Below, in pieces: positions 1 through 64,000 of a stretch of DNA of 64,000 nucleotides (position 1 is the first letter of the stretch; the number at the start of each line of letters is the position of its first letter). A program made the translations under genes and the position numbers. This stretch comes from Caldisericum exile AZM16c01 (GTDB lineage: Bacteria > Caldisericota > Caldisericia > Caldisericales > Caldisericaceae), in assembly GCF_000284335.1 (NCBI RefSeq), contig NC_017096.1:558001-622000 (forward strand), read 5' to 3'. Below the pieces are notes generated by a model, which worked only from the letters and a program-made list of their open reading frames with translations, had not been told where the DNA came from and searched no databases.

Positions 1-1
1 T

Positions 2-1318
2 GCGGCTCTTGCGGAAAGTTTCCACATGATTCTTGTTCTTCTCATATCTCCACCTTTTAATAAGGCTATTGAACTTATTAAGGAAGTTTCAGGGCCTATG
101 ATTTCAGCAAATGCGGTTGGCGTAGGGCTATTTCTACTTGTAATAAGAGTTTCTTTCATTGAAAAAGAAATTGTGTCTGCAATAACTTCCGAGAAGGTTC
201 TTAAGATAACTGAGAAAACTTTGCCGATTCTAAGCAAAGGTCTTACTCCTGAGACGGCTGATGAAACGGTAAAGGTTATCCTCGAAAATACCAACCTCGA
301 TGCAGTGGGTATAACAGATACTGAAAAAATCCTTGCGTTTCGAGGTATTGGCTCTGACCATCACAAACCGCTTTCGCCAATTTTAACAACATCAACACAA
401 AAAGCACTTACAAGTGGAAAAATAGTTCTTATGAAAAATGAATTTGATGTTGGTTGTTCTGTAAAAGAATGCCCCCTTTCTTCAGGTGTTGTTGTGCCTT
501 TAAAGGATTCGTCGGGAAATGTTTTTGGGGTTCTAAAACTGTACAGAAAAGAACGCAATACTATGACTCCTTTTGATGTAGAAATGGCTATAGGTTTAGC
601 AAATATTCTTTCACTACAGGTTGAACTAAACAAATTAGAAACCGAAAAAAAGATGAAAACGTTTTTCCAGTTAAAAGCGTTACAATCAAGAATAAATCCG
701 CATTTTCTTTTTAATAGTCTCAATACGATAAATTATGTTATAAGAAGTGATCCAAATAAGGGAAGGGAACTTATCCAAAGACTCTCTTTTATTTTGCGAA
801 AGACAATTGATACAGAAGAAACTCTTTCAACTTTAGAAGAAGAAATAGACCTTGTTAAAGCCTATCTTGAGATTGAGAAGGAGCGATTTAAGGATCGTTT
901 GCATTGCGAGTTTAATATTGACTCAAGCCTCTACGATGTGAAGGTGCCAGCACTCATTCTTCAGCCTGTTGTTGAAAATGCCGTTAAGCATGGGTTTTCC
1001 TTGACAAAGAGGAATATCACTATCAAAGTTTCTGCCTATAGAAGAGGAAACTATGTCTATATTACAATTGAGGACAATGGAAGAGGAATTAATGAAGAAA
1101 CACTCGAAACTCTGTTTGATGAAAATAAGAAGTCACTTGGTATTAGAAATGTAAGAGACAGAATTATGAATCTATATGGAAATAAAGCCATATTTAAAAT
1201 AAAAAGTGCTGTTAATGTGGGAACGAAAGTAATTATAGGAATACCACACGAAGGGGTGCCAAATTGGATATTAGAGCGATTATCGTCGATGACGAAGAAC
1301 CTGCAAGGGAAGAGATAA
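2..1318 (+). CDS. LytS-type sensor histidine kinase, 5'-partial
   Basis: The reading frame is open to the left window edge (codons from base 2), so the ATG at 26 is internal and the real start lies outside. The first visible residues are the end of a 5TM-LytS membrane domain (hydrophobic, with ESFHM and PMISAN-like motifs). A GAF-like sensor region follows (about nt 260-630), then the internal kinase domain with RINPHFLFNSLNT (phospho-acceptor His codon at 701-703) and a GHKL ATPase with PVVENAVKHG and DNGRG. It overlaps the response regulator gene by 55 nt and is surely co-expressed with it. In enterobacteria the related BtsS/BtsR pair controls a CstA-family pyruvate transporter; a CstA gene follows here too, so pyruvate or a similar small nutrient is a plausible ligand (inference). 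Confidence 0.93.
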   Translation, partial: AALAESFHMILVLLISPPFNKAIELIKEVSGPMISANAVGVGLFLLVIRVSFIEKEIVSAITSEKVLKITEKTLPILSKGLTPETADETVKVILENTNLDAVGITDTEKILAFRGIGSDHHKPLSPILTTSTQKALTSGKIVLMKNEFDVGCSVKECPLSSGVVVPLKDSSGNVFGVLKLYRKERNTMTPFDVEMAIGLANILSLQVELNKLETEKKMKTFFQLKALQSRINPHFLFNSLNTINYVIRSDPNKGRELIQRLSFILRKTIDTEETLSTLEEEIDLVKAYLEIEKERFKDRLHCEFNIDSSLYDVKVPALILQPVVENAVKHGFSLTKRNITIKVSAYRRGNYVYITIEDNGRGINEETLETLFDENKKSLGIRNVRDRIMNLYGNKAIFKIKSAVNVGTKVIIGIPHEGVPNWILERLSSMTKNLQGKR

Positions 1319-1977
1319 AAAGTCTTCTTCTGAAATTTCCTGAAGTAAAAGTCTTGGGTGAATTCGAAGATGCGTTAAGCGCTTTTAACTTTGTCTCCGA
1401 AAATTCAATTGATGTAATTTTTCTCGATATAAATTTAAGCGGAATTTCCGGAATGAAACTTGCAAACGAAATAAAAGAATTTAAGAATTTTCCTCTGATT
1501 GTTTTTGTGACTGCCTATTCTGAATATGCAGTTGATGCTTTTGATGTCGGTGCTGTTGATTACATTTTAAAACCAATTGATGAGGGTAGATTTTTCAAGA
1601 CAGTGTTAAAAATAAAAAATGTGCTTTCATCGAAAGAAAGAAGAAAAGAGGATTTTGTTGTTTGTAGTTTAGACGAGGAACTTACTTTGGTTAGGTTAAG
1701 TGAAATTACCTATTTCTTTACAGAAAATGGAAAACTCTATGTTAAGAAAGGAAAAGAAGAATTACCAGTTAAGGGGCTTAACCTTCAAGGCGCAGAAGAA
1801 AGGTTCAGTCCAGTTGGATTTTTTAGAATAAATAAAGAGTATCTTATAAATATCTCAAAAATATCAAAGATTATCCCTTGGTTTAAGGGAAAGTATATGA
1901 TTGAAATGGATAACGGAGATAAACTTCCACTTTCTCCGCATAGACAAAAGGAGTTTAGAGAAATTTTTAAATTTTAA
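1264..1977 (+). CDS. LytTR-family response regulator
   Basis: This 237-residue protein has a receiver domain (residues 1-120; acidic pair DD at 9-10, phospho-acceptor D55 in IFLDINLSG, K in LKPIDEG) and a C-terminal LytTR DNA-binding domain (about 135-237, with TENGKLYV and FFRINKEYLINI). The start is TTG at 1264, with GAAGGGG just upstream and inside the kinase gene; the overlap implies translational coupling. It probably binds the pair of 21-bp-spaced direct repeats at 2001-2030 and activates the CstA gene downstream. LytTR regulators typically recognise direct repeats rather than palindromes. Confidence 0.93.
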   Translation: MDIRAIIVDDEEPAREEIKSLLLKFPEVKVLGEFEDALSAFNFVSENSIDVIFLDINLSGISGMKLANEIKEFKNFPLIVFVTAYSEYAVDAFDVGAVDYILKPIDEGRFFKTVLKIKNVLSSKERRKEDFVVCSLDEELTLVRLSEITYFFTENGKLYVKKGKEELPVKGLNLQGAEERFSPVGFFRINKEYLINISKISKIIPWFKGKYMIEMDNGDKLPLSPHRQKEFREIFKF

Positions 1978-2000
1978 CAAAATGTTAACCTCAAATTTTT

Positions 2001-2030
2001 TACTTTAATCCCTAAATTTTCTACCTTTAT
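2001..2030 (+). promoter_or_regulatory. Candidate LytTR operator: two direct repeats 21 bp apart
   Basis: TACTTTAAT (2001-2009) and TACCTTTAT (2022-2030) start exactly 21 bp, two helical turns, apart. Flanks also agree (TTTT/TTTC before each). They end 10 bp before the -35 box of the CstA gene and directly follow the gene for a LytTR regulator. Nine-base direct repeats with a roughly 21-bp period are the known architecture of LytTR binding sites; the assignment to this regulator is inferred. Confidence 0.5.
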
Positions 2031-2040
2031 TTAATTTTCC

Positions 2041-2067
2041 TTGACTTCTAAAAATCCATGGTAAAAT
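2041..2067 (+). promoter_or_regulatory. Promoter of the CstA gene
   Basis: TTGACT (2041-2046) and TAAAAT (2062-2067) are separated by only 15 bp; AAATAT at 2064 would give 17. Suboptimal spacing fits an activator-dependent promoter. The presumed transcript begins near a 6-bp hairpin, TTGAGG (2072-2077) with CCTCAA (2089-2094). A strong GGAGG site precedes the start at 2127. Confidence 0.5.
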
Positions 2068-2126
2068 ATTATTGAGGGTATATGAGAGCCTCAAGAATTT
2101 TAAAAAAAACTCAAAGGAGGTGAAGT

Positions 2127-3923
2127 ATGTACACAACAATCATCGTATTGATTGGTGCAATCTTCTACATTGCTCTCTACTTTACCTATGGAAAATCTAT
2201 TGAGAAAAATGTTGTAAAGGCGGACGCAAGTAGAGAGACTCCAGCGGTAAGGTTGAGAGACAATGTAGACTATGTTCCTGCAAACAAGTTTGTTCTCTTT
2301 GGACACCACTTTGCATCCATTGCAGGCGCTGGGCCTATCGTAGGTCCTGCAATTGCTGTAGTTTGGGGTTGGCTTCCTGCGTTGCTTTGGGTATGGTTTG
2401 GTAACCTTTTTATTGGCTCTGTTCATGATTATCTCTCTCTTATGGCATCAGTTCGTTATGATGGAAAATCGATACAATGGGTTGCAGGAGAATTGATGGG
2501 AGAAGGCACAAAATACATTTTCGAACTTTACGTTTACTTTGCTATGATTCTTGTTATTGCTGCATTTATGGGAGTATTTGGTCCTCTTGCAAACAGTACA
2601 CCTGAAATTTTGACAGCATCATTACTCTTTATGGTTGCAGCAATTGTTGAAGGTCAACTTCTTTATAAGACTAAACTTCCTTTCTGGCTCTCATCACTAA
2701 TCGGAGTGATTTTAACGCTCCTTTCAATCGTACTTGGTTTTTATTTCCCTTGGAAGGTTAGTCTCAATGCCCTTTATTGGGGTCAGTTTATTTATATTAT
2801 TCTTGCTGCAGCACTTCCAGTTTGGTTCTTACTTCAGCCAAGAGATTATCTCAACTCATATATTCTTTGGGGTGGTGTAATTCTTGGATCAATTGCAGCA
2901 ATTATTTCATTTAAGTCTTTCTCATGGCCTGCATTTACAAGTTTCTCTGCTAATGTAGTTCATCCAGCAGTTCCGTCACCTTTCTGGCCGACTGTTCCGC
3001 TTGTTATTGCTTGCGGTGCCCTTTCTGGATTCCATTCAATCGTTGGTTCTGGAACAACTTCTAAACAACTTGACAATGAACTTTCTGGTCTTTTTGTAGG
3101 TTATGGTGCGATGTTTATGGAAGGAATGCTTTCCACTATTGTTATTACTTCAATTGCAGCTTACGGTCTTAATATAGTTCAGGGATTTGCAGATAAAATT
3201 GCTCAAGCAAAACCCACTCTTGATGCAATGAAACTTTCAGATCCAGCATACATGGCACAGTATGGAAACGCGATCATCAATTTAAAAACAGCAGAGGGAA
3301 AAGCGATCATTGGTGGTGCACTTGGTTTGTTTACCAAGTCCTTTGGTCAGCTTCTTTATAATTCTTTAAGGATTCCTACAAAGGTTGGAACAATCTTTGG
3401 AGGCCTTTGGGCATCTGCGTTTGTTCTTACAACACTTGATACAACAAACCGTCTTGCGAGATATGCCTTCCAAGAACTTGTAGAACCTCTCAAGAAAGTC
3501 TCTGTTGGTCTTTATGAAGTTCTTCACAATAGATGGGTTGCTTCAATTATTGCAGCAGCACTCGGCTTTTATCTTATTGCATACGGTGGAAATGCATATA
3601 CGGCGTTGTGGGCAGGTTTTGCAGGTACTAACCAACTTCTTGCATCAATTGCAATGCTTACTGCAACAAACTATGTAAAGAGAGTTCAGAAAGCTTCACA
3701 AGGTGCAATTGTGCTGGTTCTTATTCCTGCAATCTTCCTCTGGATAACCGTATTTGCAGCCCTTATTTGGTACTTATTCAAAGTCGTACCAGTGCAGGCT
3801 TCAGCAATTAAAGGTATCCTTGGTGCGTTTGTAGTAATAATGCTTATTCTCGATCTATTCCTTGTCTTTAACTTCTTCAGAACATATAATAAAGAGTACA
3901 AGCCTGCAAAGGCAAAAGCATAA
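2127..3923 (+). CDS. cstA: CstA-family carbon starvation/pyruvate transporter
   Basis: A 598-residue polytopic membrane protein with the CstA N-terminal signature: FGHHFASIAGAGPIVGPAIA near residue 60, and the GSVHDYLSL and FHSIVGSGTTSKQL segments. About 14-16 hydrophobic helices are visible. It is shorter than the enterobacterial CstA and BtsT proteins (about 700 residues). Family members import peptides (CstA) or pyruvate by proton symport (BtsT). Start ATG with AAAGGAGG 8 nt upstream. The LytS/LytR pair immediately upstream matches the known regulation of BtsT by BtsSR, which favours pyruvate as substrate, but the sequence cannot prove it. Confidence 0.92.
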   Translation: MYTTIIVLIGAIFYIALYFTYGKSIEKNVVKADASRETPAVRLRDNVDYVPANKFVLFGHHFASIAGAGPIVGPAIAVVWGWLPALLWVWFGNLFIGSVHDYLSLMASVRYDGKSIQWVAGELMGEGTKYIFELYVYFAMILVIAAFMGVFGPLANSTPEILTASLLFMVAAIVEGQLLYKTKLPFWLSSLIGVILTLLSIVLGFYFPWKVSLNALYWGQFIYIILAAALPVWFLLQPRDYLNSYILWGGVILGSIAAIISFKSFSWPAFTSFSANVVHPAVPSPFWPTVPLVIACGALSGFHSIVGSGTTSKQLDNELSGLFVGYGAMFMEGMLSTIVITSIAAYGLNIVQGFADKIAQAKPTLDAMKLSDPAYMAQYGNAIINLKTAEGKAIIGGALGLFTKSFGQLLYNSLRIPTKVGTIFGGLWASAFVLTTLDTTNRLARYAFQELVEPLKKVSVGLYEVLHNRWVASIIAAALGFYLIAYGGNAYTALWAGFAGTNQLLASIAMLTATNYVKRVQKASQGAIVLVLIPAIFLWITVFAALIWYLFKVVPVQASAIKGILGAFVVIMLILDLFLVFNFFRTYNKEYKPAKAKA

Positions 3924-3929
3924 AGTAAA

Positions 3930-4208
3930 ATGAAAAACATTCTTGAGGCTCTCAAAAAATTTTTTATGAGTTTTGATAAGTCGATGAGGGAGGCTGCAAT
4001 CTCCCTCATCGAACATGAACTTGTCGAAGAAGAAAATGTATTTGCTCTTGTCACGATGAGTATGTTTTCTGGGCTTCCTTCTCCTCCAACGGGTGTGATT
4101 TTAAGAATACTTCCTTACATGGAAAGAGAAATACAAATAATGACGAGAAGAAGTGCGGAACTTGACGATATTTTTGCTCAAACTTTATCGCATTTTGACA
4201 TAGATTAG
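3930..4208 (+). CDS. Small unknown protein between CstA and Get3-like genes
   Basis: A 92-residue soluble protein I do not recognise. It is predicted largely helical, with an amphipathic N-terminus, an acidic stretch (EHELVEEENV) and a proline pair near the middle (GLPSPPTG). It starts 6 nt after the cstA stop with no clear Shine-Dalgarno, so translation is probably coupled to cstA. It ends 8 nt before the ATPase gene. The position suggests a partner of the transporter or the ATPase; no function can be read from the sequence. Confidence 0.75.
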   Translation: MKNILEALKKFFMSFDKSMREAAISLIEHELVEEENVFALVTMSMFSGLPSPPTGVILRILPYMEREIQIMTRRSAELDDIFAQTLSHFDID

Positions 4209-4216
4209 GAGGAGAA

Positions 4217-5167
4217 ATGCAAACGTTCTTTTTTATTGGAAAAGGTGGAGTTGGAAAAACAACAATATCTGCCTCTTTTGCTTCAGGGCTTGCAAAGAAA
4301 GGTTTGAAAACGCTTATTGTTTCTCTTGATCCAGCGCACAATTTAGGTGATGCATTAAACAAGGATGTCTTTGGAAAGGTTGTTAAAATTTCAGACAATC
4401 TTGATGCAACAGAAGTAGATATTGATAGAGCAATTGTTGAGTATCTCACAGAAATGTCGAAAAAAATGAAAAATACATATAAATATCTTTCTGTATTGAA
4501 CATTGATAGATATTTTGATGTTCTGAGAAATTCTCCTGGCATTGAGGAGTACGTAACACTTGAAGCAATTAGAAAATTTTTAGAAACAGACTATAGTGCA
4601 ATTGTTTTTGACACGCCTCCAACAGGTATTACGTTAAGAGTTTTTGCAATGCCGAGAATTTCGGTAGTTTGGACCAATAGCCTTATAGATATGAGAAGGA
4701 GGATTCTTTCTAAGAGACAAATGGTGGAAAACATAAAGGGTCCGATTTCTGATGTTTTAGATGGCGAAGAGGTGAAGATCCCTTCAAAAGAAAGTGAAGA
4801 TCCTGTTATGCAGGAGTTGTTTACATATAAAAAAGATATGGTTAACCTTATGGAAAGGTTTTCTTCAGAAGAAAATTATGTAAGCGTCGTCACTATGGCA
4901 GAAGAATTAGCATTTGCAGAATCAAAGAGAATAAGAGATGCCTTGCGTGAGAATAATATAAAACTAAGAAGAATTTATCTAAATAAATATCTTGAAATTG
5001 AAAATCCCCCCAGGGAACTTTTAGGTAAAATTGAGGAGCAGAAAAGAGTTGTTGAAAAAATGAGAAAAGAATTTAACGAGGTTGAAATTAGAGAAGTGCC
5101 ACTTCTTACAGAATCTCCACGAGGAATTGAAGCGCTTATTTCAATATATGAAAAATATCTTGTATAA
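4217..5167 (+). CDS. ArsA/Get3-family ATPase
   Basis: A single-domain 316-residue P-loop ATPase of the ArsA/Get3 (TRC40) group. It has the deviant Walker A GKGGVGKTT (residues 8-16, signature lysine K9), the switch I-like DPAHNLGD near 40, switch II DTPPTG near 130, and the C-terminal adenine-loop-like LLTESPRGIEAL. Being single rather than duplicated it resembles Get3 more than the tandem ArsA of arsenic operons, and there is no arsB, arsR or arsD nearby. Start ATG with GGAGGAG upstream. Get3 proteins deliver tail-anchored membrane proteins; the bacterial versions are poorly understood. The link with cstA and the 92-residue gene is by position only. Confidence 0.88.
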   Translation: MQTFFFIGKGGVGKTTISASFASGLAKKGLKTLIVSLDPAHNLGDALNKDVFGKVVKISDNLDATEVDIDRAIVEYLTEMSKKMKNTYKYLSVLNIDRYFDVLRNSPGIEEYVTLEAIRKFLETDYSAIVFDTPPTGITLRVFAMPRISVVWTNSLIDMRRRILSKRQMVENIKGPISDVLDGEEVKIPSKESEDPVMQELFTYKKDMVNLMERFSSEENYVSVVTMAEELAFAESKRIRDALRENNIKLRRIYLNKYLEIENPPRELLGKIEEQKRVVEKMRKEFNEVEIREVPLLTESPRGIEALISIYEKYLV

Positions 5168-5197
5168 TTTCTTTAAAATTCACCTTGGAGGTAAATA

Positions 5198-5869
5198 ATG
5201 CAGATATCTTCATATTTACTTTTGATCTTTTTGGTACTTGGTGGAATTGCATCACTTCAATTTTATAAGGGAAGAAAAATTAATACCAGTATTATGATTC
5301 ATTACATCCGAAAATTTGAGGAAAATCTCAGTCTAAGAGATAAAATGTATACCTACCTTGGAGGCTATATTGGTTTTAAAGCGAAATATGACTTACAGGA
5401 TAAAAATATAAAACGAATGGAATTGGTGCTAACTCTTATTCCAAGGCAAAGTTTGTTCTGGTTGCCGTTTTCCTACCCCTTTAAAAGGGGAGATAGACTT
5501 TACTTAATGGTCTATCCAAAATTCAACATAAGAAGAGACGCTCATATTGTCCAAAATTTTTACTACCTTTTTGGTCCAAATATAACAGAAAGAGAACATT
5601 TAAAAAAAGAGCCCGCAAGTATTTCGAGATTCAATAATTATTATACTTTATACGAAAGCAAAAGTGATTACGATAAACTAAAAAAACTTATTGAAGATAC
5701 ATTTGAAGATCCAAGAAGGGTAAGGCATATTGCATTAAATAGAGAAAATAACTCCCTTTTTATTCTAATGAAGCCAGACATCAACGCCACTCCAAAAGAA
5801 TTGAAAAAATTAATAGAAAACTTCCCCAAGGTTTTTGACGAATGGTCTTATTTTAAATCCGAGGAGTAA
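5198..5869 (+). CDS. Membrane-anchored protein of unknown function
   Basis: A 223-residue protein not recognised as a named family. One N-terminal membrane helix (about residues 4-22) is followed by a mostly soluble, basic region with many aromatic residues. FWLPFSYPFKRGDRLYLMVYPKF around residue 88 looks like beta-sheet. Start ATG 5198 after a clear TTGGAGGT site. It is the last gene of the plus-strand run that begins with the two-component pair and ends 3 nt before the convergent gene at 5873. Confidence 0.72.
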   Translation: MQISSYLLLIFLVLGGIASLQFYKGRKINTSIMIHYIRKFEENLSLRDKMYTYLGGYIGFKAKYDLQDKNIKRMELVLTLIPRQSLFWLPFSYPFKRGDRLYLMVYPKFNIRRDAHIVQNFYYLFGPNITEREHLKKEPASISRFNNYYTLYESKSDYDKLKKLIEDTFEDPRRVRHIALNRENNSLFILMKPDINATPKELKKLIENFPKVFDEWSYFKSEE

Positions 5870-5872
5870 TTT

Positions 5873-6703
5873 TTACCTTTCAACTTCCTCAACATCTCTA
5901 TACCAGGGAACTGATGTTCCCTTCTTTGCTCTGTTTTGGAAATTTCGAGTCTTTGGTGTTTTTTCTATAACTTCTTTTAATAAATCGATTTTTTCGATTA
6001 TATCCTTTAACTGATTTTCTGAAATTTTTCCATCACTTTGGAATGTTTTTGTAAACTCCTTTACCTTTTCAAGATTTACAATCGCATCGTAGTAGAATCC
6101 CCAATCATCTGATAGTACCTTTGCAATGTAAGATGCATCAATTGTTTGGGTAGATTGAGCAACTTCTATGTTATGCTGTAAGAAAAGAATTAAAAGATCG
6201 ACTATATCTTTTCTATTAATTTTGTGAATCTGGAGTTTTTCAAGCACGATATCTGCCAAACTAATTGTTGGAAAATCAAGTTCGAGCCGTCCTCTTCCTG
6301 GGGTATTTCCAAATTCTACGTTATGAGAAAACTCAAGCCTATCGTAAAACACATCGACTGCAAAAAGCCCTTCGGGATGCTCAAATATATTTCTTTTATA
6401 AGCAAAGAGAGTATTCACATAGATATTCGGTTTGAATTTCAAAGTGTTTTCAAAAAACCTTTTCACTAACGGTTGTTGTCTTGAGTACGCAACTGTGTCA
6501 AGATCGGTAAAAAGTGGTTTTCCCGATCCAAGCCTTTCAAGTGTATAAAAAAGGTTTCGTATTTCTGAATCTTCTGTGTGAATGTAAACTGCAAGTGCTC
6601 CTAATATTCTTAAAATAACATTGTTTTCTTTTGCTTTTTTAACAATTTCCTTCGCTAAATTTACAAAATCACTTTCGCTCATATTTACAAATTTTTCGCT
6701 CAT
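5873..6703 (-). CDS. Nucleotidyltransferase-like protein (AbiEii-like fold)
   Basis: A 276-residue protein with a minimal nucleotidyltransferase pattern: LRILGALAVYIH near residue 33, then FTDLDTVAY near 68 carrying the DxD metal pair, and IHKINRKDIVDLLILF near 170, resembling the KxRxKDxxDL segment of AbiEii-like transferases. The C-terminus is helical and ends in a basic tail with a VPWYRDVEEVE motif. The partner antitoxin of true AbiE systems is absent, so I do not call it a toxin. It follows the phosphoesterase gene by 9 nt on the same strand, probably in one operon. Substrate unknown. Confidence 0.6.
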   Translation of the reverse strand: MSEKFVNMSESDFVNLAKEIVKKAKENNVILRILGALAVYIHTEDSEIRNLFYTLERLGSGKPLFTDLDTVAYSRQQPLVKRFFENTLKFKPNIYVNTLFAYKRNIFEHPEGLFAVDVFYDRLEFSHNVEFGNTPGRGRLELDFPTISLADIVLEKLQIHKINRKDIVDLLILFLQHNIEVAQSTQTIDASYIAKVLSDDWGFYYDAIVNLEKVKEFTKTFQSDGKISENQLKDIIEKIDLLKEVIEKTPKTRNFQNRAKKGTSVPWYRDVEEVER

Positions 6704-6712
6704 TTACCACCT

Positions 6713-7660
6713 CTAACCTTGGATTTTAAAGTAATTTTCAATGCCGTCTTTGGAGATATCAATGATATACCCTCGTAGCAAACCTTCACCGTATTCTGAG
6801 CCCGGATTTAAACAGAGAGTCCTTCCAATTTTTTCAAACCCCGATGACTCGTGAATATGCCCATGAAGTCCTAATATAGGCTGGTATTTTTCGATAACTG
6901 CTCTTACGCCTTTAGAACCAACATGAACAAACTTAACACCATCAAGGCCACCTACAAGTCTCAAATTTTTGTCTAATTTTGGAGCAAGATCAATTGCGGT
7001 ATTAAAGGGTGGTGCATGAATATTAAAGATTGCGTTTTTGGGGTCTTTTAGTTTTGAAATTTTTTCTTCAAGCATATGTTGGATTTCTCTATCGTCTCTT
7101 TCTCTTGGCGTGTCCCATGGGGTTGGATTTACGTATTCAAAACTCATAACTTCGTGTCCTTCAATTTCAATAATTTTATCCAGAGGATATACGATCCCTC
7201 TATCTTCAAACTCCTTTATAACTGGGTCAATAACAAATTCATCATCATTTCCGGGCATAACGACCGTAAAGATTTTTTTAGTATCAACTTTTTCTACTAA
7301 AAGGTTTAGCCAGTCTCTCATTCTTTTAACCATCTCTTCTTCCATTATTTGTTTAACCTTGTCAGGGTTATTTTTGAGTTCCTGGAGCTGTTCTTTTGTT
7401 ATCCTTCTATAATATGCACCTGCATTTGAAAGTTTTTCTTCAAAGTTTTTAACTTCATCTTCGTTTTTGAGGATCCATGTAGTTCCAAAATAACTTGCCT
7501 TGTAGGACCCATCCTCTTGAAGGATAAGAGGGACAAGAACTTTTCCTGTAAGATCACCCGAGAGTATTAGGGCGTTTGCCTCGTATATTGAAACAGCAGA
7601 AATCCATTTTCTCCATACAGTTGTTGCACCATGTACATCAACCGCAAAGAATACTTTCAT
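6713..7660 (-). CDS. Calcineurin-like metallophosphoesterase
   Basis: A 315-residue soluble protein with the metallophosphoesterase blocks in order: DVH (residue 7 region), GDL (about 36), GND (about 172), HAPP (about 215) and GHIH near 270, followed by NPGSEYGEG. A lysine/glutamate-rich helical insert (about 60-140) separates the first blocks. I place the start at ATG 7660, which has GGAGG five bases upstream; the GTG at 7666 lies inside that ribosome site. Two bivalent metals bound by the D/H/N residues would hydrolyse a phosphoester; the substrate is unknown. It sits between the permease and the nucleotidyltransferase-like gene, all on the minus strand. Confidence 0.85.
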   Translation of the reverse strand: MKVFFAVDVHGATTVWRKWISAVSIYEANALILSGDLTGKVLVPLILQEDGSYKASYFGTTWILKNEDEVKNFEEKLSNAGAYYRRITKEQLQELKNNPDKVKQIMEEEMVKRMRDWLNLLVEKVDTKKIFTVVMPGNDDEFVIDPVIKEFEDRGIVYPLDKIIEIEGHEVMSFEYVNPTPWDTPRERDDREIQHMLEEKISKLKDPKNAIFNIHAPPFNTAIDLAPKLDKNLRLVGGLDGVKFVHVGSKGVRAVIEKYQPILGLHGHIHESSGFEKIGRTLCLNPGSEYGEGLLRGYIIDISKDGIENYFKIQG

Positions 7661-7683
7661 CTTCACCTCCCGATTACATTTTT

Positions 7684-7704
7684 AGGGGAGAGAGTCTCTC
7701 CCCT
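7684..7704. repeat. Perfect 9-10 bp hairpin between permease and phosphoesterase genes
   Basis: AGGGGAGAGA at 7684-7693 is the exact reverse complement of TCTCTCCCCT at 7695-7704. On the minus strand, where both flanking genes are transcribed, the stem is followed by an A-rich run rather than a U-tract, so it is not a normal terminator. It could stabilise mRNA ends or separate expression of the two genes. Confidence 0.6.
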
Positions 7705-7718
7705 TTTATCATAAAGTT

Positions 7719-9314
7719 TTATGCTGGTGGAATCTCCTTGAAAATCTTATTAGGGTCAACGCCTTCCTCTCTATTCTTGGACCACATATAGAGAGCGAAA
7801 AGCAGTCCAACAAGTATAAGAAGAGTAGTTACAACCATTGCAAGTGTGTTTTGCTCTGTTGTTACATTTAGTATCATCCACCAACCAATTGCAAACGCAA
7901 TTGCACCTAAAATTGATATGACAGGTACCTTTCCCCATTTGTACTGGAATGTGGATTTCTCATATAGGTCGGGACGAGCATACGGTAAAAACATTGCAGC
8001 AAGTCCCAAAGGCCAAATAAATACGAGGCATGTATAGTCTTCAAGTGCAAGCATTGCGGAAGATAACTGTGCACCTAATGAGTCTCCTAATCCTATGAAT
8101 ACTCCAATTATTGCAACAATTCCAACAAGATGATTTGCCCATGTAGGTGACCCAAGGCGTCCAATTTCTGTTAGTTTCAAAGGAAGCATTCTATCAAATG
8201 CCATTGCAAATATGCCACGAACACCCGCCATCCATATTATCATTGATGTGTTTATATACCAGAGGAAATAGCCAATTCCCAAGATAATTGAGAAAATAGT
8301 ATTCTTTCCGATTATTGCAGCATAGAATGGGATTGATGGCGCAGGAGGTGTTGTTCCTAAGACTCCCTTTAGTTCATCAAAATGGTTGTAATAAAGCCAG
8401 CTATATTCGGTTATAAAGTTGTATCCAAATGAGCGATAAACAGCAACTGCATTTAGCACATAGAGAATGCCAACTGCAATAAGACCTAAAACCATTCCCC
8501 TCATGTAAGATAATCTTGGTGTTTTTACCTCGGAGCCTACGTATGAAACAGCCTCAACTGCGGTATAAGCCCACAAAACCGAAAGGAGCATACCTTGCAT
8601 CGCCTGTCCTGGCGAAAGGAAAGAGTCTTTTATGTTTAGTTTTGTAGCAAGATCGTGTACCGCTTGGTATGAGTTTGTGCCAAAGATTACATTAAATGAA
8701 GGTTCGCCACTTTTTACGAAGAAGATAATAATTGCAATACCAGTTATTGCTAAAGGAATGTAAATGATTGCTCTCAAAATCCATTTGAGTTTGTCAATTC
8801 CAAGAAGCTCGAGTATCCACATTATAACAGTTAAAGCAAGCGCTATCCATAAACGTGTCCAGGGATTTGCAAGTCCTTCGCCAAGTGCAATAAGCGAAGC
8901 ATTTTTAGAAACAATACCTGCAATTTGAATACTTGAAGCAAGAGGAATAAGTCCAAGATAATTTAAGAAACCCACCGCAAGTGAAGCGCCTCCTCCAACG
9001 ACATAAGACCAATTAGGGATAAACCCAAGAATTGGATGCAAAACTCTTGAGATAACTACGTAAAGTGACCCGCTTCTTGGGAATGATGCTGAAAGAATTG
9101 CAAGAATTAATACAGGTGGAAGCCACACAAGAAGACCAACCAAAAATGCCAAAGTCATGTTTCCTCCAGGATAAAGCCCTGGAACCTTTACTGTGTAATA
9201 AGTCATGCCTGATGCTGCTGGCCCTGCAATGGTAAATAACAATACGTCCCACCAACTCAACTCTCTTACAAGGCCTGATGCCTTCCTTGTAAACACTACC
9301 GACTCCTCGTCCAT
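7719..9314 (-). CDS. APC-superfamily amino acid permease
   Basis: A 531-residue membrane protein with about 12-14 helices. It has the APC start pattern ELSWWDVLLFTIAGPAASG (residues 18-36), GSLYVVISRVLHP in the third helix region and the AVEAVSYVGSEVKTPR segment typical of amino acid permeases. It probably imports an amino acid by cation symport. Start ATG 9314 with AAAGGGGG upstream and a clear promoter at 9343-9370. The nearby aminotransferase and asparaginase genes suggest amino-acid use, but the specific substrate is not visible. Confidence 0.88.
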   Translation of the reverse strand: MDEESVVFTRKASGLVRELSWWDVLLFTIAGPAASGMTYYTVKVPGLYPGGNMTLAFLVGLLVWLPPVLILAILSASFPRSGSLYVVISRVLHPILGFIPNWSYVVGGGASLAVGFLNYLGLIPLASSIQIAGIVSKNASLIALGEGLANPWTRLWIALALTVIMWILELLGIDKLKWILRAIIYIPLAITGIAIIIFFVKSGEPSFNVIFGTNSYQAVHDLATKLNIKDSFLSPGQAMQGMLLSVLWAYTAVEAVSYVGSEVKTPRLSYMRGMVLGLIAVGILYVLNAVAVYRSFGYNFITEYSWLYYNHFDELKGVLGTTPPAPSIPFYAAIIGKNTIFSIILGIGYFLWYINTSMIIWMAGVRGIFAMAFDRMLPLKLTEIGRLGSPTWANHLVGIVAIIGVFIGLGDSLGAQLSSAMLALEDYTCLVFIWPLGLAAMFLPYARPDLYEKSTFQYKWGKVPVISILGAIAFAIGWWMILNVTTEQNTLAMVVTTLLILVGLLFALYMWSKNREEGVDPNKIFKEIPPA

Positions 9315-9342
9315 AGTTGCCCCCTTTCCTTAAGTTTTAAAA

Positions 9343-9370
9343 ATTATATGCATTTCGTTTTTGAAGTCAA
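9343..9370 (-). promoter_or_regulatory. Promoter of the APC permease gene
   Basis: Read on the minus strand: TTGACT (9370-9365), 16 bp spacer, TATAAT (9348-9343). The start codon lies 28 nt further on, leaving room for the AAAGGGGG ribosome site. Confidence 0.75.
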
Positions 9371-9433
9371 TATTTTAAGATGTGAATTTTTAATTTTTAT
9401 GGTAAAATAGAACATATTAATTTGGAGGTTAAA

Positions 9434-9775
9434 ATGACTAAAGCATCAAAAATTATTTTGGCAGTCTACTTTTTCTTCCTTGCGCTTGTTGCAATAATAG
9501 TGCCATGGAAGGTTAATCAGGCAATTGCCCAAGGAACAGTCCTTGTAAACTCAATTGGTTATGCACCGATTTGGTCAGTAAGGGGAGTTAGCTCGAATTA
9601 TGAAGCATTAACGGTCGATTTTGGGAGAGTTATTCTTGAAATAATCGCACTTACTGCTTTATTTGCAATTCCTTTTATCTTTACCTTAAATACCGATGAA
9701 GAAGAATATGAATATGTTGAACTTGAAGATTTTGTGGACGATGAGGAAGAAAATAACAAAGACATAGAGCAATAG
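9434..9775 (+). CDS. Small two-helix membrane protein with acidic tail
   Basis: A 113-residue protein of unknown function. A membrane helix (about 7-25), a short extracytoplasmic loop (VPWKVNQAIAQ to the DFGR region), a second helix (about 72-90) and a strongly acidic cytoplasmic tail (residues 91-113, mostly D and E). Start ATG 9434 is preceded by TTGGAGG; the upstream in-frame TTG is part of that site. Divergent from the permease, with a -10-like TAAAAT at 9403-9408, and ends at a strong terminator, so it is monocistronic. Confidence 0.7.
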   Translation: MTKASKIILAVYFFFLALVAIIVPWKVNQAIAQGTVLVNSIGYAPIWSVRGVSSNYEALTVDFGRVILEIIALTALFAIPFIFTLNTDEEEYEYVELEDFVDDEEENNKDIEQ

Positions 9776-9792
9776 AAAAAATTTAGTTTTTT

Positions 9793-9818
9793 AAAGAGGG
9801 CGAAAAGCCCTCTTTTTT
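9793..9818 (+). terminator. Intrinsic terminator after the small membrane protein gene
   Basis: AAAGAGGGC (9793-9801), loop GAAAA, GCCCTCTTT (9807-9815), then a T-run. A textbook rho-independent terminator. Confidence 0.9.
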
Positions 9819-9844
9819 ATTTTTTTTAAGAAAATTTAGTTTTC

Positions 9845-9873
9845 TTGACTTAATATGTAAAATCTGATATTAT
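9845..9873 (+). promoter_or_regulatory. Promoter of the aminotransferase gene
   Basis: TTGACT (9845-9850), 17-bp spacer, TATTAT (9868-9873), followed by AAAGGAGG and ATG at 9898. Confidence 0.78.
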
Positions 9874-9897
9874 TGGTAAACGAAAGGAGGTTTTACA

Positions 9898-11205
9898 ATG
9901 GGAAGCATTGTTATCAAAACTGAGATTCCCGGGCCAAAGAGCCGAGAAATCCGGAAGAAAAAAGAGACTTATGTGGCATCACCTCTTGAACCACTTGCGC
10001 CATTTTTTATAGCAAGAGGTGAAGGAGCAGTTGTTGAAGATGTTGACGGAAATAGATTCCTTGACTTTACTGGTGGTTGGGGCTGTCTTGTTGTAGGATA
10101 TTCTCCAAAACCGATCGTTGAAGCAATTCAAAAGCAGGCAGAAAATTATATTCATACTGATTTTACTTCTATCCCATATGAGCCTTACGCGGAACTTGCG
10201 AAAATGATAGCAGAACGAGCTCCAGGTAATTTTGAAAAGGCCGTTGCCTTTTTTAACTCAGGCGCTGAGGCTGTTGAAAATGCAGTGAAAATTGCACGAG
10301 GTTATACAAAGAGAAGGGCTGTGGTTGTTTTTGATGGTGCATTCCACGGAAGGACTTTACTTACAATGACAATGACTCACAGACCAATGCCATACAAATA
10401 TATCTTTGGTAGTGCACCTGATGTTTATAGAATTCCGAGACCAAATATTCATAGGAATAAGTATACTCCAAAAGATTTTGAAAGACTTCTTCTTGATACT
10501 GTTGCGCCTGATGACGTTGCAGCCGTTGTAATTGAACCAATCCAAGGGGAAGGTGGTTTTAATATCCCACAACCAGGGCTCTTAGAAGAGATTAGAAGAG
10601 TAACTGAAAAATATGGCATCCTTTTTGTTGCAGATGAGGTCCAGAGTGGTTATGGAAGAACAGGAAAGTTTTTTGCAGTTGAAAATTGGGGTGTGGTGCC
10701 GGATCTCATCTCATTAGGTAAGTCAATTGCAGCAGGTTTGCCGCTTTCAGCGGTAGTTGGAAGTAAGAAATTTTTTGATGCACTTCCAAAAGGATCCATC
10801 GGTTCAACTTTTGGTGGGAATCCTGTTGCTTGTGTTGCTGGTATTGAAGTAATTAAAATGATTGAGAGGGAGAAACTCCTCGATAGGGCTATCCACCTTG
10901 GGAAGATCATAAGAGAAAGATTTGAAGAATTCCAGAGAAAATATCCTGTTGTAAAGGAAGTTAGAGGCATTGGTGCAATGCAAGCAATAGAGTTTGTAAA
11001 AGACCATGATACCTGGGAACCAGATGCAGAGACATGCCAGGCAGTAATCCAAGAAGCGCTTAAAAACGGAGTTGTACTTGCTGGTGCAGGCTTACATAAG
11101 AACATAATAAGGTTGTTAATACCTCTTGTGATAACCGATGAACAACTCAAGGAAGGGCTTGATGTACTTGATAAAGCGATTGAAACTGTAACAAAGGGGA
11201 AATAA
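9898..11205 (+). CDS. Class III PLP aminotransferase (GABA aminotransferase or amino-acid racemase group)
   Basis: 435 residues of fold-type I PLP enzyme. Visible blocks are FFNSGAEAVENAVKIAR (cofactor phosphate site), FDGAFHGRT, the metal-free VIEPIQGEGGF, VADEVQSGYGRTGKF (Asp contacting the pyridine nitrogen) and LGKSIAAGLPLSAV with the Schiff-base lysine. The sequence is closest in style to 4-aminobutyrate aminotransferases of thermophiles. Some archaeal proteins of this group are broad-specificity amino-acid racemases, so either activity is possible. Start ATG 9898 after AAAGGAGG, own promoter, own terminator. The opposite-strand permease could supply substrate. Confidence 0.88.
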   Translation: MGSIVIKTEIPGPKSREIRKKKETYVASPLEPLAPFFIARGEGAVVEDVDGNRFLDFTGGWGCLVVGYSPKPIVEAIQKQAENYIHTDFTSIPYEPYAELAKMIAERAPGNFEKAVAFFNSGAEAVENAVKIARGYTKRRAVVVFDGAFHGRTLLTMTMTHRPMPYKYIFGSAPDVYRIPRPNIHRNKYTPKDFERLLLDTVAPDDVAAVVIEPIQGEGGFNIPQPGLLEEIRRVTEKYGILFVADEVQSGYGRTGKFFAVENWGVVPDLISLGKSIAAGLPLSAVVGSKKFFDALPKGSIGSTFGGNPVACVAGIEVIKMIEREKLLDRAIHLGKIIRERFEEFQRKYPVVKEVRGIGAMQAIEFVKDHDTWEPDAETCQAVIQEALKNGVVLAGAGLHKNIIRLLIPLVITDEQLKEGLDVLDKAIETVTKGK

Positions 11206-11229
11206 TAACAGTTATTAGAAAAATTGCAT

Positions 11230-11246
11230 GGGGGCTTTAAGCCCCC
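11230..11246. terminator. Bidirectional hairpin between convergent genes
   Basis: GGGGGCT (11230-11236), loop TTA, AGCCCCC (11240-11246). It serves the plus-strand aminotransferase; on the minus strand it overlaps the end of the PP-loop gene, whose TAA stop is the loop itself. The U-tracts on both sides are modest (CTTAACTTCTTT on plus; ATGCAATTTTT on minus). Confidence 0.7.
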
Positions 11247-12157
11247 TTAACTTCTTTAATAGAATCTAACGGATTATCGCTTACCTTCTTTGAGTACTTT
11301 ATCAATAATTCTTTTCCCTTATAAATTATGTTATCATTAATTTCATCGCTAAAACTTCTTATAAGCACACTTGGACCTGGAAAGTCGGGCACAAGCAAAA
11401 CATCATTGGATTTTCTAAGGTCTTCAAGGCGTTTATTTTCAAACTCGTTTCTTCCTACAATGAAAACAATTTTATCTTCGAAAAAAACTCTCCCATTTCT
11501 TAAGATTTGTGTGTCGTTTCCATCAAAACATGGGTTTATTTTCTTAAGTTCTTTTAGTCTTTTTGCAAATTCTGGGTCTGTCAAAATACAACCTGATGCA
11601 GGGGTTTCATATTCCTTAAGTCCAAAATCCTTTGCTAACTGTATCTGTCTCACTCTTGATTGTCCTTTAATATCAAGCATATGTTCTCGTTTAATGAGTC
11701 CTTTGCGTTCAGCTTCCGAAATTTTTAGGAGTTTTTGCGATAATGGTCGCACGATTTTTCCTTCAAGCCCAAGTGTTTTTTCCATTTCTTCGAAAACTTT
11801 ATCTCTCTGTGAAAAAGGCCTTTCATCGAGTACTTCTCCTGTTGCAATAAAATCAAATCCTTCTTTTTCCATTATTTCCTTTGCCCTTTTTATCATAAGC
11901 ATATGACAGTCTATACATGGATTCATATTTTTGCCATATCCATGAGGTGGGTTTTGCACAATTTTAAGGTGTTCTTCTGATATGTTTTCAATTCTCAACG
12001 TGAGTCCAATTTCTTCTGCAAATCTTTTTGCCTTTTCTGCCTTAAAAAAATAAGTTTCAAAAAAGACGGGCACAACTTCGATTCCCTCTTTCATAAGGAT
12101 AAGGCATGCAAGTTGTGAGTCTAAACCACCTGAAAATAGCACCAATGCCTTTGCCAC
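11237..12157 (-). CDS. PP-loop ATPase with NFACT-R-like C-terminal domain (tRNA thiolation-like)
   Basis: A 306-residue protein. The N-terminal PP-loop SGGLDSQLA (about residues 7-15) binds ATP for adenylation. NPCIDCHMLM (about 98-107) and a later Cys in ASGCIL resemble the paired cysteines of ThiI/MnmA-type tRNA thiolases. The C-terminal part has IVGRNEFENKRLEDL then PGPSVLIR, matching the pattern of the NFACT-R domain. It is therefore probably a tRNA sulfuration enzyme of a less studied branch; the modified base cannot be named. The start is GTG 12157 with GGAGG upstream; TTG 12169 begins inside that site. Divergent from the asparaginase gene. Confidence 0.75.
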   Translation of the reverse strand: MAKALVLFSGGLDSQLACLILMKEGIEVVPVFFETYFFKAEKAKRFAEEIGLTLRIENISEEHLKIVQNPPHGYGKNMNPCIDCHMLMIKRAKEIMEKEGFDFIATGEVLDERPFSQRDKVFEEMEKTLGLEGKIVRPLSQKLLKISEAERKGLIKREHMLDIKGQSRVRQIQLAKDFGLKEYETPASGCILTDPEFAKRLKELKKINPCFDGNDTQILRNGRVFFEDKIVFIVGRNEFENKRLEDLRKSNDVLLVPDFPGPSVLIRSFSDEINDNIIYKGKELLIKYSKKVSDNPLDSIKEVKGA

Positions 12158-12231
12158 ATTAACCTCCAACTCTAATTTGTATGAAATTATAACTGAAAAA
12201 GTAATGTTTTCAAAATGAGTTAAGTTTTAGA

Positions 12232-12237
12232 TATAAT
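12232..12237 (+). promoter_or_regulatory. -10 box of the asparaginase gene
   Basis: TATAAT at 12232-12237, 30 nt before the start codon; the -35 region (TTCAAA at 12209, 17-bp spacer) is weak. Confidence 0.5.
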
Positions 12238-12267
12238 AAAAAGGCATGAATATTGAGAGGAGGTAAA

Positions 12268-13113
12268 ATGAAAGCAATAATTGTACATGGTGGTGCAGGC
12301 GATGCAAAAATAACTCACGAAATTCCCGAAAGAGTCCAATTTGTAAAGAAGGTTGCAGAGGAAGGTTTTACGTTATTAAAAGAAGGGCTTGATGCAGTTG
12401 AAGTTGCAGTAAGAGCTGTAAAGATGCTTGAAGATCATCCCCTTTTTGATGCAGGTAGAGGTTCGTATCTAAATGAAGAGGGTTTCGTAGAAATGGATGC
12501 GGGCATTATGGATGGATCAAAATTATCAATTGGTGCAGTTGCGGGTGTTAGAAACGTAAAAAATCCGATTGAACTTGCTTACCTTGTAATGGAAAAGTCG
12601 AGCCACAATATCCTCATTGGAAATGGTGCAGAAAAATTTGGTAAAGAACACGGTGTAGAATTTGTCCCACCTTATTATTTCTATTCTGAACGAATTATAA
12701 AAATATTTGAAGGAACATATGGCGATACGGTTGGTGCAGTTGTGCTGGACGGGAAAAAAATCGTATCTGCGGTTTCAACAGGTGGAACACCCAAAAAGCA
12801 TGTTGGACGCGTCGGGGATTCTCCAATTGTTGGGTCTGGATTCTACGCAAATGACGAGTTTGGTGCAGTTTCAACTGGTATTGGTGAAGACATAATGAAA
12901 CTCGTTTTAAGTTTTAGAATTTCCCTATACTACCCTAAATACACAATTAACGAAGCGGTTAAGAATTGTATAGATGATCTTTCCAGGATTAATGGTCGTG
13001 CAGGTCTTATAGCACTTGATAAAAATGGTAACATTGGATACGCGTTTAATACGAAGGGAATGTTTTTCGCATATATAAAAGAAGGCCAGGATAGTGTCAT
13101 AGGAGGTTTTTAG
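12268..13113 (+). CDS. Isoaspartyl peptidase/L-asparaginase, Ntn-hydrolase type
   Basis: 281 residues of the plant-type (type III) asparaginase family. The N-terminal VHGGAG is the family opening, followed by FDAGRGSYLNEEG and MDAGIMDG. The autoprocessing site is GDTVGAVV near residue 154, where cleavage before Thr would free the catalytic threonine of the beta chain; GRVGDSPIVGSGFYA and STGIGE follow as expected. It hydrolyses L-asparagine or beta-aspartyl dipeptides. Somewhat shorter than the usual 310-320 residues. Start ATG 12268 preceded by AGAGGAGG; TTG 12253 is upstream of the site. Together with the asparagine synthetase at 48.8 kb this organism can both make and break asparagine. Confidence 0.88.
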   Translation: MKAIIVHGGAGDAKITHEIPERVQFVKKVAEEGFTLLKEGLDAVEVAVRAVKMLEDHPLFDAGRGSYLNEEGFVEMDAGIMDGSKLSIGAVAGVRNVKNPIELAYLVMEKSSHNILIGNGAEKFGKEHGVEFVPPYYFYSERIIKIFEGTYGDTVGAVVLDGKKIVSAVSTGGTPKKHVGRVGDSPIVGSGFYANDEFGAVSTGIGEDIMKLVLSFRISLYYPKYTINEAVKNCIDDLSRINGRAGLIALDKNGNIGYAFNTKGMFFAYIKEGQDSVIGGF

Positions 13114-13133
13114 GCTTGTAAAAAGGAGGAGAA

Positions 13134-14099
13134 ATGAAAAATTTAAAAAGATTAATTATTCTTGTTTTGTTTTTTACATTTTTGCCATTTGTTTCCGTTT
13201 TCGGATGGAATTCACATGGTTTAACGCTCTCGTATGTTGTTTCTAATATTGATTGGCTCAAGAATTATAATAGCATTATCATCACACCTTACACATATAA
13301 GAATTACGAGACAGAGCCTATAAATCCTGAGTTTCAAGTTAAGTATCTTGAAGGCAAAGTTGGTGATAAAACTGACGCTGTAACGATACTTACAACCTAT
13401 GCAGATGAACCTGATTGGGGACTTGACGAAAATATGAAACTATCAAATTTACAAGTTCTTACAGGTGGACCTCAAGGATATAGACACATGTACTACAAGA
13501 TGGGATTTATAACTGTAGGGACTGCACCAACGCAAATTGAATTTTGGTTTCACATGGCTGAAATTGCAAAATCTAAGGGTGATCTATACTGGACTTTTAG
13601 GTTTCTTGCAAGAGCACTCCATTATATGGAAGATATAACTCAACCATATCACGGCACTCCTGGTCCTACATCGATTATTTTAGGAAATATTTTTAGTGGA
13701 ATAAAAGGCCTTACGATAATGTGTTCAAATCACCATTATGCTCTTGAAGATTACCAGGGCTATATGGTGAAGATAGGAAACCCTGATTTTGTAAAAACTC
13801 TTCAAGAAAGATTTCTGCCAATAAATGAGGATAAGGTTAAATCACTTACAGACTTAGGAAAATTTGCGGCATCCTTAAACAGAGAAAGGGTAAAAGTTTT
13901 ATGGCCACTTGAAACGAAATTATTTGGAAATGACATTAACAGTAAAAAAGAGAAATTTAAGTTAACAGAGGATAAAATCAAAATGCTTGATCCTACAATT
14001 GAAGCAGAATATAATCAGGTTTTACTATATTCTCTTCGGTATTTTAATGGGTTTTCGAGATTACTACTTGAATATGCAAGAAAAAAGTTAGGTTTTTAG
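13134..14099 (+). CDS. Secreted zinc-dependent phospholipase C family protein
   Basis: A 321-residue protein with a signal peptide (residues 1-24, cleavage after VFG) that would expose Trp25 as the mature N-terminus, as in Clostridium alpha-toxin and Bacillus PLC, where Trp1 binds zinc. Other ligand candidates are in register: H28, D91 or D94, H118, then H163/D167/H173 (HYMEDITQPYH) and H201/E205 (HHYALED). The spacings 4, 10 and 4 equal those of alpha-toxin H126/D130/H136 and H148/E152. Length fits a catalytic domain without the C-terminal C2-like domain of toxins. Likely acts on phospholipids outside the cell. Start ATG after AAAAGGAGGAG; 20 nt behind the asparaginase gene; tail overlaps the phoU stop by 4 nt. 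Confidence 0.82.
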   Translation: MKNLKRLIILVLFFTFLPFVSVFGWNSHGLTLSYVVSNIDWLKNYNSIIITPYTYKNYETEPINPEFQVKYLEGKVGDKTDAVTILTTYADEPDWGLDENMKLSNLQVLTGGPQGYRHMYYKMGFITVGTAPTQIEFWFHMAEIAKSKGDLYWTFRFLARALHYMEDITQPYHGTPGPTSIILGNIFSGIKGLTIMCSNHHYALEDYQGYMVKIGNPDFVKTLQERFLPINEDKVKSLTDLGKFAASLNRERVKVLWPLETKLFGNDINSKKEKFKLTEDKIKMLDPTIEAEYNQVLLYSLRYFNGFSRLLLEYARKKLGF

Positions 14100-14764
14100 T
14101 TGTTTTCCTCTTTTTCAAAGTGGTGATGCTTGATTACTTTTCCTTCCCCAATATAAACTACATATTCACCAATATTGGTTGCCTGATCTGCAATTCTCTC
14201 CACATTTTCAGAAACCCGTATGATTAGGATTGCTCTGTTGATTGTCCTTGGGTCACTTAGCATGTATGTAATTAGCTCTCTTATAATTTGGTCATTTAGT
14301 TGATCTACAATATCATCTCTTATACAGATTTCTCTTCCTAATTTACTATCTTCGTTAACAAAAGCAGTAATTGCATCGTCAAGCATTTGTAATGCAGTCT
14401 CTGTCATTCTTGGAAGGTCTATGTATGGTTTTACATCTGGTTGTGGAATGAGTTCTCTTCCGAATTCCGCAATATTTACAGAAAGATCACCAACACGTTC
14501 GAGGTCTTTAACCATTTTTATAATCATAGCAACCTTTCTTAAGTTTTTTGCTTGTGGCGCGTAAAGAGCAAGCGTTTCAATTGCAAAGTCATCAATCTCA
14601 ATTTCAAGTTCATTTACTTGAGGTTCAAGTTCATTAATTACTTTTTCTGCCCAATCCATTCTCTTTTCTACTATGGCTCTTACGGATAATTTCACCATTT
14701 CTTCAGCAATTGAAGACATTTTCAAAATCTTTTCAGTTAATTCTTTTAGTCTATCTTCTAACAT
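14096..14764 (-). CDS. phoU: Phosphate regulator PhoU
   Basis: 222 residues, two repeats of the three-helix PhoU domain. Each carries an acidic metal-binding motif of the E/DxxxD type (ERVGDLSVNIAEF near 90; ENVERIADQATNIGEY near 195). PhoU links the Pst transporter to the PhoR kinase and represses the Pho response when phosphate is plentiful. It is the last gene of the pst operon, 8 nt after pstB, with GAGGTG before ATG 14764. Confidence 0.95.
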   Translation of the reverse strand: MLEDRLKELTEKILKMSSIAEEMVKLSVRAIVEKRMDWAEKVINELEPQVNELEIEIDDFAIETLALYAPQAKNLRKVAMIIKMVKDLERVGDLSVNIAEFGRELIPQPDVKPYIDLPRMTETALQMLDDAITAFVNEDSKLGREICIRDDIVDQLNDQIIRELITYMLSDPRTINRAILIIRVSENVERIADQATNIGEYVVYIGEGKVIKHHHFEKEENN

Positions 14765-14772
14765 CGTTCACC

Positions 14773-15525
14773 TCATCCAAATTTACCTTCAAGATAATCT
14801 TCAGTGAGTTTTTTCTTTGGAGTTGTAAATAGCCTTTCAGTCTTATCATATTCCACAAGTTCACCCATATAGAAAAATGCTGTGTAATCAGAAACTCTTC
14901 CTGCTTGCTGGATGTTGTGTGTTACAATTACTATCGTAAAGTCTCTTTTTAGTTTTTCAATAAGTCGCTCAAGTTGGAGTGTTGAGATTGGGTCTAAAGC
15001 CGATGCTGGTTCATCCATCAAAAGGACTTCTGGTTCTACGGCAATTGCTCTTGCGATGCAAAGTCTCTGCTGCTGCCCCCCAGAAAGGCTAAATGCAGAA
15101 TCGTTTAGTTTATCTTTTACCTCTTCATATAAATTTGCTTCCTTGAGTGCCCAAATAACCTTTTCCTCTATAAGTTTTTTGTCTTTAATCCCATGAATTT
15201 TTAAACCATATGCAACATTTTCAAAAATTGATTTAGGAAATGGATTCGGTTTCTGAAAGACCATTCCAACCTTTTTTCTTAGTTCAAAAACGTTTACATC
15301 TTTATCGTAAATATTTTTATTGTCCAGTAGAACCTCTCCTTCTAATGTTATATCTTCAAAGAAGTCGTTCATCCTATTTAGACTTCTCAAGAAAGTTGAT
15401 TTCCCGCAACCAGATGGTCCTATAATTGCTGTTACAGATTTTTCATATATATCAAGATTGATTTTCCTTAGTATTTGCTGTCTTTTTGTGTATGCCGAAA
15501 GATTTTTTACCGAAATTTTTACCAT
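14773..15525 (-). CDS. pstB: Phosphate ABC transporter ATPase PstB
   Basis: 250 residues with Walker [10 protein letters not shown] (about 35-43), Q-loop FQKPNPFP (the PNPFP sequence is typical of PstB), signature LSGGQQQR (about 145), Walker [12 protein letters not shown] and switch His in IVTHN. It energises phosphate import with PstC and PstA. The start overlaps the pstA stop by 7 nt, with GGAG 9 nt upstream. Confidence 0.97.
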
Positions 15526-16370
15526 TTTTTATTGCTCCTATATCTATTTCTAATTATTATACCAGGCAAAGTAATTATAAAAACAACAATTATCAAAACT
15601 AATGCTGCGCCAAACGCAATGGGAACCTGTTTTTGTGGGAAAGTACCCTCAGTTAGTAATCCATAAATTGTGTATGGAAGTGCCATTACCGGTTCAAGAA
15701 TACTTTTTGGAAGACCTCTCGTATAGAATGTTGCTCCAGTAAAAAGAATTGGTGCGGTCTCTCCAATTGCTCTTCCTACACTTAGCAAAACTCCAGTTAT
15801 AATGTTTGGCATTGCCGTTTTTAAAACAATTTCAGTCGTTGTTTGCCATTTCGTTGCACCAAGTGCAAAAGAAGCATCTCTGAAATCTTTAGGAACAAGT
15901 TTTAAACTTTCAATAGTTGCTGAAATTATCGTTGGAAGCATAAGAAGCGATAGTGTTAAACTTCCTGCGATTAGTGATATCTTAAATCCAAGCATCTTTG
16001 AGAAAACTGCAAGTCCAAACAAACCAAAGATTATTGATGGAATACCCGAAAGCGTGTCAATGGCAAGACGTATTGAGTTTGTTATAATGTTTTCCTTTGT
16101 ATACTCAGAAAGGTAAATTCCTCCCAAAACACCAATAGGAACTGCAAAAATTGTTGCAAGTCCCACAAGGTATAAACTTCCAATGATTGCAGGGTAAATC
16201 CCACCTTCAGTAAAACTATTTCTTGGAACATCAATAATGAAATCAATTGAAATTACTTTCATACCTTTGGAAAGGATATAAAAAATAAGTGTAAATACGG
16301 TGACAAGCGTTATAAGTGCGGTTACTCTAAAAATTGTAAAAAGTAGAATTTCTTTTCTTGTTTTATCCAT
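15519..16370 (-). CDS. pstA: Phosphate ABC transporter permease PstA
   Basis: 283 residues, six membrane helices, an N-terminal helix at about 12-32 and the cytoplasmic EAA-type loop [22 protein letters not shown] that contacts Pst[13 protein letters not shown] is the characteristic following segment. Overlaps pstC by 8 nt and pstB by 7 nt, so translation is coupled along the operon. Confidence 0.96.
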
Positions 16371-17232
16371 AAAGTTTTCGCCTGTATATTGCCTTCAAAT
16401 GCCTACTTAAAAGGTTAAACGACAAGACAAGGATAAGTAAAATTAAAGCAAGCATAAACAATGCTCTATAGTGGTCTCCCCCAACTGGTGCTTCGGCCAT
16501 TTCAAGCGCAATTGTCGCAGTTATTGGTCTCATTGGTTCCAAGATTGAATGAGGGATTCTAATTGAGTTTCCTGATGCAAGTAAGACTGCCATTGTTTCT
16601 CCAACTGCCCTTCCAAACCCAGCAGTAATTGAAGCAAAAATACCTGCTGATGCAGATGGAATTGTAATCCCAAAGATTGTTTCAAGGTTTGATGCGCCAA
16701 GTGCATATGAAGCGAGTTCTTCTTCTTTTGGCACCATAGAAATTGCATCATCGGAAAGGGTTGTTATTGTTGGAATTGACATGATTGCAAGAATAATGCT
16801 TGCATTAAGCCCATTGAGACCTACTGGGAGATTAAACAGTCTTTTAATGAGTGGTCCCAAAAATAGTAGAGCAAATGCCCCATAAATTACAGATGGAATA
16901 TTTGCAAGAAGTTCAATTGTTGGTTTTAAAACGTTTCTAATTTTGGGAGTTGCGATTTTCGAAAGATAAATTGCAGTACCTAAAGACAGTGGAATTGCAA
17001 TCAGCATCGAAAATATTGCAACGAAAAATGTTGATACAATTGATGGGAGGAAACCGAAGAGTGGAGGCAAGGATGTGGGCCTCCACTCGGTTCCTGATAT
17101 AAGGGAAAAGAAGGAAAACTTTGAAAGTAGTGGTAAACCTTCTAAAGCGATAATTGTTATTATTCCTGCAAAGATGATGATTGCTATATAACCAAAAACC
17201 GGTAATAAGTACTCTACAAAATTTTTCTTCAT
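16363..17232 (-). CDS. pstC: Phosphate ABC transporter permease PstC
   Basis: 289 residues with six helices. It has EWRPTSLPPLFGFLPSI in the first periplasmic loop (typical of PstC), the ASYALGASNLETIFGITIP coupling loop and GRAVGETMAVLLASGN. Start ATG 17232 follows the pstS stop by a single base. Confidence 0.96.
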   Translation of the reverse strand: MKKNFVEYLLPVFGYIAIIIFAGIITIIALEGLPLLSKFSFFSLISGTEWRPTSLPPLFGFLPSIVSTFFVAIFSMLIAIPLSLGTAIYLSKIATPKIRNVLKPTIELLANIPSVIYGAFALLFLGPLIKRLFNLPVGLNGLNASIILAIMSIPTITTLSDDAISMVPKEEELASYALGASNLETIFGITIPSASAGIFASITAGFGRAVGETMAVLLASGNSIRIPHSILEPMRPITATIALEMAEAPVGGDHYRALFMLALILLILVLSFNLLSRHLKAIYRRKLYG

Positions 17233-17233
17233 T

Positions 17234-18085
17234 CTACTTTATTCTAATAAATCCTACACTTTCTACAATATCCTGCCCTTCCGGGGAAAGAACGAAATCA
17301 ATGAAATTTTTTACTTCTCCTTGTGGTTGTCCGTTTGTATACATATATAGGTGCCTTGATAATTTATAAGTTTTATTTATTGCATTTTCTTTTGAAGGCA
17401 TAACACCTTCATATGCAACCGGCTTTACGGAAGAATCAACATATCCAAGTCCTATATATCCTATTGCTCCTTCCGTTGTTGCAACGGTGTTTTTAACTGT
17501 TTGATTAGAGGATTGATAGATCGCCTTGTCTGTAATTTTTGCATCTTTTGGAAGAGCAAGCTCCATGAAAGCTCCGTATGTGCCTGATGAAGTATCTCTG
17601 GAGACGACAACAATTGGAGCGTCTTTCCATCCTAAATCTTTCCAGTTTGTAATTTTCCCAGTAAAGATGTCAATGACCTGATCCCTTGTAAGATTTGTTA
17701 TTGGATTTGCGGGGTTTACAACAATCGAAAGAGCATCAAGTGCTATTGGAATCTCGTATGGACTTACTCCTTTTGCCTTTGCTTTCTCAATTTCTTCGGT
17801 TTTTATTTCTCTTGAAGAGTTTGCAATGTCTGTTGTTCCGTCAATGAGTGCAGCAATACCATTGCCTGAACCTGTTCCCTCAACAGAGATTTTTACATTT
17901 GGATGTTTGTCCATGTAAATTTCTGCTGCCTTTTGGGCGATTGGAAACACGGTTGTTGAACCATTCATTGTGATTTTTACTTCTTGAGTTTGTGATGTCT
18001 GCTTGCAACCTGTAAGACTTACTGCAATTGCTAAAACGATACCCATGATTACAAGATACGCTAAGAACTTGCCTTTCTTATCCAT
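17234..18085 (-). CDS. pstS: Phosphate-binding lipoprotein PstS
   Basis: 283 residues with a lipoprotein signal: basic start, hydrophobic core and lipobox LTGC near residue 27. The mature part shows the phosphate-binding motifs MNGSTTVFPIAQ, EGTGSGNGIAAL, SSREI and SRDTSSGTYGAF. It captures extracellular phosphate for PstCAB. I start at ATG 18085, which has GGAGGTG upstream; the open frame extends 13 codons further without support. Three Pho-box repeats lie 57-84 nt upstream. Confidence 0.96.
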   Translation of the reverse strand: MDKKGKFLAYLVIMGIVLAIAVSLTGCKQTSQTQEVKITMNGSTTVFPIAQKAAEIYMDKHPNVKISVEGTGSGNGIAALIDGTTDIANSSREIKTEEIEKAKAKGVSPYEIPIALDALSIVVNPANPITNLTRDQVIDIFTGKITNWKDLGWKDAPIVVVSRDTSSGTYGAFMELALPKDAKITDKAIYQSSNQTVKNTVATTEGAIGYIGLGYVDSSVKPVAYEGVMPSKENAINKTYKLSRHLYMYTNGQPQGEVKNFIDFVLSPEGQDIVESVGFIRIK

Positions 18086-18141
18086 GCCTTCACCTCCACT
18101 TTTATGGTAGAAGGAAAACGCCAAAAGTAAAAGTATTTTTT

Positions 18142-18169
18142 GTTAAAATTTGGTTAAATTCAGGTTAAA
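18142..18169 (-). promoter_or_regulatory. Pho box: three TTTAAC repeats at 11-bp spacing
   Basis: On the minus strand TTTAAC occurs at 18169-18164, 18158-18153 and 18147-18142, exactly 11 bp apart. Direct repeats with an 11-bp period are the known binding pattern of PhoB/PhoP-type winged-helix regulators. The site lies between the phoR stop and pstS, so phosphorylated PhoB would activate the pst operon from here. Confidence 0.8.
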
Positions 18170-18174
18170 TTGCT

Positions 18175-19380
18175 TTAACTTGCTTTTGGGAATTTTAGTG
18201 TGAATTTTGTTCCGATGCCCAGTTTACTTTCAACCTTTATTTCTCCAGAATGCATATCTACTATTCTTTTAGTAATTGTTAATCCAAGCCCTGTCCCTTT
18301 TACAATTTCATTTCTAGATGAGTCTTCTCGATAGAATGGCTCAAAGATTTTTTCAACATTTTCTTCTTTGATACCCTTTCCTGTATCTTCAACAGTAATA
18401 TACACAAATTTTTCGTCGTTAAGCACATTTAGGCTAACCTTGCCTTGCTCTGTATATTTCAAGGCATTTTCAAGGAGGTTAATAAGTACATCTTCCAAAA
18501 GGAAATAATTTCCTCTTATTATAGAATTTTGTTGTATAGTATAAGAAAGTTCAATACCCTTTTCTTTAAATAAGTTTGCGAATTTTTCTACAACTTCGCT
18601 TGAGAGTTTTGAAAAATCTACAACCTCGTTAAGGGTGTTTCTTCCTGATTCGATTTCGCTTAGTTTCAGGATTCTTTCTGTTAGTTTCTTTAGCCTTTCT
18701 GAGTTTTCTTTAAGAATTTCTAGGAACTTTTGTCCTTTTTTCTTTATGAAACTTTCACTCTCGAGAATTTCAACCGTTCCAAGGATGGATGATAGAGGTG
18801 TTTTCATCTCATGAGAAACTGCCTCAAGAAATTGTGTTTTAAGCAAAGTTTCACTTTTTAGGTCGCTTAATTTCTTGAATATTGCAAGAAAGTGTTTCTT
18901 TTCCTTAAGCACAATTGGAAAAATATCTACTTCATAAGGTGTTTCATTTATGTATATTTGAGCGACATTTTCTTCTCCGTTTTTTAACGCATCGCTAATA
19001 AGTGTTATGAGTTCGCTATTTCTTATTGCTTCGTAGTAGAGTTTTTTGTCTTTAAGTTTAATGAAGCTCTGAGATCCTTCATTTTTGAAGACAATCTCGC
19101 CTTTATTGTCGATTATAAGAATTGCTTCGTCAATTTTTGATGATATGCCATTACAGATGGTTTTGAGGTCATTTAATTCTTTCAGTTTGTTTAAATAATC
19201 TTCACCTAACTTGATTGTATAACTTGTAATTTGATCGAAAATATATAAATTTTCATTGGTTTTTTTTACTTCGTTTTTATCTATAACATTTTTTAAAAGG
19301 TCTTCTAAATTTTTTATTTCGACAGATTCTTTCAATAGATATACAAGCAATATCAGTATTGAGGTTAAAAGTACGGACAA
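18175..19380 (-). CDS. phoR: Phosphate sensor histidine kinase PhoR
   Basis: 401 residues from TTG 19380: a hydrophobic N-terminus, a PAS-like region (about 75-165), HisKA with FLEAVSHEMKTPLSS (phospho-His near 190), N-box NLLENALKYTEQG, and ATP-binding DTGKGI and GTGLGLTI. With PhoB upstream and pst genes downstream it is the phosphate-responsive kinase. The start is doubtful: the frame stays open upstream to 19507, encoding another membrane helix (ATGLILLSLFILPF), and would give the two-helix hairpin usual for PhoR. No ATG, GTG, TTG or CTG occurs there, only ATT (19473, 19467), ATA (19458) and ATC (19446). TTG 19380 has no good ribosome site. The true protein may be about 25-30 residues longer. 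Confidence 0.92.
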   Translation of the reverse strand: MSVLLTSILILLVYLLKESVEIKNLEDLLKNVIDKNEVKKTNENLYIFDQITSYTIKLGEDYLNKLKELNDLKTICNGISSKIDEAILIIDNKGEIVFKNEGSQSFIKLKDKKLYYEAIRNSELITLISDALKNGEENVAQIYINETPYEVDIFPIVLKEKKHFLAIFKKLSDLKSETLLKTQFLEAVSHEMKTPLSSILGTVEILESESFIKKKGQKFLEILKENSERLKKLTERILKLSEIESGRNTLNEVVDFSKLSSEVVEKFANLFKEKGIELSYTIQQNSIIRGNYFLLEDVLINLLENALKYTEQGKVSLNVLNDEKFVYITVEDTGKGIKEENVEKIFEPFYREDSSRNEIVKGTGLGLTITKRIVDMHSGEIKVESKLGIGTKFTLKFPKAS

Positions 19381-19454
19381 ACCTAAAAGATTTTTAAAAG
19401 GAAGTATAAAAAGTGAAAGTAATATAAGCCCTGTTGCGCTTGCGATATACGAAT

Positions 19455-20123
19455 TTATTCTTCTAATTGGAATTTGTAGCCAACCCCCCTTATTGTTGCA
19501 ATGTACTTACCGCAATCATGCAGTTTGTCTCTGATACTCTTAATATGCACGTCAACAGCTCGCTCCGTGGGAGATACAGTGTGCAAGAATGCTTCATTAA
19601 GTAGTTCTTCTCTTGTGAAGACTTTACCCTTTCCTTCGACAAGTACTTTTAAAATTCTAAATTCTGTTGGCGTAAGTTTTACAGGTTTGTCTTTGCAATA
19701 GACAAGATAATTTGCAAAATCAAGGGTAAGATCACCAGCTTGAAGTGATGCCTTCTTTCCTTCTCTCACAAATGCCTTTACTTTTGCAGCAAGCACTCTT
19801 GGTGAGAATGGCTTTGGGATGTAATCATTTGCGCCCATTTCAAGACCAAGTACCATATCTCCTTCAGAATTTTTTGCCGTAAGAATAATAACAGGAATGT
19901 CCTTGGTGTCCTCACGTGACTTAAGGGTTTTAAGAATTGTAAGGCCATCTACATTGGGTAGCATTAGGTCAAGCACAATGCAATCATACTTTTTCGAACC
20001 AATTGCATTGAGGAAACTATCGCCTGTGTAATACTTGTCGACCTTAAAGCCCTCTCTCTCTACATAAAAAGAGGCAAGATCAACGATGTCCTTTTCGTCA
20101 TCAATAATCGCTATTCTCTTCAT
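19455..20123 (-). CDS. phoB: Phosphate response regulator PhoB (OmpR family)
   Basis: 222 residues: receiver domain with DDEKD (9-13), phospho-acceptor Asp in IVLDLMLPN near 52 and K in YIPKPFSP; winged-helix domain from about 128 with the recognition segment SPTERAVDVHIKSIRDKL and the wing GVGYKF. It should bind the Pho box at 18142-18169. The ATG has no ribosome site and lies 6 nt after a TATAAT box, so the mRNA is probably leaderless. Confidence 0.95.
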   Translation of the reverse strand: MKRIAIIDDEKDIVDLASFYVEREGFKVDKYYTGDSFLNAIGSKKYDCIVLDLMLPNVDGLTILKTLKSREDTKDIPVIILTAKNSEGDMVLGLEMGANDYIPKPFSPRVLAAKVKAFVREGKKASLQAGDLTLDFANYLVYCKDKPVKLTPTEFRILKVLVEGKGKVFTREELLNEAFLHTVSPTERAVDVHIKSIRDKLHDCGKYIATIRGVGYKFQLEE

Positions 20124-20129
20124 ATTTTT

Positions 20130-20158
20130 ATTATATGTAAAATGGAGTTTTTTTACAA
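20130..20158 (-). promoter_or_regulatory. Leaderless promoter of phoB
   Basis: Minus strand: TTGTAA (20158-20153), 17 bp, TATAAT (20135-20130), 6 nt, ATG 20123. Transcription starting 6-7 nt after the -10 box would begin at or next to the start codon. Back to back with the promoter of the DUF763 gene. Confidence 0.7.
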
Positions 20159-20162
20159 AGGG

Positions 20163-20170
20163 TGTATAAT
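20163..20170 (+). promoter_or_regulatory. -10 box of the DUF763 gene
   Basis: TGTATAAT at 20163-20170 with TG directly before TATAAT; the start codon follows after 8 nt with no Shine-Dalgarno. No convincing -35. Probably a leaderless or near-leaderless start. Confidence 0.6.
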
Positions 20171-20178
20171 TTAGAAGT

Positions 20179-21243
20179 ATGAGACAAGGATATGTTGAAT
20201 TACCTTTGCATGGCGGGAATGCACCTCCGTGGCTTTTTAAAAGAATGGAGAAGTTAGCAAAGTACCTATCTATTGCTATTGTTGATTTTTTTGGGATAGA
20301 AGAATATCTTAAGCGTCTTTCTGATCCTATATGGTTTCAATCCTTTGGCTGTCTTCTTGGGTTTGATTGGCATAGTTCGGGACTTACAACCACTACCACA
20401 GGTGCAATTATCTCTGGCTTGTCAGATGAAAGTAAAAATTTAGGACTATTTTTTGCAGGTGGAAAAGGTGCAAGAGCAATAGATACACCGAATCATATTA
20501 ATAGAATACTTGAACAAGGTTTGATAGATCTGGAGCTTGCTAATTCATTGAAAAGAACCTCTCGTCTTGTTGCAAAAGTTGATTCTTCGTGTATTCAAGA
20601 TGGCTATAAACTTTACCATCACTTTTTAGTTTTCGATAAATTTGGAAATTGGACAATTATTCAACAAGGAATGAAAGAAAGCAAGCACTATGCAAGAAGA
20701 TACCACTGGAACTCTTTTGGCCTCAAAAGTTTAGTTAATGATCCACATAAAGGAATAATTACCGCAAAATTTGAAACTCCGTTGAATCTTGTCGATAGTA
20801 GCATTGTTGAAACACAAAAGAGAATGGTTCAGCTTGCAAGCGATAAAAACTTTTCAAAAGAAATAAGGAACATCAAATTTCCCTCACATCATCCAATTTA
20901 CGAAAGCGATTTTGATAAAGAGCGTCTTTCCAAAATTTTTAGTGCCGTTTCGGAGTTAAATCCCAAGGATTTTGAGGAACTACTTCTTGTAAAAGGTGTT
21001 GGTGAGAAGAGTTTACGTGCACTTGCACTTTCCTCACATTTAATTTTTGGTTCTTCTCTTTCATTTAAAGATCCTGCAACATTTTCATTTGCGCATGGCG
21101 GAAAAGATGGATATCCTTATCCTGTTATGAGAGATATTTATGATAAAACTATTGAGGTGTTTGAAACGGCTATAAAAAAAGCAAAACTTTCGGAACTCGA
21201 AAAAGAGAAACTTCTTTCAAAATTGAAGAGCCTTGTAGTATGA
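20179..21243 (+). CDS. DUF763 protein with helix-hairpin-helix-like motif
   Basis: 354 residues matching the pattern I know for DUF763: LPLHGGNAPPWLFKRM at the N-terminus, DPIWFQSFGCLLGFDWHSSG near 50, FFAGGKGARAIDTP near 95, and SFAHGGKDGYPYPV near 305. A helix-hairpin-helix-like LLLVKGVGEKSLRALAL (about 268-284) suggests nucleic-acid binding. The family occurs in archaea and thermophilic bacteria and has no established function. It overlaps the next gene by 4 nt. Confidence 0.82.
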   Translation: MRQGYVELPLHGGNAPPWLFKRMEKLAKYLSIAIVDFFGIEEYLKRLSDPIWFQSFGCLLGFDWHSSGLTTTTTGAIISGLSDESKNLGLFFAGGKGARAIDTPNHINRILEQGLIDLELANSLKRTSRLVAKVDSSCIQDGYKLYHHFLVFDKFGNWTIIQQGMKESKHYARRYHWNSFGLKSLVNDPHKGIITAKFETPLNLVDSSIVETQKRMVQLASDKNFSKEIRNIKFPSHHPIYESDFDKERLSKIFSAVSELNPKDFEELLLVKGVGEKSLRALALSSHLIFGSSLSFKDPATFSFAHGGKDGYPYPVMRDIYDKTIEVFETAIKKAKLSELEKEKLLSKLKSLVV

Positions 21244-21830
21244 AATACAAAACAGTCGACGGTGTCGTTGTGAAAAATGTAATAAAGAGATCAACTTTTA
21301 TAGCAACTGTTAAAAGGGTTTCAAGTATGTCCGAAGTTGAAAGTTTATTAAGGGGTATAAAAGCGCAGTATAAGGATGCAAATCATAATCCTTATGCTTA
21401 TAGACTCGTCTCGGGGGAAAGCCATTACTCTGATGATGGAGAGCCGAGTGGCTCGGCGGGGCTTCCAATTTTTAATGCGATAAGACACTTTGATGTGTAT
21501 AATGTTTGTGTCGTTGTTACCAGGTATTTTGGAGGGATTAAATTAGGAATTCCTGGACTTATTGAGGCGTATGGAAAGACTGCAGAATTTGCGATTAGCA
21601 GTGCGAAAATTGTTGAGGAAAAGACAATGAAAACCTTTGAGATAACATTTCCGTATAAGTCGTTTAATTATGTTAACTATGTTTTAAACAAAGTTCAAGC
21701 CGAAATTATAAAAAGAGAGTTTAATGAAATAGGTTTGGTAATTGCAAAAGTTGACGAAGATATGTTTGATGACTTTACAAATTTACTTAAAAAGGAAGGA
21801 AGTATTTCTTTTAAGATTTTAAGTTTTTAA
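21240..21830 (+). CDS. YigZ/IMPACT family protein
   Basis: 196 residues of the UPF0029/IMPACT family: RSTFIATVKRV at the N-terminus, then the typical NPYAYRLVSGESHYSDDGEPSGSAGLPI, followed by VVVTRYFGGIKLGIPGLIEAYG. The C-terminal part is a ferredoxin-like domain (YigZ type). The molecular role in bacteria is unsettled; eukaryotic IMPACT affects translational control. ATGA overlap with the DUF763 gene. Confidence 0.9.
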   Translation: MKYKTVDGVVVKNVIKRSTFIATVKRVSSMSEVESLLRGIKAQYKDANHNPYAYRLVSGESHYSDDGEPSGSAGLPIFNAIRHFDVYNVCVVVTRYFGGIKLGIPGLIEAYGKTAEFAISSAKIVEEKTMKTFEITFPYKSFNYVNYVLNKVQAEIIKREFNEIGLVIAKVDEDMFDDFTNLLKKEGSISFKILSF

Positions 21831-21831
21831 C

Positions 21832-21860
21832 TTGCAAACAAAGTTGATTTTTGTTATAAT
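21832..21860 (+). promoter_or_regulatory. Promoter of the rpsP operon
   Basis: TTGCAA (21832-21837), 17 bp, TATAAT (21855-21860). It begins 1 nt after the yigZ stop and drives rpsP-khpA-ylqD and beyond. Confidence 0.78.
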
Positions 21861-21898
21861 AAGTTTGCTACAGATGAAACTGACTTAGGAGGCGAAAG

Positions 21899-22171
21899 TT
21901 GGCTACAAAAATTAAGCTTGCAAGAGTTGGAGCACCTCATCGAGCATTTTATAGGGTTATTGTTTCCGACTCTCGTTTTGCAACTGATAGTAAGGTAATT
22001 GAAATTGTTGGACACTGGAATCCTGTTGTTGAACCTGAAGAACTTGTTTTCAACAAGGAAAAGGTTCTTGATTGGCTGAAAAAAGGCGCACAGCCCACTG
22101 AAAGTGTTGTTAATCTTCTAAAACGTGCAAAAATTTGGGACGAGTACCTAAAACTCAAAGGAGGTAAGTGA
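21899..22171 (+). CDS. rpsP: 30S ribosomal protein S16
   Basis: 90 residues, full length for S16. It carries KIKLARVGAPHRAFYRVIVSDSR and IVGHWNP with the downstream VLDWLKKGAQPTESV block. The start is TTG 21899 behind AGGAGGCG. First gene of the S16 operon; its stop overlaps the khpA ATG. Confidence 0.97.
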   Translation: MATKIKLARVGAPHRAFYRVIVSDSRFATDSKVIEIVGHWNPVVEPEELVFNKEKVLDWLKKGAQPTESVVNLLKRAKIWDEYLKLKGGK

Positions 22172-22416
22172 TGAAAGAACTTATTGAAACTATTGTTAAG
22201 GCTTTGGTTGACAAGCCAGAGGAAGTTAAAGTTACAGAAGTTGCAGGTGAAACTGCAGTTATTTACGAAATTAAAGTTGCAGATTCCGATATCGGAAAAG
22301 TAATCGGAAAGCAGGGAAAAACTGCAAACGCACTTAGAACAATCGTAAAAGCAGCATCCTCAAAGATTGGAAAAGCTGCAAGTATTCAGATTAACTCCAA
22401 GCCAAGAGGAGCATAA
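22171..22416 (+). CDS. khpA: KH-domain RNA-binding protein KhpA
   Basis: 81 residues of the single KH-domain YlqC/KhpA family; the RNA-contact loop IGKVIGKQGKTANALRTIV is at about 45-63. KhpA pairs with KhpB (not in this window) to bind RNAs for growth and division genes. ATG 22171 shares its A with the rpsP TGA stop; GGAGG lies 6 nt upstream. Confidence 0.94.
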   Translation: MKELIETIVKALVDKPEEVKVTEVAGETAVIYEIKVADSDIGKVIGKQGKTANALRTIVKAASSKIGKAASIQINSKPRGA

Positions 22417-22433
22417 CACCGTAGGAGTGCTCG

Positions 22434-22853
22434 ATGAGTGTGCTTCACCTTAAGCAAAATGTAATAGTTAAAGTAATAGTAACCGAAAAGTTTAAGGAAG
22501 ATTTTAAGAGAGAGCTTTCAAGACAGTTGGAGGCAGCCGAAGGAAAGGCGCGTGAGTTAAAATCTTCTCTTGCGCGCCTTGTTATTGAAAGTGCAGGAAT
22601 TCAAAATCCAACATATGTAGAAAGTCTCAAAGCAAGAATTGAAGAAGAAAGAATGCTTCAAGAGGCAATTGCATCTGATTTGAGGGAAAAGATAAAGGAA
22701 GTAGAGTCTCTTACTCCTGATAGCATATATCCTTATACAGTTATTGAAGGCTTAGTTGATGTTGATGTTGGTGATAACTTATTTAAAAAAATTGCAGGTG
22801 TTGAGGTCCTTATAAAAGACGGCGTTGTTATAGAAATTAAAGAAGGCACCTAA
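22434..22853 (+). CDS. YlqD-like coiled-coil protein
   Basis: 139 residues. VIVKVIVTEKFKEDF at the N-terminus, a long charged helix (about 25-95) and a small beta domain (TVIEGLVDVDVGDNLFKK) match the YlqD family, found between khpA and rimM in Bacillus-type operons. Function unknown. Here rimM is absent after it. Its TAA stop lies in the loop of a hairpin. Confidence 0.78.
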   Translation: MSVLHLKQNVIVKVIVTEKFKEDFKRELSRQLEAAEGKARELKSSLARLVIESAGIQNPTYVESLKARIEEERMLQEAIASDLREKIKEVESLTPDSIYPYTVIEGLVDVDVGDNLFKKIAGVEVLIKDGVVIEIKEGT

Positions 22854-22861
22854 AGGTGCCT
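22844..22861 (+). terminator. Hairpin over the ylqD stop codon, ahead of trmD
   Basis: AGGCACCT (22844-22851) pairs with AGGTGCCT (22854-22861), an 8-bp stem closing on AA that contains the stop codon, then CTTTTAGTTT. It resembles a weak terminator or attenuator inside the operon. trmD starts 10 nt later without a Shine-Dalgarno sequence. Confidence 0.6.
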
Positions 22862-22871
22862 CTTTTAGTTT

Positions 22872-23624
22872 ATGGAAGTCCATTTTCTTACCATCTTTCC
22901 TGATTTTTTTGAATGTGCAAAGGCATTTGGCCTTTTTAAAGTTGCAATAGATCGTTCAATTTTATCGTATTATGTTCACAACCTAAGAGATTTCACAAAA
23001 GATAAACACAAGACTACTGATGATACGCCTTATGGTGGTGGTGCAGGTATGGTTATGCTTGTTGAGCCAATCGTAAAAGGTATAGAATCTATTGAAGGAA
23101 CTTATGGCAAACAGTTCAAAATTCTTACATCACCTCAAGGTATAAAACTTGATGAGAACCTTGCTAAGGAAATTTCTCAAAAGGAAAAATTGCTCTTTAT
23201 CCCTACCCACTATGAGGGCGTAGATGAACGTGTTATGGATTACATTGATATTGAAATTTCGATTGGTGATTATGTGCTTAGTGGTGGTGAAATTGCATCA
23301 CTTGTAATTCTGGATGCTGCTTTGAGACTTGTGGAAGGCCTATTACATAACAAAGAGTCTTTATCTGAAGAAACTTTTGAGAATAATCTTCTTGAATATC
23401 CACAATATACACGCCCCTATGATTTTAGAGGAGAAACTGTCCCAGATGTTCTGAGGAGTGGTAATCATAGGGAAATAGAAAAATTTAGGAAGAAAGAGTC
23501 TCTTAGAAGAACTTTACTTAAAAGGCCTGATTTGCTTTTAAAACACAATTTTACAGATGAAGAAATAAAATTGCTTAAGGAGATACAGAAAGAAATCGAA
23601 GAAATTATAAGGAGACTAACATGA
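22872..23624 (+). CDS. trmD: tRNA (guanine37-N1)-methyltransferase TrmD
   Basis: 250 residues: SPOUT fold with the trefoil-knot signatures DTPYGGGAGMVM (about 51-62), LTSPQGI, YEGVDERVMDYIDIEISIGDYVLSGGE and the C-terminal DNA/RNA-contact region around YTRPYDFRG. Methylates G37 of tRNAs to prevent frameshifting. No ribosome site precedes ATG 22872, only the hairpin at 22844-22861, so translation may depend on ribosomes finishing ylqD. Confidence 0.97.
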   Translation: MEVHFLTIFPDFFECAKAFGLFKVAIDRSILSYYVHNLRDFTKDKHKTTDDTPYGGGAGMVMLVEPIVKGIESIEGTYGKQFKILTSPQGIKLDENLAKEISQKEKLLFIPTHYEGVDERVMDYIDIEISIGDYVLSGGEIASLVILDAALRLVEGLLHNKESLSEETFENNLLEYPQYTRPYDFRGETVPDVLRSGNHREIEKFRKKESLRRTLLKRPDLLLKHNFTDEEIKLLKEIQKEIEEIIRRLT

Positions 23625-24205
23625 TTAAATTATACATGGCACTTCTTCACTATCCTGCCTATAACAAGAACAGAGAAATTGTTGCAACAAGTATAGTTAT
23701 TCATGACTTGCACGACATGTCAAGAGCAGCACGGACATACGGAGTGAAAACTTTTTATATAGTGCAACCAATGGAAGAGCAGAAGAAAGTTGTCTCCCGT
23801 ATTGTTCATTTTTGGCAAACTGTTGGGTACGAATACAATCCCAATAGATTAGAAGCAATTTCAGTTATTGATGTAAAGGATTCCCTCTTTGATGTAATTA
23901 AGGAAATCGAAGAGAAAGAAGGCGTTCGTCCTTTTATTATTGGGACATCTGCAAAGGAAAGAAATAATATAGTAACGTATGAGTTTGTTGCAAAGGAGTT
24001 AAAAAATAACAGACCTATACTTATATGTTTTGGCACAGGGTGGGGAATACCAGAAGAATTCGAGAAAAATTTTGATGGCTTCTTGCCACCAATTATTGGT
24101 ATTACCGATTTCAATCACCTTTCGGTAAGAAGTGCCACTTCAATTATTCTTGATAGAATAATTACGAGTTTTAAATCTATTTCTTTTCCATCTTCAACGG
24201 ATTAA
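23621..24205 (+). CDS. SPOUT-family RNA methyltransferase (trmD-linked)
   Basis: 194 residues. LYMALLHYPAYNKNREIVAT, LHDMSRAARTYGVKTFYIV and LICFGTGWGIPEEF, then DFNHLSVRSATSIILDR, match the PF09936-type SAM-dependent RNA methyltransferase commonly encoded beside trmD. The knot region is visible but its RNA target is not known to me. ATG overlaps the trmD TGA by 4 nt; the 3' end runs 29 nt into the convergent DMT gene. Confidence 0.85.
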   Translation: MIKLYMALLHYPAYNKNREIVATSIVIHDLHDMSRAARTYGVKTFYIVQPMEEQKKVVSRIVHFWQTVGYEYNPNRLEAISVIDVKDSLFDVIKEIEEKEGVRPFIIGTSAKERNNIVTYEFVAKELKNNRPILICFGTGWGIPEEFEKNFDGFLPPIIGITDFNHLSVRSATSIILDRIITSFKSISFPSSTD

Positions 24206-25070
24206 CAAAGAAAAGTCCCAGTATTATCGTTACTCCTCCCAATATCATTACAAAATTCATTGGCTCTTTTAGGAAGATAACACCGCTTAAACTCCCAATT
24301 ATAGGATTCAAATATATAAATGTTGCGGTTGTCGAAGCCTCTTTATATTCAAGTGCCTTAAACCAAACAGCATAGCCTATGAGAATACATAAAACACCCA
24401 GATAAAGAACTGCAATTAAAGTTTGCGTATTCATAGTAAATATTTGTTGAACGAACATTGCTTTTGCAAAAGGAATAAGAGCAAGAGTTCCAAAAAATAA
24501 TCCAAGTGTATTTACCTCAATTGGCTTAAACTTCTTGTAAAGGGATTTTGAAGTAACTGTTGCAAGCGCCCAGGAGGTTACAGATGATAAACTTAGTAAA
24601 ACCCCAAGTGAATTTTTCACTTCAAATTTATGTGAGATACCATATGTAAGAGTAATAACTCCTACGAGAGAAATTATTAATCCTACTATCCTTTTCTTTT
24701 CAAGTTTTTCTTTGAGAATAATTGACGAAAGTATACCTGTAATTACTGGGCTAAAGCCTGCAACAAGTGCTGCAACAGATGCATTAATCATTGTTTCAGC
24801 TGTGTTTAAAAATATGTGATATGAAGGAACGATGAGAAGTCCTACAAACAATATCTTTAAAAAGTCTGCAATGGATTGTATTTTCTTAAGACCTGTATAA
24901 AAATCCTTAAACAAAAACAAAAAAGGAAATATTATAAAAAATCTTGCTAAGACAAGCGAAACAGGTTCAAGTTGTCTTTCTGCAATTTTAATAAATGTGT
25001 ATGAATTTGCCCACACAAGAAAAAGTAAAAAGAGGCTCACATTGACCCATAAGCCGGTTTTCTTTTCCAT
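24177..25070 (-). CDS. EamA/DMT-family transporter
   Basis: 297 residues with ten predicted helices in two EamA repeats: WANSYTFIKIAERQLEPVSLVLARF in the first and SWALATVTSKSLYKKF in the second, with the EKLEKKRIVGLIISLVGVITL linker typical of the family. Probably exports amino acids or metabolites; substrate not visible. ATG with GGAGG upstream. Inserted on the opposite strand between the trmD-linked gene and rplS, splitting what is usually a continuous operon. Confidence 0.88.
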   Translation of the reverse strand: MEKKTGLWVNVSLFLLFLVWANSYTFIKIAERQLEPVSLVLARFFIIFPFLFLFKDFYTGLKKIQSIADFLKILFVGLLIVPSYHIFLNTAETMINASVAALVAGFSPVITGILSSIILKEKLEKKRIVGLIISLVGVITLTYGISHKFEVKNSLGVLLSLSSVTSWALATVTSKSLYKKFKPIEVNTLGLFFGTLALIPFAKAMFVQQIFTMNTQTLIAVLYLGVLCILIGYAVWFKALEYKEASTTATFIYLNPIIGSLSGVIFLKEPMNFVMILGGVTIILGLFFVNPLKMEKK

Positions 25071-25120
25071 ATTACCTCCAAACAGTTTATGGATATTATA
25101 GCAAAATTTTCAAAAATTTG

Positions 25121-25148
25121 TTGCAAAAGTATTTGAAATCTGTATAAT
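25121..25148 (+). promoter_or_regulatory. Promoter of the rplS operon
   Basis: TTGCAA (25121-25126), 16 bp, TATAAT (25143-25148), again with TG directly before the -10. Same -35 variant as the rpsP promoter. Confidence 0.75.
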
Positions 25149-25187
25149 ATTTTGGTATATTTGAAAATGTGAAAGGGGTTGATTTAT

Positions 25188-25583
25188 ATGAAGGACATTT
25201 TGAAAGAGGTAGAGAAGGAATATTTAAAAGAAAGACCTAACTTTAATGTTGGTGATACCATTAGAGTGCATGCGATTGTGAAAGAAGGCGGAAAAGAAAG
25301 AGTTCAGGTCTTTGAAGGAGTAGTCATTGCAAAAAAAGGCGGCGGCATTAACGAAACTTTCACTGTAAGGAAGGTTTCATATGGAGTTGGTGTAGAAAGA
25401 GTTTTCCCTCTACATTCCCCATTAATTAAGAAGATTGAAATTAAAAGAAAAGGTGATGTAAGAAGAGCAAAACTATATTACCTAAGGGAAAGACTTGGTA
25501 AGGCACAAAATGTAAAAGAAAAGGTTGAAAGCGCTGCAAAAGCACAAAGCGAAACTACCCAAGAGGAAAATATTGAGAACTAA
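25188..25583 (+). CDS. rplS: 50S ribosomal protein L19
   Basis: 131 residues. The L19 core [41 protein letters not shown] and [13 protein letters not shown] is complete; a charged 20-residue tail rich in E, K and Q extends beyond the usual end. I choose ATG 25188 (AAGGGG upstream) over TTG 25179. lepB begins at the next base after the stop. Confidence 0.96.
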
Positions 25584-26117
25584 ATGAGTGATTTTCAAAA
25601 AGAACTGAAAAGTTGGATTATTTTAATAATAGTTGCGTTCTTAATATCTTTTGTGCTAAGGGCATACGTTATTCAACCATTTAGGGTGCAGATGACCTCA
25701 ATGGTTGCAACCCTTGAACCTAACGACCTTGTACTTGTCGAAAAAATAACATATAGGTTTTCTAAGCCCCACAGGGGGGATGTTGTTGTTTTTATCCCCC
25801 CAAATAATCCCAAAGATAAGTACATTAAAAGAGTTATAGGTCTTCCAGGCGAAACAATTTATATTAAAAACGATACTGTATACATTGACGGGAAGCCTTT
25901 AAAAGAACCTTATCTCAATTCGCCAATGGCAGACATGGAGCCTGTAAAAGTTCCCGATGGTTCTGTATTCGTTATGGGTGATAATAGGTCTGTCAGTCTT
26001 GATTCAAGGGTATTTGGTCCCATAAAAATTTCGAGTATTATAGGCCGAGCAATTCTTATATACTGGCCTATAAATCATTTCCAATTTCTCCTTGCGTACA
26101 GTGGGGAAAATCCTTAG
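25584..26117 (+). CDS. lepB: Signal peptidase I
   Basis: 177 residues. One N-terminal membrane anchor (about 11-30), catalytic Ser39 in QMTSMVATL and general-base Lys82 in DKYIKRVIGLPGE, then the MGDNRSVSLDSRVFGP box. The Ser box is unusual: most type I peptidases have GxSMxPTL, here TSMVATL. It cleaves signal peptides of exported proteins such as the phospholipase C. ATG directly abuts the rplS stop. Confidence 0.94.
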   Translation: MSDFQKELKSWIILIIVAFLISFVLRAYVIQPFRVQMTSMVATLEPNDLVLVEKITYRFSKPHRGDVVVFIPPNNPKDKYIKRVIGLPGETIYIKNDTVYIDGKPLKEPYLNSPMADMEPVKVPDGSVFVMGDNRSVSLDSRVFGPIKISSIIGRAILIYWPINHFQFLLAYSGENP

Positions 26118-26709
26118 AATAGGAATTGACGAAGTAGGGCGTGGACCACTGGCAGGTCCTGTTGTATCTGCTGCTATCATAATCTATCGCAAAATAGATG
26201 GTGTGAAGGATAGTAAGAAACTTACTCCAAAAAGAAGGGAAAATCTCTTTACTCAAATTATTGAATCTGCAGTTGCATTTGGGATTGGCGTTGCATCCAG
26301 TGAAGAAATTGATACTCTAAATATCCTTAATGCAACTTTTCTTTCAATGAAAAGAGCATTGGAGAATTTGTTTTTAACCTATGAGAAAAAAGTCGGTTCT
26401 TTTGATTCCAAAGGCATTTTATTATTAGTTGATGGAAATAAAAAAATCCCAGAATTACCTTACAAGCAGACGAGCATTATCTCTGGGGATAATCTTGTCT
26501 ATGAGATAAGTTGTGCTTCAATTATTGCAAAGACTTATCGAGACAATATAATGGTTGCCTTTTCAAAAGAGTTTCCTCAATATGGTTTTGAAAGAAACAA
26601 AGGTTATGGGACAAGAGAGCATATTGAGGCAATTTTAAAATTTGGACTTAGTCCAATACATAGAAAAAAATTCGTAAGAGGAATTAACGGTGTTTCGCTC
26701 TTTGGGTAA
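26092..26709 (+). CDS. rnhB: Ribonuclease HII
   Basis: 205 residues. Catalytic DEVGRGPLAGPVV (D14 and E15 region), LLVDGNK and the SIIAKTYRD motif complete the acidic active site. It nicks RNA-DNA hybrids and single ribonucleotides in DNA. The start is uncertain: TTG 26092 or GTG 26101, both inside the lepB 3' end. Overlaps lepB by 26 nt and yraN by 20 nt. Confidence 0.95.
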   Translation: MRTVGKILRIGIDEVGRGPLAGPVVSAAIIIYRKIDGVKDSKKLTPKRRENLFTQIIESAVAFGIGVASSEEIDTLNILNATFLSMKRALENLFLTYEKKVGSFDSKGILLLVDGNKKIPELPYKQTSIISGDNLVYEISCASIIAKTYRDNIMVAFSKEFPQYGFERNKGYGTREHIEAILKFGLSPIHRKKFVRGINGVSLFG

Positions 26710-27028
26710 GGAAGGCGAAGATCTTGCAACAAAATACCTTATTTCAAGAGGTTTCAAAATTCTTGAGCGAAATTTCAGGACGCCTTTTGGAGAGATAGAC
26801 ATTATTGCAGTAAAGGATGGGAAATTGCACTTTATTGAAGTGAAAACAAGGAGCAGTGAAAATTTTGGCAGAGGTGCTGAAGCCGTAGATAAGCGAAAAT
26901 TGAGCCACATTGTTAGTTCGATTAATTTTTATCTAAAAGGTAGAAACTTTGATTACGAAATTGGAATTTTAGATATACTTAAAGTAGGAAATGATTTTGA
27001 AATTAATTATATTAGAGATATTTTTTAA
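26690..27028 (+). CDS. yraN: YraN family (UPF0102) nuclease-like protein
   Basis: 112 residues, GKEGEDLATKYLISRGFKILERNFR then FGEIDIIAVKDGKLHFIEVKTRS: the GEIDII and VEVKTR-type motifs are a small PD-(D/E)XK (Holliday-junction resolvase-like) core. Function not settled. Starts at GTG 26690 within rnhB and its TAA stop ends directly against the 3' end of the convergent tRNA-Gln gene. Confidence 0.92.
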   Translation: MFRSLGKEGEDLATKYLISRGFKILERNFRTPFGEIDIIAVKDGKLHFIEVKTRSSENFGRGAEAVDKRKLSHIVSSINFYLKGRNFDYEIGILDILKVGNDFEINYIRDIF

Positions 27029-27103
27029 TGGCTGGGGCGGAAGGATTCGAACCTTCGGATGACGGATCCAAAGTCCGTTGCCTTACCGCTTGGCTACGCC
27101 CCA
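27029..27103 (-). tRNA. tRNA-Gln (anticodon TTG)
   Basis: On the minus strand an acceptor stem TGGGGCG/CGCCCCA, discriminator G and an encoded CCA. The anticodon stem ACGGA/TCCGT closes a loop CTTTGGA, giving anticodon TTG for CAA codons. The T-arm contains GGTTCGAATCC. The 3' end touches the yraN stop codon. With GatCAB in the window, this tRNA may be charged via Glu-tRNA(Gln) amidation. Confidence 0.96.
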
Positions 27104-27113
27104 ACGCCTTTAT

Positions 27114-27141
27114 ATTTTATTGATTTTTAAGGAGAAGTCAA
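27114..27141 (-). promoter_or_regulatory. Promoter of tRNA-Gln
   Basis: Minus strand: TTGACT (27141-27136), 16 bp, TAAAAT (27119-27114), about 11 nt before the tRNA 5' end. It overlaps the ribosome site of the RNase J gene on the other strand. Confidence 0.7.
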
Positions 27142-27144
27142 GAG

Positions 27145-28809
27145 ATGAAAAACGAATTTAAAATTATTCCGTTAGGCGGAATTGGTGAAATTGGCAAGAA
27201 TTCAACACTGCTTGAATATAAGGGAGATATTGCCCTTATAGATTTCGGTTTTAAATTTCCACCACCAGATTTATTTGGAGTGGACTTTATAATTCCCGAT
27301 TACAACTATATTTTGAAAAATAAAAATAAGTTAAAGGCAGTTGTGTTAACTCATGGGCATCTTGACCATATAGGTGGCTTGAGATTCCTTCTTGAGGAGG
27401 TTAAACCATCTGTTATTTTAGGCTCCGATTTGACGCTTGGACTTGTAAAAGAAAATATCCCGCCGAAATTAAAAAGCACTTTAAATTTTGAGGTTGTAAA
27501 ACCGAGACAAACTGTGAAGGTGGGAAATTTTGAATTCACATTCTTAACTGTAACCCATAGCATTCCGGGGAGTTTTGGTATTATTGTTAAAACTGATGAG
27601 GGAAGGATATTTTTTACAGGAGACTATAAGTTTGATGCAACTCCAATAGATGGAAGACAAATGGATATTGAAAAACTTGAGGAATTATCAAAATCTGGCA
27701 TTGATGTGCTATTCTCAGATTCAACCAACGCTGATGAAAGTGGCCTTACAGGTTCCGAATCAATTGTTGGACAAAGCCTATATAAGATAATGGAGGCTGC
27801 ACCTGGAAGAGTAATTGTTGCAACATTCTCGACAAATATCCATAGAATCCAACAGGTCATTGATATTTCTGAAAGACTCGGGCGAAAAGTTGCTTTTGAT
27901 GGAAGAAGTATTATTGAGTCAGTTAAGATCGCTTCGAAACTCGGCTATCTTAAAATAAAGGATAATGTTGAGATTGAATTATCCGATATTAATGCAATAC
28001 CAAAAAAGATGGTAACAATAATAACAACCGGAACTCAGGGAGAACCAATGTCGGGGCTTGTGAGAATTTCAAATGGCGAGCACAATGGGATTAAAATAAC
28101 AAAAGGGGACATTGTTATCATTTCTGCAGACCCGATCCCAGGAAACGAAAGACTGATTTCAGAAGTTGTGAATAAACTATTTAAGTTAGGTGCTTTTGTT
28201 TACTACAGAAAGGAAGATGGAATACATGTTTCTGGACATTGCTCACAGGAAGATATTCGCTTTATGATAGATCTTGTAAAACCGAAATATTTTGTGCCTG
28301 TTCACGGTGAATATAAACACCTTGTATATGCAAAGAAAATTGGAGAGGAGGAAGGCATTTCCTCTCAAAATATATTCCTTGTTGAAAATGGATTAGGCGT
28401 TGCTCTTTCTGATCATAAATTAAGAAAACTTCCTCGAATATCAACCGGAGAAATTCTCGTTGAAGGCAACATGAAATTTCCTGTAAAAAGCGAGGAAGAT
28501 CTTACTCATATTGGTGAAAGGAAGGAACTTGCAACCAAAGGCGTGCTTCTTATAATTGTATTTCTCAAAAAGAATAGAGAATTTGCTCGTCCGATTCACA
28601 TAGAAACCCGTGGATTTGTTTTGCCAAGAGGTGAAGAAGGTGCGATTATTCGTGAGATAAAGACAGAGGTAGAAAAGATAGTAAAGACTGTTGCAAAGAA
28701 AGGCGATTTTGGTAATATATCTAAGGAAATAGAACGAAGTGTGAAAGGTATACTAAAAAAGAGTGTAAAACCTCCAATGGTTATTTCTTCTGTACTTACT
28801 GAAAAGTAG
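27145..28809 (+). CDS. rnj: Ribonuclease J
   Basis: 554 residues. Metallo-beta-lactamase core with THGHLDHIGG (about 70-78) and FTGDYKFD, beta-CASP motifs (STNADESGLTGSE and ATFSTNIHRIQQV), then CHVSGH-like HVSGHCSQEDI and PVHGEYKH, and a C-terminal domain of about 100 residues. It is a 5'-3' exonuclease and endonuclease for mRNA decay and rRNA maturation. ATG after AAGGAG. A tRNA-Leu gene begins 3 nt after its stop, so the two are co-transcribed. Confidence 0.96.
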   Translation: MKNEFKIIPLGGIGEIGKNSTLLEYKGDIALIDFGFKFPPPDLFGVDFIIPDYNYILKNKNKLKAVVLTHGHLDHIGGLRFLLEEVKPSVILGSDLTLGLVKENIPPKLKSTLNFEVVKPRQTVKVGNFEFTFLTVTHSIPGSFGIIVKTDEGRIFFTGDYKFDATPIDGRQMDIEKLEELSKSGIDVLFSDSTNADESGLTGSESIVGQSLYKIMEAAPGRVIVATFSTNIHRIQQVIDISERLGRKVAFDGRSIIESVKIASKLGYLKIKDNVEIELSDINAIPKKMVTIITTGTQGEPMSGLVRISNGEHNGIKITKGDIVIISADPIPGNERLISEVVNKLFKLGAFVYYRKEDGIHVSGHCSQEDIRFMIDLVKPKYFVPVHGEYKHLVYAKKIGEEEGISSQNIFLVENGLGVALSDHKLRKLPRISTGEILVEGNMKFPVKSEEDLTHIGERKELATKGVLLIIVFLKKNREFARPIHIETRGFVLPRGEEGAIIREIKTEVEKIVKTVAKKGDFGNISKEIERSVKGILKKSVKPPMVISSVLTEK

Positions 28810-28812
28810 TAT

Positions 28813-28896
28813 GCGGGAGTGGCGGAACGGCAGACGCGCTGGATTCAGGTTCCAGTAGGGCGACCTGTGAGGGTTCAAATCCCTCCTCCCGCACCA
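28813..28896 (+). tRNA. tRNA-Leu (anticodon CAG)
   Basis: A class II tRNA of 84 nt: acceptor GCGGGAG/CTCCCGC, discriminator A and encoded CCA (28894-28896). The anticodon stem CTGGA/TCCAG closes loop TTCAGGT, giving CAG. The long variable arm TAGGGCGACCTGTG is typical of leucine tRNA, and the T-arm holds GGGTTCAAATCCC. Confidence 0.96.
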
Positions 28897-28898
28897 GT

Positions 28899-29699
28899 CT
28901 ATTTTTCACTTTTAAGCTTGATGACAGTTAGTTCAGGAGGGCATAGGAATCTGAATTTAAACACGGATGTCCCAATGCCGCGATTAACATAAATTGTCCC
29001 AAATTGAGTATTATAAAGTCCTTTTATGTATTCAGTTGTTGTAGGTGCAAGTTTTTTTGAAATAAACGGAACGCCAATTTGCCCACCATGGGTATGGCCA
29101 CATAAAACTAAATCAAATTTTAAATTGCTTGAAAACTTTGTGACTATATCAGGTGCATGAGATAAAACAAGTGTAAATTTGTTAAGGTTAACTCTGAAAA
29201 GCGCGCTATCAAGATCATCGTGCCCAGTAATTGGGTCATCAACACCTATTACATAAAAACTTGAACTGTTAAATGTGTAATAAGTATTTTCATTTTTGAG
29301 TAAAGTTATGTTATAGTCATTCAAAAGTTTTTCAATCGCATTTGCTGAACTTTCGTAATCCCAGTTTCCAAGCACTGCAAATGCTGGACCTTCATAACTT
29401 AACCTAAATGCACTCAGAAATTGATTCAAAGTTTCTAAGTATTTTTTGTCATCGATAAAGTCTCCTGTAAAAACAACCATGTTGGGCTTTATTGTAATAA
29501 GCGATTTTACAACGAACTGTTCTTTTACGCCATAATCTTTTATATGAAGATCTGAAATGTGAACAATTGTGAAGTTATTAAGTGAGTCTTCAATTTTTGA
29601 AGATGTATATTCAATGTTTGTAATCTTTATTACGTTCGGTTCGATAAAAAATCCGTAAATGATAATTGCGGAAATTAACAAAATAACTATGTATCGCAT
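28899..29699 (-). CDS. Membrane-anchored metallophosphoesterase (YkuE/YaeI-like)
   Basis: 266 residues. One N-terminal helix (about 2-18), then the calcineurin-like blocks VHISDLHI (D50/H52 region), FTGDFIDD, LGNWDYE, LSHAPD and CGHTHGGQIGVP. The GHTHGGQ motif and the anchor resemble the YaeI/YkuE group, some of which act on lipid A precursors or UDP-linked lipids. Substrate unknown. ATG 29699 lies 6 nt after a TATAAT box with no ribosome site. Confidence 0.86.
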   Translation of the reverse strand: MRYIVILLISAIIIYGFFIEPNVIKITNIEYTSSKIEDSLNNFTIVHISDLHIKDYGVKEQFVVKSLITIKPNMVVFTGDFIDDKKYLETLNQFLSAFRLSYEGPAFAVLGNWDYESSANAIEKLLNDYNITLLKNENTYYTFNSSSFYVIGVDDPITGHDDLDSALFRVNLNKFTLVLSHAPDIVTKFSSNLKFDLVLCGHTHGGQIGVPFISKKLAPTTTEYIKGLYNTQFGTIYVNRGIGTSVFKFRFLCPPELTVIKLKSEK

Positions 29700-29705
29700 A
29701 CTTTA

Positions 29706-29711
29706 ATTATA
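29706..29711 (-). promoter_or_regulatory. -10 box giving a leaderless phosphoesterase mRNA
   Basis: Minus strand TATAAT (29711-29706), then 6 nt, then ATG 29699. No Shine-Dalgarno sequence fits. The -35 region is weak. Confidence 0.6.
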
Positions 29712-29751
29712 GAACTTTTTAAGATTGAAAAAATCTACAAAAAGTTCCCTC

Positions 29752-29790
29752 TTGACAAGTGAAAAAATGTTCGTAAAATATATTGAGGTG
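29752..29790 (+). promoter_or_regulatory. lexA promoter with candidate LexA box
   Basis: TTGACA (29752-29757), 16 bp, TAAAAT (29774-29779), then GAGGTG (29785-29790) ahead of ATG 29795. Between the -35 and -10 boxes, TGAAAAAATGTTCG (29760-29773) matches 11 of 14 positions of the Gram-positive LexA consensus CGAACRNRYGTTYC. Self-repression of lexA through this site is plausible. Confidence 0.55.
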
Positions 29791-29794
29791 GAAT

Positions 29795-30388
29795 ATGGAT
29801 AAAAAACTTACAAACAAACAGAAAAGGGTACTTGATGCCTTAATAGGACTTTATGGAGAAGGGATTACCCCAACCTATAGAGACCTTCAAGAAAAACTTG
29901 GTTTACGTTCTATTGCAACCGTCTATGATTATGTTAAAAGGCTCGAACGCCTTGGATACGTTAAAACCGAAGGAAAAGCTCGTTCGATTAAAGTTGTTGC
30001 ACCTGTAATGAATAAGTTTCCTCTTGTAGGAGCAGTGCACGCAGGAGATCCCACTGTTGCTGTTGAAGATATTCAAGGATTTCTTCCGTTCCCTGTTGAT
30101 CCAAGACTTCATCCACATGCGTTTGTTCTTAAGGTGAAAGGCGATAGTATGATTGATGCGCATATTGAAGAAGGAGACCTTGTAATTGTTGACCCTGACA
30201 TGCCTGCTTCGATTGGTGATATCTGTGTTGCAGTTATCGGGGATGAAGCAACGGTTAAGAAAATTGAGAAAATGAAAGATGGTTTATACCTTGTACCTGC
30301 AAATCCCAAATATAAACCGATTTTTATAAATCGTGATGTAAAAATTATCGGAAAAGTTATTGGGTTGTATAGGGGGATCTCTAAGTAA
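29795..30388 (+). CDS. lexA: LexA repressor
   Basis: 197 residues: N-terminal winged helix (LTNKQKRVLDALIGLYGEGITPTYRDL, then the recognition helix around SIATVYDYVKRLERLGYV), the self-cleavage bond Ala-Gly in GAVHAGDP (about 87), catalytic Ser in GDSMID and Lys in EATVKKIE. RecA-stimulated autocleavage would derepress SOS genes. Start ATG 29795 follows GAGGTG; the upstream TTG 29783 precedes that site. Its 3' end overlaps the convergent nuclease gene by 8 nt. Confidence 0.95.
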   Translation: MDKKLTNKQKRVLDALIGLYGEGITPTYRDLQEKLGLRSIATVYDYVKRLERLGYVKTEGKARSIKVVAPVMNKFPLVGAVHAGDPTVAVEDIQGFLPFPVDPRLHPHAFVLKVKGDSMIDAHIEEGDLVIVDPDMPASIGDICVAVIGDEATVKKIEKMKDGLYLVPANPKYKPIFINRDVKIIGKVIGLYRGISK

Positions 30389-31175
30389 ATTTACAGAAGG
30401 AGTAGTTTCTCATACTACAAAACTTGCAAATTTCTCTGTTCTTAGTAGGGGGACGAATTTCTTCACTTTCAAATTCGTTTATAAACGAAGTTAGAAGTTC
30501 TTTTATAAATTCAATAGTAATCTTTATTTCTTCATGAGTATAAGTTTCTACCATGATTTTTCCATCCTGGAAGTAAATTACATGTGGCTCTGCCTCAATT
30601 CCAAGAATATTCCTTACTGCTTCATGATATAGAGAAATTTGAAATATATCCCTTTCGAAGTCATCTTTTCCAGTCTTATAATCAATTATTTTAACTTTAT
30701 CACCAACCCTTAATAGAACATCGAATCTTCCTTTAATAGCTATGTCATCTGTTAATTTATACTTGAATGGTTTTTCAGAAAATATGAATGTATCTTTTGA
30801 AGAAACATCATTTTCTTCAACTAACGTGGATAATAGAACTGAAAAATCTTCAAGGTATTTCCATACCAAATCAAGTGCAGATTTTTTATCTTTATCAATT
30901 TCTTTTAAGAAAATTTCATAAAGTCTGTTCTTAATGATCGATTCAACCTCTATATTCTTTGTATCAAACTCGTTAAAAAGTCCTTGGTTTACAGTCTTAG
31001 CGAAATTGTTGAGAACTTTATGCAGAAGTGTCCCCGTGTATGACAGTTTTTCAAACTTGAAATTTACATTGTATCCTTTTAGTTTTAGTGCAAGCGCCTT
31101 TTTGCACTTCGAAAGCATTAGTACTTGAGAAACGGAAAATTCATAGAATCTTTTTTGTAATAAAAATCTCTCCAT
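30381..31175 (-). CDS. PD-(D/E)XK nuclease with cysteine cluster (RecB/Cas4-like)
   Basis: 264 residues. The RecB-family nuclease motif is GRFDVLL-x-IIDYKTGK (about 148-169), followed by QISLYHEA (motif QxxxY). Cys24 in SKCKKA plus the C-terminal CKFCSMRNYSFC provide four cysteines in the arrangement of AddB/Cas4 iron-sulfur nucleases. No cas genes are near, so Cas4 is unlikely. The start ATG 31175 lies 35 nt inside the ATPase gene; the two must work together. Expected activity is single-strand DNA exonuclease or end resection. Last gene of a long minus-strand run, convergent with lexA. Confidence 0.8.
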   Translation of the reverse strand: MERFLLQKRFYEFSVSQVLMLSKCKKALALKLKGYNVNFKFEKLSYTGTLLHKVLNNFAKTVNQGLFNEFDTKNIEVESIIKNRLYEIFLKEIDKDKKSALDLVWKYLEDFSVLLSTLVEENDVSSKDTFIFSEKPFKYKLTDDIAIKGRFDVLLRVGDKVKIIDYKTGKDDFERDIFQISLYHEAVRNILGIEAEPHVIYFQDGKIMVETYTHEEIKITIEFIKELLTSFINEFESEEIRPPTKNREICKFCSMRNYSFCKFT

Positions 31176-33099
31176 TTTGTTGCTCTTTTATTTGAATCGT
31201 TTTCATCATCCTAAGTTTTTCAACGATTTTTGGTATTAGGTATGAATATTTTTTATCAACGTATCCTGATAATCTTGCAACATTTATTTTATCTAAAGCA
31301 AAATCGCTTTTTATCTTTGAAACAATCTCCATAACGATTTTGTCAGTTTTTTCAAGGGATTTCTCCTTAAAAGATTCTATTCTTTTAGGACGGGTTAGGA
31401 ATTTTTCAGTATCAAGCAAATCTCCTAAAAATTGGATTAACAATTCTTTTGCGAAGTTTGAAACCTCATTAATATCAAAATCTAAGTCCTTTGATTCTGT
31501 AAGGCTCAGCATTTTTTGAGCTGCCATTAGTTTTTTTCCTTCTTCAAAGTTGTAGTATTTTATCAAGATCCCATTTTGAGTTATCAATTCCATAGATTTT
31601 GTTTCCATTCGAAGAGGCATTTTTTCATCTCTTATGAAAATTGCTCTATTAAGTCCTTTCTTCTTCAAGGAACTTACGAGTTTTCTTACAGTTGAATAGT
31701 AGTTTTTGGAATTATTAATGCCAATTGAAATATTGTTTACTTGAATTACAAGTTTTTTCCCACTTGGATATAAGTTTACTCCGCCAAGTAGTGTTACAAG
31801 TAATTCACCAAGCGCTTCTTCAAATTCATCCTTGTTATAAATTAGAGATTTAAGGATATTTTCAAATTCGCTTTTAAGGTTCTTCTCTTCAGGTTTTTTT
31901 CCTTCGAGGATTTCGTCTGCAAGTTGAATTACTTTTCTTGGTGATTTAAGTTTGTGCTCTTTTATCTTCGACAAAATTTCATTTTTATCGAATGGGAAAT
32001 AAGAATCGTCCATTGAGATACCAAGTTTTGAAAAGTAGTAGGTGTTTCTCTTCTTTATTATTTCAAGTCCTTCTTCTGCTTTCATTCCTTCAAGAGATGC
32101 AACATTTGAAAATCTGTCTTTAAGGTGCTCTCCCAAAAATGAGTTCCATTTTCTAAAGACTGCTGTTTGTGCACTCAAGAGTAGAAGCACGTTTTTTGTG
32201 TTTGATACAAGCCTGTATAGGTCTTCAAGAAAATTAATTATGCCTTTCTCATCGAGATGTTGGTCGAAGTGTTCAATTTGGTCGATTGAAAGGAGAATCG
32301 GAAATGGAGAAACTAAGAATATTGCTTGTATAATTTCGAAGGCAATATCCTCGTTTACGACAAATCCAGATGTGAGATTTAGTATTTGTGCATCTTTATC
32401 AGTTAGACTTCCTTCATTTACAAGGTCTCTTAGAATAGGGTATTTTTCTTCGTCAATAAGTGCTTCTATTATTGCCTTAAGATACTTTTTTCCAATCGTA
32501 AAATTACTTTCAACTTTTATGTATTTTAATACTTCTTCTGGAATAAATTTTCTAAGTCTATCCTGAACCCTTTTTGGAAACGATTTAAAATCTTCGTAAA
32601 AAACTGCAGGGAGGAGATTCTTTTTAGGTTTTCGGATTTCTCTTAAAAGAACTTGTATTTTTGGATCCTCTTGTGCTGTGTAATTTTGTAAGCCTATGCG
32701 GATTATCTTTCCTCTTATGTGATTTATTGGTTTTGCTTTAAGTTCCGAATGCTTCCTTTCGAAACTATCAAAGATGCTTTTTAGAAGTGATGAATATGTT
32801 GCACCAATTTTAACGACGAGAGGATTATATAAGGCGAAGAGAAAACGCTCAGTTTCGGCATGTCTATAAATCCTTGCAAGAAGATGAGATTTTCCAGAGC
32901 CTGGTTCTCCTTGTAAAACCAAAATGCTTGGTTTTTTAGAATCTTTGACTATCCTCAGTTCTTCTATAACTTTTTCAAATGCGGTCTTGTTAATGGTCTC
33001 GACATCAATTATTTCATTACCAAATGGATCTTTTATTACACTTTCTTTAAAGGGGTGTAAGTCCTTAAATTTTTCTATTAATACTCTCTTTTCATCCAT
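31141..33099 (-). CDS. AAA-type ATPase of unknown system
   Basis: 652 residues. Walker A LQGEPGSGKSHLL (about 62-74), Walker B ILLSIDQIEHFD (about 271), a sensor-like LLLLSAQTAVFRKW (about 307) and a lid region with KSPRKVIQLADEIL (about 388). A middle alpha/beta region (about 425-530) and a C-terminal winged-helix-like part (about 595-652) follow. The core resembles ORC/ExeA/STAND-related ATPases; I cannot place it in a named family. It overlaps the preceding winged-helix gene by 22 nt and the nuclease gene by 35 nt. Probably loads or remodels a nuclease on DNA (inference). Confidence 0.75.
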   Translation of the reverse strand: MDEKRVLIEKFKDLHPFKESVIKDPFGNEIIDVETINKTAFEKVIEELRIVKDSKKPSILVLQGEPGSGKSHLLARIYRHAETERFLFALYNPLVVKIGATYSSLLKSIFDSFERKHSELKAKPINHIRGKIIRIGLQNYTAQEDPKIQVLLREIRKPKKNLLPAVFYEDFKSFPKRVQDRLRKFIPEEVLKYIKVESNFTIGKKYLKAIIEALIDEEKYPILRDLVNEGSLTDKDAQILNLTSGFVVNEDIAFEIIQAIFLVSPFPILLSIDQIEHFDQHLDEKGIINFLEDLYRLVSNTKNVLLLLSAQTAVFRKWNSFLGEHLKDRFSNVASLEGMKAEEGLEIIKKRNTYYFSKLGISMDDSYFPFDKNEILSKIKEHKLKSPRKVIQLADEILEGKKPEEKNLKSEFENILKSLIYNKDEFEEALGELLVTLLGGVNLYPSGKKLVIQVNNISIGINNSKNYYSTVRKLVSSLKKKGLNRAIFIRDEKMPLRMETKSMELITQNGILIKYYNFEEGKKLMAAQKMLSLTESKDLDFDINEVSNFAKELLIQFLGDLLDTEKFLTRPKRIESFKEKSLEKTDKIVMEIVSKIKSDFALDKINVARLSGYVDKKYSYLIPKIVEKLRMMKTIQIKEQQNGEIFITKKIL

Positions 33100-33752
33100 G
33101 TTATAAAGTAAAGAATCCTTCCCTCAAACTTTATACCTCTGTTGCTATCACTAAAGTCCTTAGGATTATCAAGGGTTTGAAGGTAAATGATTTCTTTGTT
33201 GTCCAAGTCCAAGAGTATCTTATCGATTTCTTCATCAGAAATATCAAATTGCTTCTTGACTTCGTCCTTAAAAATTGGAATTGGCACAGAATCTCCGAAA
33301 TTATGTATTGCGTTTAGATTATCGTAGATCATTCTTAGCGATTCGACATCAATATTGCCTACTTTTTTGTGACTTGGCTCCTTGAGATAAATAAACACAT
33401 CGTTTATATAATCATATGCTCGGTCTATTTCGTTTTTTAACTGATATAGAAGCCCCCTAAGTTCATCGATTTCTTGCAGTTTTTTCTCAACTATTGTTTT
33501 GAATTCTATGAAATCTTTTAATTTGGCAAATTCCTCTTTTGTAGTGGATCCTTTAACGGGGAGTTCCTGCAATTTTTCTTTTGCAAAAAGCCTTTTACCT
33601 TTTTCAATTACTTTCCCCTCATCTACAAGTGATTGAACAATTGTATTGACTATTTCTTTTTCCTTTGTTTTTTTCTTGTATATTTCGCTTCTTGTAGTGC
33701 CTTTACTTCCGCTTTCTATAATAATCTTTAAAATTCCATCTTTGGTAAACAC
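33078..33752 (-). CDS. Winged-helix/coiled-coil protein of the nuclease cassette
   Basis: 224 residues with an N-terminal winged helix (about 1-60; DGILKIIIESGSKGTTRSEIY and a wing near GKVIEKGKRLFA), a coiled coil (about 70-120, KLQEIDELRGLLYQLKNEI) and a C-terminal second winged helix (about 150-224; ISDEEIDKILLDLDNKEIIYL). Not a recognised family. Start GTG 33752 behind AGGAGGAG. It is first in the three-gene cassette and probably supplies DNA binding or recruits the ATPase. Confidence 0.72.
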   Translation of the reverse strand: MFTKDGILKIIIESGSKGTTRSEIYKKKTKEKEIVNTIVQSLVDEGKVIEKGKRLFAKEKLQELPVKGSTTKEEFAKLKDFIEFKTIVEKKLQEIDELRGLLYQLKNEIDRAYDYINDVFIYLKEPSHKKVGNIDVESLRMIYDNLNAIHNFGDSVPIPIFKDEVKKQFDISDEEIDKILLDLDNKEIIYLQTLDNPKDFSDSNRGIKFEGRILYFITWMKREY

Positions 33753-33761
33753 TTTCTCCTC

Positions 33762-34274
33762 CTAAATAATTTTTACCTTTAGCACATTTTCAAAATGCTT
33801 TTTCATATAAATTTCATCTTCTTCTGTTATTCCTTTTGTGCCTTTCCAAGGAATCAAAACCCTATAGCCTCTTAAAACTGCATCAGATGCCGTATAGTGC
33901 ACGCAGATATTTGTAGCAACTCCAACAATGTAAAGTTCGTCAATATTCAGTTTTTTTAGTGTTTCTTCAAGTTCCGTTTTAAAAAATCCAGAATATGTTT
34001 TCTTTTTTATGATAATATCGCTTTCGTCTGGTTTAAGTTCATCGACCACTTCTGCTCCTTCTGTTCCTTCAACGCAGTGTGGTGGCCAAATTTCAAACTC
34101 TTTATCATACTTATCGTGAGAATCAGCAAGATATATTACTGGAAAATTCTCCTTTTTAAATTGTGTTTTTAATTGGTGAATATAAGGAATAATGTCTTTT
34201 GCTCCATTTATCCTTAATGTGCCCCAATCATATACAAAATCCTTAAGCATATCAACGATAATTAGCGCCTTCAT
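33762..34274 (-). CDS. Isochorismatase-family hydrolase, probable nicotinamidase
   Basis: 170 residues. Catalytic triad visible: Asp8 in IIVDML, a Lys in KKKTYSGFF (about 90), and the nucleophile Cys in VGVATNICVHYTA (about 122). DSHD-x-EIWPPHC supplies the metal-binding Asp/His residues used by nicotinamidases. Converts nicotinamide to nicotinate for NAD salvage. Overlaps the peroxiredoxin gene by 4 nt and precedes the nuclease cassette by 9 nt. Confidence 0.85.
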   Translation of the reverse strand: MKALIIVDMLKDFVYDWGTLRINGAKDIIPYIHQLKTQFKKENFPVIYLADSHDKYDKEFEIWPPHCVEGTEGAEVVDELKPDESDIIIKKKTYSGFFKTELEETLKKLNIDELYIVGVATNICVHYTASDAVLRGYRVLIPWKGTKGITEEDEIYMKKHFENVLKVKII

Positions 34275-34744
34275 TTTTCACCTCTCATTTTTTTAATTTC
34301 TTCAATTACTTCTTTTACATGGTTTGGAACTTTTACCTTTCTCATAGCCTTTCTTACAATGCCATTCTCATCGATTATGAAAGTTGAGCGTTCAATCCCC
34401 ATGTACTTCTTTCCGTACATGCTCTTTTGTTTATAAACTCCATATTCTTCTGAAACCTTAAATCCTTCGTCTTCCAGAAGAATAAATGGCAAACTTTCTT
34501 TCTCTTTAAATTTTTTTATTATCTCCACCTTATCGCCACTTATACCAATTACTTCTGCACCTAATTTCTTAATCTCCTCATAGTGATCCCTAAAATCTTG
34601 TGCTTCCTTTGTGCATCCTGATGTGAGAGCCTTTGGATAAAAATAGAGTATTACAATTTTGCCTTTAAAATTGCTTAGCTTAATTAAGTTTCCTTCCGAA
34701 TCCCTCAATTCAAAATCTGGGGCAGTTTTTCCCTCTTCAACCAT
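34271..34744 (-). CDS. bcp: Peroxiredoxin of the BCP/PrxQ type, lacking the usual second Cys
   Basis: 157 residues. PxxxT/SxxC active site YPKALTSGCTKEAQDF with peroxidatic Cys44. PrxQ proteins usually carry the resolving Cys five residues later (GCTKEAC); here that position is Gln49 and no other Cys is present, so it works as a one-Cys enzyme needing an external thiol. Reduces hydroperoxides. ATG with GGAGG upstream and a TATAAT at 34772-34767, giving it a probable promoter of its own. Confidence 0.93.
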   Translation of the reverse strand: MVEEGKTAPDFELRDSEGNLIKLSNFKGKIVILYFYPKALTSGCTKEAQDFRDHYEEIKKLGAEVIGISGDKVEIIKKFKEKESLPFILLEDEGFKVSEEYGVYKQKSMYGKKYMGIERSTFIIDENGIVRKAMRKVKVPNHVKEVIEEIKKMRGEK

Positions 34745-34766
34745 TTTGACCTCCTTTATTAATATA

Positions 34767-34772
34767 ATTATA
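34767..34772 (-). promoter_or_regulatory. -10 box of the peroxiredoxin gene
   Basis: Minus strand TATAAT (34772-34767), overlapping the stop of the P1 peptidase gene and 22 nt before ATG 34744. No good -35. Confidence 0.45.
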
Positions 34773-35718
34773 CTTTAAGATCGTTAAAAGCGATAATGTT
34801 CTTTAGAGACTTTGCATGTTTTATTGCGTTAATTATTGCTCTTTCTAAAACATTTTCAAAAAGAACTCCTAAAGTTAGCAAATCATCAAAATCAAATTCG
34901 TTTGTTGAAAGTGTAAATACCGTATCGCCATCAAAAATTGTATGTGATGGTCTTATCCTTCTTGCAATTGCATCATGTGAAATTATTGCAAGGCGTTTTA
35001 ATTTTGCTTTTGTAAGTTTCACGTTTGTTGCTACAACGCCTATGGTTGTGTTTTTAAAAGGGACTTCATTTGTCTGAGTCTTTAAGATAAACTCTTCCGT
35101 ATTTATAAATCCATTTTTACTATCATTCAGTGCTCCTGCAATGATTTTATTATCAAAGTCGTAGATATCTCCAAGCGCATTGACCACAACAAGTGCACCA
35201 ACTACAATATCCCCAACTTTTATGCTATCAGTTCCTAATCCACCCTTCATCGCAAAATCCATACCTCTAATTTTCCCCACAGTTGCACCAACACCTGCAC
35301 CAACATTTCCATTTGAGTTGAAGTTATCGGTTGAAGACTTTGCGGCAATATATCCTGCTTGAATATCTGGGTAAATAGGAGTGCCAACCGAAAGATCAAA
35401 GATAATTGCTCCACTTACAATTGGAACTTTCTTTACTCCTGTATCAAAACCGATATTTTTTTCTTCAAGATATCTTGAAACTCCACTTGCACCTTCAAGA
35501 CCCATTGCGCTTCCACCACCGATATATATAGCATTAACATATTCAACCAAATTTTCTGGGTTTAAAAGGTCTGTTTCACGTGTGCCAGGGGCACCGCCCC
35601 GCACGTCAACGCTTGCAGATGCCCCTTTTTCTATGACTATTGCAGTTGCTCCTGTTAAGTTTTCAAAATCTTCGTAATTTCCAACGAGGATTCCTTTGAC
35701 ATCAGTGATACTTCCCAT
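34768..35718 (-). CDS. P1-family (S58, DmpA-like) self-processing peptidase
   Basis: 316 residues. Family landmarks: TGATAIVIEKGASASVDVRGGAPGTRETDLL, IYIGGGSAMGLEGASGV, GATVGKIRGMDFAMKGGLGT and GVVATNVKLTKAKLKRLAI with HDAIARRIRPSHTIFDGDTVF. Relatives self-cleave before a Ser/Thr nucleophile and act as aminopeptidases, beta-peptidases or amidases. The ATG overlaps the OPT stop (TAATG), so peptide import and intracellular hydrolysis are coupled. Confidence 0.9.
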   Translation of the reverse strand: MGSITDVKGILVGNYEDFENLTGATAIVIEKGASASVDVRGGAPGTRETDLLNPENLVEYVNAIYIGGGSAMGLEGASGVSRYLEEKNIGFDTGVKKVPIVSGAIIFDLSVGTPIYPDIQAGYIAAKSSTDNFNSNGNVGAGVGATVGKIRGMDFAMKGGLGTDSIKVGDIVVGALVVVNALGDIYDFDNKIIAGALNDSKNGFINTEEFILKTQTNEVPFKNTTIGVVATNVKLTKAKLKRLAIISHDAIARRIRPSHTIFDGDTVFTLSTNEFDFDDLLTLGVLFENVLERAIINAIKHAKSLKNIIAFNDLKV

Positions 35719-37289
35719 TAGAGCCTCCAGATAAACTTAATTATAGCGACAATTGTTCCTGCAAAGCCTTCTCCTCCCAAAAGTCCCGAGGAAATAAGAG
35801 TAAAGTTTTCGCTCTGTTTTGGGAAAAACTTATCGATTACAACTCTTAAGACACCACCAAGAAATGCAGTGAGAGAAATGATAAATGGAAGGTATACACC
35901 AATTCCAAGAATCATCGTTTGGATGTTGAAGAAGTAGAGAACGAAGCCTGCTATAAGTCCGAATATAAAACTTCTCGGATTTGACAGTCCTTGTATCATT
36001 TGAGATACTGCGTATGCCTGAGGTGCAACGAGGAACGTTCCAGGTCCCATTTTTCCATACGTTAAGTGTAAAATAAACAATCCTATTGTGCCAAATACTG
36101 CACCGACTATTGCACCAACAAGTTCTGAAATAATTTGTGCTCTTGGATTTGTGCCTATTATAGCACCTGCTTTGAAGTCTTGTAGATTATCCCCTGCTAC
36201 TCCACTTGCAACGGCAACGATAGCAACCACGGCGAAAAGTGGAAGGTAGGAGAGTGTATCTCCTCCTATTGTAAGTTTTACAAATAAAAGAATTATAATC
36301 CCAAAAATTTCCATGGGCACAATACCTGTTGCTCCGTCAGTATATGCGGCCATTACCACTGAGACTGCTGCCCCAATTAGTGTTAACAAACTTGCAATAA
36401 TTCCCAGTTTTAGAAATACGAATTCAATACCGAGAATAATCAGGAGCACCAACGAGATGATTTTGTAAGAGATGTTAAGTTTACTAAATGCATTTTTGAA
36501 AATAGTGGAAACTTTCGGTAGTATGTCTTTAACTAAAAGTGCAATACCACCGCCAATTATAAGACCGATTCCTAAATTGTTTTTAAATGTGATAGCCGCA
36601 TTTACTCCACCTAAGGGCATGGAAAAGAAAACCGGGATAACAATATTTCCAATAATGCTTCCTATAAACCAAATGCCCATGTAGATAATTCCGATTATGT
36701 ATCCAATTCCAAAGGCCATTGGAGACATGAACAACCCAATTCCGTAATTAGCAAGACCTTTTATCATAATTGCCTGCGGGATTTTCGAAAAACCATCTCT
36801 GAGGAAGGTAAAAATTGCTGAAATTCCAAGCGAGGTAAAGACAATTTTTGACTTTCTTCCACCCTCGTCGCCTGCAACAAGCGTTTGTGCTGTTGCGACT
36901 CCCACAGGATATGGAAGATTCGATTTTTCAATAAAAAATTCTCTAATGAGTGCAACCATAAAGACTCCGATTACCGCACCTATTAGAGATACAAGAAATA
37001 CATAATGGAAACTTACTTTTGCCTGTTCACTAATTATCCAGATACCTGGAATCGTGAAAGCAATACCTCCTGCGACCATTGCACCTGCTGACATTCCCGT
37101 GTGTGCAACATTTATCTCCTTTAAGTTCGTGTTTTTAAAGGCCTTTAAAATGGCCATTGAGGAGATAGCAACAAAAATCGTAGGCCAGGGTAATGCACCA
37201 ATTCGGAGTGCAATGTAGATAGAACTCATAGAAATTACGGCACTACCCAATGCTGCCAAAACAATAGTTCTGACTTTTAGTTCTTGCAT
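35718..37289 (-). CDS. OPT-family oligopeptide transporter
   Basis: 523 residues with 13-15 predicted helices. The N-terminal LPWPTIFVAISSMAIL, NVAHTGMSAGAMVAGGIAFTIP and NLPYPVGVATAQTLVAGDEGG patterns and a late GLSNPRSFIFGLIAG are OPT features. Bacterial OPT proteins usually import peptides; the plant YSL branch carries metal chelates. The peptidase gene fused by TAATG to its stop supports peptides. ATG with GGAGG upstream. TATAAT at 37339-37334 is a likely -10. Confidence 0.88.
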   Translation of the reverse strand: MQELKVRTIVLAALGSAVISMSSIYIALRIGALPWPTIFVAISSMAILKAFKNTNLKEINVAHTGMSAGAMVAGGIAFTIPGIWIISEQAKVSFHYVFLVSLIGAVIGVFMVALIREFFIEKSNLPYPVGVATAQTLVAGDEGGRKSKIVFTSLGISAIFTFLRDGFSKIPQAIMIKGLANYGIGLFMSPMAFGIGYIIGIIYMGIWFIGSIIGNIVIPVFFSMPLGGVNAAITFKNNLGIGLIIGGGIALLVKDILPKVSTIFKNAFSKLNISYKIISLVLLIILGIEFVFLKLGIIASLLTLIGAAVSVVMAAYTDGATGIVPMEIFGIIILLFVKLTIGGDTLSYLPLFAVVAIVAVASGVAGDNLQDFKAGAIIGTNPRAQIISELVGAIVGAVFGTIGLFILHLTYGKMGPGTFLVAPQAYAVSQMIQGLSNPRSFIFGLIAGFVLYFFNIQTMILGIGVYLPFIISLTAFLGGVLRVVIDKFFPKQSENFTLISSGLLGGEGFAGTIVAIIKFIWRL

Positions 37290-37333
37290 TAAAACTTCCT
37301 CCGCTATTATTTTTTTTCACGCAAACCCGCCAT

Positions 37334-37339
37334 ATTATA
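37334..37339 (-). promoter_or_regulatory. -10 box of the OPT gene
   Basis: Minus strand TATAAT (37339-37334), 44 nt before the start at 37289. Weak -35 (AAGGAA at 17 bp). Confidence 0.45.
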
Positions 37340-37389
37340 ACAAAAAAACGTTTAAATTCCTTACGCTATCAAGCAATTAAGTCCACATC

Positions 37390-37417
37390 TTGACTAAAAA
37401 GGAAATTCACATACAAT
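37390..37417 (+). promoter_or_regulatory. Leaderless promoter of the beta-propeller gene
   Basis: TTGACT (37390-37395), 16 bp, TACAAT (37412-37417), 6 nt, ATG 37424. No Shine-Dalgarno between them. This is the clearest leaderless promoter because both boxes are good. Confidence 0.75.
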
Positions 37418-37423
37418 TGAAAC

Positions 37424-40649
<3,226 letters not shown>

Positions 40650-40651
40650 TT

Positions 40652-40933
40652 ATGAAAATTGATCTTGAAAGGATTGAAAAACTTTCAGCCCTAAAACTTG
40701 ATGAAAGTGAAAAAGAAGCGATACTCAAAGACCTTGAAGAAATAATTGGTTACTTTGAAAACTTGAAAGAAGTAGATACTGAAGGCGTTGAACCGATGGT
40801 ATATGGCGAAAAGATAGAATTATTTTTGAGAGATGACATTGTAAAAGATGGATTACATTTAAAAGATCTTGAACAGTTAAGGGAACTCTTTGGCGATGGT
40901 TTTTTCAGAGTAAAGAGAATTATAGGAGAGTAG
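40652..40933 (+). CDS. gatC: Asp/Glu-tRNA amidotransferase subunit C
   Basis: 93 residues. LERIEKLSALKLDESEKE and EVDTEGVEPMVY are the conserved GatC segments; the C-terminal part (LRDDIVKDGL) wraps around GatA. The start is ATG 40652 (GGAGG 9 nt upstream) rather than GTG 40646, and it follows the ligA TGA by 2 nt. gatA begins after 1 nt. Confidence 0.94.
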   Translation: MKIDLERIEKLSALKLDESEKEAILKDLEEIIGYFENLKEVDTEGVEPMVYGEKIELFLRDDIVKDGLHLKDLEQLRELFGDGFFRVKRIIGE

Positions 40934-40934
40934 A

Positions 40935-42362
40935 ATGGAGATAACAGAATTAAAGGTTTCTCAAATTGTTTCTAAGATCAAGTCAAAAGAATTGAAGGCA
41001 AAAGAAGTAGTCCAAGTATTTCTAAGTAATATCGATAAACTTGATGGTGATATTAAGGCTTTCTTAAACGTATTCTATGATTATGCGCTGAAAAAGGCCG
41101 AAAAGATCGATGAAAATCCTCAAAAAGAAGGCTTACTTTTAGGAGTTCCTGTTGCTATAAAAGACAACATTTCTATTAAAGGCTTTGAACTTACAGCAGG
41201 TTCTAAAATTCTAAAAGGATACATTGCCCCTTTTAGTGCAACCGTTATTGAAAAGATAGAAAAAGAAGGTGCAATAATAATTGGTAAAACAAACCTTGAC
41301 GAGTTTGCAATGGGATCATCAACCGAAAACTCTGCCTTCTTTAAAACCAGGAATCCTGTTAATTTAGAGTATGTCCCTGGTGGTTCATCGGGAGGATCTG
41401 CTGCGGCAGTTAAAGCAAACGAGGTTCCCGTTGCGCTTGGATCAGATACGGGTGGTTCAGTTAGGCAACCTGCATCGTTCTGTGGTGTTGTTGGGCTTAA
41501 ACCAACCTATGGAAGAGTTTCAAGGTATGGGCTTGTTGCATTTGGCTCATCTCTTGACGTAATTGGGCCAATTGGAAAAAGTGTTGAGGATGTTGCAACA
41601 ACCTTGTCGGTTATTTCAGGATTCGATATTCATGATTCTACGACAGCACAGGTGCCTGTTTTAAATTTCGAAAAATATCTTACAGGAGATATAAAAGGGA
41701 AAAAGATAGGTGTAATAAAAGAAATACAAGATTTTAAAGTTCAACCTGAAGTAGAAAAGGCTTTTAAGGAATCTTTAGAGGTATTTAACAAAAACGGTGC
41801 AGAAATTGTCGAAATTTCAATACCACACATTAAGTATGCACTTTCTGTTTACTATCTTGTTGCACCATCAGAAGCATCTGCAAACCTTGCTCGTTATGAC
41901 GGTGTGCGATATGGTTTTGAAGGCATTGGTGATAATCTCAGAGACATTTACGAAGATACACGTACAAGAGGTTTTGGGCGTGAAGTGAAAAGGAGAATAC
42001 TTATAGGTACGTTTGCTCTTTCTGAGGGTTATTATGACCAGTATTACTTAAAAGCATCAAAAGTAAGGCGGATAATTTTTGAAGAATTTAAGAAGGCATT
42101 TGAGATTTGTGATGCAATTCTTACGCCAACTTCTCCTACTACTGCATTCAAGTTTGGAGAAAAAGCAACACCACTTGAAATGTATCTAAGTGATGTGTTT
42201 ACAATTCCTGTAAATCTTTCTTATCTTCCTGCAATATCTGTTCCATTTGGCACGGATGAAAAGGGACTTCCAATAGGAATCCAAATTATTGGAAAGTGGT
42301 TCAAAGAGGAAGAACTTCTTAATACTGCTTATGTTCTACAAGAGGAGGCAGAGCATGTATAA
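40935..42362 (+). CDS. gatA: Asp/Glu-tRNA amidotransferase subunit A
   Basis: 475 residues of amidase family. The Ser-cisSer-Lys triad is visible: Lys in [13 protein letters not shown] (about 75), then the glycine/serine-rich [12 protein letters not shown] and [15 protein letters not shown]. It releases ammonia from Gln (or Asn) and passes it to GatB. It overlaps gatB by 8 nt. Confidence 0.97.
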
Positions 42363-43806
42363 GCCAACAATAGGTCTTGAAATCCACATTCAACTTGCAA
42401 CGAAATCCAAGATGTTTTGTAGTTGTTCAACCGAATTTGGAGATCCGCCTAATACCCATGTGTGTCCTGTATGCCTTGGACTTCCAGGAGCGCTTCCAGT
42501 TATTAATAAAGAAGCCGTTAAATATGGTATAAAACTTGCTCATGCTCTAAATATGGAGATAAATCTTACCTCAACGTTTTATAGAAAAAATTACTTCTAT
42601 CCTGATTTGCCGAAAGGATACCAAATAACGCAGTATTCACTTCCTCTTGGATTTAATGGCTTTCTTGAAATTCCAATGGAAGGAAAAATTAAAACAATAA
42701 GAATTGAAAGAGGTCACATTGAGGAGGATTCCGGAAAATCAATCCACATAGGCGATATAACAGAATCTGAGTATTCTTTTATTGATTTTAATAGATCAGG
42801 TGTCCCACTTATGGAAATCGTCACCTATCCTGATTTTGAATCAGGAGACGAAGCATACGAATTCTTAACACTTTTGAGAAGTATAGTAAGGTATCTTGGC
42901 GTTTCCTCGGGGGATATGGAAAAAGGTGCTCTCAGATGTGATGTAAATGTATCTGTATCAAAAAATGAGAACAAAGGGACGAAAGTTGAGATTAAAAACC
43001 TAAATTCTTTCAGAAGCGTTAAACGTGCAATTGATTATGAAGTTGAACGTCAAATAAATGCAATTGAACGTGGAGAACGCATAATAAGAGAAACCCGTCA
43101 TTTTGATGAAAAAGAGGGCACAACAAAACCCATGAGAGTGAAGGAAGAATTGAACGATTATAGATACTTTCCTGAGCCTGATCTTCCGCCGCTTGTATTA
43201 GACGAAGAGTTTGTTTCGGAAATAAAAAGGGAGATCCCAGAGTTGCCTCATAAAAAGGCAATTAGGTATATTGAAACTCTGGGTATTCAGGAAGATTACG
43301 CAAGAACAATTGCATACAATAAAAAATATGCAGATTATTTCGAAAATATCGTAGATAATGTAGGCCATCCGATAGAGGTTGCAAACTTTTTCCTCGTTAA
43401 TATCCTTGGTCTTCTAAACAAGAGGGGTAAAGATATTGATAGTCTTACATTTGGAACAAACGAATTTAAGGAACTTTTCCATTATCTTGATTCCGGTCTC
43501 ATATCTACAAACATAGCAAAAGGTGTTATTGAAGAAAGCATTGAGAAAGGTTTATCTGTTAAGGAAATTGTTGAAAGCAAAGGATTAATTCAAATTACAG
43601 ATGAGAACCAGATACGGAATGTCGTTATAGAAGTTTTGAAGAAAAATCCAACACCAGTTTCACAGTATCTTTCGGGGAAAAAACAAGTTTTTGGATTTTT
43701 GGTGGGACAAACAATGAAAGAACTTAAAGGTAAAGGTAAACCAGAACTTGTTAATAAGATTTTGAATGAAGAACTATCAAAATTGGGGCAAGGTGATCAA
43801 TTATGA
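42355..43806 (+). CDS. gatB: Asp/Glu-tRNA amidotransferase subunit B
   Basis: 483 residues: GLEIHIQL at the N-terminus, zinc-site CSCSTEFG and [11 protein letters not shown], kinase-like catalytic region with [14 protein letters not shown], and the C-terminal YqeY-like tail domain (about 340-483). It phosphorylates and amidates Glu-tRNA(Gln) and/or Asp-tRNA(Asn). I start at ATG 42355 (GAGGAGG upstream, [11 protein letters not shown]); the open frame runs 22 codons further upstream through gatA. Confidence 0.97.
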
Positions 43807-44315
43807 TTCTGGAAGCAATCTTAAAGAGAAGATCCGTAAGAAGTTATCAGAACAAGGATGTTGAAGAAGAAAAATTGAAAGAAGTACTTGAAGCAGGACG
43901 CCTTGCACCATCTGCGTGCAATATCCAGCCCTGGAAATTTATTGTAGTAAGAGACCCTGAAACTCGAAAGAAAATGGCCTCTCACTGTGCAAATCAAAAG
44001 TTTGTAAGCGAAGCACCAGTTCTTATTGTGGGATGTATTACCGAAAGAGGCTATCTTATGGGTGGTTGGTATGATTCAAATATACTTGACTTGGGTATTG
44101 CGCTTGACCACATGACTTTACAAGCGGTGCATTTGGGTTTGGGTACCTGTTGGATTGGCGCATTTAACGAAAGCGAAGTTAAAAAACTTCTTAATATTCC
44201 CCATAATGTTAGGGTTGGTGCAATTTTAACATTGGGTTATCCTAAGAACGGCAATGTTTTTGAGAAGGATAGAAAGCCTTTCGAAGAGGTTATTTCTTTT
44301 GAGAAATTTTCATAA
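43803..44315 (+). CDS. Nitroreductase-family flavoprotein
   Basis: 170 residues. FMN-binding [12 protein letters not shown] at the N-terminus, [18 protein letters not shown] and [12 protein letters not shown] at the C-terminal half. Uses NAD(P)H and FMN; substrate not predictable. ATGA overlap with gatB. Confidence 0.9.
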
Positions 44316-44333
44316 TAATTTCACAATTTATGT

Positions 44334-44339
44334 TATAAT
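44334..44339 (+). promoter_or_regulatory. -10 box of lemA
   Basis: TATAAT at 44334-44339, 17 nt before ATG 44357, which has TAGGAGG. Weak -35. Confidence 0.5.
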
Positions 44340-44356
44340 AGTTTAGGAGGTGCAAA

Positions 44357-44905
44357 ATGGTATTGATAGTGATTTTAGCAATTGTAGTTTTGCTTGTGTT
44401 GTGGTTTGTTGCAACTTACAATGGTTTCATAAATCTTAAAAATCGTGTCGAGAATGCATGGGCTCAAATTGATGTTCAACTTAAAAGAAGATACGATCTA
44501 ATTCCAAATCTCGTTGAAACTGTTAAAGGCTATGCAGCGCATGAAAAGGAAATTTTCGAGAAACTTGGTGAATTGAGAGCGAAAGCAATGGGTGCAACAT
44601 CTGTTAAGGACATTGGAGATGCAAATAACCAGATTAGTGCTACTTTAAAAACTCTTTTTGCGGTTGCTGAAAACTATCCTCAATTAAAGGCAAATGAAAA
44701 CTTCCTTAAACTTCAAGAAGAACTAACCAACACGGAGAATAAAATTGCATTTGCAAGACAGTTTTATAATGATATTGTAATGCAGTTCAATGCAAAGCAG
44801 CAACGAATCCCTGATATGTTTGTTGCAAGAATTATGAACTTAACCCCTAAAGAATATTACCCAATAGAGGAGGAAGCAAGAGGGTCAGTTAAGGTCCAAT
44901 TTTAG
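44357..44905 (+). CDS. lemA: LemA family protein
   Basis: 182 residues. N-terminal membrane helix (about 3-21), then the LemA signature NRVENAWAQIDVQLKRRYDLIPNL and a helical bundle with AVAENYPQLKANENF and NDIVMQFN. Most of the protein lies outside the membrane. It pairs with HtpX, 25 nt downstream, a common and poorly understood partnership. Confidence 0.94.
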   Translation: MVLIVILAIVVLLVLWFVATYNGFINLKNRVENAWAQIDVQLKRRYDLIPNLVETVKGYAAHEKEIFEKLGELRAKAMGATSVKDIGDANNQISATLKTLFAVAENYPQLKANENFLKLQEELTNTENKIAFARQFYNDIVMQFNAKQQRIPDMFVARIMNLTPKEYYPIEEEARGSVKVQF

Positions 44906-44930
44906 AATGTAAGTTTGGAAGGTAATGCGT

Positions 44931-45830
44931 ATGGAAAGAAAAACTCTTTATGATCTTCAATCTGAAAATGTTAGAAAGACATATTTGTTTATGATGATTT
45001 TTTCGCTAATCTTATTTGCAATTGGTTATTTCTTTGTGTGGTATTTTAACGGAGGAAGTGTTGGGATAGTTATACTTGTCGCCTTTATTTTCCTCTACAA
45101 TTGGATCGCCTATGAAAATTCTGATAAAATTGCACTTGCTTCGGTTAACGCACGACCTGCCGATCCTAACGAGTATTATGTTCTACACAATGTGGTTGAA
45201 GAAGTTGCCCTTGCTGCAGGTATTGCTAAACCAAAAGTTTACGTAATGGAAGAACCTCAACCAAATGCATTCGCAACAGGAAAAGACCAAAATCATGCAG
45301 CAATATGCGTAACAACGGGGCTTCTTTCAATGGTTAACCGAGAAGAATTACAAGGAGTTATTGCGCATGAGATGGCGCACATTAGAAATAGAGATATTCT
45401 TCTAATGACTGTTATTGGAGTCGTTGTAGGACTTGTCCTAATCTTAAGGGACGTGCTATTCAGAAGTATGTGGTGGGGTATTGGTGGAAGAAAACGCGAT
45501 AGAGATAATAGTGGTTCTGCTATTATTCTAATTGTTGGACTTGTATTATCAATCCTTGCACCAATTATAGTTGCTCTTATTAGGGCAGCCATTTCGAGGC
45601 AAAGAGAATTTCTTGCGGATGCAACGGGGGCGTATATTATTAGGGATCCTGAAGCTCTTGCAAGTGCCCTTGAAAAAATTGGCTCATATGGGAGACCTAT
45701 GAAAGTTGCAAGTGATGCAACTGCACATATGTTCATTTCAAATCCTTTTGGAAATGTTGAAAAGCTTCTTGCAACACACCCGCCAATCGAAGAGCGAATA
45801 AGAAGATTGAGAGCATTAGTGATACAGTAA
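44931..45830 (+). CDS. htpX: HtpX-family membrane metalloprotease
   Basis: 299 residues. Two N-terminal helices (about 18-60), the zinc motif HEMAH near residue 145 with a second region [11 protein letters not shown] providing the third ligand, and further helices (about 155-175 and 195-225). Degrades damaged membrane proteins. ATG 44931 fits the GGAAGG site better than ATG 44925. Ends at a bidirectional terminator. Confidence 0.94.
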
Positions 45831-45856
45831 TCATAACTTGTTTCTTTATAAATTTA

Positions 45857-45880
45857 AATGGGGCTTTTTGAAGCCCCATT
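45857..45880. terminator. Bidirectional terminator between htpX and surE
   Basis: AATGGGGCTT (45857-45866), loop TTTG, AAGCCCCATT (45871-45880). A 10-bp stem between convergent genes; T-rich to the right and, read from the other side, TTTAAATTTAT. Confidence 0.85.
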
Positions 45881-45894
45881 CTTGTTTTGGTTTT

Positions 45895-46674
45895 TTAAAA
45901 CATCAATTTAGGTAGTATCTTTTTTAGTTTTCCGATGAGTGCATAGTTTGTTAAATCAATATTTATAGGAGTTATTGAAACATATTTATTTGCTACAGCA
46001 AAAGAATCAGTATCTTCTTCAAGTTCATGAGGTGGTCTGTCGCCTCCAATCCAGTAGAATGTTTTTCCTTGGGGATTTACATATTTTTCAAGGTAGTTTT
46101 CGTACTGAGTTTTTCCTTGACGTGTAATTCTATATCCGTTTAGTTCATCAAGAGGCACATTTGGGACGTTTACATTGAGAATAGAACGTTCTTCTACGAT
46201 ACCTTCAAACAACTCTGGTGTTTGAAGAATTTTTGTTGCAACTACCGCTGCTGTTTCGAAATATCCTTCATCACTATGCACATCCAATGAAATTGCCATT
46301 GATTTAAAACCGTTTGCAAGCCCTTCAAGTGCTCCTGCAACTGTGCCAGAATAAAGGATGTCGCCTCCGAGGTTTGCACCATGATTTATTCCCGAAACAA
46401 CGAAATCTGGAGGATCATCTTTCATTAAGTCTTTCACACCCACAAGGACACAATCTGTTGGAGTTCCATCTACCACTGCAATACCTGTAAACCCTTCTTC
46501 TATTTCCACTTCTTTAATAAGCAAAACGTCGTTAATTGTTAATGAATGTCCTGCTGCACTTTTTTGCCTGTCCGGTGCGACAACTACAACTTCCCCCAAA
46601 GTTCTTAGATGATTTGCAAGCACTCTAATCCCCTTTGCATAAATTCCATCATCATTTACAAGGAGTATTCTCAT
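45895..46674 (-). CDS. surE: 5'/3'-nucleotidase SurE
   Basis: 259 residues. NDDGIYAKGI (metal-binding D8, D9), PDRQKSAAGHSLT, SGINHGANLGGDILYSGTVAGALEG are the SurE motifs. Dephosphorylates nucleoside monophosphates and related compounds. ATGA overlap with the glycosyltransferase gene upstream. Confidence 0.95.
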   Translation of the reverse strand: MRILLVNDDGIYAKGIRVLANHLRTLGEVVVVAPDRQKSAAGHSLTINDVLLIKEVEIEEGFTGIAVVDGTPTDCVLVGVKDLMKDDPPDFVVSGINHGANLGGDILYSGTVAGALEGLANGFKSMAISLDVHSDEGYFETAAVVATKILQTPELFEGIVEERSILNVNVPNVPLDELNGYRITRQGKTQYENYLEKYVNPQGKTFYWIGGDRPPHELEEDTDSFAVANKYVSITPINIDLTNYALIGKLKKILPKLMF

Positions 46675-47390
46675 CTTATCACCTCGTAGTTTATTCTCCT
46701 TTTATATTTTTCTGGCAACATCCCCCAATATATGAATAGCACAAGTTGTTTTGTATATCCAACACTATCGAAACGCCTTGTTGAAGTATAAACCTTGTTT
46801 GTCCACATGAAAAAGAACTTTCCAAATTTCTCTGCACTTTTCATCATTTTCCAGTCTTCGGTGTATTGAAGATTTTCATCATACCAAACTTTGTAAAATA
46901 CATCTTTTTTCACTATTTGGATGCTAAGAGATGCATGAAGTAATATATGAGCAATGTCGTAAAACTTAAACCATAGTTTTGCATATAATGAATCTTTTTG
47001 CGGAAGCAAAGATGTTGTTCCAACAACATAATTTTTAGAGGCGTTTTTAATAAGAAAATCATTTAAATCGTTTAGAAAACCTTTTTTAAGGTGTGTATCT
47101 GCATCTAAAAATATAATCCAATCAGTGTCGTTTCTTATCTGCTTTGCACCAAAGTTTCTTGCAACGGCTACTCCCTTTTGATTGATTGAAAACACTTTAA
47201 AATTTTTGCACTCATATTTTTTTGCAACCTCGTAAGTTCTGTCGTTTGAGCCATTTTCAACGACAATCACTTCGTAAGTATCTGTCGGATAGTCAATATC
47301 TTGAAGATGCTTTAGCGTCTCTTCAATGTAGTTCTCTTCATTATGCGCAGGAATTACAATAGAGAATTTATGCAATTTTTTATCATCCAT
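46671..47390 (-). CDS. Family 2 glycosyltransferase
   Basis: 239 residues. GT-A start FSIVIPAHNEENYIEETL, VENGSNDRT, metal-binding FLDADTHL, and a later YTEDWKM with the catalytic-type ED. No transmembrane helices, so a soluble or peripheral enzyme; donor and acceptor unknown. ATG 47390 has no ribosome site and lies 7 nt after TATAAT. Confidence 0.86.
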   Translation of the reverse strand: MDDKKLHKFSIVIPAHNEENYIEETLKHLQDIDYPTDTYEVIVVENGSNDRTYEVAKKYECKNFKVFSINQKGVAVARNFGAKQIRNDTDWIIFLDADTHLKKGFLNDLNDFLIKNASKNYVVGTTSLLPQKDSLYAKLWFKFYDIAHILLHASLSIQIVKKDVFYKVWYDENLQYTEDWKMMKSAEKFGKFFFMWTNKVYTSTRRFDSVGYTKQLVLFIYWGMLPEKYKRRINYEVIR

Positions 47391-47397
47391 ACATTCT

Positions 47398-47403
47398 ATT
47401 ATA
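47398..47403 (-). promoter_or_regulatory. -10 box giving a leaderless glycosyltransferase mRNA
   Basis: Minus strand TGTATAAT with TATAAT at 47403-47398, 7 nt, ATG 47390. TG sits directly before the -10, as in several other promoters here. Weak -35. Confidence 0.6.
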
Positions 47404-47429
47404 CAGCAAATTTATTAATTTTGAGCTCG

Positions 47430-48755
47430 TTAGTACTGAGGCAGGATATTTTTAATTTCCCAATCTGTAACGCTTGTCCTATATTCGTCCCATTCTCTTT
47501 CTTTTGCTTCGATATATTTTTCTGTTATTATTTTTCCTAATGCATCTTTAATTACTTCATCTTTTTTTAGTGCTTCAATTGCCTCTTTTAATGTAGATGG
47601 AAGCGTCTTAAATTTTCCTGGGTATCTTAAATTTTCTTCAAATATATTTATGTCGTTTGCAGCATCTCCTGGTTCTATTTTATTTTCAATTCCGTCAAGA
47701 CCCGCTTTGAAAACTACCGCAAAAAGTAAATATGGATTTGAGGTGGGATCAGGGCTTCTAAACTCAATACGTTTAGTCTTTTCATCTGCTTGAGGCACCC
47801 TAATAAGAGCACTTCTATTTTTTACTGCCCACGATACGTAAACTGGTGCTTCGAAACCAGGAACAATTCTTTTATATGAGTTAACCGTGGGATTTGCAAT
47901 GGCTGTAATTGCATCAATGTGCTTAAAGATGCCTCCTATGAAATACCTTGCAATGTCAGAAAGTCCAAACTCTTTAGAAGTATCAAAGAAAAGATTTTTT
48001 CCGTTTTTATCTATGATGGATATATTTGTGTGTGCTCCAGAGCCGTTTACTCCATAAATCGGTTTTGGCATGAAGGTTGCATAAAGTCCGTTCATCAGTG
48101 CAATTGTTTTTGCAGCAATTTTAAAGGTTATAATTCTATCTGCAGTTGAAATTGGATCTGCATATTTAAAATCAATTTCATGTTGAGAGGGTGATACTTC
48201 ATGGTGAGATGCCTCTATTTCAAAGCCCATTTCTTCAAGATTTTTTGCAATTAAGGCTCTCGTTTTTTCGCCAATGTCCTCTGGAAGCATTTCAAAATAA
48301 CTTCCCATACTTACAAGTTCTGTTGAGGGTGAGCCATCTTTAAGTTTGAAAAGGAAAAATTCCTCTTCAACTCCGTTTTGCATGAAATATCCCTTTTCTT
48401 CGCCTTCTTTTAGGACTTTTTTAAGTCTAAAACGCGGGTCTCCATCAAAAGGGGTATCCTCATCAAGATAAACATCGCAAACGATTTTTGCGATTTTTAT
48501 ATCATTACGCATCGTCCATGGTAGAATTGAAAATGTTTCAGGATTGAGTTTAAGAAGCATATCCGATTCTTCTATTCGTGCAAAGCCTTCTATTGATGAG
48601 CCATCAAAAGCAACACCATCTTCTATTGCCTTAGGAAGCATCTTTGATGAGATTTCAACAAGTTTTGGGAATCCAAGCATGTCTGTAAATTGAAGCCAAA
48701 TTAGGTCGATTTTCTTTTCGTGAACTTCTCTGTAAATCTCTTTTATATTCGTCAT
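47430..48755 (-). CDS. glnA: Glutamine synthetase type I
   Basis: 441 residues, the length of the Bacillus-type (GSI-alpha) enzyme without the adenylylation insert. GSSIEGFARIEESDM (about 58-72), EEEFFLFKL, NGSGAHTNISI and KRIVPGFEAPVYVSW with NRSALIRVP. Makes glutamine from glutamate and ammonia. I choose ATG 48755 behind GGAGG; ATG 48767 is upstream of that site. It follows the asparagine synthetase gene but has its own promoter. Both enzymes fix ammonia in amide form. Confidence 0.97.
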   Translation of the reverse strand: MTNIKEIYREVHEKKIDLIWLQFTDMLGFPKLVEISSKMLPKAIEDGVAFDGSSIEGFARIEESDMLLKLNPETFSILPWTMRNDIKIAKIVCDVYLDEDTPFDGDPRFRLKKVLKEGEEKGYFMQNGVEEEFFLFKLKDGSPSTELVSMGSYFEMLPEDIGEKTRALIAKNLEEMGFEIEASHHEVSPSQHEIDFKYADPISTADRIITFKIAAKTIALMNGLYATFMPKPIYGVNGSGAHTNISIIDKNGKNLFFDTSKEFGLSDIARYFIGGIFKHIDAITAIANPTVNSYKRIVPGFEAPVYVSWAVKNRSALIRVPQADEKTKRIEFRSPDPTSNPYLLFAVVFKAGLDGIENKIEPGDAANDINIFEENLRYPGKFKTLPSTLKEAIEALKKDEVIKDALGKIITEKYIEAKEREWDEYRTSVTDWEIKNILPQY

Positions 48756-48779
48756 ATGCGCCTCCATAAATTAATAAGT

Positions 48780-48807
48780 ATTATATACAAGCTGTAAATT
48801 CTTCAAA
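48780..48807 (-). promoter_or_regulatory. Promoter of glnA
   Basis: Minus strand: TTTGAA (48807-48802), 16 bp, TATAAT (48785-48780), just after the asparagine synthetase stop. Leader of about 23 nt with GGAGG. Confidence 0.6.
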
Positions 48808-49689
48808 CTATAGTGCGATTTCTCCTGGAAGTTTTGCGAAAAGCCGTGCATCCTTTACGCTTTCAAGATTAAGCACAAATCTTAAAAATCTTTCTATCCC
48901 AATGCCACAACCTGCAGACCTTGGAATTCCTTTTTTTACTTCTTCAAGGTACCATTCCCAATCTTGCAAATTCATGTTTTTAAACTGCATCCTTTTTACA
49001 ATCCTATCAAATTCGTATTCTCTTTCTCCGCCAGACATTCCTTCACCAAATCCATATGGATAGATTAAATCCATATCCACAAGCGTTTTTCCGTCATCGC
49101 TTAACCTATCGTAAAATTCTCTATCCTCAATAGGGATATCAATAAGGAAGAACGGGTCAGTTTTTTCTTTTGAAAGTTGTGCTTCAAAGGTATTTCCATA
49201 TTTTTCTTTTGCCTCAAGAAATTTTACTCTCTCGAAAGGCTTCTTTGGAACGTGAAAGTTTGGATTTTGTTTCTTTATGAAATCTCCAAATTTTTCTTCC
49301 AATTTTTGCATTGTGTAGATTATGAGGTCTTCAACTAAATCAAGAATATCTTCTCTAGTTGCATCCTTTACCTCAAGGTCAAGTTGAACAAACTCAATAA
49401 GATGCCTTCCTGAGTTTTTCTTATCCTCAGTTTCAAGGCGAACATTTGGCGAAAAGATAAAAATTTTTGGATACTCACGTAGGGCAAGTTGCTTGTGGAA
49501 TATCATAGACTTTGTAAGGGAATAATAACCACCGTTGTAAGGGATTTTTGCATCGTAGACTGAATGATTCAAAGGGTCTGTTAAAGGAGAGATAATTACA
49601 GGTAAGATCTCGACAAACCCTCTACTTCTTAAAAACTCTCCCATTCTAAAGATTGCCTCACTTTGTACTTCTAAAACTTCTTTTTTCAA
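48808..49689 (-). CDS. Archaeal-type asparagine synthetase (AsnRS paralogue without anticodon domain)
   Basis: 293 residues of class II aminoacyl-tRNA synthetase catalytic core: motif 2 region NVRLETEDKKNSGRHLIEF and motif 3 SAGCGIGIERFLRFVL. It begins directly in the catalytic domain; the OB-fold anticodon-binding domain of AsnRS (about 100 residues) is missing. Such truncated AsnRS/AspRS paralogues in Pyrococcus relatives are asparagine synthetases that amidate free aspartate. A leader peptide rich in Asn codons and an attenuator upstream support this role strongly. The start is TTG 49689 behind AAGGAGG. Confidence 0.85.
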   Translation of the reverse strand: MKKEVLEVQSEAIFRMGEFLRSRGFVEILPVIISPLTDPLNHSVYDAKIPYNGGYYSLTKSMIFHKQLALREYPKIFIFSPNVRLETEDKKNSGRHLIEFVQLDLEVKDATREDILDLVEDLIIYTMQKLEEKFGDFIKKQNPNFHVPKKPFERVKFLEAKEKYGNTFEAQLSKEKTDPFFLIDIPIEDREFYDRLSDDGKTLVDMDLIYPYGFGEGMSGGEREYEFDRIVKRMQFKNMNLQDWEWYLEEVKKGIPRSAGCGIGIERFLRFVLNLESVKDARLFAKLPGEIAL

Positions 49690-49719
49690 CGCTTACCTCC
49701 TTAAAATTTATTTTTAAAT

Positions 49720-49747
49720 TAAAAAAGGCCGGCTTTTTTGCCGGCCT
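49720..49747 (-). terminator. Attenuator terminator before the asparagine synthetase gene
   Basis: On the minus strand GGCCGGC (49746-49740), A6 loop, GCCGGCC (49733-49727), then U6 (49726-49721); one A-U pair (49747/49726) can extend the stem. It lies between the leader peptide and the gene, so it ends transcripts before the enzyme unless prevented. Confidence 0.92.
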
Positions 49748-49786
49748 CTGGGTAAAGATTAGCAATAGCTACCCAAACCGACCGGC
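49740..49786 (-). promoter_or_regulatory. Antiterminator of the asparagine attenuator
   Basis: In the RNA, GCCGGUC (49786-49780, inside the leader peptide frame) can pair with GGCCGGC (49746-49740), 7 bp with one G-U. GGCCGGC is also the 5' arm of the terminator, so the two helices exclude each other. A further hairpin, GGGUA (49774-49770) with UACCC (49754-49750), spans the leader stop codon. Confidence 0.75.
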
Positions 49787-49846
49787 GCCGGGCGAGTTAT
49801 TAATGTTATTATTATTGATTGCTACTGCTAATCTAACCCTTTCCAT
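49769..49846 (-). CDS. Asparagine-rich attenuation leader peptide
   Basis: A 25-codon frame, ATG 49846 to TAG 49771-49769, too short for normal ORF calling. Codons 11-17 (49816-49796) read AAT AAT AAT AAC ATT AAT AAC, that is N-N-N-N-I-N-N. It lies between a consensus promoter and a terminator upstream of an asparagine synthetase gene. Ribosomes stalling at these codons when charged tRNA-Asn is scarce would leave the antiterminator arm (49786-49780) free; ribosomes reaching the stop would cover it. There is no Shine-Dalgarno site; the transcript probably begins 4-5 nt before the ATG. Confidence 0.88.
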   Translation of the reverse strand: MERVRLAVAINNNNINNSPGAGRFG

Positions 49847-49857
49847 ATTTTGCACGT

Positions 49858-49885
49858 ATTATATTACAGTTTTTATCTTTGTCAA
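49858..49885 (-). promoter_or_regulatory. Consensus promoter of the asparagine attenuator
   Basis: Minus strand: TTGACA (49885-49880), 16 bp, TATAAT (49863-49858). Perfect in both boxes and the best promoter in the window. The leader-peptide ATG follows 11 nt after the -10. Confidence 0.9.
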
Positions 49886-49927
49886 TAGGATTTTCGATTG
49901 TTAAGAAAAATTAATGTAATTTTATTT

Positions 49928-49957
49928 TTGTAACATTTTCGACAGGCAGAGTATATT
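49928..49957 (+). promoter_or_regulatory. Candidate promoter of the DUF5666-like gene
   Basis: TTGTAA (49928-49933), 18 bp, TATATT (49952-49957), then GGTGGAGG. Divergent from the asparagine attenuator promoter. Confidence 0.45.
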
Positions 49958-49977
49958 ATATGGTGGAGGTGATGGGA

Positions 49978-50982
49978 ATGAGAAAGTTGATTATTTTTGT
50001 ATTAGTAATGCTATTGCTTGCTACACTTGCACCACTAATGGCAGAAGCAAAGGTTACTTTACCAAAAATTGACGTAATTAAAGGCAATATTACCGCAATT
50101 TCAACGAACACAATTACTATTGATAAAAAGGTTATTACTATTCGAGATGATACTGTTTTAAGATTGAATGGAAAGCAGATTACTATGAACGACATTAAGG
50201 TAGGCATGTATGCGATTGCAATGTGCGAGACAATTGACAAGAACCTTGTTGCAAGACTTGTCCTTCTGTTTAGCGGAGAGACTCCCTCCAAGACTTTTAC
50301 ACTTTCTGGAATCGTAACTTCAATCACACAGAATGCAATTGTGGTAAGTGGAAAGACGATTTTGGTAAATAACGTTACAAAAATAAGACTCAGAGGAAAA
50401 TTGGTGAGTTTTTCTGAACTTAAAGTTTACGACACCGTTATTGTGCACGGTACATTTTCGCAGGATGTGTATGTTGCAAAAGAGATTCTGATAATAAGGC
50501 AAAAAGAGTTCGAAATACGCACTTACATAACAGAAATTGGTTCAAACTTTGTCAAAGTTAAAGATTTTGATTATCAAATCTTCATAGATGAAAAGACCTC
50601 GATAAAGAAAATCGGAAAAGGGACAATTGCTTTAGGAGATTTAAAAGTAGGTGATCCAGTTCAGATTCATATAAGACTTGATTCAACAACGGGTAATTAT
50701 ATTGCAACTTCCATAGTTGTGCTTTCCTTTAAGCCAAATACAGCAGTTGCAATTGCTGGAACTGTTTCATTCATCGACCTTGAAACAAAAACAATAAAAC
50801 TGACAGAAGTTCCACTTCTTACATTTAAATTTTCTGAAGACTATAAAGGGAAAGTAAAGATAGAAGATCTCAATATTGGCGATAAAATCCTTATTCTTGG
50901 AAAATATACCGACGTAAGCACTGTTGAAATTTCAAACATCATAAGGTTTAAGATAAAATTCCCCACACCTAAAAAGCCATAG
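49978..50982 (+). CDS. Secreted protein with DUF5666-like beta repeats
   Basis: 334 residues. Signal peptide (about 1-22, cleavage near AEA-KV) and then four or more similar units, each with a pattern like GxIxxIxxNxIxIxxKxIxIxxxTxI, followed by LKVGDxVxIxG: the DUF5666 type of small beta-barrel repeat. The last unit ends in a Pro-rich tail. No enzymatic motif. Located outside the cytoplasmic membrane, function unknown. ATG 49978 is chosen with GGAGG 8 nt upstream over ATG 49960 and 49972. Confidence 0.75.
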   Translation: MRKLIIFVLVMLLLATLAPLMAEAKVTLPKIDVIKGNITAISTNTITIDKKVITIRDDTVLRLNGKQITMNDIKVGMYAIAMCETIDKNLVARLVLLFSGETPSKTFTLSGIVTSITQNAIVVSGKTILVNNVTKIRLRGKLVSFSELKVYDTVIVHGTFSQDVYVAKEILIIRQKEFEIRTYITEIGSNFVKVKDFDYQIFIDEKTSIKKIGKGTIALGDLKVGDPVQIHIRLDSTTGNYIATSIVVLSFKPNTAVAIAGTVSFIDLETKTIKLTEVPLLTFKFSEDYKGKVKIEDLNIGDKILILGKYTDVSTVEISNIIRFKIKFPTPKKP

Positions 50983-50988
50983 TTCAGG

Positions 50989-52005
50989 TTAACTAAAAAT
51001 TAATCGTATATTTCTTAAGATAAGAAAAGTGGGGGTTGCAATGAGTACGCCAAGTGGTCCAAAAATTGCACCCCCTATTGTAATCATAAGAATGATTATT
51101 ATTGGAGGCACATTAAGCTTATCGCCAACCAAGTGAGGAAGAATTCCATTACTTAAAACCCCCTCTATTATAGAAAAAACAATTATAAAGCCAAGGAAGG
51201 TTTTAAATCCTTGAGTAAGTGATAATAGTGCCCCAGTTAAGAAAACAATTGTTGGACCTACATAAGGTAGCATTTCTAAGAATGCATCAATTACACCTAT
51301 AAAAACAGAAAATTTTACGCCCACTATAAAACTACCAAGTCCCATAAAAAATCCAACAATAATAGAGATAACAACAAGTGTCGAAAAGTATGCTCTCATT
51401 TCTTCATTTGTTCTATCAAGGAAGTGTTTAAATTTTATTCTTACCTTAGGGTCAAATCTTCTGAGAGTAATTCTATAGAGTGCTTTTGAGTCTTTCATAA
51501 AGAAATAGGCAAGCAAAAATGATATTACAAGGGAACCTATATTTGATAACGTTGATCCAGCAGTTTTTGCAAAGTTAGTAATAAAATTTTGTATAACATT
51601 TTGGAGTGTAGAAGTCGCATTGTTGATTATATTTTTTACGAGCCCGCTTTCAACCTGTGCGTTAAGAGCCCTACTGATACTTTCAAAAAATGAAGAAATA
51701 TTTTCTTGCAAGTTTGGAATTTTATGTGCTAATTCTACCAGTTCTTTAACTATAAGTGGCACAAGAAAATAGCCAAGAAGCATTATCAAAAAGAAGAAAA
51801 GTATAAGTGTTAGAAATGATGCAAGAGACCTTGGCAGTTTAAACCTCTCGAGGGTGTTAGTGATAGGTAAAAGCACGTATGCAATCACCGCCCCAAAAAT
51901 AATCGAAGGGATTACATCTTTAATAAGGTATAAAAGATATAGAAGCACTACAGCGATAACGAGAACAAAACTTGTAAAAAGTGCATTCTTAATTTCTTTG
52001 TTCAT
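50989..52005 (-). CDS. AI-2E family (PerM-like) transporter
   Basis: 338 residues, about seven to eight membrane helices. FGAVIAYVLLPITNTLERFKLPRSLAS at the N-terminus and FLEMLPYVGPTIVFLTGALLSLTQG near 235 with GGAIFGPLGVLIATP near the end are the family landmarks. Some members export AI-2, others act as Na+/H+ antiporters, so the substrate is open. Its ATG is 1 nt after the gyrA stop. Confidence 0.88.
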   Translation of the reverse strand: MNKEIKNALFTSFVLVIAVVLLYLLYLIKDVIPSIIFGAVIAYVLLPITNTLERFKLPRSLASFLTLILFFFLIMLLGYFLVPLIVKELVELAHKIPNLQENISSFFESISRALNAQVESGLVKNIINNATSTLQNVIQNFITNFAKTAGSTLSNIGSLVISFLLAYFFMKDSKALYRITLRRFDPKVRIKFKHFLDRTNEEMRAYFSTLVVISIIVGFFMGLGSFIVGVKFSVFIGVIDAFLEMLPYVGPTIVFLTGALLSLTQGFKTFLGFIIVFSIIEGVLSNGILPHLVGDKLNVPPIIIILMITIGGAIFGPLGVLIATPTFLILRNIRLIFS

Positions 52006-52006
52006 T

Positions 52007-54442
52007 TTATTCTAATGCAATTGCTGAAACTGTGTCCTCCCCTTCTTTAAATCTTACAAGAATTACGCCTCTTGTATTTCTTCCCAACTCTTTTACATCT
52101 TTCAATTCTATTTTAATAACATTTCCAGATTTTAAAAGCAAGTATAAATTTTCTTCATCATGAATTACCTTTACTGCAACAAGATTTCCTGTTTTTTCGC
52201 TTAATTTGATGCACTTTACTCCTTTTGCTCCCCTTTTAGTTTTCCGTATTTCTTTTACACTTAAAATTTTTCCGTATCCCTTTTCTGTTACAAGAATAAC
52301 TTTATCTTCTTCTTTAAGTATCTCTGCGTCGACAACAAATTCTCCATTCTTAACTTTCATTCCTATTACTCCTGAGGATGCTCGCCCCATTTCCCGAACT
52401 GAATTTGTATCAAATCTAACTGCAAGCCCCGCGTTCGAAATCATCATAACATCGCTTTCCTCTAAAATGGGTATAACTGTTTCAAGTTCATCATCATCTT
52501 TAAGTTTAAGTGCAATTTTTCCTGCCGACGTAATATAAACAAATTCTTCCATCTTTGTCTTCTTTACGAGGCCTTTTCGAGTCACAAAGAGCAAACTCTT
52601 AATCTTATTGTCCTTTTCAATGGATATAACTTTGCTTATGTTTTCGTTAGGCAATAATTTTAGAAGTCTATGAATTGGTGTGCCTTTACCTGTTCGCTCA
52701 AGTTCGGGTATTTCAAACGCCCTAAGCGAATACACCTTACCAATGTTGGTAAAGAAAAGCATTGTGCTTTTAAGGGTTGTTGGTATTATCTCAATTGGGT
52801 AGTCCTCTTGAGAAACTGACTGTCCAATTACGCCTTTTCCTCCACGTCTTTGCACTTTGAAAACATCTTCTCTCATTCTCTTGAGATATCCTCCACGAGT
52901 AACAATTACGATAATGTTTTCATCTGGGATTAGTTCCTCTTCATCGATTGATTTATAGTAGCGTTGAATTTCAGTTTTTCTTGCATCTCCGAATTTGTTT
53001 CCTATTCTCCTTAAGTCTTCTTTAATTTCATTATAGAATCTCTCTTTGTTTGTGAGTATTTCATTTAAATTCTTAATAAGTTCTTCTGTTTCTTTGATAT
53101 CTCTATCAATTTTTTCAACCTCTAAACTTGTTAATCTTGCAAGTCTCATGTCGAGAATTGCTCTTGCTTGCTCTTCAGAAATTTCAAGGTACGCCATTAG
53201 TTTATTTCTTGCTTCTTCGTTATCTTTTGATTCCTTTATGAGAGGTATAATAACATCAATACTGAGAATTGCTTTTCTTATTCCACTTAAGATTTCAAGA
53301 CTCTTCTTTGCTTTTTCGAGTTTAAACTGAGTTTGCCTTCTTAAAACCTCTCCTCTAAATCTTAAAAACTCATTTAGCAGTTCTTTGAGTGTAAAAATTT
53401 TTGGCTGGTTATCGATAATACCCAGAAGGATAACGCCATACTTTATTTCATACCTTGTAAATTTGACGAGTTCTGCTTCAAATATCTCAGGCTTTACATC
53501 CTCTGAAAGTTTTATAACGATTCTAATACCTTCTCTGTCTGATTCGTCTCTTATATCTTCAACGCCTTTTATCTTTTTCTCTTTTGCAAGATTTGCAATC
53601 TCTTCAACGAGTTCAGCCTTGTTCACTTCGTACGGGATTTCGGTAATTACAAAATATTTTCTTTTGTGTTTGCCTTCTTCGATTTTGTATTTTCCTCTTA
53701 TTGTAATTGATCCTTTTCCAGTTTCGAAGTATTCTTTTATTCCATTTGAATCAAGAATTGTTGCACCTGTTGGAAAATCGGGGCCTTTTATGAAATGTCT
53801 TAATTCTTCTGTTGTTACCTCTGTTCCTTTTAGAATTTCTGTATCGATAAGATAAACAAGAGCATCTACAACCTCTTTAAGGTTGTGAGGTGGGATATTT
53901 GTTGCCATTCCAACTGCAATTCCAGAGGAACCGTTTACAAGAAGATTTGGTATCTTTGCAGGAAGCACTACAGGTTCCTTAAGAGTGTTATCAAAGTTTG
54001 GCACAAAATCAACCGTGTTTTCATCAAGGCCTTCAAGCATTTCCATCGCAATGGGAGCAAGGCGAGCCTCAGTGTATCGCATTGCAGCAGGTACATCTCC
54101 ATCAATTGACCCAAAGTTTCCGTGTCCGTCAACGAGAGGGTACCTTAAGGAAAATGGCTGTGCCATTCTTACGAGTGCATCATATACAGATGATTCTCCG
54201 TGTGGATGGTATTTACCAAGCACTTCTCCGACGATTCTTGCACTCTTCTTATATGGCTTATTTGGGAGACAACCAAGGTCATTCATCGCAAAGAGAATTC
54301 TTCTATGAACTGGTTTAAGGCCATCTCTTACATCTGGAAGTGCTCTTCCAATGATAACGCTCATTGAGTAGTCAAGATACGATTTTTTAACTTCTTCTTC
54401 AATCGGAACGTTTATAACCTTTTCATGGAATAGATCTGACAT
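52007..54442 (-). CDS. gyrA: DNA gyrase subunit A
   Basis: 811 residues. Catalytic Tyr in [10 protein letters not shown], the tower and coiled-coil region, and a C-terminal beta-pinwheel (about 500-811) with the GyrA box QRRGGKG (about 545), which marks gyrase rather than topoisomerase IV. The quinolone-resistance region reads [10 protein letters not shown], with Glu where most GyrA have Asp82 and Ser at 84. Follows gyrB by 8 nt. Confidence 0.96.
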
Positions 54443-54450
54443 ACATCACC

Positions 54451-56496
<2,046 letters not shown>

Positions 56497-56566
56497 TTAT
56501 TCGCTTGCATTTTCAATAAACACGAATATAATTTCAAAATCCTCTTTTAAAATTTTAAAAATTCGC

Positions 56567-56572
56567 TACAAT
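56567..56572 (+). promoter_or_regulatory. -10 box of clpC
   Basis: TACAAT at 56567-56572, 19 nt before ATG 56592, with AGGAGA between. No strong -35 and no CtsR-type direct repeat that I can see. Confidence 0.45.
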
Positions 56573-56591
56573 ATTAATAGGAGATGATTCT

Positions 56592-59036
56592 ATGAATTGG
56601 AACAATTTAACAGAAAGAGCACAAAAAGCGATTTTAATTGCGCAAGAAGAGGCTCATAATCTCGGGAATGATTATCTCGGGACGGAACATCTATTGCTTG
56701 GACTTATTAAAGTAGAAGAAGGTATTGCATATAATGCGATTATCAGCATGGGTGTTGATCCAGATGAGGTTGTTGAGCGAATCGAAAATTTTATCAAGGA
56801 GAATAGAAATTTCACTGGGAAAACAAGCGATGAGGTCATTCTTACGCCACGTGCTAAAAGAGTTCTTGAACTTGCTGAGCGTGAAGCGATTAATCTTGGT
56901 GACAATTATATAAGCACTGAACATATTCTTCTTGCAATTCTTCACGAAGGTGGTGGAGTTGGAGTAAAAATCCTTCAAGACTTAGGCGTTGATATACAGA
57001 AGTTTGAAGAGACGATTTATTCAATGATTGGCGAAAAGGCAACGAAAGATACAATGAAAACGTCTGAGTTTAGAGAGACAAAAACTCCCACTCTTGACCA
57101 GTTTTCAAGAGACCTTACATACCTTGCAACACGTGGTGAACTTGACCCTGTTATTGGAAGAGAAGCAGAAATTGAGCGCGTAATCGAAATTTTAATGAGA
57201 AGAAAGAAAAACAACCCTGCAATCATTGGCGATCCTGGTGTTGGAAAAACTGCAATTGTTGAAGGACTTGCGCAGAAAATTGCCGATAACGATGTGCCAG
57301 ACTTACTTAAAGGAAAAAGAATCGTATCTTTGGATCTTGCTTCTGTTATTGCTGGCACAAAATACAGAGGCGAGTTTGAGGAACGAATGAAAAAGATTCT
57401 CAAAGAGGTTGCAAAAACAAATAGAAATGTTATTCTTTTTATAGATGAATTCCATACACTTGTAGGTGCTGGTGCTGCAGAAGGCGCTATCGATGCCTCA
57501 AATATCCTTAAGCCGTCTTTAGCAAGTGGAGAGATTCAGGTAATTGGTGCAACGACTCTTAAGGAATATAGAAAGTATGTTGAAAAAGATCCTGCACTTG
57601 AGAGACGTTTCCAACCTGTCTACGTAAAAGAACCCTCCATTGAGGAGGCAATTGAGATACTTAAAGGTATTCGTGAGCGATATGAAAAGTTTCATGGAGT
57701 AAAAATCCCAGATGAAGCAATTGAACTTGCAGTTAAGCTGTCCGTGAAGTATATAAACGATAGGTTTCTCCCAGATAAGGCAATTGATGTCATTGATGAG
57801 GCCTCTGCAAGATTGAAACTTCAACTTTCTAAAAATTCGGAAATAAAAGAACTTGAAAAAAAGATAAAAGAAATTAAGGATAGAAGGTTTCAAGCGATAA
57901 GGGAAAAAAGACTTCTTGAAGCAGAACGCCTTAGGGAAGAAGAGAAGAATCTTCTCAATGCCTTAAGACTCATAGCAAACGAAAAAGAATCAGAAATTCC
58001 AATATTAAGCGAAGATGATGTAAGAAAAGTTATATCTTTGTGGACTGGTGTACCAACTGAAAAGATGATAAAAGATGAAAAAGAGCGTCTTGTTCATATG
58101 GAGGAAGAGCTCCACAAACGCATTGTTGGGCAAGAAGAGGCAGTAAGGGCTGTATCTCGTGCAATAAGGCGTGCACGGTCCGGTTTAAAAAATCCGAACA
58201 AACCCATTGGCACATTCTTGTTTCTTGGGCCAACTGGTGTTGGTAAAACGGAACTTGCAAAAACACTTGCAGAATTTCTTTTTGGAAATGAAAATGCCCT
58301 CATTAGGCTTGATATGTCTGAATACATGGAGAAGTTTTCTGTTTCAAGACTTATTGGTTCTCCTCCTGGTTATGTTGGTTATGAAGAAGGTGGCCAATTG
58401 ACGGAAGCCGTAAGAAGAAGACCGTATTCAGTTGTGCTGTTTGATGAAATTGAAAAAGCACACCCGGATGTATTTGATATCCTTCTGCAGATAATGGATG
58501 AAGGAAGGCTTACTGACTCGCAGGGAAGAACTGTGGATTTTAAGAATACAGTTATAATCCTTACCTCAAACTTCGGAACAGAAAATCTCAAGGAAAAGAG
58601 TGTTGGTTTTGAATTAGGAAATGCAATAGAATCCTTTGAAGAAAAGAAGAAAAAATTACTCTCATCACTTAAAGGATTATTTAAACCAGAATTTCTCAAT
58701 AGGCTTGACGATATTATCGTATTCTACCCACTTACACTGGAAGAAATTAAGCAAATTGTTGATATCATTATGAAGAGAATTGAAAAGAATGCTTCTGAAA
58801 ATAACATTGAAATTGAACTTACCGAAAAGGCAAAAGAATACCTTGCAAGAACTGGCTACAGTCCTGAATATGGTGCAAGGCCATTGCAGAGACTTATTGA
58901 AAAGGAAGTAGAGGATCCAATTGCCGTTAAAATCCTCCAAGGCGAAATTAAGGAAGGAAGCCTTGTGGTTGTTGATTATAAAGAGGATTCAGGTATTGTT
59001 TTTGAAATAAAAGAGAAAATTCCATCGCATGGATAA
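56592..59036 (+). CDS. clpC: ATP-dependent unfoldase ClpC
   Basis: 814 residues. Clp N-domain repeats (GTEHLLLGLIKVEEG and STEHILLAILHEGGG), AAA1 with GDPGVGKT and FIDEFHTLVGAGAAEG, a UVR/coiled-coil middle region (about 415-475), AAA2 with GPTGVGKTELAK and VVLFDEIEKAHPDV, and the C-terminal D2 small domain with GARPLQRLIEKEVEDP. Feeds proteins to ClpP or refolds them. The McsA, McsB and CtsR genes that often precede clpC in Firmicutes are absent. Overlaps lepA by 8 nt. Confidence 0.96.
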   Translation: MNWNNLTERAQKAILIAQEEAHNLGNDYLGTEHLLLGLIKVEEGIAYNAIISMGVDPDEVVERIENFIKENRNFTGKTSDEVILTPRAKRVLELAEREAINLGDNYISTEHILLAILHEGGGVGVKILQDLGVDIQKFEETIYSMIGEKATKDTMKTSEFRETKTPTLDQFSRDLTYLATRGELDPVIGREAEIERVIEILMRRKKNNPAIIGDPGVGKTAIVEGLAQKIADNDVPDLLKGKRIVSLDLASVIAGTKYRGEFEERMKKILKEVAKTNRNVILFIDEFHTLVGAGAAEGAIDASNILKPSLASGEIQVIGATTLKEYRKYVEKDPALERRFQPVYVKEPSIEEAIEILKGIRERYEKFHGVKIPDEAIELAVKLSVKYINDRFLPDKAIDVIDEASARLKLQLSKNSEIKELEKKIKEIKDRRFQAIREKRLLEAERLREEEKNLLNALRLIANEKESEIPILSEDDVRKVISLWTGVPTEKMIKDEKERLVHMEEELHKRIVGQEEAVRAVSRAIRRARSGLKNPNKPIGTFLFLGPTGVGKTELAKTLAEFLFGNENALIRLDMSEYMEKFSVSRLIGSPPGYVGYEEGGQLTEAVRRRPYSVVLFDEIEKAHPDVFDILLQIMDEGRLTDSQGRTVDFKNTVIILTSNFGTENLKEKSVGFELGNAIESFEEKKKKLLSSLKGLFKPEFLNRLDDIIVFYPLTLEEIKQIVDIIMKRIEKNASENNIEIELTEKAKEYLARTGYSPEYGARPLQRLIEKEVEDPIAVKILQGEIKEGSLVVVDYKEDSGIVFEIKEKIPSHG

Positions 59037-60825
59037 AATTCGTAATTTTTCAATAATTGCACATATTGACCACGGGAAGTCAACACTTGCGGATAGATTT
59101 TTGGAGCGTGGTGGGTTAGTTGTTAAAGGAGAGCAGATCCTTGACAGCATGGAACTTGAAAGGGATCGAGGCATCACTATCCGAGCCCACCCAGTTAGCC
59201 TTGATATTGAAGTTGATGGCGTTAAGTACCTTTTTAATCTCATAGATACACCAGGACATGTAGATTTTTCCTATGAAGTATCAAGAAGCCTAAAGGCATG
59301 TGAAGGGGCAATACTTCTTGTAGATGCAACTCAAGGAGTTGAAGCGCAAACGATTGCAAATACATATCTTGCCTTGGAAAACGACCTTGTTATCATTCCT
59401 GTTATAAACAAAATTGACGTGAAAGATGCAGATATTGAAGGAACTTCAAAAGAAATAGTTGATATTCTGGGGTTTAAAGAAGACGAGATTCTTAAAATCA
59501 GTGCAAAGACAGGTGAAGGCGTCGATAATTTAATCAAGGCAATCTTAGAGAGAATTCCAGCACCTCATGGCGATCCCAATGCCCCACTTAAGGCTCTTGT
59601 CTTTGACTCACACTTTGACACGTATAAAGGCGTTGTTGTGTATGTGCGTATAAAAGATGGCACAATTAAAAAAGGCGATAAAATTAAGTTTATGTCCAAT
59701 GGAAAAGAATTCGAAGTTGAAGAGGTTGGTATTTTTAGGCTTAAAATGGAGCCGGAAGATGTGCTTTCTGCAGGTTCCGTTGGGTATTTTACTGCACTTA
59801 TACGGGATCCTCTCGATGTTCAAATTGGAGATACTGTAACGCATGCAAACAATCCAACAAAAGAGCCTATACCCGGATTTAGAAAAAATGTTCCAATGGT
59901 TTTTGCAGGAATTTTTCCCCTTAACACTAATGAATTTGAGGAATTAAAAAAATCTCTCGAGAAACTTCATTTGAATGACCCAGCCTTCACCTTTGAGCCA
60001 GAATCGTCTGAGGCGCTTGGATTTGGTTTTAGATGCGGATTCTCGGGGCTTCTTCATATGGAGATAACGATTGAACGATTAAGAATTGAATTTGGACAGG
60101 ATATCATAGCAACAGTCCCAAATGTTGAGTATGAAATTGTTTTAAGAGACGGACGCACTATAACAATTGATAACCCTGCGAAATTTCCAGACCCATCAAA
60201 CATTCTTGAGATAAGAGAGCCCATTGTTGATGCCTCAATAATGATTCCGCCAGATTATATAGGAAATGTAATGGAACTAATTACATCAAGAAGAGCAGTG
60301 TATAAAGAGATGCTTTATCCTGAAGAAAAGAGAGTAATTATACGTTTTGAAGTGCCACTCCAAGAGATTATTACAGATTTTTTTGATACATTGAAGTCAG
60401 TTACACGTGGCTATGGAACTCTTGACTATGAATTTATAGGTTTCAAAAAGGCAGACATTGTAAAAGTTGATATTTTAATAAATAAAAAGCCCATAGATGC
60501 ACTTTCCTTTATGGCCCACGAAGAAAAGGCATATTATGTTGCTCGCTCAATGCTTGAAAAAATGAGAAAAGTTATCCCACGACAAATGTTTGAAATAAGT
60601 TTGCAGGCTGCCATCGGAAGTAAAATCATAGCGAAAGAACGTATTGTACCGTATCGAAAAGATGTCCTTGCAAAGTGCTATGGGGGAGATGTTACTCGAA
60701 AAAGAAAACTTCTTGAAAAGCAAAAAGAAGGAAAGAAAAAGATGAAAATGGTTGGTAATGTTGAAATCCCGCAGGAAGCATTTTTCTCAATACTTTCGGT
60801 AAAGAGTGGGGAGAAAGAAGAATAG
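59029..60825 (+). CDS. lepA: Elongation factor 4 (LepA)
   Basis: 598 residues, full length. G1 AHIDHGKSTL, G2 GITIRAHPV, G3 DTPGHVDF, G4 NKID and G5 SAKTGEG. The LepA-specific C-terminal domain ends in CYGGDVTRKRKLLEKQKEGKKKMK. Back-translocates or remodels stalled ribosomes. ATG lies inside the clpC end; hemW starts within the last 20 nt. Confidence 0.97.
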   Translation: MDKIRNFSIIAHIDHGKSTLADRFLERGGLVVKGEQILDSMELERDRGITIRAHPVSLDIEVDGVKYLFNLIDTPGHVDFSYEVSRSLKACEGAILLVDATQGVEAQTIANTYLALENDLVIIPVINKIDVKDADIEGTSKEIVDILGFKEDEILKISAKTGEGVDNLIKAILERIPAPHGDPNAPLKALVFDSHFDTYKGVVVYVRIKDGTIKKGDKIKFMSNGKEFEVEEVGIFRLKMEPEDVLSAGSVGYFTALIRDPLDVQIGDTVTHANNPTKEPIPGFRKNVPMVFAGIFPLNTNEFEELKKSLEKLHLNDPAFTFEPESSEALGFGFRCGFSGLLHMEITIERLRIEFGQDIIATVPNVEYEIVLRDGRTITIDNPAKFPDPSNILEIREPIVDASIMIPPDYIGNVMELITSRRAVYKEMLYPEEKRVIIRFEVPLQEIITDFFDTLKSVTRGYGTLDYEFIGFKKADIVKVDILINKKPIDALSFMAHEEKAYYVARSMLEKMRKVIPRQMFEISLQAAIGSKIIAKERIVPYRKDVLAKCYGGDVTRKRKLLEKQKEGKKKMKMVGNVEIPQEAFFSILSVKSGEKEE

Positions 60826-61966
60826 ATATTTTGAGGGTTTTGGTCTTTATATCCATTTCCCTTTCTGTGTAAGAAAGTGTGCCTATTGCGACTTTGCATC
60901 TTATAAGTTTCAAAAGACTTACTCTAAAAAGTATTTTTCTTATCTTAGGAAGGAAGTTGAAATTTTTGTTTCAAAATTTCCCGAGAGTTCTTTAAAAAGA
61001 GTCCAAACAATTTATGTTGGCGGCGGTACACCAAGTCTCATGGATGTTGAGGAATTTTCAGCTTTTTTGAGTTTTTTGAAGCGTTATTTTGATTTTTCAA
61101 ACCTTAAAGAATTTACAATCGAAGCAAATCCTGAAAGCATAGAAAAGGAAAAATTCGAGGACTTTTTAATGCTTTCTGCAAATAGAGTTAGTATTGGTAT
61201 GCAATCCTTTAATGACGAAACTCTTAGAATTCTTGGGCGAGTTCATGATAGCAAAACCGCAGTGAAAAAATTTGAACTTCTTCGTTCAATTGGTTTCAAT
61301 AACATAAATATTGATCTTATTTTTGCTCTTCCAAATGAGTCATTTGAAGCACAAATGAATTCTTTAAAGAAGGCGATTTCCTTAAATCCTGAGCATATCT
61401 CATACTATGCACTTATGCTTGAAAGGGGGACTCCTTTAAACAAAATGAAAAATCGGTTTACATTTCCCAATGAAGATACTTGGCTAAAAGAATTTTCCAT
61501 TGGTAAAAGGTTGCTCGAAGATAACGGCTATATTCACTATGAAATATCAAACTACGCAAAGAGAACATTTGAATGCATTCATAACATTTCTTATTGGCGG
61601 AGTTTTCCCTACTTGGGATTTGGAATATCCGCAGGCGGTTTTTATAATGGCATTCGTTATGTGAATGTCCGAGATTTTGAAAGCTATTTTAGAAGGCTTG
61701 ACAAATGTGAGTTACCTTTTTCTACGAAAAAGAAACTTTCCGTGCAAGAGTTAAAAAGTGAATTCATTTTCATGGGGCTTAGACTCCTTGATGGAGTTTA
61801 TTTTAGTGATTACTATCATAGATTTGGAAGTTTTCTCATTGAAGACTTTAAGGAAAAGATTGAGAAATTAAGCCACCTTAAATTATTAAAAGTCGAAAAA
61901 GATAAAATTGCACTCTCCGAAAGGGGAGTGCGGTTTGCAAACGTTGTATTTAGAGAGTTTATTTAG
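60806..61966 (+). CDS. hemW: Radical SAM protein HemW
   Basis: 386 residues. GLYIHFPFCVRKCAYCDF carries the radical-SAM cysteines C21, C25 and C28 with the HemW-type FPFC; then YVGGGTPSLM, EANPES and the HemW C-terminal domain (GISAGGFYNG region). Formerly called oxygen-independent coproporphyrinogen oxidase-like; HemW is a heme chaperone. Starts at GTG 60806 within lepA. Its end overlaps the convergent DUF4388 gene by 8 nt. Confidence 0.93.
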   Translation: MGRKKNRYFEGFGLYIHFPFCVRKCAYCDFASYKFQKTYSKKYFSYLRKEVEIFVSKFPESSLKRVQTIYVGGGTPSLMDVEEFSAFLSFLKRYFDFSNLKEFTIEANPESIEKEKFEDFLMLSANRVSIGMQSFNDETLRILGRVHDSKTAVKKFELLRSIGFNNINIDLIFALPNESFEAQMNSLKKAISLNPEHISYYALMLERGTPLNKMKNRFTFPNEDTWLKEFSIGKRLLEDNGYIHYEISNYAKRTFECIHNISYWRSFPYLGFGISAGGFYNGIRYVNVRDFESYFRRLDKCELPFSTKKKLSVQELKSEFIFMGLRLLDGVYFSDYYHRFGSFLIEDFKEKIEKLSHLKLLKVEKDKIALSERGVRFANVVFREFI

Positions 61967-62723
61967 TCTTTTTTCGTAATGAGATTTTTCCGTTACTTAA
62001 AAGATATCTTAAAATTTGTCTTCCTTCACGAAGTGTAATTCCCATTTCTTTACATATTGTCGGAAAATCTTTTCTTCCGTCAATTTTATTGTAGAATGCA
62101 ATGTTTCTATCACCGTAGACAGGCGTGTTCACCGCATACCATCCGGTTTCTTTTACAGGAATGACTTGATCCTCCTCTTTTAGAACATCCTCGGTTTCAA
62201 AACTCATCGTAATGAGGCCTTTATCAAAAAGGGAAGCAAGAATTTCAAGAGTTTTCATTTCTCCCATTGGAGAATTCATAAGCAACCGCAAAAGTGTTGT
62301 TGGTTCTCTAACAAGAGCAAGTATTTTCCATTCCTCTGGTGTGAGTTTTACTTCTTCTGATTTTGCCTCACCTATATCAAAAACGATATCGTAGTTTGGA
62401 AATTTCTTTTTTAGTTCTTCCCATCTCTTCAAAATGTTATCGATATCTTTTGTAAGTGATTCGAGTTCTTTTGCTTTGTCGCTTTCTTTTACATCATCCA
62501 TTTTAATAAACTCGAATTTTCCAGACCTGAGGCCTGCCGCTTTTTCAAATGATGAGATTGGATCTTTGTCTCCTTCTGCATTAACTAAGATGCCGTTTTT
62601 GAAATAGAGAAATACATGCGTTGAGTCACCAATGATTTCAAGTTTTCCTGTGCCTTTCATGGATTGAACTAAATTCAATAAGCCTTTAAGGTCAAGTTCA
62701 CTTAAATCTCCCGTTAAAGCCAT
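61959..62723 (-). CDS. DUF4388 (PATAN-type) protein with winged-helix-like tail
   Basis: 254 residues. The N-terminal ALTGDLSELDLKGLLNLVQSMKGTGKLEI is the DUF4388/PATAN opening, followed by LYFKNGILVNAEGDKDP and a helix pair. A predicted winged-helix region (about 130-190, LTPEEWKILALVREPTTLLRLL) and another from about 205 follow. Such proteins are signalling adaptors near two-component systems or gliding genes. ATG 62723 has GGGAGG upstream; an earlier ATG is 22 codons out of range of it. Confidence 0.8.
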   Translation of the reverse strand: MALTGDLSELDLKGLLNLVQSMKGTGKLEIIGDSTHVFLYFKNGILVNAEGDKDPISSFEKAAGLRSGKFEFIKMDDVKESDKAKELESLTKDIDNILKRWEELKKKFPNYDIVFDIGEAKSEEVKLTPEEWKILALVREPTTLLRLLMNSPMGEMKTLEILASLFDKGLITMSFETEDVLKEEDQVIPVKETGWYAVNTPVYGDRNIAFYNKIDGRKDFPTICKEMGITLREGRQILRYLLSNGKISLRKKTK

Positions 62724-62797
62724 CCTCAGCCTCCCTTTTTTAAGATTTATTTTACTATTCTTATTATAGATATTTTTAAAAAAAGTCAAATAGCATG

Positions 62798-62803
62798 TAT
62801 AAT
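62798..62803 (+). promoter_or_regulatory. -10 box giving a leaderless rapZ mRNA
   Basis: TATAAT (62798-62803) with TG directly in front, then 6 nt and ATG 62810. No Shine-Dalgarno fits. The in-frame ATG at 62795 would lie within the promoter. Confidence 0.65.
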
Positions 62804-62809
62804 ATTTCG

Positions 62810-63697
62810 ATGAAAGAGCGAATCAATTTTGTAATTATAACTGGGTTAAGTGGCGCAGGAAAGACAAAAACCGTTGGAGTAATGGAAGATTTGGGTTATT
62901 ACTGTATTGATAATCTTCCACCAACTCTAATAAATGACTTTATAAAAATTGCACAGAGTACTGATGGTAAAATTAACAAAATTTGTGCAGTAATAGATAT
63001 AAGGAGCAAGGATTTCTTACAACAATTTCCAGAAATTGTTAAAGAATTGAAAAAAAGAGAGGATATAAATCTAAAGATCATTTTCCTTGAGGCATCAGTT
63101 GAAGCGCTTGTTAAAAGATTTTCCGAAACAAGAAGAAAGCATCCTTTTGATGAAAGCACTTCTGTAACTCTTGAAGAAAAAATTAAAGAGGAAATAAACT
63201 GTCTTACTCCAATTAAGGAAATCGCAGATATTGTGGTTGACACAACACATTTTAAAGTTCAGGACCTTAAGAGAAAAATTATCGAAATTCTCACATTACC
63301 TGAAGAGAAAGCACTACATATTACGATAATTACTTTTGGCTACAAATATGGTGTGCCGATTCAGTCTGATATTGTAATTGATGTTCGTTTTATTCCAAAT
63401 CCTTTTTATGAGGAGGAACTGACTTTTAAGTCAGGGCTTGATAAAGAAGTACAGGATTTTGTTTTGAGTTTTGAGGAGACGAGGGAATTTCTCAAAAAAC
63501 TTATAGATTTCTTGCTATTCTTAATCCCTTATTATATAAAAGAGGGTAAATCATATCTTACAATTTCACTTGGTTGCACAGGCGGACATCACAGGTCTGT
63601 CGCTATAGGTGAAATTCTATCCGAGAAGCTTAAAGAAAAAGGCTTTAACGTTTCTGTTGTTCACAAGGATTTGCAAAATGAGGATAGAACAAAGTAA
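62810..63697 (+). CDS. rapZ: RNase adapter/nucleotide-binding protein RapZ
   Basis: 295 residues. Walker A GLSGAGKTKTV (about 11-19), DLGYYCIDNLPP, the motif RKHPFDE and the C-terminal GCTGGHHRSVAIGE (about 260). Binds nucleotides and glucosamine-6-phosphate signals in E. coli; in Gram-positive-like genomes it sits in rapZ-yvcK-whiA as here. ATG 62810 is preferred over ATG 62795, which overlaps the -10 box. Overlaps the following gene by 20 nt. Confidence 0.94.
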   Translation: MKERINFVIITGLSGAGKTKTVGVMEDLGYYCIDNLPPTLINDFIKIAQSTDGKINKICAVIDIRSKDFLQQFPEIVKELKKREDINLKIIFLEASVEALVKRFSETRRKHPFDESTSVTLEEKIKEEINCLTPIKEIADIVVDTTHFKVQDLKRKIIEILTLPEEKALHITIITFGYKYGVPIQSDIVIDVRFIPNPFYEEELTFKSGLDKEVQDFVLSFEETREFLKKLIDFLLFLIPYYIKEGKSYLTISLGCTGGHHRSVAIGEILSEKLKEKGFNVSVVHKDLQNEDRTK

Positions 63698-64000
63698 ATT
63701 AAGGTTTTTATTACCTGGCTTAAAATTAAAGAGATACATTGCTCTAATTATATTTTCAATTTTTCTTCTTATGTACGGAATTTTTGTATTTTCTACCGCT
63801 ATCTCAGGAAACGACAATCTTATGCAGAGCAATCTTTATCCTGGGAAATATTTTGATGTCCGTTTCGAAAATTTATATATTCAGGTTGGTTCACTTCTTG
63901 TAATAATACTTTCACTTACACTTCTTTACTTAGGAATTACTCTTCTTGTCCAATCTGTTGCAAAGGCACTTGTACCTGATAAACCGTATGAGGAGATATT
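63678..64000 (+). CDS. yvcK: YvcK-like gluconeogenesis factor, 3'-partial
   Basis: The first 107 codons; the gene runs off the right edge. The visible part is FLLPGLKLKRYIALIIFSIF, a short loop and a second hydrophobic stretch (about 71-92), i.e. two membrane helices with a basic start. This matches the membrane-anchored N-terminal extension of YvcK/CofD-like proteins in several thermophilic Clostridia-type genomes, and the position after rapZ is the conserved one. The nucleotide-binding core lies outside the window, so the call rests mainly on context. ATG 63678 is 20 nt inside rapZ. Confidence 0.72.
   Translation, partial: MRIEQSKLRFLLPGLKLKRYIALIIFSIFLLMYGIFVFSTAISGNDNLMQSNLYPGKYFDVRFENLYIQVGSLLVIILSLTLLYLGITLLVQSVAKALVPDKPYEEI

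Follow-up and report, generated by a model that had tools for sequence, protein, structure and literature searches.

The region upstream of asnA, the asparagine synthetase A gene of Caldisericum exile, very likely harbors a ribosome-mediated transcription attenuator, one that responds to charged tRNA-Asn and governs the asnA-glnA operon. The parts of this element, their conservation, covariation, and genomic context, and the model-predicted structures with a ribosome placed at each codon are shown, whereas translation of the leader, ribosome stalling, and read-through under Asn limitation are inferred, with no expression, ribosome-profiling, or termination data behind them. Studies of ribosome-mediated attenuation have dealt with trp, his, leu, ilv, thr, and phe genes, as well as with cys by prediction, and the mechanism is not known to operate for asparagine. 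In the open-licence literature searched, neither an asparagine attenuator nor a description of any leader-peptide attenuator in these deep-branching thermophilic phyla was found, although the attenuation survey of Lopatovskaya et al. 2010 (cited in PMC4833913) could hold earlier predictions. Within that literature, the mechanism itself is known, while its Asn specificity, its occurrence in Caldisericota and Thermotogota, and its link to the glutamine synthetase gene glnA are likely to be new.

The element lies on the minus strand of the window, a stretch of 64,000 nucleotides from a genome consisting of one contig of 1,558,103 bases, and its features are summarized in Table 1. The promoter matches the consensus at 12/12 positions and occupies the same position in the Caldisericum relatives, and the transcript start is inferred to lie at about 49852-49850. 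In C. exile, the ATG of the leader open reading frame (ORF) is found approximately 4-6 nt from this expected 5' end without a Shine-Dalgarno sequence. The same arrangement, with a distance of about 5 nt and again no Shine-Dalgarno sequence, is seen in 4/4 Caldisericum genomes, implying leaderless-like initiation in this genus. Most Mesoaciditogales leaders carry a Shine-Dalgarno-like site. The Asn run mixes AAU and AAC codons and is therefore not a simple repeat. The leader fold reaches -55.4 kcal/mol, compared with -31.3 (sd 3.7) for shuffled sequences (z = -6.5). All coordinates in the original prediction, which had been made from sequence alone and had placed the promoter, ATG, frame, Asn run, stop, pairing arms, and U6 tract, were found to hold. 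As a separate observation, positions 49844-49852 of the window mark a possible leaderless mini-ORF within an attenuator. Candidates tried and rejected include a chance Asn run in AT-rich DNA (background of 0.35% for Asn and approximately 3% for Lys, Ile, and Phe), a known riboswitch or leader family (no Rfam family at threshold, the only leader listed being Thr_leader at 14.5 bits vs 55), and a T-box (no Rfam T-box match at the gathering threshold or at E up to 5).

Table 1. Positions of the asnA leader features and of the downstream genes in the window; RNA helices are predicted.
Feature	Position	Strand	Details
Sigma-70-type promoter	49858-49885	minus	TTGACA 49885-49880, 16-nt spacer, TATAAT 49863-49858
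Leader ORF	49769-49846	minus	25 codons, MERVRLAVAINNNNINNSPGAGRFG; ATG 49846-49844; UAG 49771-49769
Helix P0, 5' arm	49821-49839	minus	GGGU 49839-49836 and AGAUUAGCAGUAGC 49834-49821
Regulatory codons	49796-49816	minus	AAU AAU AAU AAC AUU AAU AAC = N-N-N-N-I-N-N
P1 (1:2) hairpin	49771-49797	minus	Between last Asn codon and stop
Segment 2, antiterminator arm	49780-49786	minus	GCCGGUC; partner 49740-49746
Inner antiterminator helix	49749-49775	minus	UGGGUA 49775-49770 / UACCCA 49754-49749; stop codon at edge
Helix P0, 3' arm	49750-49769	minus	GCUAUUGCUAAUCU 49769-49756 and ACCC 49753-49750; within antiterminator loop
Segment 3	49740-49746	minus	GGCCGGC; antiterminator partner and terminator 5' arm
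Intrinsic terminator	49721-49749	minus	AGAGGCCGGC, loop, GCCGGCCUUU, U-tract
Segment 4	49727-49733	minus	GCCGGCC; followed by U6 at 49726-49721
asnA	48808-49689	minus	AsnRS-like asparagine synthetase A; UUG start; GGAGG 49700-49696
glnA	47430-48767	minus	Type I glutamine synthetase; 40 nt downstream of asnA

The same leader layout precedes asnA in a core set of 14 leaders spanning two phyla, comprising four from Caldisericum, one from another member of the Caldisericaceae (L009), and nine from Mesoaciditogales (Thermotogota), while such a leader is absent upstream of five other asnA genes from Caldisericaceae. The leader frame is retained in all 14 genomes, and the encoded peptides contain 2-7 Asn codons followed by an invariant eight-codon stretch and the stop. 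AAU and AAC interchange freely among these leaders, and in L008, where a Tyr codon occupies the last Asn place, the run still ends eight codons before the stop. The N-terminal half of the leader is not conserved, conservation being confined to the Asn run and the RNA-constrained codons, and both Caldisericum and Mesoaciditogales retain the arm spacing and the pairing, with compensatory changes. In two leaders, L023 (G062; NNNDN) and L026 (G063; DNDN), one or two of the Asn places are taken by Asp codons, and it is possible that aspartate, the substrate for asparagine, is also read there.

P1 (13 positions) is the pairing of segment 1, which starts at the last Asn codon, with segment 2; 87.4% of its cells are paired over the 14 sequences and 13 cells are changed on both sides. 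In the outer part of P1, the four sequences from Caldisericum agree less well with the consensus register, showing a 1-base shift or a few broken pairs. The 2:3 antiterminator helix (8 positions) is 95.5% paired with 4 doubly changed cells, each of the 14 sequences forming 7 or 8 of the 8 pairs, and is lengthened by the inner helix UGGGUA/UACCCA, for which relatives show equivalent GGG/CCC helices of differing sequence. The 3:4 terminator helix (9 positions) is 99.1% paired with 7 doubly changed cells. For all three helices, 0/500 shuffles equalled the real alignment in pairing or in the count of doubly changed cells, sliding of the partner segments led to loss of pairing, and an independent pairing count agreed; two further measures (pairs with double changes and pair types) did not clearly exceed the shuffles. 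Because the 14 sequences are related, these counts represent support rather than probabilities. Since the 1:2, 2:3, and 3:4 helices all covary, the element can be regarded as a complete 1-2-3-4 attenuator, and it meets the features of the trp type, namely a tandem-codon leader ORF, the three alternative pairings with a terminal U-tract, and a controlled gene, asnA, that makes the sensed amino acid. The original prediction of an asparagine-sensing attenuator, which would have been refuted had the Asn codons and paired arms not been conserved, survived because both are conserved. The search it proposed for the same layout upstream of orthologues recovered that layout in Caldisericum and Mesoaciditogales, with related Asn leaders in most asnA-bearing Thermotogota; the response to Asn-tRNA charging is still inferred. 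It had missed the covarying P1 hairpin and the UGGGUA/UACCCA extension.

Several alternative explanations can be weighed against these data. In the arrest-peptide model, a nascent leader with a conserved S-I-D-I-G-R-x-G end binds a metabolite and stalls the ribosome in a TnaC-like manner, rendering tRNA charging irrelevant. The recurrence of the C-terminal SIDIGRxG in Mesoaciditogales is in its favor; however, this end varies to PGAGRFG and AGTGESG, and in other Thermotogota to GPGSVG, WPGSVS, and QRR, while RNA pairing is kept, which indicates that the constraint acts on the RNA. The criterion for such a peptide, conservation independent of RNA pairing, is not met, and the Asn codon runs are left unexplained, making this model very unlikely. 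Also very unlikely is a reading in which the mini-ORF serves to produce a functional small protein, with the terminator merely insulating it from asnA. Its own promoter and terminator do frame the mini-ORF, but the N-terminal half is unconserved and the 2:3 alternative pairing, which a plain terminator does not need, covaries. Finally, the Asn frame might be incidental to another type of 5'-UTR switch, such as a T-box, a metabolite riboswitch, or a protein-binding terminator. T-box control of asparagine genes occurs in Firmicutes, and an intrinsic terminator is indeed present here; nevertheless, the conserved parts consist only of the Asn frame and the four segments, with no further conserved domain upstream, and there is very little to recommend this view. 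A ribosome-mediated attenuator remains the preferred interpretation.

The behavior of this attenuator was predicted by constrained folding of each leader, taken through the end of segment 3, with the leading edge of the ribosome placed 13 nt downstream of the A-site codon's first base and with a folding temperature of 37 C, although the organism is a thermophile. With the ribosome at the Asn codons, predicted antiterminator pairing was mostly 0.6-1.0 across the 14 leaders, with two exceptions, L009 (0.17 at the first Asn codon) and L026 (0.51 at the second); in the window leader it was 0.87 for most codons and 0.75 at the last. A ribosome at the stop codon gave 0.0 in 14/14 leaders. Without a ribosome, it was 0.00 in the four Caldisericum leaders, in which P0 and P1 form, and 0.00-0.92 in the others. 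The earlier proposal that a stall frees the antiterminator, and that a ribosome at the stop covers its arm, therefore held in all 14 leaders at the level of prediction. In the free full-length RNA, the terminator outcompetes the antiterminator thermodynamically, which means that switching has to be kinetic and dependent on the order of events. The trp attenuator switch is likewise kinetic.

In the proposed mechanism, RNA polymerase would start at about 49851 and a ribosome would enter the leader ORF. When Asn-tRNA is ample, the ribosome would pass the Asn codons to the UAG and cover segment 2, allowing segments 3 and 4 to form the terminator and ending transcription at about 49721. When Asn-tRNA is scarce, the ribosome would stall at the Asn codons and block P1, whereupon segment 2 would pair with segment 3, no terminator would form, and asnA-glnA would be transcribed. 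An untranslated leader from the genus Caldisericum would adopt the P0 and P1 fold, which leaves the terminator free, so that the default state would be off. Helix P0 is present in the minimum-free-energy fold, keeps 14-15 pairs in the four Caldisericum genomes with three compensatory changes, and has been seen only in this genus; given these retained pairs and compensatory changes, it is likely a genus-specific default-off device. A third pair restricted to the untranslated leader had been anticipated, and this claim held in part: the helix is longer than proposed, with 14-nt arms plus GGGU/ACCC, and its role in the untranslated leader applies to Caldisericum alone.

The asnA product scores 366.7 bits against NF005054 (cut-off 309) and is related to the solved 3p8t, an archaeal asparagine synthetase A, while the glnA product scores 497.5 bits against TIGR00653 (cut-off 429). 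The asnA operon of Caldisericum has glnA as its second gene; the asnA-glnA order also occurs in L006 and L007 and is shared by Caldisericum and one Thermotogota genome. AsnRS, GatA, and GatB are encoded in the C. exile genome and no asnB above its cut-off is found there, suggesting that free asparagine is probably made through asnA. No evident Asn-run leader precedes asnS (L002) within the stretch inspected, and no viral relatives of asnA were found.

A covariance model built from the 14 leaders (R1) matches only the asnA leader in the C. exile genome, indicating no second Asn leader of this kind. In 103 Thermotogota genomes, R1 gave strong matches before asnA in Mesoaciditogales and weaker matches before asnA in other families, and weak matches of 26-34 bits, seen in Thermotogota and in other families of Caldisericota, were taken as chance. 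With one stray exception (L141), the strong matches in Thermotogota precede asnA or glnA. Those before glnA occur in three genomes, L151 (G058), L152 (Athalassotoga, G054), and L158 (G154), where they represent Asn-run attenuators distinct from those of asnA in the same genomes. When 300 nt upstream of asnA were scanned in the 49 regions of the Thermotogota and Caldisericota set, a mini-ORF with at least 4 Asn in 7 codons was found in 38, compared with 0.35% of random 300-nt stretches. The remaining 11 comprise seven with 2-3 Asn codons, three whose leader lies at least partly beyond 300 nt, and L169, the sole region among the 49 with no leader. Relatives with few Asn codons include L026 (NDN) and DNNS-type leaders, and in another Thermotogota asnA group the Asn runs end in QRR or something similar and the terminator has a different sequence. 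The stray match (L141:1410-1600, G072) is a solitary Asn-run leader and terminator before an unrelated gene in a genome whose asnA lies elsewhere with a different Asn leader (L167); it may conceivably have been left behind upon asnA replacement.

In the protein tree, the leader-bearing Caldisericota asnA sequences fall within a Thermotogota clade together with Mesoaciditogales (100/99 support), L009 is nested separately among Mesoaciditogales-grouped sequences, and the leaderless Caldisericaceae genes cluster with archaeal ones. The tree suggests, as its simplest reading, a joint transfer of asnA and its attenuator out of Thermotogota, which probably happened twice; because the tree is midpoint-rooted, this direction is inferred.

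The asnA leader resembles the trp, his, leu, thr, and phe attenuators of Proteobacteria in its product-codon leader, mutually exclusive 1:2, 2:3, and 3:4 hairpins, and terminator before biosynthetic genes. It differs from them in sensing asparagine, in its occurrence in Caldisericota and Thermotogota, in its unrelated sequence (no Rfam match), in governing glnA as well, and in the near-leaderless start and additional P0 of Caldisericum. The uORFC-8-2 cysS attenuator motif of Rhodobacterales is likewise a codon-run leader predicted by comparative genomics, but involves cysteine codons, cysS, and Alphaproteobacteria, with asparagine unmentioned in the main text (PMC8632094). The hisS/hisZ histidine leader peptide of bacilli, a classical type that replaces a T-box, also lies outside Proteobacteria and Actinobacteria; it differs in concerning histidine and Firmicutes, and asparagine genes are unmentioned in the main text (PMC2965389). 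The T-box of Firmicutes asparagine genes also reads tRNA-Asn charging, but there the uncharged tRNA binds the RNA directly.

These findings tie an attenuator to glutamine synthetase, the gateway of nitrogen assimilation, on the basis of a separate leader in three genomes and the operon order in Caldisericum and one Thermotogota genome, and make it directly testable whether Asn-tRNA charging reports nitrogen status. The movement of asnA and its attenuator as one unit between phyla, as the tree suggests, likewise renders the spread of attenuators testable. A bolder joint reading, for which the case is evenly balanced at present, is that charged tRNA-Asn serves as a general nitrogen signal, with an asnA and glnA attenuator regulon extending across Thermotogota and, by gene transfer, into Caldisericota, and that unrelated Asn or Asn/Gln leader peptides, whose RNA parts differ, arose separately upstream of asnA in Aminicenantes/Acidobacteriota and Bipolaricaulota.

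Other asnA leaders were observed in passing. In MAGs from Aminicenantes/Acidobacteriota, and in one that bears the label Clostridiales (L047, L069, L073, L075, L076, L078, L079, L081, L082, L083, L085, L088, and L093), a different leader of 35-49 codons lies within approximately 300 nt upstream of asnA; it has 2-7 Asn codons and then V-P-F/L and a stop. The stop falls within or adjoins a GUCCCC/GGGGAC hairpin with no U-tract after it, and Rho-dependent or translational control is one possibility. Bipolaricaulota-type asnA genes (L049, L051, L057, L064, L080, and L084) are preceded by Gln/Asn-rich frames, such as QQNQHLLFHQQANQNAV, followed by GC-rich hairpins, and these leaders look as though they might sense both amides.
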